NCBI GenBank assembly: GCA_009694245.1
Contig: SHVO01000001.1
Location: 19,139-83,138, forward strand
Length of the DNA: 64,000 bases
Origin: Rhodospirillaceae bacterium
GTDB taxonomy: Bacteria; Pseudomonadota; Alphaproteobacteria; Rhodospirillales; Rhodospirillaceae
Reading direction: 5' to 3'
How positions within the stretch are numbered: the first letter of the stretch is position 1; every line of letters begins with the position of its first letter. Made by a program: the position numbers and the translations under genes. Shown in pieces: positions 1-64,000 of this stretch. A model generated the notes under the pieces. That model made no database searches, was not told where the DNA came from, and saw only the letters and a program-made list of their open reading frames with translations.

Positions 1-988
1 CACGGGCGGTTAATGATGGTGCCGGCGTGCGTTCGGCGATGCGCAGGCGGGCCGAGCGCGCGCGAGGATTGATCGCGACTTCGCCGTCGCTCGGGCCAAT
101 CGGGCGGCGCGAGAGCGGCTTGAACGTGGCGGTGGCGGAGCTTCCGGCGAGGCTAGCGAGCGTATGGCGCGAAGGCCGCAAGGCCGAGCCCGAGCGTGCT
201 TTCAGGAATGTCTTGACGATCCGGTCTTCCAGCGAGTGGAAGGACACGACCGCGAGGATGCCGCCCGGGCGAAGGAGTTTCTCGGCGCCCAAGAGTCCGC
301 GCTCAAGCTCGCCCAACTCGTCGTTCACATAGATACGCAAGGCCTGGAACGTCCGGGTCGCGGGATCGATGCCGTCCTGCGAGCGCCGCACCTCAGCGCG
401 TATCACGTCGGCGAGGCGTAACGTCCGCGAGAACGGACGTTCACGCCGGGCTTCGACAATGGCGCGTGCGACACGCCGCGCGTGGCGTTCCTCGCCGTAG
501 GTGAAGATGATGTCGGAGAGTTCTTTTTCAGAAAGTGTATTGACCACGTCGGCGGCGCTGCGGCCGCTTTTTTCCATGCGCATATCGAGCGGGCCGTCAC
601 GCAGGAAAGAAAAGCCGCGAGAGCGATCGTCGATCTGCATGGAACTCACGCCGAGATCGAGCGCCACGCCATCGATGCCGGTAATGCCTCTGGCCGAGAG
701 CAAGGCGGCCATATCACCGAATCGGCCTTGGACGAGGTGGACGCGCCCCGGGAAACGTTCGGCGAGGATTTCGCCGAGCAGCAGCGCCTCGGGATCGCGG
801 TCGATCGACCAGACCACGCAAGGAGCCGCTTCGAGCAGGGCCGCGGTATAGCCGCCGGCACCGAAAGTGCCGTCGAGGTAAACCCCGCAGGCCTTGGGCG
901 CGAGGGCGGCAATGACTTCCGCCAGGAGAACGGGGATATGGTCGGCATTGGACGGCGCGGGCGTGCCGGTGGTGAATGCCGGGCACAT
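1..988 (-). CDS. rsmH: 16S rRNA (cytosine1402-N4)-methyltransferase RsmH, C-terminus truncated by the window edge
   Basis: Minus-frame translation from ATG at 988: MCPAFTTGTPAPSNADHIPVLLAEVIAALAPKACGVYLDGTFGAGGYTAALLEA...; no stop before position 1, so it is missing from the ORF track. Start overlaps the mraZ stop. Confidence 0.93.
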   Translation of the reverse strand, partial: MCPAFTTGTPAPSNADHIPVLLAEVIAALAPKACGVYLDGTFGAGGYTAALLEAAPCVVWSIDRDPEALLLGEILAERFPGRVHLVQGRFGDMAALLSARGITGIDGVALDLGVSSMQIDDRSRGFSFLRDGPLDMRMEKSGRSAADVVNTLSEKELSDIIFTYGEERHARRVARAIVEARRERPFSRTLRLADVIRAEVRRSQDGIDPATRTFQALRIYVNDELGELERGLLGAEKLLRPGGILAVVSFHSLEDRIVKTFLKARSGSALRPSRHTLASLAGSSATATFKPLSRRPIGPSDGEVAINPRARSARLRIAERTPAPSLTAR

Positions 989-1431
989 CAGGCGTTGCCG
1001 TTGGGCTTGAGGGCCGCGGTGACGCGCTGGAGTTTGGCTTTCATCACGGCCGCGAGGGCGCCAGGTTCCCACATCTGAAACCGCCGGCCCTGGCCGATGA
1101 ACGTGGCTTGGTCCGTAAGGTTGGCCTTGGCGATGAACTCGTCGGGCAGAACGATGCGGCCTTCGCCGTCGAGCGGCAGCTCGCGCAGCTCGGCCATGAT
1201 CAATTCGGCGACTTCATCGCGGGTCGATGGCCCGAAGGAATCGGCGATCTGCGATTCGAGATTTTCGAAGCGGTCGAAACCCGCGCCCTCAAGGCAGGAC
1301 TCGAACAACGAGGGATGCAAGGCGACGCTGGTCAGGCCGCGTCCTTGGATGACAGCGCGGAAGGGCGCCGGCACGGAAACGCGGCCTTTGGCATCAACCT
1401 TGTTCACGAACGTCCCGAAGAACGCTTTCAT
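988..1431 (-). CDS. mraZ: Transcriptional regulator MraZ
   Basis: MKAFFGTFVNKVDAKGRVSVPAPFRAVIQ...; SpoVT/AbrB-like MraZ family; directly upstream of rsmH. Start chosen at the internal Met rather than at 1473. Confidence 0.95.
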   Translation of the reverse strand: MKAFFGTFVNKVDAKGRVSVPAPFRAVIQGRGLTSVALHPSLFESCLEGAGFDRFENLESQIADSFGPSTRDEVAELIMAELRELPLDGEGRIVLPDEFIAKANLTDQATFIGQGRRFQMWEPGALAAVMKAKLQRVTAALKPNGNA

Positions 1432-1533
1432 CGCAGAGCCACCTTGGAACCCCGTTCCCCTGCGCCGACGCACCGCTCGCTCTGAGATTCCAATGACTTA
1501 GGAAAACTCGCGAGACCTGTAGCCCGACCTTTA

Positions 1534-1568
1534 TGGTATTACATGGGATTTTATGGGTGTCAATGGTA
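1534..1568 (+). promoter_or_regulatory. Putative MraZ-box operator: four TGGKN repeats at 10 bp period
   Basis: ttaTGGTAttacaTGGGAttttaTGGGTgtcaaTGGTAtt; TGG at 1534, 1544, 1554, 1564, upstream of mraZ. Confidence 0.75.
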
Positions 1569-1774
1569 TTACCCCGTAAGTACTTGGGTTTACAGGCATA
1601 TGTTCTTTGTTTGTTCTCAATTCAGTCGTGCCGTTGGGGCCGGCCGGCGCGCCTTAGTTGCCGGGCGTCGGGAGCAGACCAGGGCGATGGATTAGCGCGA
1701 GGGAAAGGCGGCTTCGGGGTGGTGGGGTGATTTTTTTGGGGCAAGCCGAGCCTGGCCGCGAATTGACCGAGTCA

Positions 1775-1820
1775 GCTGTCTCACTGTCTCACGGCCTAGG
1801 GCGTGAGACAGTGAGACAGC
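1775..1820. repeat. Near-perfect 46 bp palindrome (19 bp arms)
   Basis: GCTGTCTCACTGTCTCACG-gcctaggg-CGTGAGACAGTGAGACAGC. Confidence 0.9.
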
Positions 1821-2011
1821 GGTGAGGCAAGCGACACGGCCGGACAATGCCCTCACCCGCTGTCATCCTCGGACTTGTGGAGCCTGTCCTCGGGCGCGCG
1901 CTTCGCGCGGCCCGGGGATGGATCCGGGGCAGTCCCGAAGAACGGCCGGCATTTCATTACCCCTGGGTCTCAAGAACAAGTCTGGGGACGACAAATCGGG
2001 CGTGAAGCGGC

Positions 2012-2052
2012 TGTCCCACTGTCCCATGCCCAGGCACCGGGACAGTGGGACA
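2012..2052. repeat. Palindromic repeat copy A (14 bp arms)
   Basis: TGTCCCACTGTCCC-atgcccaggcacc-GGGACAGTGGGACA. Confidence 0.9.
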
Positions 2053-2225
2053 CTCCATTCAGGGCCAGCAGCGCAAATTCCTCTTTAACTTAAGCCGCCG
2101 GAATTCTACGCCTTGCGGGAGGGCCCCCACGGCTCAGTTATGCTCGCTTCTTAAAGGAAGGAAGAGGAGGGGGCGGCGCATGTCTAAATCAAGCCCCGAA
2201 TGAGCGCGTTCTTGCCGCGCCTGCA

Positions 2226-2270
2226 ACTGTCCCACTGTCCCGGTGCCTGGGCATGGGACAGTGGGACAGT
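2226..2270. repeat. Palindromic repeat copy B, inverted relative to copy A
   Basis: ACTGTCCCACTGTCCC-ggtgcctgggcat-GGGACAGTGGGACAGT; loop is the exact reverse complement of the loop of copy A. Confidence 0.9.
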
Positions 2271-2346
2271 AGCAGGGTCCTTCACGGCGAATGTGACGCT
2301 CCGCGCCGGATGAGAAGGCCTCTAAGTCAATATCTAGCGAATTACC

Positions 2347-3201
2347 CTACTGACCGCGGGTCGCACTCCAGCTGCCGCCACCCTCGATGCTGCCCTTCAT
2401 GGTGCTGCCTTCTACCCTGCCGGTGTAGCGCTTCCCGGTAACTACGAAGGCAATCTCCGTACCGTTCATCTTGGCGTTGGCGATCGGCATCGGCTTTCCG
2501 GCCATGGTCAGCATACCGTCGAGCGCCTGATAGGTTTGGGTTAGTTTCAACTGACCGCCGCCTGCCATCTGCCAATCGCCGCTGACCTTGGCGGGCACAA
2601 TCCATTTATAGGCCGTGCACCAACTGGTGCAGTCGCCGCCGGCGTCTATGGTTTCATCCGGCATCCAGTCGCCCATGTTGAACGTATTCGAGACCACGCG
2701 CGTATCGGGCTTCATGTTGAGCAAGATTGGACGCAGCCTGATATTCAGCTCCGGCAACAGAAACAAGGTGATGACCGAAGCCTTGGAGAAGTCCGATTGA
2801 AAGATGTCGGCGCGCTCGAAGGTCGCCAGGCCGGAGACACCCTCGGTTTCGGCGTTGCTCTTGGCGAGCGTGACCATGTCCGGATTGTACTCGATGCCCA
2901 GCGCCCGCGTGCCGCGCTTGGCCGCAGTGATTACGGTGCGCCCATCCCCCGAGCCGAGATCGATCAGATAGTCCTGCTTGGCCAGCTGGGCCATATCCAG
3001 CATGCGGTCGACCAGGGCCTGCGGTGTCGGCACCCAGACCACATCCTTCCCGGCTTGCCCGGACTGGGGCGTGAATGGAGCCTTTGCCGCTCCGGCCTTT
3101 TCCGCCGCGGGCGCAGCCTGTGCCGAAAGCGAACCAACCGCTGCACTGTTCATCACAAACGCAGCAACGGCGCATAGAAGCGAAAGTTTTCGCAAGGTCA
3201 T
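2347..3201 (-). CDS. Exported class I SAM-dependent methyltransferase-like protein
   Basis: Signal peptide MTLRKLSLLCAVAAFVMNSAAVGSLSAQA|APAAEK, followed by methyltransferase motif YLIDLGSGDGRTVITAAKRGTRALGIEYNPDMV. Confidence 0.8.
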   Translation of the reverse strand: MTLRKLSLLCAVAAFVMNSAAVGSLSAQAAPAAEKAGAAKAPFTPQSGQAGKDVVWVPTPQALVDRMLDMAQLAKQDYLIDLGSGDGRTVITAAKRGTRALGIEYNPDMVTLAKSNAETEGVSGLATFERADIFQSDFSKASVITLFLLPELNIRLRPILLNMKPDTRVVSNTFNMGDWMPDETIDAGGDCTSWCTAYKWIVPAKVSGDWQMAGGGQLKLTQTYQALDGMLTMAGKPMPIANAKMNGTEIAFVVTGKRYTGRVEGSTMKGSIEGGGSWSATRGQ

Positions 3202-3438
3202 GGGCGCGTCTCCTGAATGGGACAACCGGGCACGGCCGGGATAATAGCGCCTAGTACGCGCGGGCGCGACAGTGCGATTACGCCCGGGGCGGAATAATCG
3301 GAGAAATCCGAAGGTAATCGCTAAAGTTAAATCTGGTTCGAAGAAACCGGACAGGTCATAATTACTTAATGTTTCGCGCTGCCATGGGTCGAACAGGTTG
3401 GGTTGAACAGGTCCACAGGGTTTCCAGGGGAGGATAAC

Positions 3439-4263
3439 TTGAAATACGCAAAATTGATCAAGCGACTAATCGGCGCCTTTGTCGTGGCAGGGATGATGGC
3501 GGGCGTCGGTGCGGCCGGCAGCGCCAACGCGGCGACCGTCCTGATCACCGGCTCGAACCGCGGCCTCGGCTTCGCCTTCGCCAAGTCCTACGCCGAAAAG
3601 GGCTGGACGGTCATCGCCACGACGCGCAATCCGGGCGATGACGCGGACCTGGACGCCCTGGCGGCGAAATATAAAAACGTCGCGATCGAGAAGCTCGACG
3701 TCACCGACGAGGCGGGCATCACGGCGCTGGCCGCCAAATACAAGGGCAAACCGATCGACTTGCTGATTAACAACGCCGCCATCAACGACGCCGCCGGCAA
3801 GGGCGCGGTCCTGGGCGAATTCGACGCAAAGCTTTTCGAGCGCGAGATGCGCACCAACGTCCTCGGCCCTCTGCTTGTGAACCAGGCCTTCCTCGAGAAT
3901 GTCGTGGCCAGCGATATGAAGAAGATCGTCGCCATCACCAGCCCCTCGGCGGTGCTCGGCCGCCCGATGAATAAAGAGACGCGCCGCGCCCATACTTATT
4001 TCTACCGCCCTTCCAAGTCGGCGTTGAACATGGCCATGAAGATTCTAGCCGCTGAGGTGCGCGAGCGCGGCGTGATCGTCGGTATCATCCACCCCGGCGG
4101 CGTCGACACCGAAATGCTGCGCTCGGTCTACGGCGGTAAGCCGACCCCCGGCGCGCAGACGGCGGACCAGAGCGCTGCCGGCATCGTCAAGGTCATCGAG
4201 GGTCTCACCCAGGCCAACAGCGATCAGGTCACGGGCTTTGACGGAAAACCCATCCCCTGGTGA
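3439..4263 (+). CDS. Exported short-chain dehydrogenase/reductase (SDR)
   Basis: TTG start with GGGGAGGA RBS; signal peptide MKYAKLIKRLIGAFVVAGMMAGVGAAGSANA|ATVLITGSNRGLGFAFAK; NNAA motif and YRPSKSALN catalytic motif. Confidence 0.85.
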   Translation: MKYAKLIKRLIGAFVVAGMMAGVGAAGSANAATVLITGSNRGLGFAFAKSYAEKGWTVIATTRNPGDDADLDALAAKYKNVAIEKLDVTDEAGITALAAKYKGKPIDLLINNAAINDAAGKGAVLGEFDAKLFEREMRTNVLGPLLVNQAFLENVVASDMKKIVAITSPSAVLGRPMNKETRRAHTYFYRPSKSALNMAMKILAAEVRERGVIVGIIHPGGVDTEMLRSVYGGKPTPGAQTADQSAAGIVKVIEGLTQANSDQVTGFDGKPIPW

Positions 4264-4495
4264 GTTGAGACTTCCGAAACGACCACCGCGGCGCGACGTC
4301 TCGCGGTCCGGCCGTGCCCGGCAATTAAGTATCATGTCACCGGAATTTCGGAACTTCGTGCCAACTGTAACGGAAGCGTGAACTCGTGGACCATACGGAT
4401 TGCGGTTCGAAAACAACGCTAGCACAACGCCTAACCTTACCCGTTCCTGTATTTCCGCCGCTTGGTGGGAGCATTGGGCCAACAGATAAATGGGT

Positions 4496-5194
4496 CTATA
4501 GCGCAGCCTGGCGGGCCACGAAAAATACATGCGGATAGGGCGTCCAATGTCGGAGATGGTGCAACTCCGTGATGAACCCTGCCTGATTCAGCAGCGCATT
4601 GTTTTCCTGACAGGAAAGAAAGTGTAGGCCGCCATGGCCAAGCGTTAGGTCGGCCCCGGTCATGAACTTTTCCTGAGCGTATGTCACGGCACACTTCCAT
4701 GACGGGTGCGTGTCGGAGGCCTTAACGATCAGCGTGCCTTCGGACGCGAGAAGGTTCCGGCATCTGCGTAGAAGCGCAAGTTTATGTTCGTAGGGTAATA
4801 GGTACAATACGTCGATCAGAAGTATTACGCCGAATTTCTCGTCATGGACATCCTCCGTGGAACTGTGGCGAAACTCGGCATTGGGAACCGTTCTTCCAGC
4901 GCGGGCAGCAATTTCAAGTTTGGCCGAGGATGGATCGATCCCAAGTATTCTTCGCTCGGCCTGTGCACACGCAAGAGCGAGAGAGAATAATCCGTGCCCG
5001 CAACCTATATCCAAGACGCTCCCGGAGCCTGGGATTTTCTCAGCGATGGATTGCGCTGGAGTCAGGCTCCGACGCAACTGGACGAAAAGACGCGTACCAA
5101 ATGGTTCGTCGCTGTATAATTTGAGTGCCGCCGAGAAATCATGATTTAGGGATTTTCCTGCCAAATCTTCTCCTCGGGCGGGCTGAACCGCCAC
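4496..5194 (-). CDS. Class I SAM-dependent methyltransferase
   Basis: SVLDIGCGHGLFSLALA motif I, ILGIDPSS, GVILLIDVLYLLP. Confidence 0.8.
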   Translation of the reverse strand: MAVQPARGEDLAGKSLNHDFSAALKLYSDEPFGTRLFVQLRRSLTPAQSIAEKIPGSGSVLDIGCGHGLFSLALACAQAERRILGIDPSSAKLEIAARAGRTVPNAEFRHSSTEDVHDEKFGVILLIDVLYLLPYEHKLALLRRCRNLLASEGTLIVKASDTHPSWKCAVTYAQEKFMTGADLTLGHGGLHFLSCQENNALLNQAGFITELHHLRHWTPYPHVFFVARQAAL

Positions 5195-5206
5195 TGTGCC
5201 CTTCGC

Positions 5207-6565
5207 TTATTCGGTTTCCTTTTTCGGGTCCAAATAGATCCCGTCGCGGCGCAGAACGCCGTAGAGATACTCGGCATGGGCGAGGTCGTCGAATACCAGC
5301 CGCGTCATCTCCGGCGTCCGCTCGCCGGCGATGAAGCGGTGAATGGTGTCCGAGATGTATTTCGACCCAGCGATTGCCGCCTGGCCCGCGAAGAACTGTT
5401 GGACCACGAGAATCATAACCGCCGTAACAATTGCCATCTGGACGTTTCTTCGCGCGCCCGCCGCCTGCCAAAATCGCTGCACCAGAGGCAACGCCAGAAA
5501 AAGCAGCCCGGCATGAAGGGGCGCCAGATACACCGAATACCGTACGGGCACCGCCACATAGGGCAGATCATCCACACGGCCGACGGCGGCCAGTACCCCA
5601 GTGGTCAGCGAAAACATGATCAGACCGAGGCTGATCAAGTCGAGACGGCTGATGTGAAACTTGTCGAAAGTGCGCATGACCACCAGCGCGATTCCGGTTG
5701 CGGACAGTGCGGCGCCGATGACCCGCCCGACATCCGCCAGCGCCGCAGCGCGGGTCCAGGGCAGTCCCATATATGTGATGAAATAGTCGCCTACTTTCAG
5801 CAAATGCGCGGCGGTGTAGTAACCGCTGTCCAAATCAACAGCGTGCGAGGCGGATTGGGGAACCGTCAAGCCATTCGCATAAGTCCAGCAGAACAAGACG
5901 CCAAAGCCGAAGACGATCAGCAGCCACCGCAATCCGGTGCGCATGCGCCAGGACATCCAGATAAGTATCGGCCAGACAATCAGTCCCACCAGGCTGCCAA
6001 ACGCAGCGCATACCGCCGCCAGCAGCGCCGCCACGCGCTTCCATCCATGCGATCGGATGTCGGCGCCCGAGCCCGCAAGCAGCACGATCGAAGCAACGGA
6101 AAAGAAAAGCGTGTGAGGGTAAACACCTTCGATCGGGATACTGCAATCCACGACGTTGGCGGTAGTCAGAAACAACATCGTGACGAGCAGTCCGGCCGTT
6201 ATCATCAAATCCCTCGGCAATCCTGCGAATGCGATCTCGCGCCACAGCATCAACGGGATTGCAATTAGGCACGCGGTGTTGAACACGATGAAGGGGTAAA
6301 TGGCGCCGCTGAACAGCCATATATCGGCGGCGGTCAAAAGCCTTGTCCAGATCGGCCGGTGCCACGCGTGCGGCGTCCATAAAAAGCGCAGCCAGTCGCC
6401 GTGTTCCCGCAAATCAAAATAGCGAGTGATAAAGACGATCATGTCCGCAAAGGGTTCGCGGACGATTGTCGATTCCAGGAAATAGAAAAATAGCGAGAAA
6501 TAGATGAGGGAAATGCAGCCAATAACGAGAAGAAATAACCGATCAAGACTTATGTTGTTATTCAT
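5207..6565 (-). CDS. Polytopic integral membrane protein of unknown function (possible GT-C-like)
   Basis: About 450 aa with many hydrophobic helices; acidic/aromatic early loop; 12 bp upstream of the methyltransferase on the same strand. Confidence 0.6.
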   Translation of the reverse strand: MNNNISLDRLFLLVIGCISLIYFSLFFYFLESTIVREPFADMIVFITRYFDLREHGDWLRFLWTPHAWHRPIWTRLLTAADIWLFSGAIYPFIVFNTACLIAIPLMLWREIAFAGLPRDLMITAGLLVTMLFLTTANVVDCSIPIEGVYPHTLFFSVASIVLLAGSGADIRSHGWKRVAALLAAVCAAFGSLVGLIVWPILIWMSWRMRTGLRWLLIVFGFGVLFCWTYANGLTVPQSASHAVDLDSGYYTAAHLLKVGDYFITYMGLPWTRAAALADVGRVIGAALSATGIALVVMRTFDKFHISRLDLISLGLIMFSLTTGVLAAVGRVDDLPYVAVPVRYSVYLAPLHAGLLFLALPLVQRFWQAAGARRNVQMAIVTAVMILVVQQFFAGQAAIAGSKYISDTIHRFIAGERTPEMTRLVFDDLAHAEYLYGVLRRDGIYLDPKKETE

Positions 6566-6704
6566 CCTGACCTGAACCCCATTCTTACCCAACGCCGCAG
6601 ATGCTGAGGCCAAAATGGCACCGGCCCAATAGGCTCGCGGGGATACAGGGAGACCGGTCATGAACGTGGTTCAAATGGAAATCGCGAACCCCGTCGTTGC
6701 GACC

Positions 6705-7198
6705 GGGGATGTCCCGTACTTTGTTGAAATTTGCTCGACGGCATCACTGGTTGAGCAGGCTACACGGCCTTGGCCTGATGCGCCAGCAGGGCCGCCCGCA
6801 GGAGCGGCAGTTGCTTGTGGGCCTTGAGCCGCCGGAAGCCTTTGGCGGCCTCCAGCATGGCGGCGCCGGTCCAGCGGAGCGCCATGTTGGCATCGCGCCA
6901 GCGTTTGACGTTGCGGCAGACCTGCCGGATGGTGCCGTTCATGTTTTCGATGATGTTGGTGCAGGCGAGCGAGCGGCGCAGCCCGGCAGGAAGGTCGAGG
7001 CGGGTGACGGTCAGGATTTCGTCGATGCCTTCCAGGATGCTGCTGGAGACGCCGGGAGCCTCCTGCTCCAGGCGGCGGGCGAGGTTGCGGATCAACCTTT
7101 CCGCCTTCGCCGCGTCGTCCAGTTCCCACGCCTGACGCAGCACCTTGCGGACCGAGGCATGCAGAGGCTTGGGCAGGCGCGCGACGATGTTGCGGGCT
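6705..7198 (-). mobile_element. IS256/Mutator-family transposase remnant (C-terminal part only)
   Basis: Minus translation ARNIVARLPKPLHASVRKVLRQAWELDDAAKAERLIRNLARRLEQEAPGVSSSILEGIDEILTVTRLDLPAGLRRSLACTNIIENMNGTIRQVCRNVKRWRDANMALRW...; homology ends abruptly near 7198. Confidence 0.85.
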
Positions 7199-7199
7199 A

Positions 7200-8320
7200 T
7201 GAAAGAAAACGCGTGGCAAGGTTTTTGGAATGGCGCGGTCCCTCCCTATGGTTACCGCAATTATGCGGCGGAGAAACGGGGTGAGAAGAGCAAGAAGCGG
7301 CTAGAAACTGACCCCAAAGAAGCGGAAATTGTGCGGTAGATGTTCCGCCTTTACGTGAACGGCGATGGCACCATCGCACCTAAAGGTGTGAAGGCAATCG
7401 CCACTCACCTAAACGCAAAAGGCTATCGGCAACGGCAAGGACGCTTATTCAATAATAAGTTCGTGCAGGAAGCGTTGCGCGAGACGGCATACATCGGCAC
7501 TTACTATTTTAATCGGTTTGACAGCAAAACGCGGCAACGCAAACCCGAGAGCGAACGGGTGCCCATGCCCTGCCCGGGCATAGTAGATCAAGCAATCTTC
7601 GACGCTGCGCAGGGCTTGCTGGAGCGACGAAATATTAGAAAGACGGCAGGGCGCAGCGTGAACAATCCAATCCTTTTGAGCGGCATGGTGAAATGCGCTC
7701 ATTGCCGTGGAATCATGAGCCTTCGGACGGGCAAAAGCGGCAAGTGCCGGTATTACGCCTGCCTGAAACAAGCCAAGGAAGGTAAAACGGGCTGCAAGGG
7801 ATGCAGTGTCCCTATGCCAGCATTGGATAACGCGGGTACCGATGCCCTGTGCACTCAAGTATTGAGCCCGGAACGGATGAGCGCTCTTTTTCTCGAAGTC
7901 CAGACTAGCATCGAAAAGAACAATGATACTTCCGCGCAGGACCGCGCCGGATTGACCCGCAAGCTCCAGGAAGCGGACGCCAAACTATCCCGCCTCTACG
8001 ATGCCCTTAAACAAGGGACGGTCGAGCAGGACGACTTTTTCAGGCGCCGGGTCGGCGCTGCGAAGGCCGAGCGAGACGAGATTATAAGGCTACAGGCGCA
8101 GGCCGAGCGCCGCGCTGCCATGCCCACCGCCGTTATCACGCTGAGGAAGCTAGAGGCCTTCTCCAGGGGCATGGAAGACATACTGCGAATCGGGGATATC
8201 CAATTCCGCAAGGCGTAATTGCGCTTCCTGGTCGGTAGCGTTGAGATTATGGACGGCGAAATACGGCTTACAGGTTCGAAAACCGCGCTACTTGCCGCTG
8301 CAAGAGTAGGCTTGCCGGAT
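7200..8320 (+). pseudogene. Large serine recombinase remnant (catalytic N-terminus lost, two in-frame stops)
   Basis: MKENAWQGFWNGAVPPYGYRNYAAEKRG..ETDPKEAEIVR*MFRLYVNGDG..ALRETAYIGTYYFNRFDSKTRQRKPESE..MVKCAHCRGIMSLRTGKSGKCRYYACLKQAKEGKTGCKG..GDIQFRKA*LRFLVGSVEIMDGEIRLTGSKTALLAAA; stops TAG 7337-7339 and TAA 8216-8218 share one frame. Confidence 0.88.
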
Positions 8321-8448
8321 CAAGCTGGCGGAGTGCCCACTTTGGTCCAGGAATGGCGTGCCCACGGGTATTCGAACCCGCGTTACGTCTGTGGGCGGGC
8401 GGCATCTGGGCAGCCGTCGGGTCACGGCGAAGGCGACCCAAAAAAAAT

Positions 8449-8868
8449 TGCGCCAGATGGCCTATAAGCCGGGTTCTGTCCCTGGGCCCCGGATTTGCAT
8501 CCTAAGCCCAATGGATGGCCATTCCTCTGGGATGCGCATCGCTGCGCACCTCGACGCGACCGACCCGGACGACGGTGCGGAAACCCACCTTTCGGCGTAG
8601 CAAAAGCTACCCGAACGGCCGTCCCTATTTGGTCTTGCTCCAGGTGGGGTTTACCCTGCCGCCGCTGTTACCAGCCGCGCGGTGCGCTCTTACCGCACCA
8701 TTTCACCCTTACCGGCACCACCGTTTTACCGGTGGGTCGGCGGTTTGTTTTCTGTGGCACTTTCCCTGGGGTCGCCCCCGCCGGACGTTATCCGGCACCT
8801 TGCTTCCGTGGAGCCCGGACTTTCCTCCCTTTGCCTAAACAAAGAGCAGCCATCCAGCCATCTGGCGC
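8449..8868 (-). ncRNA. rnpB: RNase P RNA (bacterial type A)
   Basis: Minus strand: GCGCCAGATGGC...GGGAGGAAAGTCCGGGCTCC...GGGGGCGACCCCAGGGAAAGTGCCACAGAAA...GGTAAGGGTGAAA...GGACAGAACCCGGCTTATAGGCCATCTGGCGC; P1 strands are complementary; T-run follows. Confidence 0.95.
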
Positions 8869-8899
8869 GGTCGCACAATGAGCGGAGGCGCTGGCGCCG

Positions 8900-9658
8900 T
8901 CAAGTATTTGCCCGGGCCGAAGCAAAGCGCACGGCCACCGCTGCGATGCGCGCCGCCGTCGCGCTATCAAGCAGCCCGTCGACCCGGTCCTGCCGATAGC
9001 GCGATTGAAAGGCCGCGATGACGTCGGTCACGGCGGACTCGGGGCGCAGGATGTCGCTGCCGAGTTCGGGCGTCATCGGCACCGCGTAGCCGATTTCCGA
9101 GAGCCTTCGCAAAGCCCGGTTCATGTCCGGATGACCGGTAACCGTCACGGTGTCCTCGGGCCAAAGGCCGATGCCGTGACTGGCTAGCTCCGGCCAGGGA
9201 AACAACTCGCCCGGATCGGTCTTACGTCCGGGAGCCACGTCGGAGTGGCCGAGCACATCGCCGGCGGCGATGCCGTGACGGGTCATGATGCCGCGCGCGA
9301 GCGTGATGAAGGCCTCGATCTGGAGAGCGGGAAACGGACGATAACCGTAGTCGTGGCCGGGATTGACGATCTCCACACCGACCGACGTGCTGTTGATGTC
9401 ATGAACTCCGCGCCAGAACGATGCGCCGGCGTGCCAGGCGCGCTTATCTTCGGCCACGAGGCGGTAAACCGCGCCAACTTCGTCGACGACATAGTGCGCG
9501 CTAACTTCGGCCTTGGCATCGCACAAGCGATCGAGGGCCTCTTGGCAGGATTTCATGCCGGTGTAGTGCGCGACCAAGTGGCGTACACCCGCGCTGCCGT
9601 CAATGACCTGCCGAAGCCCAAAATTCGGCGAAGGAAGCTCTCTGATTGCAAGCGCCAT
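8900..9658 (-). CDS. N-acetylmuramoyl-L-alanine amidase (Amidase_2/AmpD family) with C-terminal peptidoglycan-binding domain
   Basis: VRHLVAHYTGMKSCQEAL...SAHYVVDEVGAVYRLVAEDKRAWHAG...VGVEIVNPGHDYGY...VLGHSDVAPGRKTDPGELFPW. Confidence 0.9.
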   Translation of the reverse strand: MALAIRELPSPNFGLRQVIDGSAGVRHLVAHYTGMKSCQEALDRLCDAKAEVSAHYVVDEVGAVYRLVAEDKRAWHAGASFWRGVHDINSTSVGVEIVNPGHDYGYRPFPALQIEAFITLARGIMTRHGIAAGDVLGHSDVAPGRKTDPGELFPWPELASHGIGLWPEDTVTVTGHPDMNRALRRLSEIGYAVPMTPELGSDILRPESAVTDVIAAFQSRYRQDRVDGLLDSATAARIAAVAVRFASARANT

Positions 9659-9693
9659 CGATCGACAACAAATCCGGGACTAAATATTTGGAT

Positions 9694-9746
9694 CTAGTGG
9701 TCCGACTCTGACAGACCCGTCGTCGTCTGTCAGCCCGCACCACTAG
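9694..9746. repeat. Nested palindrome CTAGTGGT...CTGACAGAC...GTCTGTCAG...ACCACTAG
   Basis: Two concentric inverted repeats: arms 9694-9701/9739-9746 and 9708-9716/9725-9733. Confidence 0.85.
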
Positions 9747-9989
9747 TTGATCATATACCGGCGAACGCGCCGACGCCCCGGCTTTTGAAGCGGTGGTTCC
9801 GATCATTCCCGACGCCCGGTAGCGGCGCCAGTCCTTCAGTCGGGCGACACAGTAAATCGGCCGGAATTTGTGCGATTGTGCGACTTATGGTATCAGCAGG
9901 TCCCGGAGATCAGCGGTTTCCGGGCGTGATTTGACGGCCTCCGTCAATGGCTTAACCTGCGAGAAATGGCGCTGCTTGCTCGAGTGTTT

Positions 9990-10054
9990 TGTTGTCGCAT
10001 CGTTTTCGCCGAAAACCGGTTCCCACTTTTCGGTACGATGCTCTGGTATAAACG
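9990..10054 (+). repeat. Dispersed intergenic repeat, copy 1
   Basis: tgtcgcatcgttttcgccgaaAACCGGTTCCCACTTttcggtacGATGCTCTgg; matches 43022-43072. Confidence 0.75.
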
Positions 10055-10075
10055 CGAGCCCGAGGGGGGGCCTTC

Positions 10076-11860
10076 ATGACCACGTATTCCGTTCCTTTGC
10101 GCGAAATGCGCTTTGTGCTGCACGACGTTTTTGGCGCCGCGGACAAATTGACGGCACTGCCCGGTTTCGCCGACGCCACCGCCGACGTCATGGATGCGGT
10201 CCTTGATGAGTGCGCCAAGTTGTGCGAAGGCGTGCTTTTCCCGATCAACCAGGGGGGCGACCAGGAAGGTTGCACCTTTAAAGACGGCAAGGTCACGACC
10301 CCCAAGGGTTTCAAGGAGGCCTACAAACAATATGCCGAGGGTGGCTGGTGCGGTCTAACCGCCGATCCGGCATTCGGCGGTCAGGGTTTGCCCGAAACCA
10401 TCGACTACCTGGTGGGCGAGATGGTCGGCTCTGCCAACCTTTCGCTCGGCCTCTATCCCAGCTTGACGCAGGGTACGATTCTCGCGCTCACGGCGCTGGG
10501 CACGCCCGAGCAGAAGAAAGTCTACCTGCCCAAGCTGGTCAGCGGCGCCTGGCAGGGCACCATGTGCCTTACCGAATCCCACTCCGGCTCGGATCTGGGG
10601 CTTTTGCGCGCGAAGGCCGTACCCAACAGCGACGGCAGCTACAGCGTCACCGGCACCAAGATTTTCATATCCGCCGGCGAGCACGACATGACCGAGAATC
10701 ATGTTCACCTGGTTCTCGCGCGCCTGCCCGATGCGCCCGAAGGCAGCCGGGGCATTTCGATGTTCGTCGTTCCGAAATTTCTGCCCAATGCCGACGGCTC
10801 GCCGGGCAAGCTCAATGCCGCCGCCGCCGGATCGATCGAACATAAAATGGGCATGAAGGGTTCGGTCACCTGCGTCATGAACTTCGACGGCGCCAAGGGC
10901 TGGTTGGTGGGTCAGCCGCACAAAGGCTTGGCGGGTATGTTCGTGATGATGAACAAGGAGCGCCTGTTCGTCGGCAGTCAGGGCATCAGCATCGGCGAAG
11001 TCGCTTATCAAAGCGCGGCCGCCTACGCCAAGGATCGTCTGCAGGGACGGGCGGCGGCGGCCCCGGCGCGTCCCGACCAGCCTGCCGACCCGATCATCGT
11101 TCATCCCGATATTCGCAACCGCCTGCTGGCTTCGCGCGCGATTGTCGAAGCCTTACGCGCGCTCGCGGTATGGACACACATCCACGTGGATATTTCCCAC
11201 AAACATCCCGACGCCAAGGTCCGCCAGCACGCCGACGACCTGGTTGGCTTGATGACGCCGATCGTCAAGGCCAGCGGTGCGGACTACGGCTCGGAAATTT
11301 CTAACGCTTGCCTGCAAGTTCTGGGCGGCCACGGCTATATCCGCGAACACGGCATAGAGCAGCTGGTGCGTGATGTTCGCATCACGCAAATTTACGAAGG
11401 CACGAACACCATTCAGGCGCTCGACCTCGTCGGACGTAAACTCGGCATCGACGGCGGACGGCTGTTCACCGGCTGGCTGAAGGAAGTCGACGATACCCTG
11501 AAGCGCGTGTCCGGCCGCAATGACATGGCCGAGTTCGCCGCGCCCTTGGAGGATGCGCTGGAACGTCTAAAGGCGGCGACCGCCTGGCTGCTTGAAGAAT
11601 CGAAGCACGACCTCAATGCGCGCGCTGCCGCCGCCAATGACTACTTGCGCATGTTCGGGTTGACGACGTTCGCCTGGATGTGGGTGTTGATGATCGAAGC
11701 GGCCTTGGCCAAGAAGGGCGGCGACACCGAGTTCACATCCACCAAGCTGCATGTTGGCCGCTATTTCATGCAACGTCTGCTGCCGCAGGTCGGAGGGTTG
11801 GACGCGGTGATGCGCGCCGGCAGCAAATCGCTGATGGCCCTCGCGGAAGGCGCGTTCTGA
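10076..11860 (+). CDS. Acyl-CoA dehydrogenase (DmdC-like, about 594 aa)
   Basis: LREMRFVLHDVFGA..., GGWCGLTADPAFGGQGLP, CLTESHSGSDLGLL, QVLGGHGYIREHGIEQLVRDVRITQIYEGTNTIQALDLVGRK. Confidence 0.93.
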   Translation: MTTYSVPLREMRFVLHDVFGAADKLTALPGFADATADVMDAVLDECAKLCEGVLFPINQGGDQEGCTFKDGKVTTPKGFKEAYKQYAEGGWCGLTADPAFGGQGLPETIDYLVGEMVGSANLSLGLYPSLTQGTILALTALGTPEQKKVYLPKLVSGAWQGTMCLTESHSGSDLGLLRAKAVPNSDGSYSVTGTKIFISAGEHDMTENHVHLVLARLPDAPEGSRGISMFVVPKFLPNADGSPGKLNAAAAGSIEHKMGMKGSVTCVMNFDGAKGWLVGQPHKGLAGMFVMMNKERLFVGSQGISIGEVAYQSAAAYAKDRLQGRAAAAPARPDQPADPIIVHPDIRNRLLASRAIVEALRALAVWTHIHVDISHKHPDAKVRQHADDLVGLMTPIVKASGADYGSEISNACLQVLGGHGYIREHGIEQLVRDVRITQIYEGTNTIQALDLVGRKLGIDGGRLFTGWLKEVDDTLKRVSGRNDMAEFAAPLEDALERLKAATAWLLEESKHDLNARAAAANDYLRMFGLTTFAWMWVLMIEAALAKKGGDTEFTSTKLHVGRYFMQRLLPQVGGLDAVMRAGSKSLMALAEGAF

Positions 11861-14800
11861 TCCCGCTGCGCTCACCGGTTTTCGTCAAGGCGCACCTCGC
11901 CGCGGCCGGAGTATTGATCACTCTTGGCGGGCTTTTGGTTGCGCCGAGCCTCATAGACTGGACGCCCTACCGCGCGGCCTTTGCCGAACGCCTCAGCACC
12001 TCGACGGGCCGCGAAGTGTCGATCGACGGCGACGTGGACTTCGTTCTGTTGCCGCGCCCGGCGTTCAACGCCGACGAAGTGCGCATCAGCGGGGCGGTCG
12101 CCGAGGATTTTGTCGCCATCGGACGCCTCAGCGCGCGCCTGGCCGTTTTTCCCCTACTCAAGGGCGAGTTCACGTTCCGCGAACTTGTCCTCATGCGCCC
12201 CGAAGCCCGGCTCACGCGCGATCTGGAAGGCCGGATCGACTTCTTGCCCGACTTCCTGCCACTTCAGGGTTCCGCGGCACCGCCGGCGCCTTCGCCTTCG
12301 GCAGCCACACCGTTCGATTGGGATGTGGAACGCGTGGTGATCGAAGGTGGGATGACGAGCCTTCGCGACAGCGCCGATGGCGCGACATTCAGGGTGCGGG
12401 GCGTCGACATGGCCGTGGGGGCACCGCGCGAGCGCGACTCAGTGAAAGGCGGCGCGGCGCCGGTTACGATTGCCGGAAAATTTGTTGTCGGCGATGTTCC
12501 GATGACGCTCAACGCCGTTGTCGGCCGCGCAGGTGGCGGGGTCAACACGCTGTTGGTTACTTTGGGACTTGCCGAGGCCGATGCCGCCGTCAAATTCTCC
12601 GGAACCGTAGCGCCATATCGTGACTGGGAAGTGCGGGGCGATCTCAATATGGCGAGCGCAACCGCGGCGGCTTTGATGACGTCCTTGGGTCTGGTCGATC
12701 CGGCTTCGTCCATCCCGCAGGCCCTGCAAGGCACATTTTCCCTCGACGCTAAGATCCGAGGAAACCGTGCTGCGCTTTCCGCCGATCCGTTGGTCGCCGA
12801 TGTCGGCGGCACAACGGCGAGGGGCACGTTGAATTGGCGCGCGGCGGATGGAAATCCGGATGCATCGCCGATGATCGATCTAAACATCGAGGTCGGCACG
12901 GTACAAGTGGAGGCTTGGCGGTTTTCTGAAGCGAACACGGGCATTCCTAATTCACTTGGTCCGCGAAATAATCTTGGTCTGGTCAGGACCGCCCACGCAC
13001 AGGCGAGCGCCGCGTCGCCAATGAATATTGGCCTATCGACGGCCTTCAGAGAAATGAAGGCGAAGATCGGCGTCCGCATTCCCGTGCTGTCCTATCGCGG
13101 TCAGACGCTGCGCGGCGGCGCGCTCGCGGCCTCGATGTCCGACGGCGTGCTTACGGTCTCTGATGCTTCGGTTGAACTTCCCGCCGCAACCTACGTAAAG
13201 GCTGCCGGTCTGGTCCGGCTGGAGCAGGCGCCGGCATTCGAAGGCGTTTTGGATATGCAGACCGGAGATCTGCGCGGGATGCTGGCTTGGCTCGGCTTCA
13301 ATATTGACCCTTCGCGGCAGTTGCCCGGCCGGCTCAGCAATGCCACCCTCCGCGCGGGGCTGCAAGGCACCCCGGCTCGCTTCGCGCTCGGAGAAATTTC
13401 GGCGACCATCGACACCAGCGCGATCACCGGCAGCATTGCTTGGACGAAGGTGCAAGGCACGGATTCGACAGGGCCCGGCCTTACGCCGGCTGGCGCCGAG
13501 CGGCCAGCCTTGGCGCTCGACTTGGCGGTGAATGCGCTCAATTTCGACATCTATGCGCCGCTGTTCAATGAGCCGGCTCCGAACACAGCCGTTGACTCCG
13601 CCGGCAACGCGCCGAAAAAGCCCGCGGCCTACGGCGTTTCGCCGAACTTCACGGCGTTCTCCGCTTTGGCCGATTTTGATGCCGAGATACGCCTGCAAAT
13701 TGATGCCGTTACCGCCGGCGGCATCGCCAACGGTAAAGTCGGGCTCGATCTCGCGCTCAAGGACGCGACACTTACAGTGCGGACCGCATCCTTTGAAAAT
13801 GTTGGCGGAGCAACGGCATGGTTCAGCGGCGGCATTGGCGGCTTCGGTGTGAGCCCCCGCTTCGACGATTTCCAGTTCGATCTCTCGACCACCGATTTGG
13901 CCCGCGTTGGTCGCGCCTTCGGATTTGAGGTGCCAACGCCGCTCCGGTCGTTGACGCCGATTTCGCTCACGGGGGTCGTCAAAGGCGGCCTCGCCCAGGC
14001 CGACCTGGCCGCGACCCTCAAGGCCGCCAGCCTTTCGATTCGCGCCGACGGCCAGGTCTTGACGCTGGACCATCAGCCTCACCTGACGATCAAGCTGGAA
14101 GCCTCACAACCCAGTTACGCCACTCTCCTAAAAGCCGCCGGCGCGCCGTGGCCGCTCAACCTGCCCGATCCTGGCGCGGTCAAATTCACGGCCCAGGTGT
14201 CTCACCAGAGATCGGAAACGAAAATCGAATCCATTGAATTTCACGTCGGTGACAACGCCGTTACCGGATCATTGAGCATCGCGCGCGGGCAAGGCCTCCC
14301 GGAGGTCACGGGATCATTGCGCGGCGTCGCCGTCGCCGTCGACAAGCTCTGGCCGCGCCAGATCGGCACACGCCCCGCCATGGCCCTTCCGGGGCAACGC
14401 GGTGCACGAAGTTCTGCGATCGCCACGGCCTGGTCCAATTCGTCCCTCGACTGGCGATTTCTGAGCGGATGGCGCGGGAATATCGAACTCTCGGGCCCAT
14501 CTCTCAGTTTGCGTGGGATTCAAGTGCGGGATTTTTCCTGCCGAGTTGTCGTTGCCGACGATGCCGCCGAGGTCGTCGAATGGACCGGCCAGGTCTTCGG
14601 CGCGCCGGGGCAAATTTATTTACGCGCCGCGGCATTGCCGGTGCCGTCGATTCAGGGAGAATTGGCATTCCTAGGTGGCGATTTGAGCGCTGTCGCGGCA
14701 TCGGTGAATGGCGGCTCTGGGGGCGAGACCGGCGGCCTAAAGCCCGGGGGCAAAGCCGATTTCGCGGGAAGTTTCCGCACGACGGGAGCGAGTCCTGCGG

Positions 14801-15198
14801 CCTTGGTGGCCGGCCTCGCCGGCTCCGGTACCGTCAAGATCATCACCGCCGACGCCGGCAGCGGAGCCCTCTCCGGGCTCCTTGGCGCGGTCGCTGCCGC
14901 CCACCAAGTCGAGGGACTGGCATCCGGTTCGCAAGGCGCGGGAGTGGTGACGCTCGAATCGCGGGTTTCCGCGACGGCCGGGCGGATCAAGATCGAGGAC
15001 GCGACCGTGGCCTCGAAATCCTATGGCGGCGTCTTCACGGGTATGATCGATCTGGCGGGCTGGCAGGTAGACCTTGCCGGCAAACTCAGGTTGGAATCGC
15101 GGGCTCCGGGAGAGGCTGCACGCCCCGGGACCGTTGCCATCACGATCAAAGGCGCGCTTGATTTGCCGAACATCATGCTGCTGCCGACGTCGCCTTAA
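11857..15198 (+). CDS. AsmA family protein
   Basis: KAHLAAAGVLITLGGLLVAPSLIDWTPYRAAFAERLSTSTGREVSIDGDVDFVLLPRPAFNADEVRISG; C-terminal AsmA_2-like DLAGWQVDLAGKLRLE. Start uncertain: CTG at 11857 overlaps the upstream stop, and the next in-frame ATG upstream is at 11680. Confidence 0.85.
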   Translation: MIPLRSPVFVKAHLAAAGVLITLGGLLVAPSLIDWTPYRAAFAERLSTSTGREVSIDGDVDFVLLPRPAFNADEVRISGAVAEDFVAIGRLSARLAVFPLLKGEFTFRELVLMRPEARLTRDLEGRIDFLPDFLPLQGSAAPPAPSPSAATPFDWDVERVVIEGGMTSLRDSADGATFRVRGVDMAVGAPRERDSVKGGAAPVTIAGKFVVGDVPMTLNAVVGRAGGGVNTLLVTLGLAEADAAVKFSGTVAPYRDWEVRGDLNMASATAAALMTSLGLVDPASSIPQALQGTFSLDAKIRGNRAALSADPLVADVGGTTARGTLNWRAADGNPDASPMIDLNIEVGTVQVEAWRFSEANTGIPNSLGPRNNLGLVRTAHAQASAASPMNIGLSTAFREMKAKIGVRIPVLSYRGQTLRGGALAASMSDGVLTVSDASVELPAATYVKAAGLVRLEQAPAFEGVLDMQTGDLRGMLAWLGFNIDPSRQLPGRLSNATLRAGLQGTPARFALGEISATIDTSAITGSIAWTKVQGTDSTGPGLTPAGAERPALALDLAVNALNFDIYAPLFNEPAPNTAVDSAGNAPKKPAAYGVSPNFTAFSALADFDAEIRLQIDAVTAGGIANGKVGLDLALKDATLTVRTASFENVGGATAWFSGGIGGFGVSPRFDDFQFDLSTTDLARVGRAFGFEVPTPLRSLTPISLTGVVKGGLAQADLAATLKAASLSIRADGQVLTLDHQPHLTIKLEASQPSYATLLKAAGAPWPLNLPDPGAVKFTAQVSHQRSETKIESIEFHVGDNAVTGSLSIARGQGLPEVTGSLRGVAVAVDKLWPRQIGTRPAMALPGQRGARSSAIATAWSNSSLDWRFLSGWRGNIELSGPSLSLRGIQVRDFSCRVVVADDAAEVVEWTGQVFGAPGQIYLRAAALPVPSIQGELAFLGGDLSAVAASVNGGSGGETGGLKPGGKADFAGSFRTTGASPAALVAGLAGSGTVKIITADAGSGALSGLLGAVAAAHQVEGLASGSQGAGVVTLESRVSATAGRIKIEDATVASKSYGGVFTGMIDLAGWQVDLAGKLRLESRAPGEAARPGTVAITIKGALDLPNIMLLPTSP

Positions 15199-15416
15199 CC
15201 TCTGACCTGCTTTTGCAGCTCGCGCAGCACATAGACGCGGATGGCGCTGGAAAGGTTGCCGTTTCGCGCGCCGTCGACGTTTGCAATCAGCGTGTTGATC
15301 GAGGTTTTTCTGCGCATGGCGATGTCGCGTAACGCGTCCCAAAAAGGCGCCTCGATCGACACGCTGGTGCGGTGACCGGCGATGTCCACCGAGCGCTTCT
15401 TGACCAGATCAGTCAT
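15195..15416 (-). CDS. Ribbon-helix-helix domain protein
   Basis: MTDLVKKRSVDIAGHRTSVSIEAPFWDALRDIAMRRKTSINTLIANVDGARNGNLSSAIRVYVLRELQ. Confidence 0.85.
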   Translation of the reverse strand: MTDLVKKRSVDIAGHRTSVSIEAPFWDALRDIAMRRKTSINTLIANVDGARNGNLSSAIRVYVLRELQKQVRG

Positions 15417-15422
15417 ATCGCC

Positions 15423-16814
<1,392 letters not shown>

Positions 16815-16827
16815 GATCGCCTCGCTT

Positions 16828-17445
16828 TCAACCTAAAACTGAAAGGAATCTGGCTATGGCGTCAAGGGCGGCTGTCAGATTTTGGTCATAGGTAAGGCCT
16901 GAGGCCCTTCGCGGCCTAAGGTCGTGGTCACCGTCTTCCGCCCAGTGGACACGGATGGCGGGCGAAAGTGCGAGGGGCGAAACGGCCGCGCGGTCGCCCA
17001 TGGGATCGCGTGTGCCCTGACATATAAGTGTAGGAGTCGTGAGTGTCTTGAGGTGTTCCGTGCGCGGCTTCTCCTTGCGTCCGGCACCGTAGAACGGATA
17101 GCCGAGGCAGAGCAGGCCGCGAACTTTGGTTTCATCGGCGATCAGACTGGCCATGCGCCCGCCCATGGACTTGCCGCCGATGACAAGACGGCCTGCGCCG
17201 ATGTCCGAGATCACGGCCCGCCACGTTTCCAAAAGGACCGGCTGACGGTCCGGCGGTCTACGTTTGCCGGTTTCGCGGCGCGTGGCCATATAGGGAAATT
17301 CGAAGCGGACGATGCGGTAGCCTTGCGCGGCCAGTCCTTCCGCAAAAAAGTTCATGAACTTTATGTCCATCGACGCACCCGCGCCGTGGGCGAGGGCGAT
17401 GGTCAACGCGGCGGCGTTGGGGCCGTTCCGTAGAAGCGCAGGCAC
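16828..17445 (-). CDS. Alpha/beta hydrolase (Tex30/KANL3-like family)
   Basis: [41 protein letters not shown]...[14 protein letters not shown]...GDHDL; GTG start preceded by AAGGAG. Confidence 0.85.
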
Positions 17446-17461
17446 GCCAGTTCGTCTCCTT

Positions 17462-17545
17462 CGACGTCATTCGCGCGTAAACGGGAATCCACCGAATAGC
17501 AGAGCGCGTTGGGAAATGGGTCCCCGCTTTCGCGGGGACGACAAT
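17462..17545 (-). repeat. Alphaproteobacterial-type intergenic repeat (GTCCCCGCGAAAGCGGGGAC)
   Basis: Perfect 8 bp stem/4 nt loop at 17520-17539, followed on the minus strand by TGGATTCCCGTTTACGCGCGAATGACG. Confidence 0.8.
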
Positions 17546-17608
17546 CGTAGGCGCGAGGACGATAATGGGGGCTTGGCCGGGGGAGATCGTGCCATTGACC
17601 TAATTCAT

Positions 17609-17637
17609 AAAATGTATATCATATTAATATACATTTT
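17609..17637. promoter_or_regulatory. Inverted-repeat operator upstream of mazEF
   Basis: AAAATGTATAT-catatta-ATATACATTTT, ending 4 nt before the mazE ATG. Confidence 0.7.
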
Positions 17638-17641
17638 AGGT

Positions 17642-17893
17642 ATGACCATGCCAATTCAAATTATGATTTCGAAATGGGGCAATAGCTTAGGCCTTCGTGT
17701 ACCGAAGGACATCGCGGCGCGCGTCGGTCTGACGGAAGGCGCGCGGGTAGATATCGAAACTTCCGCCGACGGCCGGATCATCGTCACCCGGTCCCGGCGG
17801 CGGTTCACACTTGACGAGCTGCTGGCGGAGATGACGCCCGAGCGCGAGCCTGGCTTGGAAGATGACGACCCGCGCGGCGAGGAACTGATCTGA
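17642..17893 (+). CDS. mazE: MazE-like antitoxin (AbrB/MazE fold)
   Basis: MPIQIMISKWGNSLGLRVPKDIAARVGLTEGARVDIETSADGRIIV; acidic C-terminus. Confidence 0.92.
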   Translation: MTMPIQIMISKWGNSLGLRVPKDIAARVGLTEGARVDIETSADGRIIVTRSRRRFTLDELLAEMTPEREPGLEDDDPRGEELI

Positions 17894-18225
17894 TGGCATT
17901 GCCCGATCGCGGCAGCTTAGTCTGGATGCTTTTTTCACCTCAAGCCGGCTCCGAGCAGGCTGGACGTCGTCCCGGCATTGTGTTGACGACCGCCGCCTAT
18001 CACCAGCGCTCGCGCCTCGCCATAGTTTGTCCGATCACAAGTCGCGAGCGTGGATGGCCGATGGAGGTCAAACTGCCGCCGGGGTTGCCGATCAGCGGCG
18101 TCGTTCTAGTGGATCAGGTCAAGAGCATCGACCGCGACCTACGGCACATGGAGATCGTCGGTGTCGCCCCGCGCGAGGTGCTCGACGATATCGATGCTCG
18201 GCTGGCACCGCTGCTGAGTTTGTAA
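17893..18225 (+). CDS. mazF: MazF/PemK-family mRNA interferase toxin
   Basis: RGSLVWMLFSPQAGSEQAGRRPGIVLTTAAYHQRSRLAIVCPITSRERGWPMEVKLPPGLPISGVVLVDQVKSIDRDLR; overlaps the mazE stop. Confidence 0.93.
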   Translation: MALPDRGSLVWMLFSPQAGSEQAGRRPGIVLTTAAYHQRSRLAIVCPITSRERGWPMEVKLPPGLPISGVVLVDQVKSIDRDLRHMEIVGVAPREVLDDIDARLAPLLSL

Positions 18226-18237
18226 AGCGCAGCGGAC

Positions 18238-19857
18238 TCAGAGCTGCGAGAAGAAATCATTCCCCTTGTCGTCGACGACGATGAACGCCGGAAAGTCCTC
18301 GACCTCGATTTTCCACACGGCTTCCATACCCAGCTCGCCGTATTCCAGCACTTCCACCTTCTTGATCGAGTTTTCCGCGAGCAGGGCGGCGGCACCGCCG
18401 ATGGAGCCCAAGTAGAAGCCGCCGTGTTTCTTGCAGGCCTCGGTCACGACCTTCGAGCGGTTGCCTTTTGCCAGCATCACCATGGAGCCGCCATGGGACT
18501 GAAACTCGTCGACGTAGGAATCCATGCGCCCGGCCGTGGTTGGGCCGAAGGCGCCCGAGGCATAGCCCTTGGGAGTCTTGGCCGGCCCAGCGTAATAGAT
18601 CGGATGCTGCTTGATGTAATCAGGAAGGCCCTCGCCACGGTCGACACGCTCTTTCAGCTTGGCGTGAGCGATGTCGCGCGCGACCACCATGGGGCCGGTC
18701 AATGAGACGCGGGTCTTGGTGGGGTAGCGGCTGAGGATCTTGCGGATCTCGCTCATGGGCTGGTTGAGGTCGATCTTAATGACGTCGCCGGAAAGTTTTT
18801 CACTCTTGATATCGGGCATGAACTGAACCGGGTTGGTCTCCAACTGTTCAACGTAAATGCCGTCGCGGCTGATTTTGCCCAGGATCTGACGGTCGGCGGA
18901 GCAGGACACGCCGATGCCGACCGGCACCGACGCGCCGTGGCGGGGCAGGCGGATCACGCGCACGTCGTGGCAAAAGTACTTGCCGCCGAATTGCGCGCCG
19001 ATGCCGATCTTGCGCGTCATCTCGAGGATTTCCTGCTCCATGGCCAGATCGCGGAAGGCCTGGCCGTGTACACCGCCCGTCGTGGGCAGGCCGTCGAGAT
19101 AGCGCGCCGAGGCGAGTTTCACGGTCTTCAAGGTCATCTCGGCCGAGGTGCCACCGATCACGATTGCAAGATGATAGGGCGGGCAGGCCGAAGTGCCGAT
19201 GTTCTTGACTTCAACTTCCAGAAACTTTTTCAGGCCCGCCGGATTGAGCAGGGCTTTGGTTCTTTGGAAGAGGTAAGTCTTATTGGCCGAGCCGCCGCCC
19301 TTGGCCATGAACATGAATTTGTAGGTATCGCCCGGCACGGCAAACAGGTCGATTTGCGCCGGGAGGTTGTTGCCGGTGTTCTTTTCCTCGAACAGCGACG
19401 TTGGCGACATCTGCGAATAGCGCAGATTGAGCGTGGTATAGGCCTCACACACGCCCTCGGTGATCGCTTGGGCGTCGCTACCGTCCACCCAGATCTGCTG
19501 GCCCTTCTTGCCCATGACGATGGCCGTGCCGGTGTCCTGGCACATGGGCAGCACAAAGCCGGCCGAGATGTTGGCGTTTTTCATCAATTCCAAGGCGACG
19601 AAGCGGTCGTTGGGCGAAGCCTCGGGATCGTCGAGGATGGCCCGCAGCTGCTTCAGATGCCCGGGCCTTAAGAGATGCGAAAGATCGCGAAAGGCCTCGG
19701 CGGTCAGCCGGGTAATGGCCGACGGTGCAACCGTGATGATCTCCTGGCCGCGAAACTTCTCCACCGCCACGCCGTCCGTGGAAATCTTACGGTAGGGTGT
19801 ATCGTCGCGGCCCAGAGGGAAGATTTCGGCGAAGGCTGCATCCAACATGAGCGGCAT
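18238..19857 (-). CDS. fumA: Fumarate hydratase class I (Fe-S, fused alpha/beta)
   Basis: [16 protein letters not shown]...[27 protein letters not shown]...[17 protein letters not shown]...[31 protein letters not shown]. Confidence 0.95.
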
Positions 19858-19917
19858 CCGTGTTTGGGAGGTGCTTGCGGGTGGGGGCGGGATCGCGGCG
19901 GCTAAACGGCGGCGCGT

Positions 19918-20508
19918 TTACTTCTTTCGAAAGGCATCCAGCGTCACAACCTTGCTTGCTGCGTCTTCCTCGGTTTCGGCACTTACAGCCGCGAGCGAGG
20001 CGCCCGTGCTCGGCGACGGCGTGGCCATGCGGCCGCGTTTCAGGCGTTGGGAAACCTTTGCCGAGTCCACCGGCAGCATCTCGTCCATGGGTGGATCGCC
20101 GGCGTCGTCGTTTTCGGCATCCGCATCCTCGTCGGCGCCCGAGCGTTCCTCGAATTCGACATGAAATTGCAGGCCGAACTTGGCGTGGGGATCGGCGAAG
20201 GCGGTTACGGCGGCGAACGGAATCACCAGTCGCTGGTTGACGCCATTAAAACTGAGGGCAATTTCAAAATACTCCTCGTGCACGGCAAGGTCCCAGAATT
20301 GGTGCTGGAGGACAATGGTCATTTCACTGGGGTGCAGGGCCCTAATACTGGCGGCGATTTGCACGCCAGGCGCGGTCGTATCGAAGGTGATGTAAAAGTG
20401 GTGGGCGCCCGGCAATCCTTGCGCCGCGGTGATCTTGAGCGCTTGATGCAAGACGCCGCGCAGCGCGTCTTCGACCATGCGCTCATAGCTGAGTGACGTG
20501 ATATCCAT
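19918..20508 (-). CDS. sspB: SspB family ClpXP adaptor (alpha type)
   Basis: MDITSLSYERMVEDALRGVLHQALKITAAQGLPGAHHFYITFDTTAPGVQIAASIRALHPSEMTIVLQHQFWDLAVHEEYFEIALSFNGVNQRLVIPFAAVTAFADPHAKFGLQF. Confidence 0.93.
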   Translation of the reverse strand: MDITSLSYERMVEDALRGVLHQALKITAAQGLPGAHHFYITFDTTAPGVQIAASIRALHPSEMTIVLQHQFWDLAVHEEYFEIALSFNGVNQRLVIPFAAVTAFADPHAKFGLQFHVEFEERSGADEDADAENDDAGDPPMDEMLPVDSAKVSQRLKRGRMATPSPSTGASLAAVSAETEEDAASKVVTLDAFRKK

Positions 20509-20644
20509 TGTTTCCGAAAAGTCTTTGCGCCGCGTCATGCGGCGTCACTTAAGCGAAGTACGGTTGCTGATGTATGCATTCTCCCCGGGACGGGCGTCCG
20601 GTTCAATCGAATTTAGGTCGGTTACCGCCGGTGACTTATGACGA

Positions 20645-20945
20645 TCTGAGGAGAAAGTGGGGGGGCTTCTGTTGCCCGGTGCCCCCCCGAACCGCGCTTT
20701 GGACGTATATTACCTAGCGGCCGTTAGGCAGCGAGGCGAACGTCCTCAACGAGTGCAACGTTGTCGTTGGCACTTTTAGATATGACCCGATAACGGTGGA
20801 ATCATGCCGGGAACAGCTACTGTCTTTACTGCGCACGTCGAGCCTAATTCGCCCCCATAAGGTCCCGGTGGAAACTTGCATTCCGCACCGGGCGAATTTG
20901 GTGGAGGCGCCGGGTACTGCCCCCGGGTCCGCTACGCCTATGCCA
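20645..20945 (-). ncRNA. ssrA: tmRNA (permuted two-piece alphaproteobacterial type), tag ANDNVALVEDVRLAA*; ends approximate
   Basis: Acceptor piece GGACCCGGGGGCAGTACCCGGCGCCTCCACCA precedes coding piece GGGGGCGAATTAGGCTCGACG; GGGGGCG pairs with CGCCTCC; tag ORF at 20725-20772 reads GCC AAC GAC AAC GTT GCA CTC GTT GAG GAC GTT CGC CTC GCT GCC TAA. Confidence 0.93.
20660..20689 (-). terminator. Strong hairpin at the ssrA 3' end (structural element or terminator)
   Basis: GGGGGGGC...GCCCCCCC, 8 bp perfect arms. Confidence 0.6.
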
Positions 20946-21104
20946 CAGCAGGTTTAGCGCCATAGCCGCTTGCGCGGCACAGTCAATATAGGGCGTTCAG
21001 GGTGCTTTAGCTACCTTTGCCCGTCCAGGCTCGCTGAAAACTCACTTTCCCCAAGGCGTTACGGGCACATGGGCGCGCCGGGCGATTGGCGCTATAAGAC
21101 GTCT

Positions 21105-21899
21105 ATGCAGCAATATCTTGATTTACTCGACCTCGTTCTTCGGTCGGGTGTGAAGAAGCCCGACCGTACGGGAACCGGCACGCTCAGCGTGTTCGGTCAC
21201 CAGATGCGCTTCGACTTAGCGGCTGGATTTCCGCTGCTGACGACCAAGAAGTTGCACGTCAAGTCGATCATCGTAGAACTGCTCTGGTTCCTGAAGGGCG
21301 ATACCAATGTCGCTTACCTCAAGAAGAACGGCGTTTCGATCTGGAACGAATGGGCGGATGACAACGGCGATTTGGGGCCGGTTTACGGCCACCAGTGGCG
21401 GTCGTGGCCTACGCCCGACGGGGGAAAGATCGATCAAATCGCGGCCGTCATCTCTGGCCTCAAGAAAAATCCCGATAGCCGCCGGCATATCGTTACGGCC
21501 TGGAACCCGGCCGATGTCGAACGGATGGCGCTGCCGCCTTGCCACTGTCTATTTCAGTTCTATGTCGCCGACGGCAGGCTTTCGTGTCAGCTTTATCAAC
21601 GCAGCGCCGATATTTTTCTGGGGGTGCCGTTCAACATCGCGTCCTATGCGCTGCTGACGCAAATGGTGGCGCGCGTGACCGGGTTAAAGCCCGGCGAATT
21701 TATCCACACCCTCGGAGATGCTCACATCTACGCCAATCACCTGGAACAGGCGCATGCCCAGCTCGCGCGGGCGCCACGGGTCTTGCCGCGGCTGCATATC
21801 AATCCAGCCATCACCGACATCTTTGGGTTCGCCTACGGCGACGTCACCCTGGAAAACTACGATCCGCATCCGCACATCGCGGCTAAAGTCGCGGTTTAG
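21105..21899 (+). CDS. thyA: Thymidylate synthase
   Basis: [38 protein letters not shown]...[12 protein letters not shown]...[21 protein letters not shown]. Confidence 0.97.
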
Positions 21900-21995
21900 C
21901 AATCATTCTTGGCTAAAAAAGAGAACGGCGCCGGTCCCGAGTGTCGCAAACGGCGCCGGTCGGGAAGAGGGTCCGGTCACTACTGCTTTTTGTGA

Positions 21996-22283
21996 CTACT
22001 TCTTTTTATTCTTTTCCTGATAGGCAGCGATGATTTCCTTGAATTTGGCGGTCGCCTCATTGAATTCCTTATTGATGCAGTCGCTGAAATCGATGAACTT
22101 GGTTTGAAATTCATCGAAATTGACGGCGATCAGTTCCATCTCTTTGCCGGTTAGCTTCGCGCCTTCGCCGGCAATGACGGGAGCAATTGGCTTCACACCG
22201 CAATCGGCGGCAGCCCAAGCGCCGCTTGTTCCCAGCATTGTCAGAGCCGCGGCAGCCCCGAAAATCATTATCGCCCGATTCAT
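21996..22283 (-). CDS. Small secreted protein of unknown function
   Basis: MNRAIMIFGAAAALTMLGTSGAWA|AADCGVKPIAPVIAGEGAKLTGKEMELIAVNFDEFQTKFIDFSDCINKEF...KNKKK; signal peptide and two Cys in the mature part. Confidence 0.7.
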   Translation of the reverse strand: MNRAIMIFGAAAALTMLGTSGAWAAADCGVKPIAPVIAGEGAKLTGKEMELIAVNFDEFQTKFIDFSDCINKEFNEATAKFKEIIAAYQEKNKKK

Positions 22284-22363
22284 GGATTTTTCCTCTTTGC
22301 AAACCTTGTTCTGAAACAAATGTTCTCAAACCTTCGCCCGGCATTCCGACCCCGGGCCGATCG

Positions 22364-22382
22364 GGCGGGAAACGTTCCCGCC
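22364..22382. repeat. Palindrome GGCGGGAA-acg-TTCCCGCC
   Basis: 8 bp arms; upstream of the small secreted gene. Confidence 0.7.
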
Positions 22383-22535
22383 TCAAGCTGACTCACCCGC
22401 AGCGATAGCGTAAGTCTAACACGTGATTTTCCGGGAAGTCTAATTCCCTTCTAACCGATATGTCACGTATCCCATGGGAATGTGGTATTTTCACGCAGAG
22501 TTTAAGGCGGCCGCGCGGCAAGGGAAAATGCAGTC

Positions 22536-23093
22536 ATGGCGGTGGAAAATATCCTCGGCCCGCCCGTCCGGATAGCCTTGGTGGTGGCCCGTGCCGAGAA
22601 TGGGGTTATCGGCAGGGACGGCAAGCTGCCCTGGCATATCTCAGCCGAGCTGCAATATTTCAAGCGCCTGACGCTGGGCAAGCCGGTGATCATGGGCCGC
22701 AAGACCTATGAATCGATCGGGAGGCCATTGCCGCGCCGCACAAATATCGTGGTAACCCGGGACCGGCACTGGCAGGCCGCTGGCCTGGCCGTCGCCCCGG
22801 ATCTGCCGACAGCCTTTGCACTGGCTTACGAAGACGCCCACCGAACCGGCGCCGACGAGATCATGGTCATTGGCGGCGCCGATATCTACCGCCAGGCCTT
22901 GGACCGAGCCGACCGGGTTTATCTGACCGAAGTCCACAGCGTCTTCGAGGGCGACACGGTTCTTGAACTCGACCTATCGTCAAATTGGCGGGAGGGTTCG
23001 CGAGAGCGCCATCGAGCAGACTCGGTGGGCGGACCGGAGTTCAGTTTCGTGATCCTGGACCGCGTGCCCGTCACCGCTTCCGAGCTGGGCTAA
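22536..23093 (+). CDS. folA: Dihydrofolate reductase
   Basis: IALVVARAENGVIGRDGKLPWHISAELQYFKRLTLGKPVIMGRKTYESIGRPLPRRTNIVVTRD. Confidence 0.97.
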   Translation: MAVENILGPPVRIALVVARAENGVIGRDGKLPWHISAELQYFKRLTLGKPVIMGRKTYESIGRPLPRRTNIVVTRDRHWQAAGLAVAPDLPTAFALAYEDAHRTGADEIMVIGGADIYRQALDRADRVYLTEVHSVFEGDTVLELDLSSNWREGSRERHRADSVGGPEFSFVILDRVPVTASELG

Positions 23094-23104
23094 GTGTCGG
23101 CCGA

Positions 23105-25243
23105 TTATGGCGTTAGGCGGCAGGCCGCGGTCATATCGGAGACGACGCGGGCAGCTTTGTTCGTCATGAGATGCTGGAGATAGCCGGAAAAGACAGCATC
23201 GGCCCGGACGTTGTAGTGGTAGACGCCATTCGGCGAAAAACCCGCCGCGGCTTCAAGCGCGGGCATGGCCACAACCTTCTGGCTGTTGGCCGCGATTGTG
23301 CCTGTCGGGAAAGTTCCGAGCCGCTGGCCGCTCTGGGCATTGTAAATGCCCAGAGCCGGCGAAATATTACCGGCTCCGGTATTGTGAAACACAACCGTAG
23401 AAGGATATCCGCTATCCATCAGCGACGAGTGCACATTGGTGAGGGTCGTCTGGCCGCTCGACTGAGAATCACAGGTGCTGAGATTGGTGAGGATCCCATC
23501 GGTCTTTTGCCAGAGGACGTTCTGGAAAGTGCCGGTAAAGGTCGGCCGCACCGAAATCGAATAGGCCGCAGACTTGGTGAAAGTCGCGCTGGCGTTGTTT
23601 TCAATCTCCTCGATTGAAAACTGGCGCGAACTGCCGCCGGGCAGGTTTGGACTTCTCCAAGTGGCAAGCGTCGTGCCGGTGGCATAATCCGCGAGCACGA
23701 CATCGACGGTGCCCTGAGAGGCTCCGGCATTGTAAAAGCGCAGGTACGACACCATGGCGGCTTGCGCTGATCCGAAGATGCTGGCGACGCGCAGGCCCGC
23801 AACCGACGCCGCGGCAGCGCTACTACCAGGCGTCCAACTGACCCAGCCGCTGACGAGTGTCTGATTCCATGAATCGTACCAGGGCCCGCCGCCCTGGTCG
23901 TCGAGATCTTCCGCATAGGAGAGCGAGCCTACGAGATAACGTTGGTTCGTACCCGGATCTATATAGAAGAATGCACCGCCGGAATTGCCGCCGGAGGCGT
24001 CGACATGAAATTCGCGGACGTGTAAAGAACGATAGCTGAAAAAAGACGTCGAGGTTTCGCCACCCGAGTCGGAATAGAGACCGTAGGCGTCTTTGTTCTG
24101 GATTTTCCCCGGATAGCCGGCGCTCGTGATGGGTGACGACGTACTGCTAAAGAGGACCGGCATAAACGTCGCCGTGTGCGTGAACGGCGTTTTGAATTCC
24201 AGTGCAGCGAGGTCATGTCGATAGTCGGTGATCAGGTAGGAATCCTGGCCTGACATCTGCGCCCACTGCGCGGTGGTCTGCACCGAAGCGATGTCCGACT
24301 TGAGTCCATATGGACGGATGGGAATGTCGTCACCCAGGGTGGCTTGGTTTTGGCCGGGATAGACCCGGGCCGAAGCTATATAGCCGCCACGACCGTTGTT
24401 GTGGACGCAGTGCCCGGCCGTCAGAGCGACGTAAGGGCTGACGAGAGTCGCGCTACAGCGGAAGCTTTTGCCGTTCGGATAGGTTGCAGACAAATAGGCC
24501 ATCGCGTTCCACGGATACACTTGCGCGTTGACAACCTGCTCGCGGTCTTCGACGCTGGTTGTTGCCGGCGTCTCATGGTCGCGGGCACTCCCGCTCGACG
24601 CCAGATTGCGCGCGCGTTCCCGCTCGGAGCCGGGCGCCGCACCGGTGCCGATGTCGGCCAAATCCTTTCCGGAGGGTAGTGGCGGCAGGTCCGGTAAGCC
24701 CGATGACTTTTCCGCAGTGTTATTGGTATCAGCCGGAGGGGAGGGCTTGCGAAGCCGTTTAAGCGGCTCGGGTTGAACGTTGGCCGGTTCGATGGCCTCG
24801 GGCCGAGCGGCATGTTCCGCCGACGACGCGCGCTCCGCGGTATCTGCGATCGGCGCGTCCACGGCAAAAGAACTGGTGAGAAACGTTACCGCCTCGTCGC
24901 GAGCGAGCTGCCGCGTCGTCGGGCGCACGAGACTGATGCAGGCAAGTCGCGGCTGCGCATCTGCGCGGACAAAGCTCTCGTACCATTCGTTGTAGCTGCC
25001 GTTGATCACCTGGCCGATGTGGCGGGTGTCAGCCGGCGCGGCTTGCGGCACGGCGGCGCAGTCGTACGACGACATGTCGGGTAGGTGGGGAAGAGCCTGG
25101 GATGGGCTCTGTGCAGTAGCGCTTCGAGCAACCAGACACAGATTTCCAATTGCCCCGGCGCTGAACAGGAGCGCCACGGCGCCGCGGCCGAGCAAAATAG
25201 TTGCGGCGCCTTCGCGGGGGTAGGATAGATTCATGGATTCCAA
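23105..25243 (-). CDS. Secreted trypsin-like (V8-type) serine protease with duplicated C-terminal domain
   Basis: Triad motifs ATLVSPYVALTAGHCVHN, DYRHDLAALEF, ASGGNSGGAFFY; N-terminal hydrophobic segment; C-terminal ~230 aa contains two similar repeats. Confidence 0.82.
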   Translation of the reverse strand: MESMNLSYPREGAATILLGRGAVALLFSAGAIGNLCLVARSATAQSPSQALPHLPDMSSYDCAAVPQAAPADTRHIGQVINGSYNEWYESFVRADAQPRLACISLVRPTTRQLARDEAVTFLTSSFAVDAPIADTAERASSAEHAARPEAIEPANVQPEPLKRLRKPSPPADTNNTAEKSSGLPDLPPLPSGKDLADIGTGAAPGSERERARNLASSGSARDHETPATTSVEDREQVVNAQVYPWNAMAYLSATYPNGKSFRCSATLVSPYVALTAGHCVHNNGRGGYIASARVYPGQNQATLGDDIPIRPYGLKSDIASVQTTAQWAQMSGQDSYLITDYRHDLAALEFKTPFTHTATFMPVLFSSTSSPITSAGYPGKIQNKDAYGLYSDSGGETSTSFFSYRSLHVREFHVDASGGNSGGAFFYIDPGTNQRYLVGSLSYAEDLDDQGGGPWYDSWNQTLVSGWVSWTPGSSAAAASVAGLRVASIFGSAQAAMVSYLRFYNAGASQGTVDVVLADYATGTTLATWRSPNLPGGSSRQFSIEEIENNASATFTKSAAYSISVRPTFTGTFQNVLWQKTDGILTNLSTCDSQSSGQTTLTNVHSSLMDSGYPSTVVFHNTGAGNISPALGIYNAQSGQRLGTFPTGTIAANSQKVVAMPALEAAAGFSPNGVYHYNVRADAVFSGYLQHLMTNKAARVVSDMTAACRLTP

Positions 25244-25369
25244 GATACTCCGCCGGCAAACCCAACTCCGGCCCTAAATTAGTACCTTTCGCCGCGAATG
25301 GCGATATGGAACTAAGGCCCCGGAGGAGCTGGTGAAAACCCCTATTCTTGGCCGATTTCACGGCCAAAA

Positions 25370-26476
25370 CTAAGGCGCAGACGGCCGCCCCGCGCCCATG
25401 GAAATCGTCGGGGCTTTTTTGCCGCCGGCATTAAGTTTGTCCCAGATGCGCTCGGCAATCCTCACGTAGGCTTTTGCGTGTACGCTGTCAGGCTCGGCGG
25501 CTACGATTGGCGTGCCGCCGTCCGACGTCATGCGAATTTTCAGGTCGAGCGGAACCTCACCAAGAAAATCGGCGCCCAATTCGTCGGCGGTGCGCCGCGC
25601 GCCCCCATGATCGAAGATGTGTTCACGATTGCCGCATTTCGGGCAAAGGTAATAACTCATATTCTCGATGATGCCGAGGATTGGAACTTCGACCCTGCGG
25701 AACATATTGAGGCCCTTGCGAGCATCCAAGAGAGCGATGTCCTGCGGTGTGGATACGATGACGGCGCCGGCCAGGGGCACGCGCTGCGACATGGTGAGCT
25801 GGGTATCGCCGGTGCCCGGCGGCATATCCACGACCATGATGTCGATCTCGCCCCACGCCACGTCGCGCAGCATTTGTTCCAAGGCTCCCATCACCATGGG
25901 GCCGCGCCAAACGATCGGATTGTCTTCGGCGATCATGAAGCCCATCGACATCACTTTGACGCCGTGATTTTCGGGGGGATAAACTTTTTTGCCGTCCGAC
26001 CCAGGTTTCTTGCCAGCGAGGCCCATCATCCGCGGCATGGACGGACCGAAAATGTCGGCATCAAACATTGCAACTTTGCGGCCCAGACGCGCGAAGGCGA
26101 CCGCGAGATTGGCGGCGGTTGTGGATTTTCCGACGCCGCCCTTACCCGAAGCGATGGCGACAATAAACTTGACGCTCGGGAGCTCTATGCGTTCGCGTCC
26201 GCCCTTCGGGGCGGGCTTCTCTTTTTCGGCTTCCGCCGTCAGAACGGCGGTCACCGAGCGGACACCCGGCAGGGCATGTACGGTTTTCTCGGCCGAGGCC
26301 CGAACCGGCTCGAGCTGCTGCCCAAGCTTTGCCGGCACCTCGAGAGTAAACGTGACATGGCCGTCCTTGATCAAAATGTCCTTTAGCCAGCCCCGGGCAA
26401 CGATGTCGATGCCGCCGGTGCCCGAGTCCACGGTGCTGAGCGCCGCCACAATCCGCTCTTGAGTCACATCGGCCAT
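25370..26476 (-). CDS. apbC: Mrp/ApbC family Fe-S cluster carrier ATPase
   Basis: MADVTQERIVAALSTV...FIVAIASGKGGVGKSTTAANLAVAFARLGRKVAMFDADIFGPSMPRMMG...PKCGNREHIFDHGG. Confidence 0.95.
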   Translation of the reverse strand: MADVTQERIVAALSTVDSGTGGIDIVARGWLKDILIKDGHVTFTLEVPAKLGQQLEPVRASAEKTVHALPGVRSVTAVLTAEAEKEKPAPKGGRERIELPSVKFIVAIASGKGGVGKSTTAANLAVAFARLGRKVAMFDADIFGPSMPRMMGLAGKKPGSDGKKVYPPENHGVKVMSMGFMIAEDNPIVWRGPMVMGALEQMLRDVAWGEIDIMVVDMPPGTGDTQLTMSQRVPLAGAVIVSTPQDIALLDARKGLNMFRRVEVPILGIIENMSYYLCPKCGNREHIFDHGGARRTADELGADFLGEVPLDLKIRMTSDGGTPIVAAEPDSVHAKAYVRIAERIWDKLNAGGKKAPTISMGAGRPSAP

Positions 26477-26750
26477 GGAGGGCGTTCCTTCTTTTTTCCC
26501 GTGGCGTCGTTCGTAGACGCGCTGCGGCTTGAAATTAGTGTCGCCCCACCCCATATTGGCGGCGGGCATCCGGTGGGCTTGGCGGCTGCGTAACCGGCTG
26601 CATTACAAGCCTCGGAATAGCCGCCCGAAGGCTTCCGAGGCGACATTGCAGCACAAGTGCGGTTGTCCTATAACTTAATGAGGCAATCTCAGCAGATTAT
26701 GTCAGGTTTCCGGCACGTACTATTCCCGGCGCAGGCGAAGGATTAATCCA

Positions 26751-27860
26751 TTGTTTTATAAACAACAAGGCGGAGGCCCCTGGGGCGGCGGCGGCGGCGG
26801 CGGCGGCAATAACCCCTGGGGCGGCCGCGACCGCAGCGGCGGCAATCAGGCCCCGGATCTCGAGGAAATACTTAAGCGCAGTCAGGAGCGGCTCCGGCGC
26901 ATGATGCCGGGCGGCTTCGGCAATCTGCGCGGGCTCTGGCTTTTGGCCGCGGTCGTACTGGTGTTTTGGGGCGTTAGCGGATTTTACCGCGTGCAGCCCG
27001 ACGAGCAGGGCGTCGAACTCCTCTTTGGAAAATACGTCAAGACCACGCAGCCCGGCTTGAATTACTGGTTTCCTATACCGATCGGCGAAGTCATTCGGCC
27101 GAAAGTGACCCAAACGAACCAAGTCACGGTAGGATTTCGCGGAACCGGGCCGAATATCCGCGAGGTCCCGCAGGAGAGCCATATCCTCGCCGGCGACCAG
27201 AATATCGCCGACATTCAGTTCGTCGTGCAGTGGCGTATCCGAGAAGCCGGCAATTTTCTGTTCAACATGCGCGACCCTGAGCTGACCGTGAAGGCGGGGG
27301 CGGAAAGCGCTTTGCGCGAGGTGGTGGGCCGTAATCCGCTGCAGGCCGTCATGACCAATCAGCGTGATCTCATTGCCCAACAATCGCGCGACTTGCTGCA
27401 GTCGATCATGGATGGATATAACTCGGGTGTTACAATCCTCGATCTGCGCATTCAAAAGGCCGATCCGCCCAAGGAAGTGATCGATGCCTTCAACGACGTT
27501 CAGCGCGCTAAGCAGGACGAAGAGCGCCTGCGCAACGAGGCGCTGGCCTATCGCAATGACATTGTTCCGCGCGCCAAGGGTGAAGCAGCCCGCATGGTCC
27601 AGAACGCGACCGCCGAAAAAGAGAAGTTGGTGAAGGAGGCGGAAGGTCAGGCCGCACGATTCACCGCGTTCTACCAGACCTATGTCGCCAACAAGGACAT
27701 CACCACGCGCCGCATGTATCTCGAGACCATGCAGGAGGTCTTGAGCAAGTCTGAAAAGATCATCATCGACGAAGACGGCAAGGGATCGGGCGTCGTGCCC
27801 TATCTGCCGTTGCCGGCGATCGGCAGGAAACCGCAGCCTCAGGCGGGAGGCGGCCAATGA
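26751..27860 (+). CDS. hflK: FtsH protease activity modulator HflK
   Basis: TTG start after GAAGGA; Gly-rich N-terminus; SPFH domain GVSGFYRVQPDEQGVELLFGKYVKTTQPGLNYWFPIP. Confidence 0.95.
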   Translation: MFYKQQGGGPWGGGGGGGGNNPWGGRDRSGGNQAPDLEEILKRSQERLRRMMPGGFGNLRGLWLLAAVVLVFWGVSGFYRVQPDEQGVELLFGKYVKTTQPGLNYWFPIPIGEVIRPKVTQTNQVTVGFRGTGPNIREVPQESHILAGDQNIADIQFVVQWRIREAGNFLFNMRDPELTVKAGAESALREVVGRNPLQAVMTNQRDLIAQQSRDLLQSIMDGYNSGVTILDLRIQKADPPKEVIDAFNDVQRAKQDEERLRNEALAYRNDIVPRAKGEAARMVQNATAEKEKLVKEAEGQAARFTAFYQTYVANKDITTRRMYLETMQEVLSKSEKIIIDEDGKGSGVVPYLPLPAIGRKPQPQAGGGQ

Positions 27861-28720
27861 CCCCGCGTATCGTCGCCGGCTTTGTGATCGTTGTCGGAGC
27901 GCTTCTGCTCGCCTCCGGCGCGCTGTTCACCGTCCACCAAACCCAACAGGCCTTGGTTTTGCAGTTTGGCGAGCCCAAGAGCGTCATCGCCGTACCCGGT
28001 TTGCACTTCAAACTGCCTTTCATCCAGGACGTGTACTACTACGACTCGCGTGTCCTCGATCTCGACCCTCAGGGCCAAGATATGTCGCTGGTCGACCAGC
28101 GGCGCATCAATGTCGACTCATTCGCCCGCTATCGCATCGTCGATCCGTTGAAGTTCTATCAGACGGTCTTGACCGAAACCGCCTTCCGCGATCGTTTCGG
28201 TAATATCCTGAACGGCAGCGTCCGTGACGCTTTTGGCCGCACCGACCTCGCCGATGTGCTTGGCTCCAAGCGCCAGGAGGTGATGCATGAGATCACGCAA
28301 GCCGTCAGCCGGCGCGCCGAGGAGTTCGGGATCAAGGTGATCGAGGTTCGTATCGGCCGCACCGAGCTGACGGCGGATACCACGCAGGCGACTTACAACC
28401 GGATGCGTTCTGACCGCATGGCCGAGGCCGCCGATTTTCGTGGGCGGGGCCAGGAACAAAAGTCGCGCATCGAGGCCGACGCCGACCGCGAGCGTACGAT
28501 CATCATTGCCGAGGCGCAAAAAGAGTCGCAGACCCTTCTGGGTACGGGTGAGGCCGAGAGTCGGCGTATCCTGAATGCAGCGCAGGGCAAGGACGCCGAG
28601 TTTTACACTTTCTTCCGGGCGATGGAGGCCTATCGCGGCGCGTTCGGCGAAGGCACGACCATGGTGCTCTCGCCCAATGCTGAATTCTTCAAGTACTTCA
28701 ACAATATGTCCGGAAAATAA
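27857..28720 (+). CDS. hflC: Protease modulator HflC
   Basis: FTVHQTQQALVLQFGEPKSVIAVPGLHFKLPFIQDVYYYDSRVLDLD...; overlaps the hflK stop. Confidence 0.96.
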   Translation: MTPRIVAGFVIVVGALLLASGALFTVHQTQQALVLQFGEPKSVIAVPGLHFKLPFIQDVYYYDSRVLDLDPQGQDMSLVDQRRINVDSFARYRIVDPLKFYQTVLTETAFRDRFGNILNGSVRDAFGRTDLADVLGSKRQEVMHEITQAVSRRAEEFGIKVIEVRIGRTELTADTTQATYNRMRSDRMAEAADFRGRGQEQKSRIEADADRERTIIIAEAQKESQTLLGTGEAESRRILNAAQGKDAEFYTFFRAMEAYRGAFGEGTTMVLSPNAEFFKYFNNMSGK

Positions 28721-28889
28721 GGGCTGCATCCGCAGTGACGCGCGGACAGCCCGCGCGATTTGTCGCGGCGTCCCGCGGCCCCGAAAAGGCCCGGCTCGAC
28801 GACCGTTGTGAAGCCTCGCTTGCCCAACCCTTGGCTTTCGGAGAGAATCGCCGCCACCGCCATGCCTTATGGCAAAGGAGTGTCTGCCC

Positions 28890-30332
28890 ATGAAATTCAT
28901 CCTCCGCTTCGCCGCCGCCACGGCGGTTGCCGTATGCGTCATGCCAGCTGCCGCGCGCAATGCGCCGGATAGCTTCGCCGACCTGGCCGCGCGACTGAGC
29001 CCGGCGGTTGTCAATATTTCCACTAGCCAGGCGGTCGAGCGCAAGAAGACCGGCGATGAGATTCCCTGGGATGAATTCTTCCCGGATCAATTTCAGAACC
29101 GAAAAGGCGGTGAAGCGCCCGAAGGCAAAGCGCCGCCGCGCCGCCAAACCTCGCTTGGCTCGGGTTTCATCATCGACAAAGCCGGTTATATCGTCACCAA
29201 CAACCACGTCGTCGAAGATGCCGAACAGATTTCGGTGATCTTAGAGGACGATACGGTTCTGGAAGCCAAGCTCGTCGGCCGCGACGCCAAGGTTGACGTC
29301 GCGCTGCTCAAGGTCGAAGCAAAGTCTGACTTACCGATCGTGCATTGGGGAAATTCCAACGGCGCCCGTGTCGGTGACTGGGTCCTTGCCATCGGTAATC
29401 CCTTCGGGCTTTCGGGCACCGTGACCACGGGCATCATCTCGGCGCGCTCGCGCGATATCAAGGCCGGGCAATACGACGATTTCATTCAGACCGATGCCTC
29501 GATCAATCGCGGCAACTCGGGTGGCCCGCTCTTCAACATGGATGGCCAGGTTATCGGCGTGAACACGGCAATCTATTCGCCGTCGGGCGGAAGCGTCGGA
29601 ATCGGATTTGCCGCTTCGGCTAATCTTGTGCGCCCGGTGCTAGACGACTTACGCAAATACGGCCGCACCCGCCGCGGCTGGATCGGTGTGCAGATTCAGA
29701 GTGTCACCGAGGAAATCGCGCAGAGTCTTGGCCTGGATAAGGCCCGCGGCGCCCTGGTGTCCAGGGTCACCGAAAATGGCCCGGCCGTGGCCTCCGGGAT
29801 TGAGTCCAGCGACATCATTTTGAACTTCGACGGAAAACCAATTGATAAAATGTCCGAACTGCCGCGCGTTGTCGCGGAGTCCGGCATCGATAAGACCGTC
29901 AACATCATATTATGGCGCAAAGGCACGCAGAAAACCGTCAAGCTGAAGGTCGGCGAATTGCGCGACGAAAATGAAAAAGTCGTGGCGAGCTTGGGAGCCC
30001 CCGACACGACCAAGCAAGAGGTCAAGAAGACCGAGATCAAGGAACTCGGTGTAACTGTCGTCGAAATTAGCGACGGGACACGCGCGAAGTACACGATTCC
30101 GGCAAGTGTGCGCGGATTGGTAATTGTCGAAATCGACGAATCCAGCGATGCGGCACTCAAGGGTCTGCGCCCGGGCGACGTGATTGACGAGATCCAGCAA
30201 ATCTATATCGCCAACACCGCAGATGCCGCCGGGGCGATTCGCCGCGCCAAGGAAGGCTCGCGCTCGGTGGTCCTGGTCCGGGTTATGAACGGCGGCGGCA
30301 TACGCCTTGTTCCGATCAAGATGGCCGGCTGA
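28890..30332 (+). CDS. degP: Do/DegP-family serine endoprotease with PDZ domains
   Basis: LGSGFIIDKAGYIVTNNHVVEDA...DASINRGNSGGPLFNMDGQVIGVNTAIYSPSGGSVGIGFA. Confidence 0.96.
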   Translation: MKFILRFAAATAVAVCVMPAAARNAPDSFADLAARLSPAVVNISTSQAVERKKTGDEIPWDEFFPDQFQNRKGGEAPEGKAPPRRQTSLGSGFIIDKAGYIVTNNHVVEDAEQISVILEDDTVLEAKLVGRDAKVDVALLKVEAKSDLPIVHWGNSNGARVGDWVLAIGNPFGLSGTVTTGIISARSRDIKAGQYDDFIQTDASINRGNSGGPLFNMDGQVIGVNTAIYSPSGGSVGIGFAASANLVRPVLDDLRKYGRTRRGWIGVQIQSVTEEIAQSLGLDKARGALVSRVTENGPAVASGIESSDIILNFDGKPIDKMSELPRVVAESGIDKTVNIILWRKGTQKTVKLKVGELRDENEKVVASLGAPDTTKQEVKKTEIKELGVTVVEISDGTRAKYTIPASVRGLVIVEIDESSDAALKGLRPGDVIDEIQQIYIANTADAAGAIRRAKEGSRSVVLVRVMNGGGIRLVPIKMAG

Positions 30333-30374
30333 CCATGCCCGTCCGGGCCGTGTGACAACGGGCTTACGGCGTCA

Positions 30375-30827
30375 ATGCGTGTCGATTTCTACCATCTCCA
30401 AGCCTCGCCGGTTGAAATGGCGCTGCCGCAACTCTTGGCGCGCGTACTCCAAGCCGGACACCGCGCCGTGGTCATGGCGGGTTCGGAAGACCGGGTTGAA
30501 GCGCTCGCAAATCATCTGTGGACATATGATCCCGTCACCTGGCTTCCTCACGGTACGCTCAAGGATGGATTTGCCGAGGACCAGCCAATCTGGCTGACCG
30601 ACCGGGACGAGAATCCCAATGCGGCGCGGATGCTCATTCTGACCGACGGCATGACTTCCAGTCGTCTCGCCGACTTTGATCGCTGCCTGGACGTGTTCGA
30701 CGGCAATAGCCTCCACGCGACGGCGGCGGCGAGAGAACGCTGGTCCCTGGCTAAGGCGGCCGGCCACGAACTCCACTACTGGCAGCAGACCGATGCCGGT
30801 TGGAAAGAGCAGGGGGCTAGCGGCTAG
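30375..30827 (+). CDS. holC: DNA polymerase III chi subunit
   Basis: MRVDFYHLQASPVEMALPQLLARVLQAGHRAVVMAGSEDRVEALANHLWTYDPVTWLPHG. Confidence 0.93.
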   Translation: MRVDFYHLQASPVEMALPQLLARVLQAGHRAVVMAGSEDRVEALANHLWTYDPVTWLPHGTLKDGFAEDQPIWLTDRDENPNAARMLILTDGMTSSRLADFDRCLDVFDGNSLHATAAARERWSLAKAAGHELHYWQQTDAGWKEQGASG

Positions 30828-30928
30828 AGACCGACTACCCCGGTTGCGCCGGCGGCGCGGCTTGTCTATAAACCCGCCACCCTTAACGGTATCAGCTGAA
30901 CTCGGTTCCACACTGACTTAGGTTTCAA

Positions 30929-31351
30929 ATGGCCCTCGAACGGACATTCTCCATCATTAAGCCTGATGCCACCCGCCGTAACTTGACCGGCAAGGTCAAC
31001 GCTTTGTTGGAAGCGGGCGGTTTGCGGATCGTCGCCCAGAGGCGCCTGCGTTTGAGCACGGCCCAGGCCGAGGCCTTTTACGGCGTCCACAAGGATCGTC
31101 CGTTTTTCCGAAGCCTGGTGGATTTCATGACCTCGGGTCCAATCGTCGCCCAGGTGCTCGAGGGCGAGAATGCCGTGGCGCGCAACCGCGAAATTATGGG
31201 TGCGACCAATCCCGCCAACGCCGCCGAAGGCACGATCCGTAAGACGTTCGCCGAGTCCATTGAAGCCAACTCCGCCCACGGTTCGGACTCGGCTGAAAAC
31301 GCCGCCATTGAGATCGCGTTTTTCTTCTCGGGCATCGATATCGTCGGCTGA
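30929..31351 (+). CDS. ndk: Nucleoside-diphosphate kinase
   Basis: [40 protein letters not shown]...[20 protein letters not shown]. Confidence 0.97.
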
Positions 31352-31396
31352 TCGTCGGCGACGAGACGCACGCGTAAGACAACAGGAGGGACAGGT

Positions 31397-32017
31397 ATGG
31401 CGTCGCTGCCGGCTCGTCCCACCATTGCATTCCTCGCCTCCCACAATGGCACGAATATGCGTGCCATCGTTGCCGCCTGTCGCGACGGCCGCTTGCGCGC
31501 GACACCGGTGGTATTGATCAGCAACAACGGCGACAGCGCCGCCGTTGCCTGGGCGAAGCAGAACCGGCTTCCGGCAACTCACATCAGCGCCAAGACCGCC
31601 GGCTCCGATGCCGCCGCCGATGCCGCCATCGCCGCCACGCTTGCGCAACACGGCGCCGATCTCGTCGTGCTGGCGGGCTATATGCGCAAGCTGGGCCCGG
31701 AGACACTAGGGGCGTTTGCCAAACGCATTCTCAATGTCCACCCGGCGCTTTTGCCCAAGTTCGGCGGGCAGGGAATGTATGGGCATCATGTGCACGACGC
31801 CGTCATCAAGGCTGGCGAGACTGAGTCCGGCGCCACCATCCACTTGGTCGATGACAAATACGATCACGGGCCGGTTGTCGCCCAGGCGCGCGTCGTTGTC
31901 ATGGCCGATGATACGCCGGAAGCTCTCGCCGCGCGTGTCCAGGCCAAGGAGCAGGAACTGTTTCCGGATACCTTAAAGCGGATCATTGCGCGCGAGATCG
32001 ATCTCGATCGGCTGTGA
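31397..32017 (+). CDS. purN: Phosphoribosylglycinamide formyltransferase
   Basis: IAFLASHNGTNMRAIVAACRDGRL...LVVLAGYMRKLGPETLGAFAKRILNVHPALLPKFGGQGMYGHHVHDAVI. Confidence 0.96.
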   Translation: MASLPARPTIAFLASHNGTNMRAIVAACRDGRLRATPVVLISNNGDSAAVAWAKQNRLPATHISAKTAGSDAAADAAIAATLAQHGADLVVLAGYMRKLGPETLGAFAKRILNVHPALLPKFGGQGMYGHHVHDAVIKAGETESGATIHLVDDKYDHGPVVAQARVVVMADDTPEALAARVQAKEQELFPDTLKRIIAREIDLDRL

Positions 32018-32037
32018 TCGGCCAAAAACTTCGGTGG

Positions 32038-33162
32038 CTATGCCCTCACATGCATGTCGGCCTCGGTGAATTCAATGCCCAGGGGCTCGATCACGACGCG
32101 TTTGGCCCCGGCTTCGACGACTCCGGCGGACCAAGCGGCAATGCCCAAGGCCTTGGCGGCGGCAACGGTCTTTTCAGCATCTTCGGCCGCGACGAACAGA
32201 GCCAGGCCCGCTCCCATGTTGAAGGTGCCGTATGCGTCGGCGTCACTCAGTCCTGCCGCCTCCCGAATAAACGCGAGCACGGGCGGTACTGGCGGCACCA
32301 TGTGGAATCGATAAGTGAGCGGTGAGTCGTAGCGCATGATCTTGCGCCAGCCGTGGCCGGTGATGTTGGCGATGTAATGCGGGATTACGCCCAACGCGAA
32401 CACTGCCTCGGTCACGGGCGAGTATAGAACGGTGGGATCGAGCAAGGCATCGCCGTAGAGGCGGCCGTCGCCCAGCGTCGTTCGGTATCCTGCGGGAAGG
32501 GTGCTCGCAAGCTTGCGCGCGAGCGAAACGCCGTTGGCGTGGATGCCGCTGGAGGCCAAGAGGACAATGACATCACCCGGCCTCATCTTGTTGAGGAGCG
32601 TCAAGCGCTCGCGGGGCTTGACGATACCGATGCACGACGCCGCGAGATCGATGGTACCGGCTTCGACGACGCCGGCGAGGCAGGGTGTTTCGCCGCCCCC
32701 CCAAGAAACGCCGCAGTGGTCGCAAGCCGCCTTCCATCCGCGCACCAGATCCCTGGCGCGTTCCTTATCGTCAAACCATGCGCTGCTGCCGGCCGCCCAA
32801 TAGGCCTGAACCGAAATCGGAGTCGCGCCCACGGTAATGATGTCGTTGATCGCCATGGCCAGGGTGTCTTGGGCGAGGGCGTCGAAATAGGTCCTGCCGG
32901 TGATTCCACGCATGGCGTCGGCGATCAATACCTTGGTGCCCAGGCATTCGGTGATTGACGCCAAAAGAAATTCGCCGGCGTCCACGACGTAAGCGGATTC
33001 GCCCCGCGAAGCTGCTATCTCGCGAAAACCGGAATGCGCCAAATTGGCCGCGGTCTCGCGAGCGGCGCGCTGGGCGTCAATTTTGAGCGGGTCAATCTTG
33101 GAATAGTCGACCCCGGCGTCTTTGTAGGCTAAACCGATTGGCCGCGTGGGTTGTTGAGCCAT
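32038..33162 (-). CDS. purM: Phosphoribosylformylglycinamidine cyclo-ligase
   Basis: LAYKDAGVDYSKIDPLKI...LASSGIHANGVSLARKL...ITGHGWRKIMRYD. Confidence 0.96.
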   Translation of the reverse strand: MAQQPTRPIGLAYKDAGVDYSKIDPLKIDAQRAARETAANLAHSGFREIAASRGESAYVVDAGEFLLASITECLGTKVLIADAMRGITGRTYFDALAQDTLAMAINDIITVGATPISVQAYWAAGSSAWFDDKERARDLVRGWKAACDHCGVSWGGGETPCLAGVVEAGTIDLAASCIGIVKPRERLTLLNKMRPGDVIVLLASSGIHANGVSLARKLASTLPAGYRTTLGDGRLYGDALLDPTVLYSPVTEAVFALGVIPHYIANITGHGWRKIMRYDSPLTYRFHMVPPVPPVLAFIREAAGLSDADAYGTFNMGAGLALFVAAEDAEKTVAAAKALGIAAWSAGVVEAGAKRVVIEPLGIEFTEADMHVRA

Positions 33163-33219
33163 GTGGGTGGATCAGGAGTCTGCCGGCTATGGTAAAATGC
33201 CGCTGGATTTGAGGCGAAT

Positions 33220-34539
33220 ATGAAGGCGAACATACTGGATCGACGGCGCTTTGCAATGGGCCTGGCCGGGATTGTCCTGTGGTCAGTCGGTGCGGCTTCC
33301 GGCCCTGCCGCGTGGACGTTTTTCAACCCGGCGGCGGCGCAATCGGTAACGGTAACCATGGGCCCCGGCCCGGTTACCCGCCCCGACCTATTTGTCGCCA
33401 ATGCCGTTCCCGTCGATGTTACAGCCGCCAGCGTCACTGAAGCGCGCGAACGCGGATTGACCCAGGGTCGGGTCGTAGGATTCCGAAAGGTGCTAAGTCG
33501 GCTTGTGGCCCGCGATGATCTCAATAATGTGCCGGAGCTCACGGCTGTCCAAATCATCGACATGGTGCGCGACTTCTCTATCGCCAATGAACGCAGTTCG
33601 GCGGTGCGCTATTTGGCCGATCTGACCGTGCGCTTCGATCCCGTCACCATTAGGCGCCTCCTGCGTAACGCCAACATTCCCTTCACCGAAACACTGAGCA
33701 AGCCGTTGGTCGTGGTTCCCTTGATGCGCGAGGACGCGAATGCAAACTGGAAATTATGGGAAGAGGCCAATGCCTGGCGCGGCGCGTGGTCGCTGGTGCC
33801 TCCCGATCTTGGACTGGTTTCTCTAATCGTACCTGCCGGCAGCGGCGAGGATGCAGCACTTCTCAACGCCGACCAGGCGGCAGCCAAGGACCTGACGGCG
33901 CTCAATCAGCTTGCCGACCGCTACGGCGCCGGCGGGACCGTGCTCGCCATGGCAACCGGCGCGCCTGAAGGCATGCAGATGACTTTGGTCGAACTGCGGA
34001 ACGACCTGCCATCGGCGGAGCTGAGCCTGATTCAATCCGCCGAGCCCGGCCAGGCGCGCGATCAGCTGTTCGCGGCCGCGACGACCGCCGCGGCCGAAGC
34101 CGTCCAGGAAAATTGGAAACAACGCAACCGCGTCGCCTTCGGCGGCACGACACAGATAACCGCCCTCGTGCCGGTTAGCGATCTCAGGGAGTGGCTGACG
34201 GTCAAAAACCGGCTCAATGAGGTTCCCCTGATCGATCGTCTTGAGCTGCAGGCGATTACGCGCGATCGTGCTCAAATCTCGCTGTATTACGCGGGCGCGC
34301 AACGCCAGTTGGAACTGGCGATGTCGCAGCACGATCTCGCTCTGACGCAGCAGGATGATGTTTGGATCATTCAGGTGCGGGGCGGCGTTTCGGCAACTCG
34401 CGTCCTCGGCGAACCCGGGGTCGAAACACGCTCTCTTGCCGAACCCACGCTTCCGGAGGTGGATTCGTCGCCGCCAGGGGCGGGACCGTCGGCGCCATCT
34501 GCGGAGGCGCCGCCGCCGGGAGCGGCGCCACCTCAGTGA
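33220..34539 (+). CDS. DUF2066 domain-containing exported protein
   Basis: Signal sequence, then ANAVPVDVTAASVTEARERGLTQGRVVGFRKVLSRLVA; adjacent to hdaA. Confidence 0.85.
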   Translation: MKANILDRRRFAMGLAGIVLWSVGAASGPAAWTFFNPAAAQSVTVTMGPGPVTRPDLFVANAVPVDVTAASVTEARERGLTQGRVVGFRKVLSRLVARDDLNNVPELTAVQIIDMVRDFSIANERSSAVRYLADLTVRFDPVTIRRLLRNANIPFTETLSKPLVVVPLMREDANANWKLWEEANAWRGAWSLVPPDLGLVSLIVPAGSGEDAALLNADQAAAKDLTALNQLADRYGAGGTVLAMATGAPEGMQMTLVELRNDLPSAELSLIQSAEPGQARDQLFAAATTAAAEAVQENWKQRNRVAFGGTTQITALVPVSDLREWLTVKNRLNEVPLIDRLELQAITRDRAQISLYYAGAQRQLELAMSQHDLALTQQDDVWIIQVRGGVSATRVLGEPGVETRSLAEPTLPEVDSSPPGAGPSAPSAEAPPPGAAPPQ

Positions 34540-34541
34540 TC

Positions 34542-35216
34542 ATGTCGGACGACCGCCAGCTCCTACTCGACCTGGGGCATCGCCCAGCCTTCGGCCGCGA
34601 TGACTTTCTGGTGGCGCCGGGCAACCGTGAGGCGGTTGATTGGATTGACCGCTGGCCAGCTTGGCCAGGCCATGCACTGGCGATTTTTGGACCCGCCGGT
34701 TGCGGCAAGTCGCATTTGTCCCAGGTCTTTGCCTTACGGGCGCAGGCCCCGGTGTTGGCGGCGGCGGACGTGCGCGTCGAGACGGTTCCTCATTTGATTG
34801 AGGGCCGCGGCGCCCTGGCGTTGGAAATTGGCGAGGCAGCAATCGATCCGCGCGGACTATTGCATCTCTTCAATGCGCTGAAGGAGCAGGGCGGCTATCT
34901 CCTTCTGACATCGCGTGATCCGCCCGCCCGCTGGCCTATCGTGCTTTTGGATTTAAAGTCGCGATTGGCGGCAATTCAGGCGGTGCGAATTTCCGCCCCC
35001 GACGACGCCATGATGGAGGCCGTGCTGGTAAAATTGTTTGCTGATCGCCAGATTGCCGTTGGCCCGGGCGCGATTGCCTATTTGCTCCGCCGCATTGATC
35101 GCAGTTTCGCCGCCGCCAGGGCGATTGTCGCCCAGGCCGACAGCGCCGCGCTGACGGATAAGCGTGCGGTTACGATTCCGCTGTTGAAGCAGGTTCTCGG
35201 CGAGGCCACGGAATAG
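34542..35216 (+). CDS. hdaA: HdaA/DnaA-related regulatory ATPase
   Basis: QLLLDLGHRPAFGRDDFLVAPGNREAVDWIDRWPAWPGHALAIFGPAGCGKSHLSQVF. Confidence 0.88.
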   Translation: MSDDRQLLLDLGHRPAFGRDDFLVAPGNREAVDWIDRWPAWPGHALAIFGPAGCGKSHLSQVFALRAQAPVLAAADVRVETVPHLIEGRGALALEIGEAAIDPRGLLHLFNALKEQGGYLLLTSRDPPARWPIVLLDLKSRLAAIQAVRISAPDDAMMEAVLVKLFADRQIAVGPGAIAYLLRRIDRSFAAARAIVAQADSAALTDKRAVTIPLLKQVLGEATE

Positions 35217-35235
35217 TCAGGCCGAAGTCATTGAC

Positions 35236-35763
35236 CTAGTCGTCGGCAAGATCGCTAGGTCGCACGAAGCCGGACAAGATGCCGCCACCGGTCTTTACCT
35301 CGCGCCAGTGAGCGACGTTGAACTGCAGGCTGCACAACGCGCCGGTCGGAAACTTTACCTTGAGGGCCGCAAGTTCCTCGGCGTGGCCCGACTTAGCGTC
35401 CCGCGCCAGCCCCCGTGCCGTCTCGTGGAACGCGGGATTGTGCCCGATGATCATGACGTCACCGGCGGCGTCCGGCAGGTTCCTGATGAATTCCATGAGT
35501 TTGCCCGAGGCCTCCAGGTATAGCTGATCGCTAAAGGCGATCGACACGCCCGGCAAGGCCGGGGCAATAAATTGCCAGGTCTCGCGTGTCCTCTGGGAGG
35601 TCGAGCAAAAGACCTCCGTCAGATGAAAATTGCCCTTGGCCAAGTGGGCGGCAAGGGCCTTCACGACCCGTATGCCGCGCGCGGCGAGGGGTCTGGCGTG
35701 GTCGGTACCGTCGGCGGCTGTGCCTACTGCTTTGGCGTGGCGGAGGAGGTGAAGAGTTCTCAA
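35236..35763 (-). CDS. SixA-type histidine phosphatase
   Basis: MRTLHLLRHAKAVGTAADGTDHARPLAARGIRVVKALAAHL...VMIIGHNPAFHETARGLA. Confidence 0.9.
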   Translation of the reverse strand: MRTLHLLRHAKAVGTAADGTDHARPLAARGIRVVKALAAHLAKGNFHLTEVFCSTSQRTRETWQFIAPALPGVSIAFSDQLYLEASGKLMEFIRNLPDAAGDVMIIGHNPAFHETARGLARDAKSGHAEELAALKVKFPTGALCSLQFNVAHWREVKTGGGILSGFVRPSDLADD

Positions 35764-35928
35764 TGCCTGGATCCGCGGTTACGCCAGAAACATTCCGTAA
35801 GGGGCGGTCGGTATGATACTCTGTAAGGCGTGTAAATCATTGCAATTTGGTGATCTTTCCGTGGCGGGTATTGCTTCCGGCGCCGTGCCGGGGTGGAATC
35901 ACGTCACGAGGTCCAGGGAGATACGCCA

Positions 35929-38199
35929 ATGGCGCCGTCCAAGCCACTGCCGAAAGGTGCTCCCAAGGAGCCTGGCCGAGCCATGCGCCAATCCCAGGCC
36001 ATGCAACCGTTCGACGTCGCGTCATTCCCGCCGCGGGAACGCTTTATCAACCGCGAACTCAGTTGGCTGGCGTTCAACAGCCGCGTCCTTGAGGAGGCGC
36101 GCAACCCCCGCCATCCGGTGCTGGAACGCGTACGCTTCCTCTCGATCTCGGCGTCGAACCTGGACGAGTTTTACATGGTGCGAGTCGCCGGCCTCAAGGG
36201 TCAGGTGAACGCGGGCGTGACGCTGCCCTCGGCTGACGGGCTGACGCCGCAGGAGCAGCTTGATGTCATCAACGAGGCCGTTCGCAGCCTGTTCAAGGAA
36301 CAGGACGAGACTTGGATCGCATTGAAGGCGATTTTGACCAAGGAAGGCATCCATGTCGTCGGCCCCCAAGACCTCGCCGGCGATGATCGCCAGGCGCTCG
36401 AAAAACGCTTCATGGACCACATGTTCCCAATATTCACGCCGCTGGCCGTCGATCCCGCCCACCCGTTCCCTTTCATCCCCAACCTGGGCCACGCGCTGGT
36501 CTTGCAGCTTGTGCGCATCGCCGACGGCGAATTGATGCGTGCGCTGGTGCCGATTCCACAGCAAGTGCAGCGCTTCGTCAGGCTCAAGGGGCCGGTCATC
36601 CGCTTCATTCTGGTCGAAGACCTGGTGCTGATGTTCTCGGGAGCCCTGTTCCCAGGTTTCAAAGTTCTGCAAGCCGGCCACTTCCGCGTCATCCGCGACA
36701 CCGAAATGGAAATCGACGAGGAAGCCGAGGATTTGGTCGGAAGCTTCGAAAGCGCCTTGAAACGCCGCCGCCGCGGCAATTGCATCCGGCTCGCCCTGGC
36801 GGGGGACATGCCGCCCGACCAGGTCAAGGTGATCTGCGACGAATTGGAGGTGTCGCTTCACGACTCTTTCAAGATCGACGGCATGATCGGCCAGACCGAT
36901 CTGAAACAGCTAATCACGGACGACCGGCCCGACTTGCTTTTCCCGCCCTATAATGCCCGGTTCCCTGAACGCATCCGCGATTTCGGCGGCGACTGCTTCG
37001 CCGCCATCCGCCAAAAGGACATCGTCGTTCACCACCCCTATGAGTCATTTGATGTGGTGGTGCAGTTTCTGCGGCAGGCAGCGCGTGATCCCAACGTGCT
37101 CTCGATCAAACAGACACTCTACCGCACCAGCAAAGACAGCCCGATCGTTAAAGCCCTGGTCGAGGCCGCCGAAGCCGGCAAGTCGGTCACGGCCATGGTC
37201 GAGTTGAAAGCCCGCTTTGACGAGGAGGCCAATATCCGCTGGGCCCGCGACCTCGAGCGGGCCGGCGCCAGTGTTGTGTTCGGGTTCGTCAATCTCAAGA
37301 CCCACGCCAAGATTTCACTGGTCGTGCGCCGCGAAGGATCGGAGACCCGCTCCTATGTCCACTTCGGTACCGGAAATTACCATTCGGTCACTGCCAAGAT
37401 CTATACCGACTTGTCGTTCTTCACCTGCGACCCGATCTTGTGCCGCGATGCCACGCGCGTATTCAATTACATGACCGGCTATGCCCAGCCGGATTCTCTA
37501 GAAAAACTGGCGATTGCGCCCATCGGTTTGCGCAAGAAGTTGATGGCGCTGATCGACGATGAAATCGCTTTTGTGGCGGTCGGGAGGCCTGGTGCGATTT
37601 GGGCGAAAATGAATTCCATCGTCGATCCGGGAATCATCGACGCGCTCTACCGCGCTTCCCAGGCCGGCGTGAAGATCGACCTGGTGATCCGCGGGATTTG
37701 CGGCCTCAGGCCGGGCGTGCCGGGCCTGTCGGAGAATATTCGCGTGAAGAGCATCGTCGGGCGATTTCTTGAACATTCGCGCATCGTCTGCTTTGGAAAC
37801 GGTCATGAGATGCCCTCACGCAAAGCTAAGATTTTCATTTCGTCGGCCGACTGGATGCCGCGCAACTTGGATGCGCGGGTCGAAACGTCTGTGCCGGTCG
37901 AGAATGCGACCGTTCACCAGCAGATCCTTGACCAGATCATGGTCGTCAGTTTCAACGACAACCTGCAAAGTTGGGATCTTGAGGCCGATGGCTCCTACGT
38001 CCGCGAATCCGTCGGCGGGCAGCCGTTCTCGGCCCACGAATACTTCATGACTAATCCCAGCCTTTCAGGCCAAGGCAGCGCCGTGGAAAGAGCAAAAAAA
38101 ACGGGCGCCCAAGCTGGTTCCCAGCCGCCGCTAAAGCTGTTATCAAGCGCCACGGATTCAATGCCAGGCTCAGCGAGCGAACGCCCAGGACATGGGTAA
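35929..38199 (+). CDS. ppk1: Polyphosphate kinase 1
   Basis: [52 protein letters not shown]...[14 protein letters not shown]...[10 protein letters not shown]. Confidence 0.97.
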
Positions 38200-38201
38200 T
38201 A

Positions 38202-39716
38202 ATGGGTAATAAGGGGTCGAGCGTACCATCGGTACTTGAGGCCGGAACACGTCTCCAGCCGGTGGCCGTGATCGATGTCGGCTCGAATTCCGTGCGCCTA
38301 GTGGTCTACAGCGGGCTGACCCGCACGCCGATTCCCCTGCACAACGAAAAGGTCATTTGCGCCTTAGGCAAAGGCCTGGAGAAGACCGGCCAGCTCAATT
38401 CCGAGGGCGTCGGTATGGCATTCGACACCGTCGCGCGGTTTGTCAGGATCGCACGCTCGCTAGGCGTCGAGCGCATCGACACGCTGGCGACAGCGGCTGT
38501 GCGCGACGCCGAAGACGGAGCGGCATTCGCCAGCGCCCTTGAGAAGCTCTGCGACATCAAAGTGCAGATTTTGACTGGCAAGCAAGAGGCGCGGCGCTCG
38601 GCGCTCGGCGTCCTGTGCGGCATCCCGGACGCTGAAGGAGTTGTCGCCGACCTCGGCGGGGGTAGTCTGGAATTGGTGAAAATCGGCGGCGGCGAGATGA
38701 GCGAACACACGACCTTGCCGCTCGGCCTCTTGCGCCTCACGGAAGCCTCGGACGGCGACCGCAACCGGGCGCTTTCACTCATCAACAAGGCTATCGACAA
38801 GCATAAATGGGTGTCCAAGACGAAGGACAAGACTCTGTTCGCCGTCGGCGGCGCATGGCGGTCACTGGCGCGGGTTTGCATCGCGCAGATGAACTATCCG
38901 CTCCATGTGCTCGACAACTTCACGCTCGGCCGGGCCCAGGCGATTTCGCTATTTGAGGTGATATCGCGCCTCAGCCCGAAGAGTCTGGAGAAAATCAAAG
39001 GTGTCTCGCGCAGTCGTCTAGCCACCTTGCCTTTGGCGGCGGCCGTGCTTGAGCGCCTTTTGGAAATCAACAAGCCGCGGGTTCTGGTGTTCTCCATCTA
39101 CGGCATGCGCGAGGGCCAGTTTTTCAAGTCTTTGCCGGAAAATCTGCGTAAGCAGGATCCGTTGGTCAGCCTGGCCGAAGAAATCGCCCGCGGCGCCGGC
39201 CGCTCGACGGCCGCGGGTCACGAAACCTTTGAATGGATGCTGCCGCTCTTCAAGGATGAGTCAGCAGGCCAAAAAAAATTGCGCCTGGCCGCATGCCTCT
39301 TGCGCGATGTCTGGTGGACGGAACATTCCGACTACCGCGCCGAACAGGCCTTCCTGCGCGTGCTGCGATTGCCGTACCTGGGCCTGGATCATGAGGATCG
39401 CGCCGGACTGGCCTTGGCGCTTTATTACCGCTACGGCAGCGACCCATCGGAACCGATCATCAAGCAGGCCCATGCCTTACTGCCGGATTCCCGCGTACAC
39501 CGCGTCCAAACCATCGGTCTCGCGTTGCGTCTGGCCTATGCATTGTCCGCGGGCGCGCCGGGTGTGGTGAAAAGAACCAGCCTGAAGATCAGCGCGGGAA
39601 CCTTGATACTATCGGTTCCGGACAGCGATGCACTGTTCAAATCTGGCCCCTACTTGCGGCGTGTGAAACGCATCGCCGATCACCTGGGGCTTGCAGGGCG
39701 CATCGACCGGGTGTGA
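38202..39716 (+). CDS. ppx: Ppx/GppA family phosphatase (exopolyphosphatase)
   Basis: VAVIDVGSNSVRLVVYSGLTRTPIPLHNEKVICALGKGLEKTG...VVADLGGGSLELVKI. Confidence 0.95.
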   Translation: MGNKGSSVPSVLEAGTRLQPVAVIDVGSNSVRLVVYSGLTRTPIPLHNEKVICALGKGLEKTGQLNSEGVGMAFDTVARFVRIARSLGVERIDTLATAAVRDAEDGAAFASALEKLCDIKVQILTGKQEARRSALGVLCGIPDAEGVVADLGGGSLELVKIGGGEMSEHTTLPLGLLRLTEASDGDRNRALSLINKAIDKHKWVSKTKDKTLFAVGGAWRSLARVCIAQMNYPLHVLDNFTLGRAQAISLFEVISRLSPKSLEKIKGVSRSRLATLPLAAAVLERLLEINKPRVLVFSIYGMREGQFFKSLPENLRKQDPLVSLAEEIARGAGRSTAAGHETFEWMLPLFKDESAGQKKLRLAACLLRDVWWTEHSDYRAEQAFLRVLRLPYLGLDHEDRAGLALALYYRYGSDPSEPIIKQAHALLPDSRVHRVQTIGLALRLAYALSAGAPGVVKRTSLKISAGTLILSVPDSDALFKSGPYLRRVKRIADHLGLAGRIDRV

Positions 39717-39730
39717 CAAGGCCCTTCGTT

Positions 39731-40885
39731 CTACCGCTCGAACACCTCAACGTGTTTACCATCGGCCGAGAGTCCAATCGCGAGCTTGCCGTGTTTTAAG
39801 CGCAGGGCGTCCTCGCCGAACAATTCTCGCCGCCAACCGTGCAGTGCCGGAACGTCGGCGGTGTCCGACATGGCGATGGCATCGACATCATCGCTCGATG
39901 CGATCAGTTTCTGGGCGACGTCGTGGGTTTCGCTGCGCGCCTTGAGCAAGAGTTTCAATAGCTCGGTGACGGCGCGGGGCGCGGGGTTGCCCCAACTGTC
40001 ATCACGGTCCAGTCGCGGGCAATCCGAATCCAGCACGGACCGACCCTTGACGACGGCTGCGAGCACGCCTTCGACGTATCGGCCGCTGGCCAGCGGCTTG
40101 GCGAGCCGCGAGCGCTTAATATCGTCAACCGTCGCCGGCATGTTCGCGGCGAGTTCCAAGATCGCATCGTCCTTGGCCACGCGCTGTCGCGGCATGTCTA
40201 GGCTTTGCGCCGTGATCTCGCGCCACGCCGCCAGTTCGCGCAAGACCGCGAGCATGCGCGGCGCGCGGGTACGGGCGCGCAAGCGCCGCCACATCTCATA
40301 GGGCTCAATCGTATAGGTCTTGGGGCTGGTCAACACGGCGTCCTCTTCATCCAGCCAGGACGCCCGCCCGGATTTTTCCAGGCGCTGCTGTAGAACCCGG
40401 TAAACCTTGCGCAGGTGAGTCACGTCACCCAGTGCATAGGTAACCTGACGCTCGGTGAGGGGGCGTTGGGACCAATCGGTGAAGCGCTGGGATTTGTCAA
40501 GGTTGGCGCCGGCAAGCTTTGAGACCAGGGCCTCGTAGCCGATCTGGTCGCCGAAGCCGCAGACCATGGCGGCGATCTGGGTGTCGAAAACCGGGGCCGG
40601 CACTTCGCCCGTGGCATTGAAGAAAATTTCAAGGTCCTGGCGCCCGGCGTGAAAGACCTTGAGTACGCCGCGATCGGCCAGCAGGTCGTAGAGCGGCTTT
40701 AGATTTATGTTCGGGGCGAGCGGGTCGATACAAAAGGCTTCGTCGGGCCCGGCCACCTGAACCAGGCACAGCTTGGCCCAGTACGTGGTCTCGCGCATGA
40801 ATTCGGTATCGACCGTGATGAAGTCGGCCCCCTTGAGCCGGTCGCAGAACGCCGCGAGGGCCGACGTATCGGTCAGCAGGCTCAT
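39731..40885 (-). CDS. rnd: Ribonuclease D
   Basis: DFITVDTEFMRETTYWAKLCLVQVAGPDEAFCIDPLA...LKVFHAGRQDLEIFFN...YALGDVTHLRKVYRVL. Confidence 0.95.
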   Translation of the reverse strand: MSLLTDTSALAAFCDRLKGADFITVDTEFMRETTYWAKLCLVQVAGPDEAFCIDPLAPNINLKPLYDLLADRGVLKVFHAGRQDLEIFFNATGEVPAPVFDTQIAAMVCGFGDQIGYEALVSKLAGANLDKSQRFTDWSQRPLTERQVTYALGDVTHLRKVYRVLQQRLEKSGRASWLDEEDAVLTSPKTYTIEPYEMWRRLRARTRAPRMLAVLRELAAWREITAQSLDMPRQRVAKDDAILELAANMPATVDDIKRSRLAKPLASGRYVEGVLAAVVKGRSVLDSDCPRLDRDDSWGNPAPRAVTELLKLLLKARSETHDVAQKLIASSDDVDAIAMSDTADVPALHGWRRELFGEDALRLKHGKLAIGLSADGKHVEVFER

Positions 40886-41140
40886 GTGCCGGTCTCAGTC
40901 GTGGAAAAGCGCAATCGTGGAAAGTCGCAACCGTGGAAAATCTCGATCATGTGCCAGTCTTAATAGGTCGCGTGCGCGGTCGCAACCGCCGAAGGGCCGG
41001 AAATGCTCCCGAGCCGCCGGCGTCATCTGGCCCCGTTTAGCGCGGAAGTCTTGACAAAGGGCCCTGTTCGGTGTGGTTTCACGCCGCCCCGGTGACCCGC
41101 CGCCCAAAGGGACCGCCGGGAATTTTGCGAGGACTAGGCG

Positions 41141-42958
41141 ATGCACCGCTATCGAACACATACCTGTGGCGCCCTCCGACTGGAGGATGCCGGCAAACAG
41201 GCGCGGATATCAGGATGGGTTCATCGCAAACGCGATCACGGCAACTTGCTTTTCGTCGACCTGCGCGACCAGTACGGCCTGACGCAGTGCGTCGCCGACA
41301 CCTCCAGCCCGATGTTCAAGGTTCTTGAAGCCGCGCGTCCCGAAACCGTCGTCTGCGTGTCGGGCGAGGTCGTGCCGCGTTCGCCCGAGACCGTGAATGA
41401 CAAATTACCGACTGGCCGCATCGAACTGGTGGTGGACGGGGTTGAAATCCTATCCGAGGCCGCCGTTCTGCCGATGCAAGTAGCCGGCGAGCAAGAGTAT
41501 TCCGAAGAGATGCGGTTGACCTACCGCTTCCTCGACCTACGCCGGGAGAAGATGCGCGACAATATCCTGCTGCGCGCGAACGTCATCGCCAGCATCCGCA
41601 AGCGCATGTGGGCGGCCGGATTCGTCGAATACCAGACTCCGATCCTGACGGCGTCGTCACCCGAGGGCGCGCGCGATTTCCTCGTGCCCTCGCGGATTCA
41701 TCCCGGCAAATTTTATGCGCTGCCCCAGGCGCCGCAGCAGTTCAAGCAACTCCTCATGACGTCGGGCTTTGATCGCTACTTCCAGATCGCGGCGTGCTTT
41801 CGTGACGAGGACAGCCGCGCCGACAGGTCACCGGGAGAGTTTTATCAGCTCGACTTCGAGATGGCGTTTGTCACGCAGGACGATGTGTTCGATACCATCG
41901 CGCCGGTTCTCGCCGGCGTGTTCGAGGAATTCGCCAAGGGTCGCCCCGTCACCAAGGCCCCCTTCCCACGGATTACCTACAGCGATGCTCTGCTCAAGTA
42001 CGGCAGCGACAAACCGGACCTGCGCAATCCGCTCCTGGTCGGCGATGTGACCGAAGCTTTCAAGGGCTCAAGCTTTGGCTTGTTCGCGCGCAACATCGAT
42101 AAGGGTGCAATCGTGCGCGCAGTCCCGGCACCGAAATCCGCCGACCAGCCGCGCAGCTGGTTCGACAAACTCAACGAATGGGCGCGGGAGAACGGCGCTG
42201 GCGGTCTCGGGTATATTCAGTACAAAGACGGCGAGGCGCGCGGACCGATAGCCAAGAACCTCGACGCCGACCGTGTCGCCGCCATCAAGGCGGCCACCGG
42301 CGTAAGCGACGGTGACTCGGTGTTTTTCGTTTGTGACCAACCCGATGTGGCGGCAAAATTTTCCGGCCTCGTACGCACCAAGCTTTGCGATGAACTGGGC
42401 CTTCTGGAGCGCGACAAGTTTATGTTCTGCTGGATCGTCGACTTCCCGATGTTTGAGCGCAATAAAGATACCGGGCAACTTGAGTTCAGCCACAACCCAT
42501 TTTCCATGCCCCAGGGCGGCATGGAGGCGCTGGTGAACCAGGACCCGCTCACCATCAAGGCCTTCCAGTACGACATTGTCTGCAACGGCGTCGAGCTGTC
42601 GTCGGGCGCAATCCGCAATCACCGCCCCGACATCATGTACAAAGCCTTCGAGATCGCCGGGTACAAGAAAGAAGACGTCGAAACCCGCTTCGGCGGCATG
42701 TTGAATGCCTTCAAGTACGGCGCGCCGCCTCACGGCGGCTCGGCGCCGGGCATCGACCGTATTGTCATGTTGCTGGCGGACGAACCCAATATCCGCGAGG
42801 TTATTCTCTTTCCGATGACCGGCCGGGCCGAGGATCTGCTGATGCAAGCCCCGAATACCGTGTCGGCTAAGCAGCTCAAGGAGCTACACATCAAGCTCGA
42901 TCTGCCAAAAGAAGCAGGGTCGAAGGATTCGGCGAAACCGGCACCGGCCGCCGAATAG
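41141..42958 (+). CDS. aspS: Aspartate--tRNA ligase
   Basis: [51 protein letters not shown]...[28 protein letters not shown]...[27 protein letters not shown]. Confidence 0.97.
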
Positions 42959-42970
42959 ACTGCGCGGCAC

Positions 42971-43072
42971 TAGCGCGATCGTTTCAGGCTGAATCGGGAT
43001 CGCGCTCTAGAGTCTTGATTGGTCGCATTTTTAAACGCCGAACCGGTTCCCACTTCGGCTAAAATGCTCTAG
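42971..43072 (+). repeat. Dispersed intergenic repeat, copy 2, with preceding AGCGCGATC/GATCGCGCT hairpin
   Basis: AGCGCGATCgtttcaggctgaatcgGGATCGCGCTctagagtcttgattggtcgcatttttaaacgccgaACCGGTTCCCACTTcggctaaaATGCTCTAG. Confidence 0.78.
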
Positions 43073-43791
43073 CGCGCCTTCAGACCGTATTTTTCACGGC
43101 GTTCTTGTTTGATCTTGTACATGGCTGCGTCGGCGGCTTCGAGCAGCTCCTTCAATTCTGCCTTAGCTGAGTACATGTGCACGCCGCAGCTTGCCTTGAT
43201 CGGGATCTGGTTCTTATTCCAGACCGCATGGGCATTGTTGAGCTTGAGATCCAGGTCTTCAGCGCGGCGGACGCCATTGCGCCTGTTGGATCGCGGCAGG
43301 AGGACGGCGAATTCGTCGCCGCCCAGTCGACCGATGTAGTCGGTATCGCGGATATGGCCGCGCAGAAGTTCCGATACGGCGCGCAGTACTTCATCGCCGG
43401 CAACGTGGCCATACACGTCGTTGATCGGTTCGAATTCGTCGAGATCGACCATAATCAATACGCCGCCAACGCCATGGCGGCGCGCCACCGATAGTTCGTG
43501 GGCTAGGCAATCTTCAAAACCGCGGCGATTGAGCACACGCGTGAGGGCGTCCGTCGTTGCCAGGCTCTCGAGGTCCGCTATGCGCCTTTCCTGCAGTCGG
43601 AGGTGATCGGATATTTCCGCCACCAGCGAATGGGTAAGTGCCGCGATTTCCTTGATCGCTTTCGCGCCGTCAGTGGACTTCCCAATCTTCACGTGTTCGG
43701 TGAAACGAACCAACTGGGACAGTTTCGTTACAATCGTATCGGGCGCAAGTTCGGGCGAAGGCGCGCGTTTCAGTTCCGGCAGCCCTGGCAT
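43069..43791 (-). CDS. Soluble GGDEF diguanylate cyclase with I-site
   Basis: LATTDALTRVLNRRGFEDCL...DLDEFEPINDVYGHVAGDEVLRAVSELLRGHIRDTDYIGRLGGDEFAVLLPR; RDTD lies 5 residues before GGDEF. Confidence 0.93.
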   Translation of the reverse strand: MPGLPELKRAPSPELAPDTIVTKLSQLVRFTEHVKIGKSTDGAKAIKEIAALTHSLVAEISDHLRLQERRIADLESLATTDALTRVLNRRGFEDCLAHELSVARRHGVGGVLIMVDLDEFEPINDVYGHVAGDEVLRAVSELLRGHIRDTDYIGRLGGDEFAVLLPRSNRRNGVRRAEDLDLKLNNAHAVWNKNQIPIKASCGVHMYSAKAELKELLEAADAAMYKIKQERREKYGLKAR

Positions 43792-44187
43792 TACGGCGTC
43801 GCCTGGTCTGCGAAACAGCGGCGCGTTGGCGACTGAGTACCGGCGATTACGGGCCTCGAGTCGGCTCGCTTCAAAAGGCTTCGCCCAATCCTAGATTTCC
43901 TCGAATTGGACAGGCCACAAGCCCCGACCGTGTGCCAATTATGAGCCGTGTTCCAAATCCGATGCTAGGACTGAATCGCAATCCCGATATTATGCGCTTA
44001 CGGCGGCCATGGTCCTTCTATCCCATTATGATTATATGGTTTTCATAGATTTCTCGCACGGGCAGACGGTCCTCCTTGGTCGAGCCGTCCGGCAAATCGC
44101 CCTGGAACCGCCGCTTCTTGTGCCCAACCTGGATCGCCTAGTGATAGTCTGATGGGCTTACTATTTCCACTGGGGAGGCTATCGCAC

Positions 44188-45054
44188 ATGAAGGCCTTGG
44201 GTTCCTGCGCGCGGACAGTTCCGGCTCTGGGCCTGGCCGCCTGGCTGCTCTTGGCAACTGGAGCCTGGGCCGCCAGCCCGGCCCTATCCGCCTCCAAGCC
44301 CGCGCCCGACAAGGCAGCCGTCGATCTGCTGTCCCACCGTGCGATCTATGACATGTCGCTGATCAAGGTTAGCCAGAGTGACGGCGTGCGGGCTGCCACG
44401 GGCACGATGATCTACACGCTGACCGACCGTTGCGACGGCTACACCATCGAGACCAATCTCTCGCTGAATCTCGCATTCGCGAACGGCAACGAGAATCAGA
44501 TCGAGCAAAAATATGTCGCCTGGGAGGCGAAGGATGGACGTTCGTCCACCTTCCGCTTCCAAGTTCTCGAGAACGGTAAACTTTCCAAAGCCTATCATGG
44601 AACTGTGAAATTCAGGGAAGACGGCACCGGCACGGCCACCTATGAAGCAGAAAACGTCTCGATCTTCGATCTGACGCGCGGCACGCTCCTGTCCACGGGT
44701 CACACCTTGGCATTGCTAAAGAGCGCCACGGCCAATGAGCAGTTCATGAGCAAGCTTGTGATCGACGGATCCTTCGACGAAGGTCCGTTCTGGATCACCG
44801 CCGCCATCGCGCCTTCGCAGAAAGGTGGCGTCGTGCCTGTCAAGGGGGCGCCCGGACTCCTGAGCGAAGGAAGGTACTGGCCGATCGGTATGGCCTACTT
44901 CCCTGCGACCTCGGTCCAACCGATACCCGAATACGAAATATCGCAGAATTTGCTCGGGACCGGAATTACGCGTTCCATGGTGCAGGATTTTGGGGGTTTC
45001 ACGCTGGCTTTCAATCCAGTCAGGATGGAGCCCGTGACGGCGCCACCCTGCTAG
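44188..45054 (+). CDS. eipB: DUF1849/EipB-family cell envelope protein (paralogue 1)
   Basis: Signal peptide; LLSHRAIYDMSLIKVSQSDGVRAATGTMIYTLTDRCDGYTIETNLSLNL; C-terminal Cys. Confidence 0.87.
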   Translation: MKALGSCARTVPALGLAAWLLLATGAWAASPALSASKPAPDKAAVDLLSHRAIYDMSLIKVSQSDGVRAATGTMIYTLTDRCDGYTIETNLSLNLAFANGNENQIEQKYVAWEAKDGRSSTFRFQVLENGKLSKAYHGTVKFREDGTGTATYEAENVSIFDLTRGTLLSTGHTLALLKSATANEQFMSKLVIDGSFDEGPFWITAAIAPSQKGGVVPVKGAPGLLSEGRYWPIGMAYFPATSVQPIPEYEISQNLLGTGITRSMVQDFGGFTLAFNPVRMEPVTAPPC

Positions 45055-45103
45055 CAAGGCGCACCGCGACCGGGACTTCGATCGAAACGGGGGGAGGGAG
45101 AAG

Positions 45104-45946
45104 ATGCGCCGGCATTTGAGCGTAGTCGCGGCGGCGATGATCATTGCCGCGCCCCTTACCTTTCACGGGAAGGCGCGCGCCGCCGATGTACTCCCCTATG
45201 AAGCGATCTACGCGCTACGCCTCACGCATGCCAGTTCATCCGGCGGGCCGCGGGCCGCGGTTGGTATTTATGAATCGCGTTTTATTGAAACCTGCGCGGG
45301 CTGGGACACGAAGTCGCACACGAGTTTAAGTCTGACCTTCAGCGACGGCGCGATCTTCACCAACGAGCGCTTCTTTTCGTCTCTGGAGGCCAAGAACGGC
45401 CGGGATTATTCCTTCGCGGTGTTGACGCTCAAGAACGGTAAGTCAGTCGAAGCCTACAAGGGCACGGCGACGTTGGCGAAACGTGGCGGGCGAGCAAGAT
45501 ATGAATTGCCGACGCAAGAGGGCGAGAAGCGGGGCCACATCATTTCGCTGGTGCTGCCGCAAGGTACGCTATTTCCGGCGGCCCACTCCCTGGCCCTGTT
45601 GGGTTCGGCCGAGCAAGGCACGCCGATGTTCCGCAGAGTTGTCTTTAGCGGTTCCTCGTCGGTCGGACCGCGCGTTCTGTCGATCGCCATCGGCCCGCCT
45701 CTGGCGGCGGGACAGTCCAAGGCCGCCGAGATAGATCGTGCGCTGCTGGATATGCCGTCATGGCGGATGAGCTCGGCCTATTTCAATCTCTTTGAGAAGC
45801 GCGATATCCCGAATTTTGAGGTGTTCTCAAGACTCTCAAAATCGGGAGTCACCGAGTCATTTGAACAAGCCTTCCGTGATTTCACCGTGTCGGCCACCTT
45901 GCAGCGCCTGCGCCGGCTTGATCGTCCGGTGTGCACAACGCCCTAG
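45104..45946 (+). CDS. DUF1849/EipB-family protein (paralogue 2)
   Basis: Signal peptide; LPYEAIYALRLTHASSSGGPRAAVGIYESRFIETCAGWDTKSHTSLSLTFSDG...; C-terminal ...RPVCTTP. Confidence 0.85.
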   Translation: MRRHLSVVAAAMIIAAPLTFHGKARAADVLPYEAIYALRLTHASSSGGPRAAVGIYESRFIETCAGWDTKSHTSLSLTFSDGAIFTNERFFSSLEAKNGRDYSFAVLTLKNGKSVEAYKGTATLAKRGGRARYELPTQEGEKRGHIISLVLPQGTLFPAAHSLALLGSAEQGTPMFRRVVFSGSSSVGPRVLSIAIGPPLAAGQSKAAEIDRALLDMPSWRMSSAYFNLFEKRDIPNFEVFSRLSKSGVTESFEQAFRDFTVSATLQRLRRLDRPVCTTP

Positions 45947-45950
45947 TGAT

Positions 45951-45992
45951 GCGAACCAAACGCCTGATTCCTAATCATTGTGTTTGGTTCGC
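45951..45992. terminator. Hairpin between convergent genes (candidate bidirectional terminator)
   Basis: GCGAACCAAAC...GTTTGGTTCGC, 11 bp perfect arms, 20 nt loop. Confidence 0.6.
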
Positions 45993-46011
45993 ACCACAAC
46001 ACATCGAACCG

Positions 46012-46932
46012 TTAGGGCCACAGCCATGCAGCCCCGCGCACGCCGCCGGCATCCCCGTGACGCGGCCGCGCGAGTTTTGTGACCGCAGTGTCGGAAAACA
46101 CGTAGGCCGGCCACAGCTTAGGCACGTCCGTATAAAGCCGCGCGATCTGCGAAAGTCCGCCGCCGAGGACGATCACATGGGGATCAATCACATTGATGAT
46201 AGTGGCGGACGCGCGCGCGAAGCGGTCGAGGTAACGCCCGATCGCCGCGCTGGCCTTGGCATCCCCAGCTTCACTACGGCTGGCAATTTCGGCGGCGGTC
46301 GCGGTCTCGCCGGTCGCCGCGGCAAAATCCCTGCTGAGCCCGGTGCCTGAAATGTAGGTTTCGTTGCAGCCCTTGAGGCCGCAATAGCAGTCGGGTCCCG
46401 GGATCTCATCGGCCCGCGGCCAGGGCAACGGGTTGTGGCCCCACTCCCCGGTTATGGCGTTGGGGCCGCGCACCAGTTTCTTGTCGATGACCAGCCCGCC
46501 TCCGGCGCCGGTTCCAAGGACGGCGCCAAAGACAATTGCGTCGTCCGCGCCGGCACCGTCCACGGCTTCGGACAAGGCAAAACAATCGGCGTCGTTTGCC
46601 AGCCGCACAGGTCGACTCAACGCCTCGGCGAGGTCGCGGTCTAGGGAATGGCCAATCAGGCAAAGGGAGTTGGCATTCTTGATAAGCCCAGTGGCCGGCG
46701 AGACCGTTCCAGGAATGCCTAAGCCGACGGAGGCCTTTTGCCCACCCGCAAGATTATGCGTTACCGAATCGGCCGCCGCGACCAGAGCCGCGATCGTTCG
46801 CACCGTCGCCTGATAGTCGCCCGCGGGTGTGGCCGCCCGGTGGCGGAATCTCTGTAGGCCCTCGCGATCAAAGGCCGCGACCTCGATCTTCGATCCGCCG
46901 AGATCCACGCCGACACGAATGTTCGCGCTCAC
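46012..46932 (-). CDS. ROK family sugar kinase
   Basis: IRVGVDLGGSKIEVAAFDREG...VLGTGAGGGLVIDKKLVRGPNAITGEWGHNPLPWP...CYCGLKGCNETYISGTG. Confidence 0.93.
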   Translation of the reverse strand: MSANIRVGVDLGGSKIEVAAFDREGLQRFRHRAATPAGDYQATVRTIAALVAAADSVTHNLAGGQKASVGLGIPGTVSPATGLIKNANSLCLIGHSLDRDLAEALSRPVRLANDADCFALSEAVDGAGADDAIVFGAVLGTGAGGGLVIDKKLVRGPNAITGEWGHNPLPWPRADEIPGPDCYCGLKGCNETYISGTGLSRDFAAATGETATAAEIASRSEAGDAKASAAIGRYLDRFARASATIINVIDPHVIVLGGGLSQIARLYTDVPKLWPAYVFSDTAVTKLARPRHGDAGGVRGAAWLWP

Positions 46933-47056
46933 GCTTGTGGCCCCCGGACTGCATGGCCGCTATGCAAAATACCGGCCTCGGCGAAGAATATATTGTTCTC
47001 GACGCGGACAAAACACTATATGAGCTACGGGTACATTCTATAAGACTCAAGACGCC

Positions 47057-48133
47057 ATGACCGAGCGGCCTCGACGCCCCCTTAATAAGGACAACGACGC
47101 GCTGCGCTTTCCCTTCGCGGAGGCGCCCGCGCCGGGAACCGTCTTTGATGTGGCGCCCGGCGTGAAGTGGCTGCGCATGCCATTGCCTTTCGCACTCAAC
47201 CACATAAACCTGTGGGTACTCGACGACGGCGATGGCTGGACACTCGTGGACACCGGAATCAATTCCGCAGACACCCGCGAACTATGGACGGTGCTATTTG
47301 CCGGCCCGCTCAAAGACAAGCCCGTCAAACGAATCCTCTGCACGCATTTTCATCCCGACCACCTTGGCCTCGCCGGCTGGCTTGTAGGGACGCATGGCGT
47401 GCCCCTCTGGATCACCCGTGAGGAGATTGAAGCGGCGCGCTACAACCTCGCGCTAACCAGTGATATCGCGGTACCCTTGGCTTCGCGGCTTTATACGCAG
47501 GCGGGCCTTGAAAGCGCGCTGCCGGCGATGTTGGCGGCGCGCGGCGACGGCTACAAGGGCAGGGTGTCGGCCTTGCCCGAGACGTATATTGCCCTCGATC
47601 CGACAAGACCCGTGCAAGCGGCCGGCACCACCTGGAGCATTGTCGTAGGCGAGGGGCACTCGCCGCAACTCGCTGCCCTCTATGCCCCGTCGCGCAGAGT
47701 CCTGATTTCCGGCGACCAGGTGCTGCCCGGCATCTCGCCCAATGTCAGCGTTCGTGATTCCCTACCCGACAGCAATCCGTTGAAGGATTTTCTCGAAAGC
47801 CTCATGCGCTTTCGCGCGTTACCCAACGACACGCTGGTGCTGCCTTCTCACAAAATGCCGTTCTATGGATTGCACGAACGAGTCGATCAGCTCATTGGTC
47901 ACCACCATGACCGCCTGGGCGTCGCGCGGGCTGCCTGCGCGAACGGCGCCACCGCACGCGACGTTATGCAGGCAATGTTCAATCGCGATTTTGACGCTCA
48001 ACAGCTCGCATTTGCCTTGGGAGAAACGCTGGCGCACCTCAATTATCTTATTGTCAACGGCGAAATCCTACGCGAAGAGACGCCCGCGGGTGTTGATCGC
48101 TACCGAGCGATCTCGTCCGCGGCGGCGGCCTAA
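47057..48133 (+). CDS. MBL-fold metallo-hydrolase
   Basis: NHINLWVLDDGDGWTLVDTGINSADTRELW...CTHFHPDHLGLAGWLVG...SGDQVLPGISPNVSV. Confidence 0.92.
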   Translation: MTERPRRPLNKDNDALRFPFAEAPAPGTVFDVAPGVKWLRMPLPFALNHINLWVLDDGDGWTLVDTGINSADTRELWTVLFAGPLKDKPVKRILCTHFHPDHLGLAGWLVGTHGVPLWITREEIEAARYNLALTSDIAVPLASRLYTQAGLESALPAMLAARGDGYKGRVSALPETYIALDPTRPVQAAGTTWSIVVGEGHSPQLAALYAPSRRVLISGDQVLPGISPNVSVRDSLPDSNPLKDFLESLMRFRALPNDTLVLPSHKMPFYGLHERVDQLIGHHHDRLGVARAACANGATARDVMQAMFNRDFDAQQLAFALGETLAHLNYLIVNGEILREETPAGVDRYRAISSAAAA

Positions 48134-48180
48134 CTTTGTAGTTCGATACCGTCGGCGCGGGCGGTCTGGTAGAATTATCC

Positions 48181-49110
48181 ATGACGACCCTGGTCCTCAG
48201 TCACGATAGCTACCTCACCCACGACACGGGTTCCCATCACCCGGAATGTCCCGACCGCTTGCGCAGCGTCCTGAAGGCGCTCGATCAATCGGCGCTCACC
48301 GGACTTATGCGCGAAGTTGCCCCGGAAGCCACGGTCGCCGAGGTCGCGCGCGCCCATCCCGGTGGCTATATCACTGACATTCTTGCGGCCATGCCGCGCG
48401 AGGGCCTGCGTTACCTGGACGGCGACACAGTGGTTTCGCCCGGCTCGGCCGAAGCCATGATGCGGGCCGCCGGTGCGGCGGTGCGCGCGGTCAACGCCGT
48501 GGCCGCCGGCGAGGCCGACAACGCTTTCTGCGCCGTGCGCCCGCCGGGCCACCATGCCGAGTCGACGCGGCCGATGGGATTCTGCCTGGTCAACAATGCC
48601 GCCGTCGCCGCGTTGCACGCACGCGCCGTCCACCACTGCCAACGCGTCGCGGTAATTGATTTCGATGTTCACCACGGCAACGGCACCCAGGAAATGTTCT
48701 GGAACGACGCCGAAGCCTTCTATGCCTCCACCCACCAGTTCCCGTTTTACCCGGGAACGGGGTCGCGCCAGGAGCGGGGCGGGCACAACAACGTGGTCAA
48801 CGTTCCCCTTGCGGCCGGCGATCGGGGTGACGTCTTCCGCGGCGGACTTCGGGACGAGATTTTGCCGGCGCTTACCGCCTTTCAGCCGGATTTTGTGATA
48901 ATTTCCGCCGGCTTCGACGCCCATAAGGATGACCCCTTGGGACAACTCAGACTGACGGAAACCGACTTTGCCTGGGCTACCACCGCGATCATGGACGTCG
49001 CCGATAACGTCTGCGGCGGACGGGTGGTATCGGTGCTCGAAGGCGGTTACAACCTGGATGCGCTGGCGGACTGCGTGACGGCACATGTGGAGACCTTGAA
49101 GGATCACTGA
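48181..49110 (+). CDS. Histone deacetylase family protein
   Basis: MTTLVLSHDSYLTHDTGSHHPECPDRLRSVLKAL...AFCAVRPPGHHAESTRPMGFCLVNNAAVAALHA...VIDFDVHHGNGTQEMFW. Confidence 0.95.
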   Translation: MTTLVLSHDSYLTHDTGSHHPECPDRLRSVLKALDQSALTGLMREVAPEATVAEVARAHPGGYITDILAAMPREGLRYLDGDTVVSPGSAEAMMRAAGAAVRAVNAVAAGEADNAFCAVRPPGHHAESTRPMGFCLVNNAAVAALHARAVHHCQRVAVIDFDVHHGNGTQEMFWNDAEAFYASTHQFPFYPGTGSRQERGGHNNVVNVPLAAGDRGDVFRGGLRDEILPALTAFQPDFVIISAGFDAHKDDPLGQLRLTETDFAWATTAIMDVADNVCGGRVVSVLEGGYNLDALADCVTAHVETLKDH

Positions 49111-49111
49111 A

Positions 49112-49366
49112 ATGGCCAAGACCCCAAATGATGTAGGCGCGGACATTGCCGCCCTAGGCTTCGAGGACGCCATGAAGGAATTGGAACGGATCGTGCGCGA
49201 CCTGGAAAGCGGTCAGGTCAAACTCGACGACGCCGTTAAGGCTTACGAACGTGGGGCGGCATTGAAGCGCCATTGCGAAGCCAAGCTGGCCGAGGCCCGC
49301 GCCAAGGTCGAAAAGATTACCGGCGTCGGCAAGAGCCTTGGATTGGAGCCGGTCGATCGTGAGTAA
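49112..49366 (+). CDS. xseB: Exodeoxyribonuclease VII small subunit
   Basis: LGFEDAMKELERIVRDLESGQVKLDDAVKAYERGAALKRHCEAKLAEARAKVEKI. Confidence 0.95.
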   Translation: MAKTPNDVGADIAALGFEDAMKELERIVRDLESGQVKLDDAVKAYERGAALKRHCEAKLAEARAKVEKITGVGKSLGLEPVDRE

Positions 49367-50288
49367 CGCCGCCACACGCGCGAATTCCACAACCGCTGTC
49401 ATGAGCGCTTTTCAAGCCGAACTGATTGCCGTTGCCGCCGCCGCCAACGCCGAACTGGACCGGCTCTTGCCGACGGTACCGGGCCCGGAGGGGCGTGTCG
49501 TCGAAGCCATGCGCTTCGCCGCCCTCGACGGCGGAAAACGCCTGCGGCCGTTTCTCGCGGTCGCTGCTGCCGATTTGTTCGATGTGCCGCGCGCGCGGTC
49601 GATGCGCGCCGCTGCGGCGGTGGAGATGGTGCATTGCTACTCGCTCGTACATGACGACCTTCCGGCCATGGATGACGATGATCTGCGCCGCGGCCGTCTA
49701 ACGGTCCACCGAAAATTCGACGAAGCCACGGCGATTCTCGCGGGCGATGCGCTTTTGACCGAAGCTTTCGCCGTGCTCGCCGATCCGCAAACGCATCCCG
49801 ACGGGGCCGTGCGCGCCAACCTTGTGGCTGAACTGGCGCGCGCTTCAGGGGCATCGGGCATGGTCGGCGGCCAGATGATCGACCTCCTGGCGGCGTCGCT
49901 TACCATGGACGACGCGGGGCTGAAGCGGCTCCAGAATCTCAAGACCGGCTGCATCATTGCCGCCGCCTGCCGCATGGGTGCGGTGCTGGCGGGGGCCCCT
50001 GGCTCAACGGTGGAAATTCTCGGTCGCTACGGCATGGATTTGGGCCTGGCCTTTCAGATCGCCGACGACGTCCTCGACGCCGAATCCACCGCCGCCGAAA
50101 CCGGCAAGGCCACCGGGAAGGACGCGGCTGCCGGCAAGGCGACCTTTGTTTCCCGCGTCGGCCTTGAAGGCGCGAAAACCCTCGCTAAAACGCTTGCGAA
50201 TCAAGCCACTAACCATTTGATTTCATTTGGGGATAGGGCCGATCTCCTTCGCGAGGCAGCAGGGTTCGCGGTGACACGGCGCACCTGA
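49359..50288 (+). CDS. ispA: Farnesyl/geranyl diphosphate synthase (polyprenyl synthetase)
   Basis: MRFAALDGGKRLRPFLAVAAADLF...CYSLVHDDLPAMDDDDLRRGRLTVHRKFDEATAILAGDALL...AFQIADDVLD; GTG start overlaps the xseB stop. Confidence 0.95.
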   Translation: MSNAATRANSTTAVMSAFQAELIAVAAAANAELDRLLPTVPGPEGRVVEAMRFAALDGGKRLRPFLAVAAADLFDVPRARSMRAAAAVEMVHCYSLVHDDLPAMDDDDLRRGRLTVHRKFDEATAILAGDALLTEAFAVLADPQTHPDGAVRANLVAELARASGASGMVGGQMIDLLAASLTMDDAGLKRLQNLKTGCIIAAACRMGAVLAGAPGSTVEILGRYGMDLGLAFQIADDVLDAESTAAETGKATGKDAAAGKATFVSRVGLEGAKTLAKTLANQATNHLISFGDRADLLREAAGFAVTRRT

Positions 50289-50347
50289 TACAGTTACGGC
50301 TGATCTGTTAACTTCCGAGCCGGATCTACGATCCAGGGACGACTGCC

Positions 50348-52297
50348 TTGACCTTACCCACAGATCCATCCGCGCCGCATACGCCACTGCTCGATCGCGT
50401 TTCGCGGCCCGCGGATTTACGCAATCTCAGCCTTGAGCAACTGACGCAGTTAGCCGCAGAACTGCGCGCGGAAACCATCCACAGCGTTTCCCGTACCGGC
50501 GGGCATTTGGGCGCCGGGCTCGGTGTGGTGGAACTGACCGTCGCCATCCATCACGTTTTTGACACGCCGGGCGACCGCCTGATCTGGGACGTGGGCCATC
50601 AATGTTACCCACATAAGATTCTTACCGGGCGGCGTAACCGCATGGCGACCATCCGTCAAAAAGATGGACTGTCCGGTTTCACGTTGCGCACGGAGAGCGA
50701 ATTCGATCCATTTGGCGCAGGCCATAGCTCAACGTCGATCTCCGCCGGGTTGGGCATGGCGGTGGCGCGCGACTACGCCGGCGACGACAACCACGTGATC
50801 GCCGTCATCGGCGACGGCAGCATGAGCGCCGGCATGGCCTACGAAGCCATGAACAACGCCGGTGCGCTCAAGAGCCGCCTGATCGTCATCCTCAACGATA
50901 ACGATATGTCGATCGCGCCGCCGGTGGGCGCCATGAGCGCTTATCTTTCGCGCCTCCTTTCGTCGAAATCTTACCTGAACATCCGCCAGGCGCTGAAGCA
51001 GATCGCTTCGTATTTCCCGAAACCCATTGAACTTGCCGCCAAGCGCGTCGAGGAATACACGCGCGGCATGGTGACGGGCGGCACGCTGTTCGAGGAAATG
51101 GGGCTGTACTATGTCGGGCCGATCGACGGCCACCGCATCGAACATCTGGTGCCGGTCTTGCGCAACATTCGGGACAGCGAAGCCAAGGGACCCTTTCTGA
51201 TTCACGTCGTGACTCAGAAGGGCCATGGCTACGCGCCCGCCGAAGCCTCCACCGACAAGTACCACGGCGTCACCAAGTTCGACGTGGTTTCGGGCACCCA
51301 AGCCAAAGCCGCCGTCAAGGCGCCGTCCTATACCGGCGTATTCGCCAAGGCGTTAATCGCCGAGGCCGAGGCCGACAGTAAGATTATCGCGATCACCGCC
51401 GCGATGCCGAGCGGCACCGGCCTCGACAAGTTCGGTGAAAAATTTCCTAAGCGCTGTTTCGATGTCGGCATTGCGGAGCAACATGCCGTAACCTTCGCGG
51501 GCGGCTTGGCGACCGAAGGCTATAAACCGTTCTGCGCGATCTATTCCACTTTCCTGCAACGCGCCTATGATCAGGTGGTGCACGACATCGCCGTTCAGAA
51601 TTTGCCGGTGCGCTTCGCCGTCGACCGCGCTGGCTATGTCGGAGCCGATGGCGCTACCCATCAGGGCTCTTTCGATCTCGCCTACCTTGGCTGTTTGCCC
51701 AACTTCACCATTATGGCCCCGGCCGACGAAGTGGAGTTGATGCATATGGTCGCAACGGCCGCGGCCCACAATACCGGCCCTATCGCCTTACGTTATCCGC
51801 GCGGTGAAGGTGTGGGCCTGGAGTTGCCCGCGCGCGGCACAGCCTTGACCATCGGTAAGGGCCGCATTGTTCGCGAGGGTACAACCATCGCCTTGCTCAG
51901 TCTGGGCACGCGCCTGGCCGAATGCCTCAAGGCGGCCGACGAGTTAGCCGCCCGCGGACTTTCCACGACCGTCGCCGATGCGCGCTTCGTCAAACCCCTG
52001 GATACCGAGTTGATCAACCGCCTCGCTGACAATTACGAGGTCGTGCTGACGGTGGAAGAGGGCGCCGCCGGCGGCTTCGGCGCCGCCGTCCTCCAGCACC
52101 TCGCCGGTAGTGGCCGTTTGGACAAGGGCCTGCGCATCCGCAGCCTGACAATGCCCGATGCATTCTTTGAACACATGAAGCCCGAGGACCAGCTTCTGGC
52201 GGCGGGCCTTACCGCCCCCGGTATTGTCGCCGCGGCCCTGGAGGCCTTAGGCATTGAGGCAGGCGAACTTGGCAGTGAAAAGCCCGTCCGGGCCTGA
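50348..52297 (+). CDS. dxs: 1-deoxy-D-xylulose-5-phosphate synthase
   Basis: [85 protein letters not shown]. Confidence 0.97.
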
Positions 52298-52309
52298 GCT
52301 GCTCTTCCC

Positions 52310-53053
52310 GTGAAGCCGCCAAAAATCCGTCTGGACGAGCTTTTGGTCGAGCGCAGCCTCGCCGAAAATCCGGCTCAGGCGCTGGCGATGGTCATGGCCG
52401 GGTTAGTCTTCAGCGGCGAGCAAAAACTTACCTCGGCGGGCGCCAAGGTCAGCGCCGACTTGCCGCTGCTCGTCCGGGGCGCGGAACATCCGTGGGTGTC
52501 ACGCGGCGGCCTGAAACTGGCCCACGGCCTTGCGCACTTCGCCTTCGATGCCAAAGACCGAATCTGTCTCGATCTCGGTGCCTCGACGGGTGGTTTTAGC
52601 GACGTGTTGCTGACCCACGGCGCGGCCAAGGTTTATGCCGTCGACGTCGGTTACGGGCAGCTCGCGCACAAACTGCGCATTGATCCGCGCGTGGTCGTGC
52701 TGGAGCGCACCAATGCGCGCGCGATCGATCGTGTCACGATACCTGACAGCGTTTCCGCCGTCGTTTGCGACGCGAGCTTCATCGGATTGCGGACGATCCT
52801 GCCGGCCGCTCTGGCACTGGCGGCACCCGGGGCGTGGTTGATCGCGCTGATCAAACCGCAGTTTGAAGTCGGCAAGGGCCATGTCGGCGCGAAGGGCGTG
52901 GTGCGCGACCCAACGCTTCACGCCGAGGTCTGCGATACCATTACCGCCTGGATGAATGATCAGCCGGGCTGGCGAGTTGTCGGCGTGACGCAAAGTCCGA
53001 TCACGGGTCCCGAAGGCAACGTCGAGTTCCTGATGGGGGCGGTTAGGGACTAG
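52310..53053 (+). CDS. tlyA: TlyA family rRNA methyltransferase/hemolysin
   Basis: RLDELLVERSLAENPAQALAMVMAGLVF...WVSRGGLKLAHGLAHF...CLDLGASTGGFSDVLLTHGAAKVYAVDVGYGQLAHKLR. Confidence 0.94.
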   Translation: MKPPKIRLDELLVERSLAENPAQALAMVMAGLVFSGEQKLTSAGAKVSADLPLLVRGAEHPWVSRGGLKLAHGLAHFAFDAKDRICLDLGASTGGFSDVLLTHGAAKVYAVDVGYGQLAHKLRIDPRVVVLERTNARAIDRVTIPDSVSAVVCDASFIGLRTILPAALALAAPGAWLIALIKPQFEVGKGHVGAKGVVRDPTLHAEVCDTITAWMNDQPGWRVVGVTQSPITGPEGNVEFLMGAVRD

Positions 53054-53130
53054 GCAGCAAGACTTTTCTCATTTGCGTGCAGTTTTCGCCAATGCTGACA
53101 AGTTCATACTCCATAAAATCAACTGAGCAG

Positions 53131-54915
53131 CTACTTCGCTACCACCGGTGCCATCAAAAGCTGCGGACCGCGCGCCGCGGCGGACTCAAACTGTTCCATC
53201 AGGGGCGCGACCACCTTGGCAAACCACGCCGCCGCGCGGAAGAAACTCTCAACGTCTTCCGGGGCATCGTTGGCGCCGAAATATTTGAAGATGTCCCACC
53301 AGCCTTCTTTCTCGTCGGAGAACTTCACCAATCGCAGCCGATCCTGCGGCTGGAGGCCAATCCGGGTCTTGGTATAATCGAGCGCCTTCAGAAACCCGCC
53401 CAATTCGTCAACCAAACCGGCGCCCACGGCATCGGCGCCGCTCCACACTCGGCCGCGCGCGACTTTGTCGATCTCGGCGACGGTTTTGTTGCGCCCCTGG
53501 GCCGCCTTGCCGGTGAAGTCGGCGTAGGTCGCATCGAGCATCCGGTTCAGGCGTTCGATGTCTTTCGGCGAAAAATCTGTTGTCGCGCTGAACATGCCAG
53601 CCGAATCGCCAAAGGTAATGCGCTCGCGATTGATATCGAGCTTGGCGAGCGCGTCGCCCACGACCATCTTGCCGGTGAACACGCCGATGGAGCCGGTGAC
53701 GGTGGCGGGGGACGCGAAAATCCGGTCGGCCGGCATGGCGATGAAATAGCCGCCCGAGGCCGCGGTATCGCCCATACTGACGATCACCGGCTTACCCTTT
53801 GCCTTGGCGCGCACGATCTCGCGCCAGATGGTGTCGGAAGCGGCGTACGATCCGCCGGGACTGTCGATGCGCAGGAGGATGGCATTGATCTTGCCGTCGT
53901 CGGCGGCGCGGCGGACGGTTTTCGCCATCGAATCGGCATGGATGCCTAGTTCGCCGGAGAAGGGGCTGTCCTCGCCGCGGCGGTCGATTTCACCGACGGC
54001 ATGAATCACCGCGACGCGCCTGCGCGCCGCCGCCGCGCCGGGCACTGGCAGCGAAACGTAGCGGTCGAGGTTCATCTCCTCGGCGCCTGGGAGCTGCTTT
54101 TTCAAAGCCTCGTCGAATTCATCGCGATACCCGAGGTGATCGACAAGCTTCCTGTCGAGGGCCTCCGTGGCCAGTTGCGGCCCCTCATCGATCACAGCCC
54201 TGACCGCATCGGCGCTGATCTTGCGGTCGGCGGCGATGCCCGCCACCATTTGCTCGAACCAGGACCCGAGCAGCGCGCGGGTTTCCTCGCGGTTGGCTTC
54301 GGACATGCCGGTGTTGGTGAAGGTCTCGGGAGCGCTTTTGTACTCGCCGCGCGCCACGAAACTGCCTTTGACTCCGAAACGCGCGAGGAAAGTCTTTAGG
54401 AAGAATCCTTCCGTACCAATTCCCGCGATGCCGACGGTCGCCGAGGGTTGCACCCAGATATCGCCGAAGGCCGCCGCCAGGTAGTAAGTTGGAAGGGCGC
54501 CTTCGCCTTCGCCCATGGTCTCCGAAAAAAGTAGCGCGGGTTTTCCGGCGGCGCGGAATTCCGCGACCACGTCGCGAATTTCCTGGCTTTGCGCGAGGCC
54601 CAGGCTGGGATTGCTCAAGGTGGCTTTGATCGCGACCACGCGGGGATCGTCCTTGGCTTTGCGGATGGCAACGACAGCGTCGGGCAAAGTCGTCGCCGCG
54701 CGCAGGTTGAAGCCCTCAAGGCGCGGGCCACCAGGTCCTTCCACCAAGTTCTTGTCCAAGTCGAGTGTCAGCACGATCTTGTCGGGGACCGCGCTAACGG
54801 GCCGGCGCATGCCGTCGAGGTTGGAAGCCATATAAATCAGGCCGACAAAGACGGCGACCGACAGGAGACCGATACCCGAAAACAGGCCCAGCAGAATAAA
54901 GCTGAAAGTACGCAT
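53131..54915 (-). CDS. sppA: Signal peptide peptidase SppA, 67 kDa type
   Basis: AILLRIDSPGGSYAASDTIWREIVRAKAKGKPVIVSMGDTAASGGYFIAMPADRIFASPATVTGSIGVFTGK. Confidence 0.95.
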   Translation of the reverse strand: MRTFSFILLGLFSGIGLLSVAVFVGLIYMASNLDGMRRPVSAVPDKIVLTLDLDKNLVEGPGGPRLEGFNLRAATTLPDAVVAIRKAKDDPRVVAIKATLSNPSLGLAQSQEIRDVVAEFRAAGKPALLFSETMGEGEGALPTYYLAAAFGDIWVQPSATVGIAGIGTEGFFLKTFLARFGVKGSFVARGEYKSAPETFTNTGMSEANREETRALLGSWFEQMVAGIAADRKISADAVRAVIDEGPQLATEALDRKLVDHLGYRDEFDEALKKQLPGAEEMNLDRYVSLPVPGAAAARRRVAVIHAVGEIDRRGEDSPFSGELGIHADSMAKTVRRAADDGKINAILLRIDSPGGSYAASDTIWREIVRAKAKGKPVIVSMGDTAASGGYFIAMPADRIFASPATVTGSIGVFTGKMVVGDALAKLDINRERITFGDSAGMFSATTDFSPKDIERLNRMLDATYADFTGKAAQGRNKTVAEIDKVARGRVWSGADAVGAGLVDELGGFLKALDYTKTRIGLQPQDRLRLVKFSDEKEGWWDIFKYFGANDAPEDVESFFRAAAWFAKVVAPLMEQFESAAARGPQLLMAPVVAK

Positions 54916-54951
54916 GTTAGGAATCCTCCTGCCGCCGGACTTGGGTCCCGA

Positions 54952-55004
54952 CTAGCCGCTAGTCGCTAGACCCTTTCCCGGTTCGCTTGAATCGGGAAGG
55001 GGTC
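54952..55004. repeat. 7-bp phased CTAG triplet followed by imperfect hairpin
   Basis: CTAGCCG-CTAGTCG-CTAGACC, then GACCCTTTCCCG...CGGGAAGGGGTC. Confidence 0.75.
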
Positions 55005-55067
55005 CAGATTCATATGAATAACGCGCTTCTGTCGGAAAACCGGACGCCCATTTTTCCGGGAGGCGCG

Positions 55068-56159
55068 CTAGGTTCCGCATTGCGCCTGGTGGAGCAGCAG
55101 GTGATCGGCCAGCACGATCGCCAGCATGGCTTCGGCCACCGGCACGCCGCGAATGCCGACGCAGGGGTCGTGGCGGCCTTTGGTGCTGATGGTGGTATTG
55201 CGGCCGCGCACGTCGATGGTCTTGCGCGGCGTGAGGATCGAGCTTGTCGGCTTGATCGCGACGCGCGCGACAATTGGCTGGCCGCTGGAGATGCCCCCGA
55301 GAATACCGCCGGCGTGGTTGGAAAGGAATTTCACGTCGCCCTGGCTTTTTCCGGCGCGCATTTCGTCGGCATTTTCCTCGCCTGAAAAAGCCGCGGCGGC
55401 GAAACCCGCGCCGATCTCAACACCTTTGGCGGCGTTGATGCTCATCATGGCCGAGGCGATGTCGGCGTCGAGTTTGCCGTAAACCGGCGCACCCAGGCCG
55501 GCCGGGATACCGTGGGCAATGACTTCGATGACCGCGCCCGCGGAAGAGCCCGCTTTACGCACGTCGTCAAGATATGCGGCCCAGATCTCGGCCGCTTTTG
55601 CGTCGGGCGAAAAGAATGGGTTCTTGCCGACCTGTTTCCAATCCCAGCGTTTGCGATCAATGACGTGCGGCCCGATCTGGGTCAGCGCGCCGCGAATGGT
55701 AATCTTCGTGCCGAGGCGTTGGGTCAAAACCTTGCGCGCGATCGCGCCAGCGGCGACGCGCATGGCGGTTTCACGCGCCGACTGCCGCCCGCCCCCGCGA
55801 TAGTCGCGTATGCCGTATTTTTTCCAATAGGTGTAGTCGGCATGGCCGGGGCGAAACTTTTCGGCAATGTCGCCGTAGTCCTTGCCGCGCGCATCGATAT
55901 TTTCGATCAGGAGGCCGATCGGCGTTCCCGTGGTCATGCCCTCAAACACGCCGGAAAGGATCTTCACGGCATCGGGCTCGCGGCGCTGGGAGGTGTATTT
56001 CGATTGCCCCGGTTTCCGCTTGTCGAGCCACACCTGAATGTCGGCTTCGGTGAGGGGAATCATCGGCGGCACGCCGTCAACGACGCAGCCGATGGCCGGG
56101 CCATGGCTTTCGCCGAAGGTCGTAAAGCGGAAAAGGGTACCGAACGTGTTGCTGGACAT
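55068..56159 (-). CDS. aroC: Chorismate synthase
   Basis: [63 protein letters not shown]. Confidence 0.97.
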
Positions 56160-56164
56160 GGCGC

Positions 56165-57004
56165 CTACTTGACGAGATTGGCGCCGGCGAGCAGCTCCGA
56201 AATCTGCTGGGACGATTCAGGCGCCATCATTCCGACAACGTGATAGCCACAATCGACATGAAGCACTTCACCGGTCACGCCGCTGGCGAGATCACTCAGA
56301 AGATAGAGGCCGGATTTGCCGACGTCCTCGATGGTGACGTTGCGATCCATCGGCGCGTTCAGCTCGTTCCACTTTAGAATATAGCGGAAATCGCCGATGC
56401 CCGAAGCCGCGAGGGTCTTGATCGGGCCCGCCGAGATCGCGTTGACGCGAATGTTCTTAGGCCCCAAATCCGTCGCGAGATAGCGCACGCTGGCTTCCAA
56501 GGCCGCCTTGGCCACGCCCATGACATTGTAATGGGGAATGACGCGCTCGGCACCGTGGTAGCTCAGCGTCAAGAGGCTGCCGCCGGTGCTCATCAACGGT
56601 TCGGCAAGGCGGCAGACTTCGGTGAAGGAAAAGCACGAGATGTCCAAGGTGTTCAGGAAATTCGCGCGGGTGGTGTCGCAGTAGCGCCCTTTCAGCTGAT
56701 CCTTGTCGGAGTAAGCGATGGCGTGAACGACAAAGTCGAGGCCGCCCCAGCTCTTTTGAATTTCGGCGAAGACCTTTTCCACCGAGCCCGAGTCGGTGAC
56801 GTCACAGGGCAGGACCAGGGGGGCGTTAACGCTTTGCGCCAATGGCCGGACACGCTTTTCCAGGGCCTCGCCCTGGTAGGTGAAGGCAAGGGTGGCGCCA
56901 TGGGCGCTTAACGCCTGGGCGATCCCCCAAGCGATCGACCGATCATTGGCGACGCCCATGACCAGCCCCTTCTTGCCGTGCATCAAAAGCTGCTGTTCGC
57001 CCAT
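56165..57004 (-). CDS. fabI: Enoyl-[acyl-carrier-protein] reductase (NADH)
   Basis: [37 protein letters not shown]...[34 protein letters not shown]. Confidence 0.97.
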
Positions 57005-57107
57005 GGTCGTATCCAGGCCTTGCGGCAGAAACTGTCAAAAAGCTTTCGGGAACCAATAACTTGCGGCATCCTACACGAAACCATTTTTTGGGCAAGGCGG
57101 GCAACGT

Positions 57108-58427
57108 ATGGCACCGGTCGACGAGTCCTCGATGGAGGCCGATAGACCTCCGCGATTGGGAGCGGCGCGCGCCGCGGTCCGGGGCGCACTCACCGAGCCC
57201 AAGTTCCTTTTGCCGTTTCTCGTCAGTCGAATGAGCGAAGCCTGCGTAAGCAGTACGGCCGCCGCCCTCAGTTTCTGGACGGCACTCGCGGTTGTCCCGG
57301 CCTTGGCCTTGGTTCTGGCGACATTGGCGGCGGTTCCGGCCTTCGATCAACTAAGGGCTTCATTGCAGGAGGCCATCGTCTCCAACCTTGTCCCGGACAC
57401 CGGCCTGAGAATCAACGAAGCGCTGACCGACTTCATCGAGGCGGCCGGCAATCTGACGGCATTCGGCGTCATCGGCTTGGTCGTAACCTCCGTACTTCTG
57501 CTTCTGACGGTCGAGGACGCGCTCAACGAGATTTTTGGCGTGACCCGGCCACGTCCTTTGCGAAAGCGACTCCTGGTATTCTGGGCGGTCATGACAATTG
57601 GTCCGGTGCTCCTCGGCGCGGGCCTATCCCTTCTCGGATACTTCGCCGGCATACAAATGTTCGAAGGCGCGCCGGCCGCGGGGCCAACGGCATTTCTACT
57701 TGGCGGCGTCATGCCGACCTTGCTGACCTGGGCGACCCTCGCATTTCTGTTCATGATTATTCCCAACCGCCGCGTGAGCTTGAAAGACGTGTTGGTCGGT
57801 GCGGCCGTCGCCGCCCTACTGCTCGCGGCCTTGCGCCAGGCGTTCACGCTTTACGTGATCTTTATGACGTCCTATCAGGCGATCTACGGCGCGCTGGCGG
57901 CGGTGCCGGTATTCTTGGTTTGGATTTATCTCGTCTGGCTTGCGGTGATGGTGGGTGCAATCGTCGCCGCTGCTCTGCCGGATTGGCGCACCGCGCGCGT
58001 CGGATTTGGTCCCGGCGTCGGCGGACGGCTGGTGCTCGCGCTGGAAGTTCTGGCGCGCCTTGCCGTGGCGCGCCGTGGCGGCGTGGGCCTCGCGGCCGAA
58101 CCCTTAGCCAGGGCATTGGGTGCATCCGGCCCGGTCTTGAACCGAGTACTCGATGAACTGCGCCTCGGCATGTTCATCGCGCCGACCGAGGATGGCAGCT
58201 GGGTCCTCAGCCGTGACCTGGAGCGTACGGCCTTGGCCGATCTTGTCCATCACTTCGGCCTCGGTTTGGATATGGGTGCGGCCAGCGATGAGCTAAAACT
58301 TGGCGACCTCGGAAAACGCCTGAACCAATACTTGCAGAACGCGGCGGAATCGGAGCGGACGCTCTTGAGCGTAAGTCTCGCCCGACTGGTCATGCTGCCC
58401 GAAGAGTCGCCGCCCGGAGCCCAATAA
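57108..58427 (+). CDS. YihY/BrkB-family membrane protein
   Basis: FLVSRMSEACVSSTAAALSFWTALAVVPALALVLATLAAVPAFDQLRASLQEAIVSNLVP...TSYQAIYGALAAVPVFLVWIYLVWLAVMVGAIVAAAL. Confidence 0.9.
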   Translation: MAPVDESSMEADRPPRLGAARAAVRGALTEPKFLLPFLVSRMSEACVSSTAAALSFWTALAVVPALALVLATLAAVPAFDQLRASLQEAIVSNLVPDTGLRINEALTDFIEAAGNLTAFGVIGLVVTSVLLLLTVEDALNEIFGVTRPRPLRKRLLVFWAVMTIGPVLLGAGLSLLGYFAGIQMFEGAPAAGPTAFLLGGVMPTLLTWATLAFLFMIIPNRRVSLKDVLVGAAVAALLLAALRQAFTLYVIFMTSYQAIYGALAAVPVFLVWIYLVWLAVMVGAIVAAALPDWRTARVGFGPGVGGRLVLALEVLARLAVARRGGVGLAAEPLARALGASGPVLNRVLDELRLGMFIAPTEDGSWVLSRDLERTALADLVHHFGLGLDMGAASDELKLGDLGKRLNQYLQNAAESERTLLSVSLARLVMLPEESPPGAQ

Positions 58428-58431
58428 ATAA

Positions 58432-58455
58432 GGGGCGGCCGGTTGCGGCCGCCCC
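58432..58455. terminator. GC-rich hairpin between convergent genes
   Basis: GGGGCGGCC-ggttgc-GGCCGCCCC. Confidence 0.65.
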
Positions 58456-58479
58456 GTACTCTCGACGAATTTGACTTAC

Positions 58480-58968
58480 CTATCCGGAAACGATCTTCCA
58501 GGAGCCGTCGGGCTGCTGGCAGGCGGTGCCGTAAGCCTTCTCGCGCTGGCCGCCGACCACAATCTCCGACTGGAATTCACGGCAGTACTCGCCGGAGTTG
58601 CGCCTGCCGTCGCGGACGGTGGTGACGGTGCCCGAATTGCCGGTCCTGGGATTGTTCCAGATGATGGTTTCATTGATCGGCGCCACATAGGCGCGCTGTT
58701 CGGCCTCGCGCATTCGCATGCGGTCGATATCGTCCATGCGCTTGCCAATGCTGCTGCCAATGGCCGCGCCGGCGACGGCACCAACGGCGGTCATCGCAGC
58801 CTGCCCGTCGCGGCCGCCAAACTTGGAGCCGAGCAATCCCCCGATGAGCGCGCCGCCGATAGCCGCGCCGCCCTGGTTCTGTCCCTCGGCGCAGCCGGTC
58901 AATGTCAGGGAGGAAACCACGGCCATGACTGCCATGAACTTCGGGGTATTGATCCCAAGGATACTCAT
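58480..58968 (-). CDS. Glycine-zipper 2TM / 17 kDa surface antigen-like lipoprotein
   Basis: Lipobox LTLTGC; GGAAIGGALIGGLLGSKFGG...GAVAGAAIGSSIGKRMDDIDR. Confidence 0.88.
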   Translation of the reverse strand: MSILGINTPKFMAVMAVVSSLTLTGCAEGQNQGGAAIGGALIGGLLGSKFGGRDGQAAMTAVGAVAGAAIGSSIGKRMDDIDRMRMREAEQRAYVAPINETIIWNNPRTGNSGTVTTVRDGRRNSGEYCREFQSEIVVGGQREKAYGTACQQPDGSWKIVSG

Positions 58969-59222
58969 GTGTCTTCGTCCTTCTAAAGTGTCCGTCTAGC
59001 CGTATAACGCCCGGCCTCGCCGGGCAGTTCCATGACGGCGATCAAATTCAGCCATCGAAGCTACTGACTTCACGCCCAATTGAGCCCGGCAAAGGTGGCA
59101 AAAATAAGGGCATGAGCCGCGCTGTCAACCGGTCGGCAAGCGCCAAAACCGTGAGCATTGACAAGGACCTGCGCCAGGTTGACTTTAGCTGCGCCGGCAA
59201 CCCACGCCGTCGGCCCTTGAAC

Positions 59223-59840
59223 ATGGATGCGCCAGTCATGGACGCTTTGTCCCAGATCCCCGACGTAGCCGACCCCTTGGCCTTGTTTCGCACCTGGTTC
59301 GACCAGGCCGAGGCCCGGGAGCCGGATTTGCACAACGCCATGAGCCTGGCCACGGCGACAGCCGAGGGCAGGCCTTCCGTCCGCCTGGTCTTGCTGAAGG
59401 ATTTCAGTTCGCAGGGGTTCGTTTTTTACACCAATACGGAAAGCCGCAAGGGCACGGAGATCGCCGCCAATCCGGCCGCGGCGGTGTGTTTTCACTGGAA
59501 GTCCCTTCGGCGACAGGTGCGGATCGAAGGCGACCTTGTTCCGGTGACCGCCGCCGAAGCTGATGCCTACTGGGCGACGCGACCGCGCGAGAGCCAGCTG
59601 GCCGCTTGGGCGTCGGCCCAATCGCGACCCATGCCGAGCCGCGCGTTGCTTCAAACCCGGGTCGCGGAATGTGAAGCGCGCTTTGCGGGCAAACCAGTTC
59701 CGCGGCCGGATCAGTGGACAGGCTATTGTCTCGTGCCGCGGAACATCGAGTTCTGGCATGATGTCCGCAATCGCCTTCACGACCGGCTGATATTTCGCCG
59801 GATCGGAGACGACTGGCATTCGGAGCGGCTTTATCCATGA
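59223..59840 (+). CDS. pdxH: Pyridoxamine 5'-phosphate oxidase
   Basis: DPLALFRTWFDQAEAREPDLHNAMSLATATAEGRPSVRLVLLKDFSSQGFVFYTNTESRKGTEIAANP...NRLHDRLIFRR. Confidence 0.96.
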   Translation: MDAPVMDALSQIPDVADPLALFRTWFDQAEAREPDLHNAMSLATATAEGRPSVRLVLLKDFSSQGFVFYTNTESRKGTEIAANPAAAVCFHWKSLRRQVRIEGDLVPVTAAEADAYWATRPRESQLAAWASAQSRPMPSRALLQTRVAECEARFAGKPVPRPDQWTGYCLVPRNIEFWHDVRNRLHDRLIFRRIGDDWHSERLYP

Positions 59841-60793
59841 ACGGAGGTGCGCTGGTGCGACCTGAGAATCCTTCGTCACTGATGAGTGGTCCCAGCCGGG
59901 AACGGTTGATGCGCGTGGCGACCATCGCCGCCATGGTCAGCGCGGCCATTCTTGTCGTTGCCAAGGCGTCGGTCTATTTCGACAACAAGTCGGTGGCGGT
60001 GCTCTCCAGCCTGGCGGATTCGGCGCTCGATCTCGTGGCCTCGGGCGTGACGTTTCTCGCCGTGCGCTACGCTTTGACGCCGGCCGACGAAGACCATCGC
60101 TTCGGTCACGGGAAAGCCGAGCCGCTGTCGGGCCTGGGTCAGGCAGCCTTTGTCGCCGGTTCGGCGGTCCTGATCATGGTCGAGGCCATAGCGCGGTTCC
60201 ACAGTCCGGTTCCGGTGCAGGATGGCACGAGTGGCATTGCCGTCATGGCGGTGGCGACGGTCGTGACGCTCGCCCTGGTGATGTTCCAACGCTACGTCAT
60301 AAAGAAAACCGGCTCGGTCGCCATTAGCGCGGATTCGTTGCACTACACCGGCGATCTGCTGATGAATCTCGGCGTCATCGCCGCCTTATTCCTGTCGGCA
60401 AGACCGGGACTGGCATGGGTAGATCCCATGTTCGGCGTCGGCATCAGCAGTTTCATGTTGATCAATGCCATGAGGATCGCATTCCAGGCGGTTGGCAGCC
60501 TGATGGACAAAGAATTGCCCGACGCCGACCGTGAGAATATCATCGCCATCGCCCGCCAGCATCCCGAGGTCATCCATGTTCATGAATTACGCACGCGCTC
60601 GTCCGGACTCCAGAAATTCATTCAGATGCACCTGGTCGTGGGTCAACACCTGACACTCGTGAAAGCCCACGCGATTTCCGACGATGTCGAAAGGGCGGTT
60701 GCGTCGGCATTTCCTGGAGCGGATATCATTATCCACCAGGACCCCGAGGGCATTGTCGAGTTCCATCAGCCAGTCGGCGCGGCGTTGCCCTAG
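59837..60793 (+). CDS. Cation diffusion facilitator family transporter
   Basis: YFDNKSVAVLSSLADSALDLVASGVTFLAVRYALTPADEDHRFGHGKAEPLSGLGQAAFVAGSAVLI. Confidence 0.94.
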   Translation: MNGGALVRPENPSSLMSGPSRERLMRVATIAAMVSAAILVVAKASVYFDNKSVAVLSSLADSALDLVASGVTFLAVRYALTPADEDHRFGHGKAEPLSGLGQAAFVAGSAVLIMVEAIARFHSPVPVQDGTSGIAVMAVATVVTLALVMFQRYVIKKTGSVAISADSLHYTGDLLMNLGVIAALFLSARPGLAWVDPMFGVGISSFMLINAMRIAFQAVGSLMDKELPDADRENIIAIARQHPEVIHVHELRTRSSGLQKFIQMHLVVGQHLTLVKAHAISDDVERAVASAFPGADIIIHQDPEGIVEFHQPVGAALP

Positions 60794-60824
60794 ATTATCC
60801 GTGCCGCCTGGATGGCGGGGGGAG

Positions 60825-60887
60825 CTACTTCTTTTCGCGGTATAGGTCGTGACAGCTCTTGCAGGATAAGGCCACCACCGCGACGCC
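60825..60887 (-). pseudogene. C-terminal remnant of a c-type cytochrome (CXXCH motif, cytochrome c'-like)
   Basis: Minus translation ...VAVVALSCKSCHDLYREKK*; stop TAG at 60825-60827. Confidence 0.65.
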
Positions 60888-61151
60888 GCGTTCTATACCG
60901 ACAACAACCTTGGAACGCTCAACGCCGTCGATTTCATGGACGCGAATTTGACCTTCACGCCCAACGGCAGCATCTGGTCGCTCTCGGTTTACGGCACCAA
61001 CCTGACCAAGGAGCCCAGCTTTGGCGGCGACACCCAGTTGCCGAATATTTCCGCCTTCGGCGGCGACGGCCCCGGCCCACGGCCTAATCTGACGTTCTCG
61101 CCGATCAACAAGGGCCGTGTCTTGGGTGCAGAAATCCGTGTGAAGTACTAA
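60888..61151 (+). pseudogene. C-terminal remnant of a TonB-dependent receptor
   Basis: AFYTDNNLGTLNAVDFMDANLTFTPNGSIWSLSVYGTNLTKEPSFGGDTQLPNISAFGGDGPGPRPNLTFSPINKGRVLGAEIRVKY*; no N-terminal plug or barrel. Confidence 0.8.
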
Positions 61152-61172
61152 ACACCTTCAAAGGTCAGGAAC

Positions 61173-61212
61173 GCTCCCGGTCGAAACTGACCGGGGGCGG
61201 TTTTCTTTTTTG
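61173..61212 (+). terminator. Intrinsic terminator
   Basis: gctCCCGGTCgaaactGACCGGGggcggttttctttttt. Confidence 0.85.
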
Positions 61213-61230
61213 AGGGAACGAGAGCCCGGG

Positions 61231-62169
61231 CTATTTTGCCGTGCCGCGCCGTGAGATTTCAAGGCCGGCCAACAGCGCCACAGCGCCGATGATTTGATGG
61301 ATCGTGACGCTCTCGCCAAACAAGATCCAGGCGACACCGGCCGGGATGACCGGCTGCATGAGAAACATGGTCGCGACTAGACCGGCCGATACGTGCGCCA
61401 AGGACATGGCGATCAGCATCTGGCCGCTAATCTGCGCGAACATCGCCATTGCTAAAGCCACCAGCCAGCCATCGATAGTGTGAGGCCAGATCTGCTCCTC
61501 GGTGAGGGCGGCGAGCGCCAGCAGGATGACCGACGCCGCAGCGCCGCTAATGGCCATGGTCGATACAATTGAGGCGCGCTTGCGGACTCGTGAAAGCGTG
61601 AGCACGTAACCAGCGTAAAACGCCGCCGCGGCCATGGCCAGCAGATCTCCCATCACCGAGTTTCCGGCCCGGCCCAGGCTTTCCACCATCATGATGGCCG
61701 ACCCCGACATGGCGACGGTCATTCCTGCGGCGAACAGGCGGCCGGGGCGTTCCTTGAACAGAATCCAACTGCCGGCGACGACAAAGATCGGAGTGACGTT
61801 GGACAGCACGCTGGCATTGGCGATCGAGGTCATCAAAACCGATGAATTCCACAAGACCAGATCGCCGGCGAAGAAAACGCCGCTAAGAATGATCAGCTTT
61901 AGGTCATGACGACCGACGTTTGAGTTCAGCGGCAGGCGATCCTGTGGCCGAAACCACAGGAGCGCGAAGAACAGCGGCAGGGGCAAAGCCAGGCGGTTGA
62001 AGGCCGTGGCGATCGGGCCGACTTCCGAAAGCCGTACAAAGATCGGCGAGAATGACGCGAACACCAGGCCGAGCACGAGAATTGGAAAAGCGTGCCGCGC
62101 GATGAAACTGCGGGGCGACAGCACGGCGCGGACCGGGGCTACGGCGAGGGCGTCGGGGTCGGGTTTCAT
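61231..62169 (-). CDS. DMT/EamA family transporter
   Basis: Ten hydrophobic segments; FASFSPIFVRLSEVGPIATAFNRLALPLPLF...NASVLSNVTPIFVVAGSWILFKERPG...VWILFGE-type motif. Confidence 0.92.
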   Translation of the reverse strand: MKPDPDALAVAPVRAVLSPRSFIARHAFPILVLGLVFASFSPIFVRLSEVGPIATAFNRLALPLPLFFALLWFRPQDRLPLNSNVGRHDLKLIILSGVFFAGDLVLWNSSVLMTSIANASVLSNVTPIFVVAGSWILFKERPGRLFAAGMTVAMSGSAIMMVESLGRAGNSVMGDLLAMAAAAFYAGYVLTLSRVRKRASIVSTMAISGAAASVILLALAALTEEQIWPHTIDGWLVALAMAMFAQISGQMLIAMSLAHVSAGLVATMFLMQPVIPAGVAWILFGESVTIHQIIGAVALLAGLEISRRGTAK

Positions 62170-62260
62170 CGTCGATTTCCGTGGGCATTTACCGCCATGG
62201 AGGTGGGCCGATTCTCCTATATAATCCCTGCGGACCCGTACAGGGGAATAGGAGGACAGA

Positions 62261-62647
62261 ATGAGAATTGTAGGGATTTGCGTGGCGGTTGTCGGTTTTT
62301 TTATGCTTCTAGGCCAGGCCATGGCGGCCGATGATACCGCTCCGATCATTGGCCGCTGGGTCGATCGGCTTCCCGACGGCACTGCGATGATCACCGGTTT
62401 TTCCGCGCACACCGTGACCTTCTATTCGGTCAACGCCCAAGGCATGAGCATGGGCCCGCCGACCACGATAACCGTCCAATATCGAAAGCTGTCCGACGGC
62501 GCCCTTCTGGCCACGCCGATCGGCGATATTGGGGAACCGCTCATGGTTAAGGTCAAGAACGATATCATGGTGCTGACCTTCGAGGGCCTTCCGCCGCGTA
62601 CGCTGATGCGCGAGAAGGAAGTGGCGATACCGAAGCCGCACAGCTGA
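62261..62647 (+). CDS. Small secreted protein of unknown function
   Basis: MRIVGICVAVVGFFMLLGQAMA|ADDTAPIIGRWVDRLPDGTAMITGFS...; AGGAGG RBS, TATAAT at 62220-62225. Confidence 0.7.
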   Translation: MRIVGICVAVVGFFMLLGQAMAADDTAPIIGRWVDRLPDGTAMITGFSAHTVTFYSVNAQGMSMGPPTTITVQYRKLSDGALLATPIGDIGEPLMVKVKNDIMVLTFEGLPPRTLMREKEVAIPKPHS

Positions 62648-63465
62648 TGTTCGAGCCGCGGCAACGGGCGGCGCTCTTCTTCGAAGGCGATGCTCCGCCC
62701 GTCGAGATTGTCAACCCCGAGGCGGTTCGCCCGCTGCTTTTGACCGGGGATCACGCCGGCAACGCGGTGCCAACGAAGCTCGGTGACCTGGGCCTCGCCC
62801 CTGGCGAACTTGATCGGCATATCGGCTGGGACATCGGCGTAGCTGCTTTGACTCGGGCGCTGGCCGCACGGCTTGGATCCACGGCTGTGCTCGCGCGCTA
62901 TACGCGGCTGCTGATCGATCCGAACCGTCCCTTGGGCGATCCGCAGTCAATCCCTGAGTTCAGCGACGGCACAGCCATTCCGGCCAACCTGGGCCTGACC
63001 GAGAGCGACCGTCGCGCGCGTGCTGACGCACTGTACTGGCCCTATCACCACGCCATCGACGAGCACATCGCCCGGCTCCAGCGTTTGAACCAGGTACCCG
63101 TCGTCTTGGCCATGCATAGCTTCACGCCGGCGCTGCAAGCCGGCGCTTGCCCTCGGCCCTGGCACGTCGGCGTATTGTTCGGGCGCGATGAGCGGCTGTC
63201 GGCACGCTTACTGTCCGAGTTGAAGGCCGCCGCGTTCAAGGGCACTCGCCTTGTCGTCGGCGCCAACGAACCCTATTCGGGCGTCACCCACGGCTTCGGC
63301 CTGAAGATTCACGGGATTGCCCATGGGCTGCCGCATGCGGAGCTAGAAATTCGCCAGGATTTGATTTCGACGCCCGCCGGCCAGGAGCGCTGGGCCGAAC
63401 TGTTAGCCGATGTGCTGACGACCGTCGTCGATCACGACGATCTGCGAAAGGTCGAGCATTATTGA
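62647..63465 (+). CDS. N-formylglutamate amidohydrolase family protein
   Basis: LLLTGDHAGNAVPTKLGDLGLAPGELDRHIGWDIGVAALTRALAARLGSTAVLARYTRLLIDPNRPLGDPQSIPE. Confidence 0.92.
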   Translation: MFEPRQRAALFFEGDAPPVEIVNPEAVRPLLLTGDHAGNAVPTKLGDLGLAPGELDRHIGWDIGVAALTRALAARLGSTAVLARYTRLLIDPNRPLGDPQSIPEFSDGTAIPANLGLTESDRRARADALYWPYHHAIDEHIARLQRLNQVPVVLAMHSFTPALQAGACPRPWHVGVLFGRDERLSARLLSELKAAAFKGTRLVVGANEPYSGVTHGFGLKIHGIAHGLPHAELEIRQDLISTPAGQERWAELLADVLTTVVDHDDLRKVEHY

Positions 63466-63488
63466 ATTCTCAATTATGGAGCACAGCC

Positions 63489-63806
63489 ATGGACGAACTG
63501 ACCCGCCTTAAGGCCGAGGCCGCTGCTTTTCGCGGCCTGGTGCAGCACCTGCAAAAGCGCAGCGACGTGCAGAATATCGATTTGATGAACACGGCTGGGT
63601 TCTGCCGGAATTGTTTGGCAAAATGGTACCGCGCCGCGGTCGAGCATTACGGCGCGCCGATGACCTATGAGCAGGCCCAGGAACGGGTCTACGGTATGCC
63701 CCATGCCGACTGGAAGGCGAAATACCAGAAGCCGTCGACACCGGCCCAGGACAAAGCCTATGAGGACTCCAAACAACTGCACGCCAAGATCGCGGTCATC
63801 GAGTAG
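63489..63806 (+). CDS. DUF1244 domain-containing protein
   Basis: FRGLVQHLQKRSDVQNIDLMNTAGFCRNCLAKWYRAAVEHYGAPMTYEQAQERVYGMPHADWKAKYQ. Confidence 0.9.
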   Translation: MDELTRLKAEAAAFRGLVQHLQKRSDVQNIDLMNTAGFCRNCLAKWYRAAVEHYGAPMTYEQAQERVYGMPHADWKAKYQKPSTPAQDKAYEDSKQLHAKIAVIE

Positions 63807-64000
63807 AGGCCTAGTACTCGGAATCACTGATCCGCGAAAAGCGCAGTGAGGTCTCCAAGGTATTTCGAGAGGTGAGCCAGGCGCGAATTTACGGTATTCA
63901 CAGATATTACCCAATATTGGCTGGACACTCACCTAGCGCACTTCCCGATGCGAGGTGACAACAAGGTCGCGTGCGCTATTGCCCCACCATACTGCCTTCC

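Follow-up and report, generated by a model that had tools for sequence, protein, structure and literature searches.

Why would two neighbouring genes encode exported enzymes whose cofactors, SAM and NAD(P), are not expected free in the periplasm? The question is raised by a methyltransferase gene (MT) and an SDR gene lying side by side in the window, by which we mean the whole 64,000-nucleotide stretch of Rhodospirillaceae DNA analysed here. The genome it comes from is a MAG (1.64 Mb, 77% complete). The two ORFs are divergent (Table 1), and both are coding-like by codon-position GC (0.57/0.49/0.77 for MT and 0.60/0.45/0.84 for SDR). MT most likely starts at the ATG at 3201 rather than at an upstream TTG, and SDR at the TTG at 3439 rather than at 3403; strong Shine-Dalgarno sites precede both chosen starts. 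With these corrected starts, the shared region of about 240 bp described in an earlier note on this DNA measures 237 bp. That note's description of the two proteins holds. In MT, the Sec-type signal MTLRKLSLLCAVAAFVMNSAAVGSLSAQA stands ahead of motif I (DLGSGDGR). In SDR, the TGxxxGxG motif and the Asn-Ser-Tyr-Lys tetrad that define classical SDRs follow a signal with an AxA site, MKYAKLIKRLIGAFVVAGMMAGVGAAGSANA lying before the predicted cut and ATVLITGSNRGLG after it. Neither protein has a twin-arginine motif, as had also been remarked (MT has R4-K5, and SDR has K8-R9 without the consensus). Judging from these signals and motifs, both proteins are very probably exported with their cofactor sites kept.

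Table 1. Features of the MT/SDR locus (positions in the window)
Feature	Position	Strand	Evidence
MT, exported aKMT/FAM173-like methyltransferase, 284 aa, ATG start 3201	2347..3201	-	PDB matches 5bxy, 5fa8, 5jwj; AF2 core pLDDT >95
MT signal peptide, about residues 1-29, Sec-type, R4-K5 not twin Arg	3115..3201	-	sequence; recurs in about 160 homologous copies; low pLDDT
MT seven-beta-strand SAM-binding core, residues 45-200; invariant motif I DLGSGDGR, E104, N153	2602..3069	-	alignment
MT all-beta domain at the C-terminus (residues 203-284), predicted mini-barrel of avidin/lipocalin/Cap15 type; invariant W210, Q222, Q225	2350..2595	-	alignment, AF2, Foldseek
Shine-Dalgarno AGGAG of MT	3210..3214	-	sequence
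Divergent intergenic region, 237 bp	3202..3438		sequence
Shine-Dalgarno AGGGGAGG of SDR	3426..3433	+	sequence
SDR, exported classical SDR, 274 aa, TTG start 3439	3439..4263	+	sequence, homologues, tree
SDR signal peptide, residues 1-31, predicted cut between SANA and ATVL	3439..3531	+	sequence, homologues

The earlier note also raised the possibility that MT and SDR act together in one periplasmic pathway, perhaps under shared regulation. Adjacency and divergent orientation speak for it in this window only, and the pair is found nowhere else in 150 genomes of the order, 385 genomes of the class, and 77 named MT loci. SDR is absent from the family relatives that have MT (G123 and G149). MT is absent from the congener G080, which has SDR, and from the other genomes with an exported SDR (G349, G440, and G517). 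No exported-SDR homologue was found in the 77 named MT neighbourhoods. Co-occurrence across genomes, the check that had been suggested for the pair, thus finds that MT and SDR are not kept together in relatives. As for shared regulation, the pairing is not conserved, and a search of the shared region found no sigma-70-like promoter, which is weak evidence. With no co-occurrence and no shared neighbourhood elsewhere, a common pathway was rejected; we consider it almost certainly wrong. Since the link is not conserved, the adjacency is treated as chance. By the distribution of their homologues, MT and SDR are two unrelated, individually conserved exported enzymes that became neighbours by chance.

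PDB sequence matches (5bxy, 4e-43; 5fa8, 6e-30; 5jwj, 8e-29), profile, and predicted fold agree in placing MT in the archaeal KMT-like group. The profile also reaches DOT1L. A Foldseek search with the confident AF2 model (pLDDT above 95 in the core, 94 in the C-terminal domain, and low in the signal region) finds an aKMT-like fold (TM to target 0.92/0.89). Against NCBIfam NF041081 (archaeal protein-lysine N-methyltransferase), MT scores 95 bits, below the curated cut-off of 200, and is therefore a relative rather than a member of that equivalog. It has the same seven-beta-strand core, motif I, and overall fold (TM to target 0.8-0.9) as aKMT of Sulfolobus islandicus (5fa8, 5fad, 5jwj), Salinibacter 5bxy, and mitochondrial FAM173A/B (ANT-KMT, ATPSc-KMT), which belong to the archaeal KMT-like group (PMC10238732). 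While the known members act in the cytoplasm or mitochondria, and aKMT has only about 160 aa, MT adds a cleavable-type export signal, a C-terminal mini-barrel, and, at the family level, a permease operon. Both motif I and the post-I acidic residue for SAM are in place: D81, G83, G85, D86, G87, and R88 are invariant among 90 exported copies, and E104 and N153 among 56. In the AF2 model the final 80 residues fold into a nine-strand domain, for which no Pfam match was found. In Foldseek this domain resembles avidin, Cap15, and FABP barrels with weak E-values and good TM-scores, as with a streptavidin monomer (TM to query 0.82, E 1.2e-3).

Export is a feature of the MT family. Nearly all of about 160 homologous copies carry a signal peptide, which is of Sec type or, in some, of Tat type (e.g., the Tat motifs in L130, L134, and L181), and their SAM site is invariant. 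Signal-bearing copies span Alpha-, Beta-, and Deltaproteobacteria and Acidobacteria. An AxA-like site is found in 163 copies and a hydrophobic core in 98%, figures that lean upward because the start codons were picked partly by hydrophobicity. Since such picking favours hydrophobic N-termini, the case for export rests on the recurrence of signal-type N-termini in homologues diverged to 40-50% identity, and on annotated starts. For example, the MT of pDG3-1g has an independently annotated start and a signal of the same kind at its N-terminus. In the MT alignment the signal region is variable and motif I is not (mean majority fraction 0.32 versus 0.96). Several exported MT paralogues are found per locus in L077, L103, L091, L094, and L025/L021 (G049), mostly in Betaproteobacteria, with up to five exported MTs in one locus (L077 and L103).

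By gene neighbourhood, the conserved partner of the exported MT is a LAT-type permease, which the earlier note missed. An APC permease recurs among the 77 named MT loci. Of the 51 distinct permeases of this clade, 49 have an exported MT as their immediate neighbour on the same strand, the gene order being one way round in 25 cases and the reverse in 24; of the two exceptions, one permease is near a contig end and the other is convergent. A search of 50 named MT genomes that lack an adjacent permease at their first locus found the permease in 29, 26 of these with an exported MT beside it; note that the named genomes were chosen for having MT, a selection effect on the permease counts. The unbiased evidence of linkage therefore comes from the class survey and from plasmids. 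Among the 385 genomes of the class, MT is found in eight and the permease in eight; seven have both, adjacent in all seven (p 2.7e-13, or 1.1e-11 with the window genome left out). In a set of 72,556 plasmids, MT and permease were found on the same two, where the genes are adjacent, which checks the linkage independently. The plasmid annotations are just "amino acid permease" and "methyltransferase domain-containing protein", and in pDG3-1g the two ORFs overlap. The linkage is found in both MT sub-clades and in near relatives of the window MT (Oceanibaculum and Niveispirillum). No permease adjoins the window MT. In its genome the permease lies outside the window, 21 bp upstream of a second exported MT (L013, contig C35). 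MT genomes of Deltaproteobacteria and Acidobacteria mostly have no clade permease, so it is either dispensable or replaced there. Tripartite-tricarboxylate-type receptors, another frequent neighbour, found at 17 MT loci, were judged unspecific because they are abundant in Betaproteobacteria. A literature search, with subscription literature mostly outside its scope, found no paper on an MT-permease operon or on a periplasmic SAM methyltransferase, an absence that is weak evidence.

Full-length similarity to LATs (2.A.3.8) places the clade permease in the L-type (LAT-type) amino-acid transporter family. TIGR00911 is the best of all models (198 bits, below the curated cut-off of 701.8), and the nearest solved structures in the PDB are y+LAT2, BasC, and LAT1. 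The clade shares with these transporters its length, the whole-length similarity, the GxG of TM1, and the YGGW of TM6. What sets it apart from LATs is an acidic TM6 residue, at position 228 (50 of 50 permeases), W-A-R and G-D-Y sequences around TM3 that are invariant in this clade and specific to it, and an exported MT almost always adjacent. Nor does it keep the TM5 lysine typical of LATs, whose column (176) is mostly E, T, L, or A. Acidic residue 228 is compatible with a cationic substrate, which is a hint only.

Our best explanation of the whole locus combines chance neighbours, a periplasmic MT served by a permease, and a separate exported SDR clade, and we hold it with just under even confidence. 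Its groundwork, namely the export signals, the intact sites, the MT-permease operon, and the separateness of the pair, can be read from the sequences themselves. The exported MT family would probably act in the periplasm on the lysines of envelope proteins; lysine is a fairly probable methyl acceptor, the preference being taken from homology alone. LAT-type permeases, in a two-gene operon with one MT copy, would serve the MT family by exporting SAM and taking back SAH. The permease is proposed as the supplier of SAM because none is expected in the periplasm. LATs exchange amino acids, and both SAM and SAH belong to that class, so SAM/SAH exchange is preferred over transport of the acceptor or product; we rate this substrate pair at somewhat below even odds. 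The MT with its permease is the stronger of the two cases, the other being the SDR clade. In the window genome, the permease beside the second MT on contig C35 would serve both MT copies. A dedicated periplasmic methylation system, in which an exported MT with its own inner-membrane SAM/SAH exchanger methylates proteins outside the cytoplasm and has the FAM173 proteins as distant relatives, is possible and rather doubtful.

The LAT-type permease is an amino-acid permease, and the mini-barrel resembles ligand binders (avidin, FABP, and Cap15). Both would suit a periplasmic small-molecule methyltransferase whose barrel binds a ligand; the permease would then transport either the compound to be methylated or the one that results (a free amino acid or peptide derivative), and SAM would arrive otherwise. 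This is unlikely: the MT core is nearest to protein-lysine methyltransferases, and the supply of SAM is left unexplained. The strict operon linkage could also mean that the permease is the substrate of MT, just as the ADP/ATP exchanger ANT is methylated by mitochondrial FAM173A; inner-membrane proteins are the targets of both FAM173A and FAM173B, which have alphaproteobacterial relatives (PMC10238732). However, no lysine of at least 90% conservation was found in 50 clade permeases, which disfavours such methylation. The permease was rejected as a lysine-methylation target, an idea we regard as improbable. Membrane tethering of MT and SDR by retained signal anchors, or moonlighting as non-catalytic binding proteins, would agree with the expected lack of free SAM and NAD(P) in the periplasm, and one SDR homologue is lipoprotein-like (L164/L168). 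Against this stand good AxA sites and invariant catalytic residues; the predicted SDR cut also leaves a single residue ahead of the first Rossmann strand, so the fold would be under strain if the anchor stayed uncut. We find tethering or moonlighting quite unlikely.

If the preferred reading, a periplasmic MT supplied by its permease, is true, bacteria methylate things outside the cytoplasm, whereas the standard view treats bacterial SAM as a cytoplasmic cofactor. The exported MTs, with invariant SAM sites and a near-obligate permease, make the presence and use of periplasmic SAM directly testable. The clade permease is a candidate bacterial SAM/SAH exchanger, and the exported MT family bears on the origin of the mitochondrial FAM173 methyltransferases.

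The exported SDR clade raises the same periplasmic-cofactor question for NAD(P). SDR belongs to an exported clade of its own among the sniffer/PRK06953-like reductases. N140, S168, Y189, and K193 of the tetrad and T37, G38, G42, and G44 of TGxxxGxG are invariant. The cytosolic PRK06953/PRK08177 and Drosophila sniffer (1sny) have the same classical SDR fold and tetrad, but the window clade carries signal peptides. By one same measure, a signal is found in 22 of 23 members of the exported clade (the start of the one exception falls outside the stretch that was measured) and in none of the 26 nearest cytosolic homologues. In a tree of the mature parts, one branch splits 19 signal-bearing from 26 cytosolic sequences with a support of 100/100. 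The cytosolic relatives start M-P-T-V-L-I-T-G, whereas the exported ones swap the first residues for a signal that ends in AxA directly before ATVL.

The signal is of Sec type in the window genome, of Tat type in L159 and L166, and of a Tat-like lipoprotein type in L164/L168; in another family, the exported relatives have Sec, Tat, and lipoprotein-type signals. Cofactor-loaded export, another suggestion of the earlier note, is plausible for some homologues of both MT and SDR, those with Tat motifs: SDR relatives with a Tat-type signal could carry bound NAD(P) along, and some are probably loaded before export. The window copy, which would be sent by Sec, is not explained that way. Whether SDR is active in the periplasm is evenly balanced. 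Myxococcus CsgA offers an earlier example of an SDR whose action is extracellular. Zymomonas glucose-fructose oxidoreductase, which PMC5936819 cites as Tat-exported with bound NADP, would resemble the window SDR in being a nucleotide-cofactor enzyme at work in the periplasm. It differs in belonging to another fold family and in its Tat-type signal, that of the window SDR being of Sec type.

The window genome has five exported SDR genes, four of them on contig C31. In L012 (3239-11123), a single 11-kb contig carries four exported SDR paralogues alongside a TauD-like dioxygenase and genes of BNR-like and TonB-like type, and no pathway was recognised among these genes. Exported SDRs have no consistent neighbourhood: the loci of G349, G440, and G517 have unrelated neighbours, and only in G080 is the BNR-like gene kept next to SDR as in L012. 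Another SDR, of a different SDR group, has a Tat-like signal (INRRNLLAGAAATSAIIATAGGASAQA) in L070 (6-908).

Elsewhere in the window, 5207-6661 encodes a multi-pass membrane protein with no NCBIfam match. By sequence reading only, 6671-8467 holds fragments that resemble transposases and, at 7340-8218, a serine-recombinase-like ORF. The stretch 1775-2276 contains nested palindromes based on CTGTCYCACTGTCYC, in which two 42-nt arms, 175 nt apart, are 100% complementary. The genome has 12 half-sites and none of a reversed control, and these palindromes look like a REP/palindromic-unit family.
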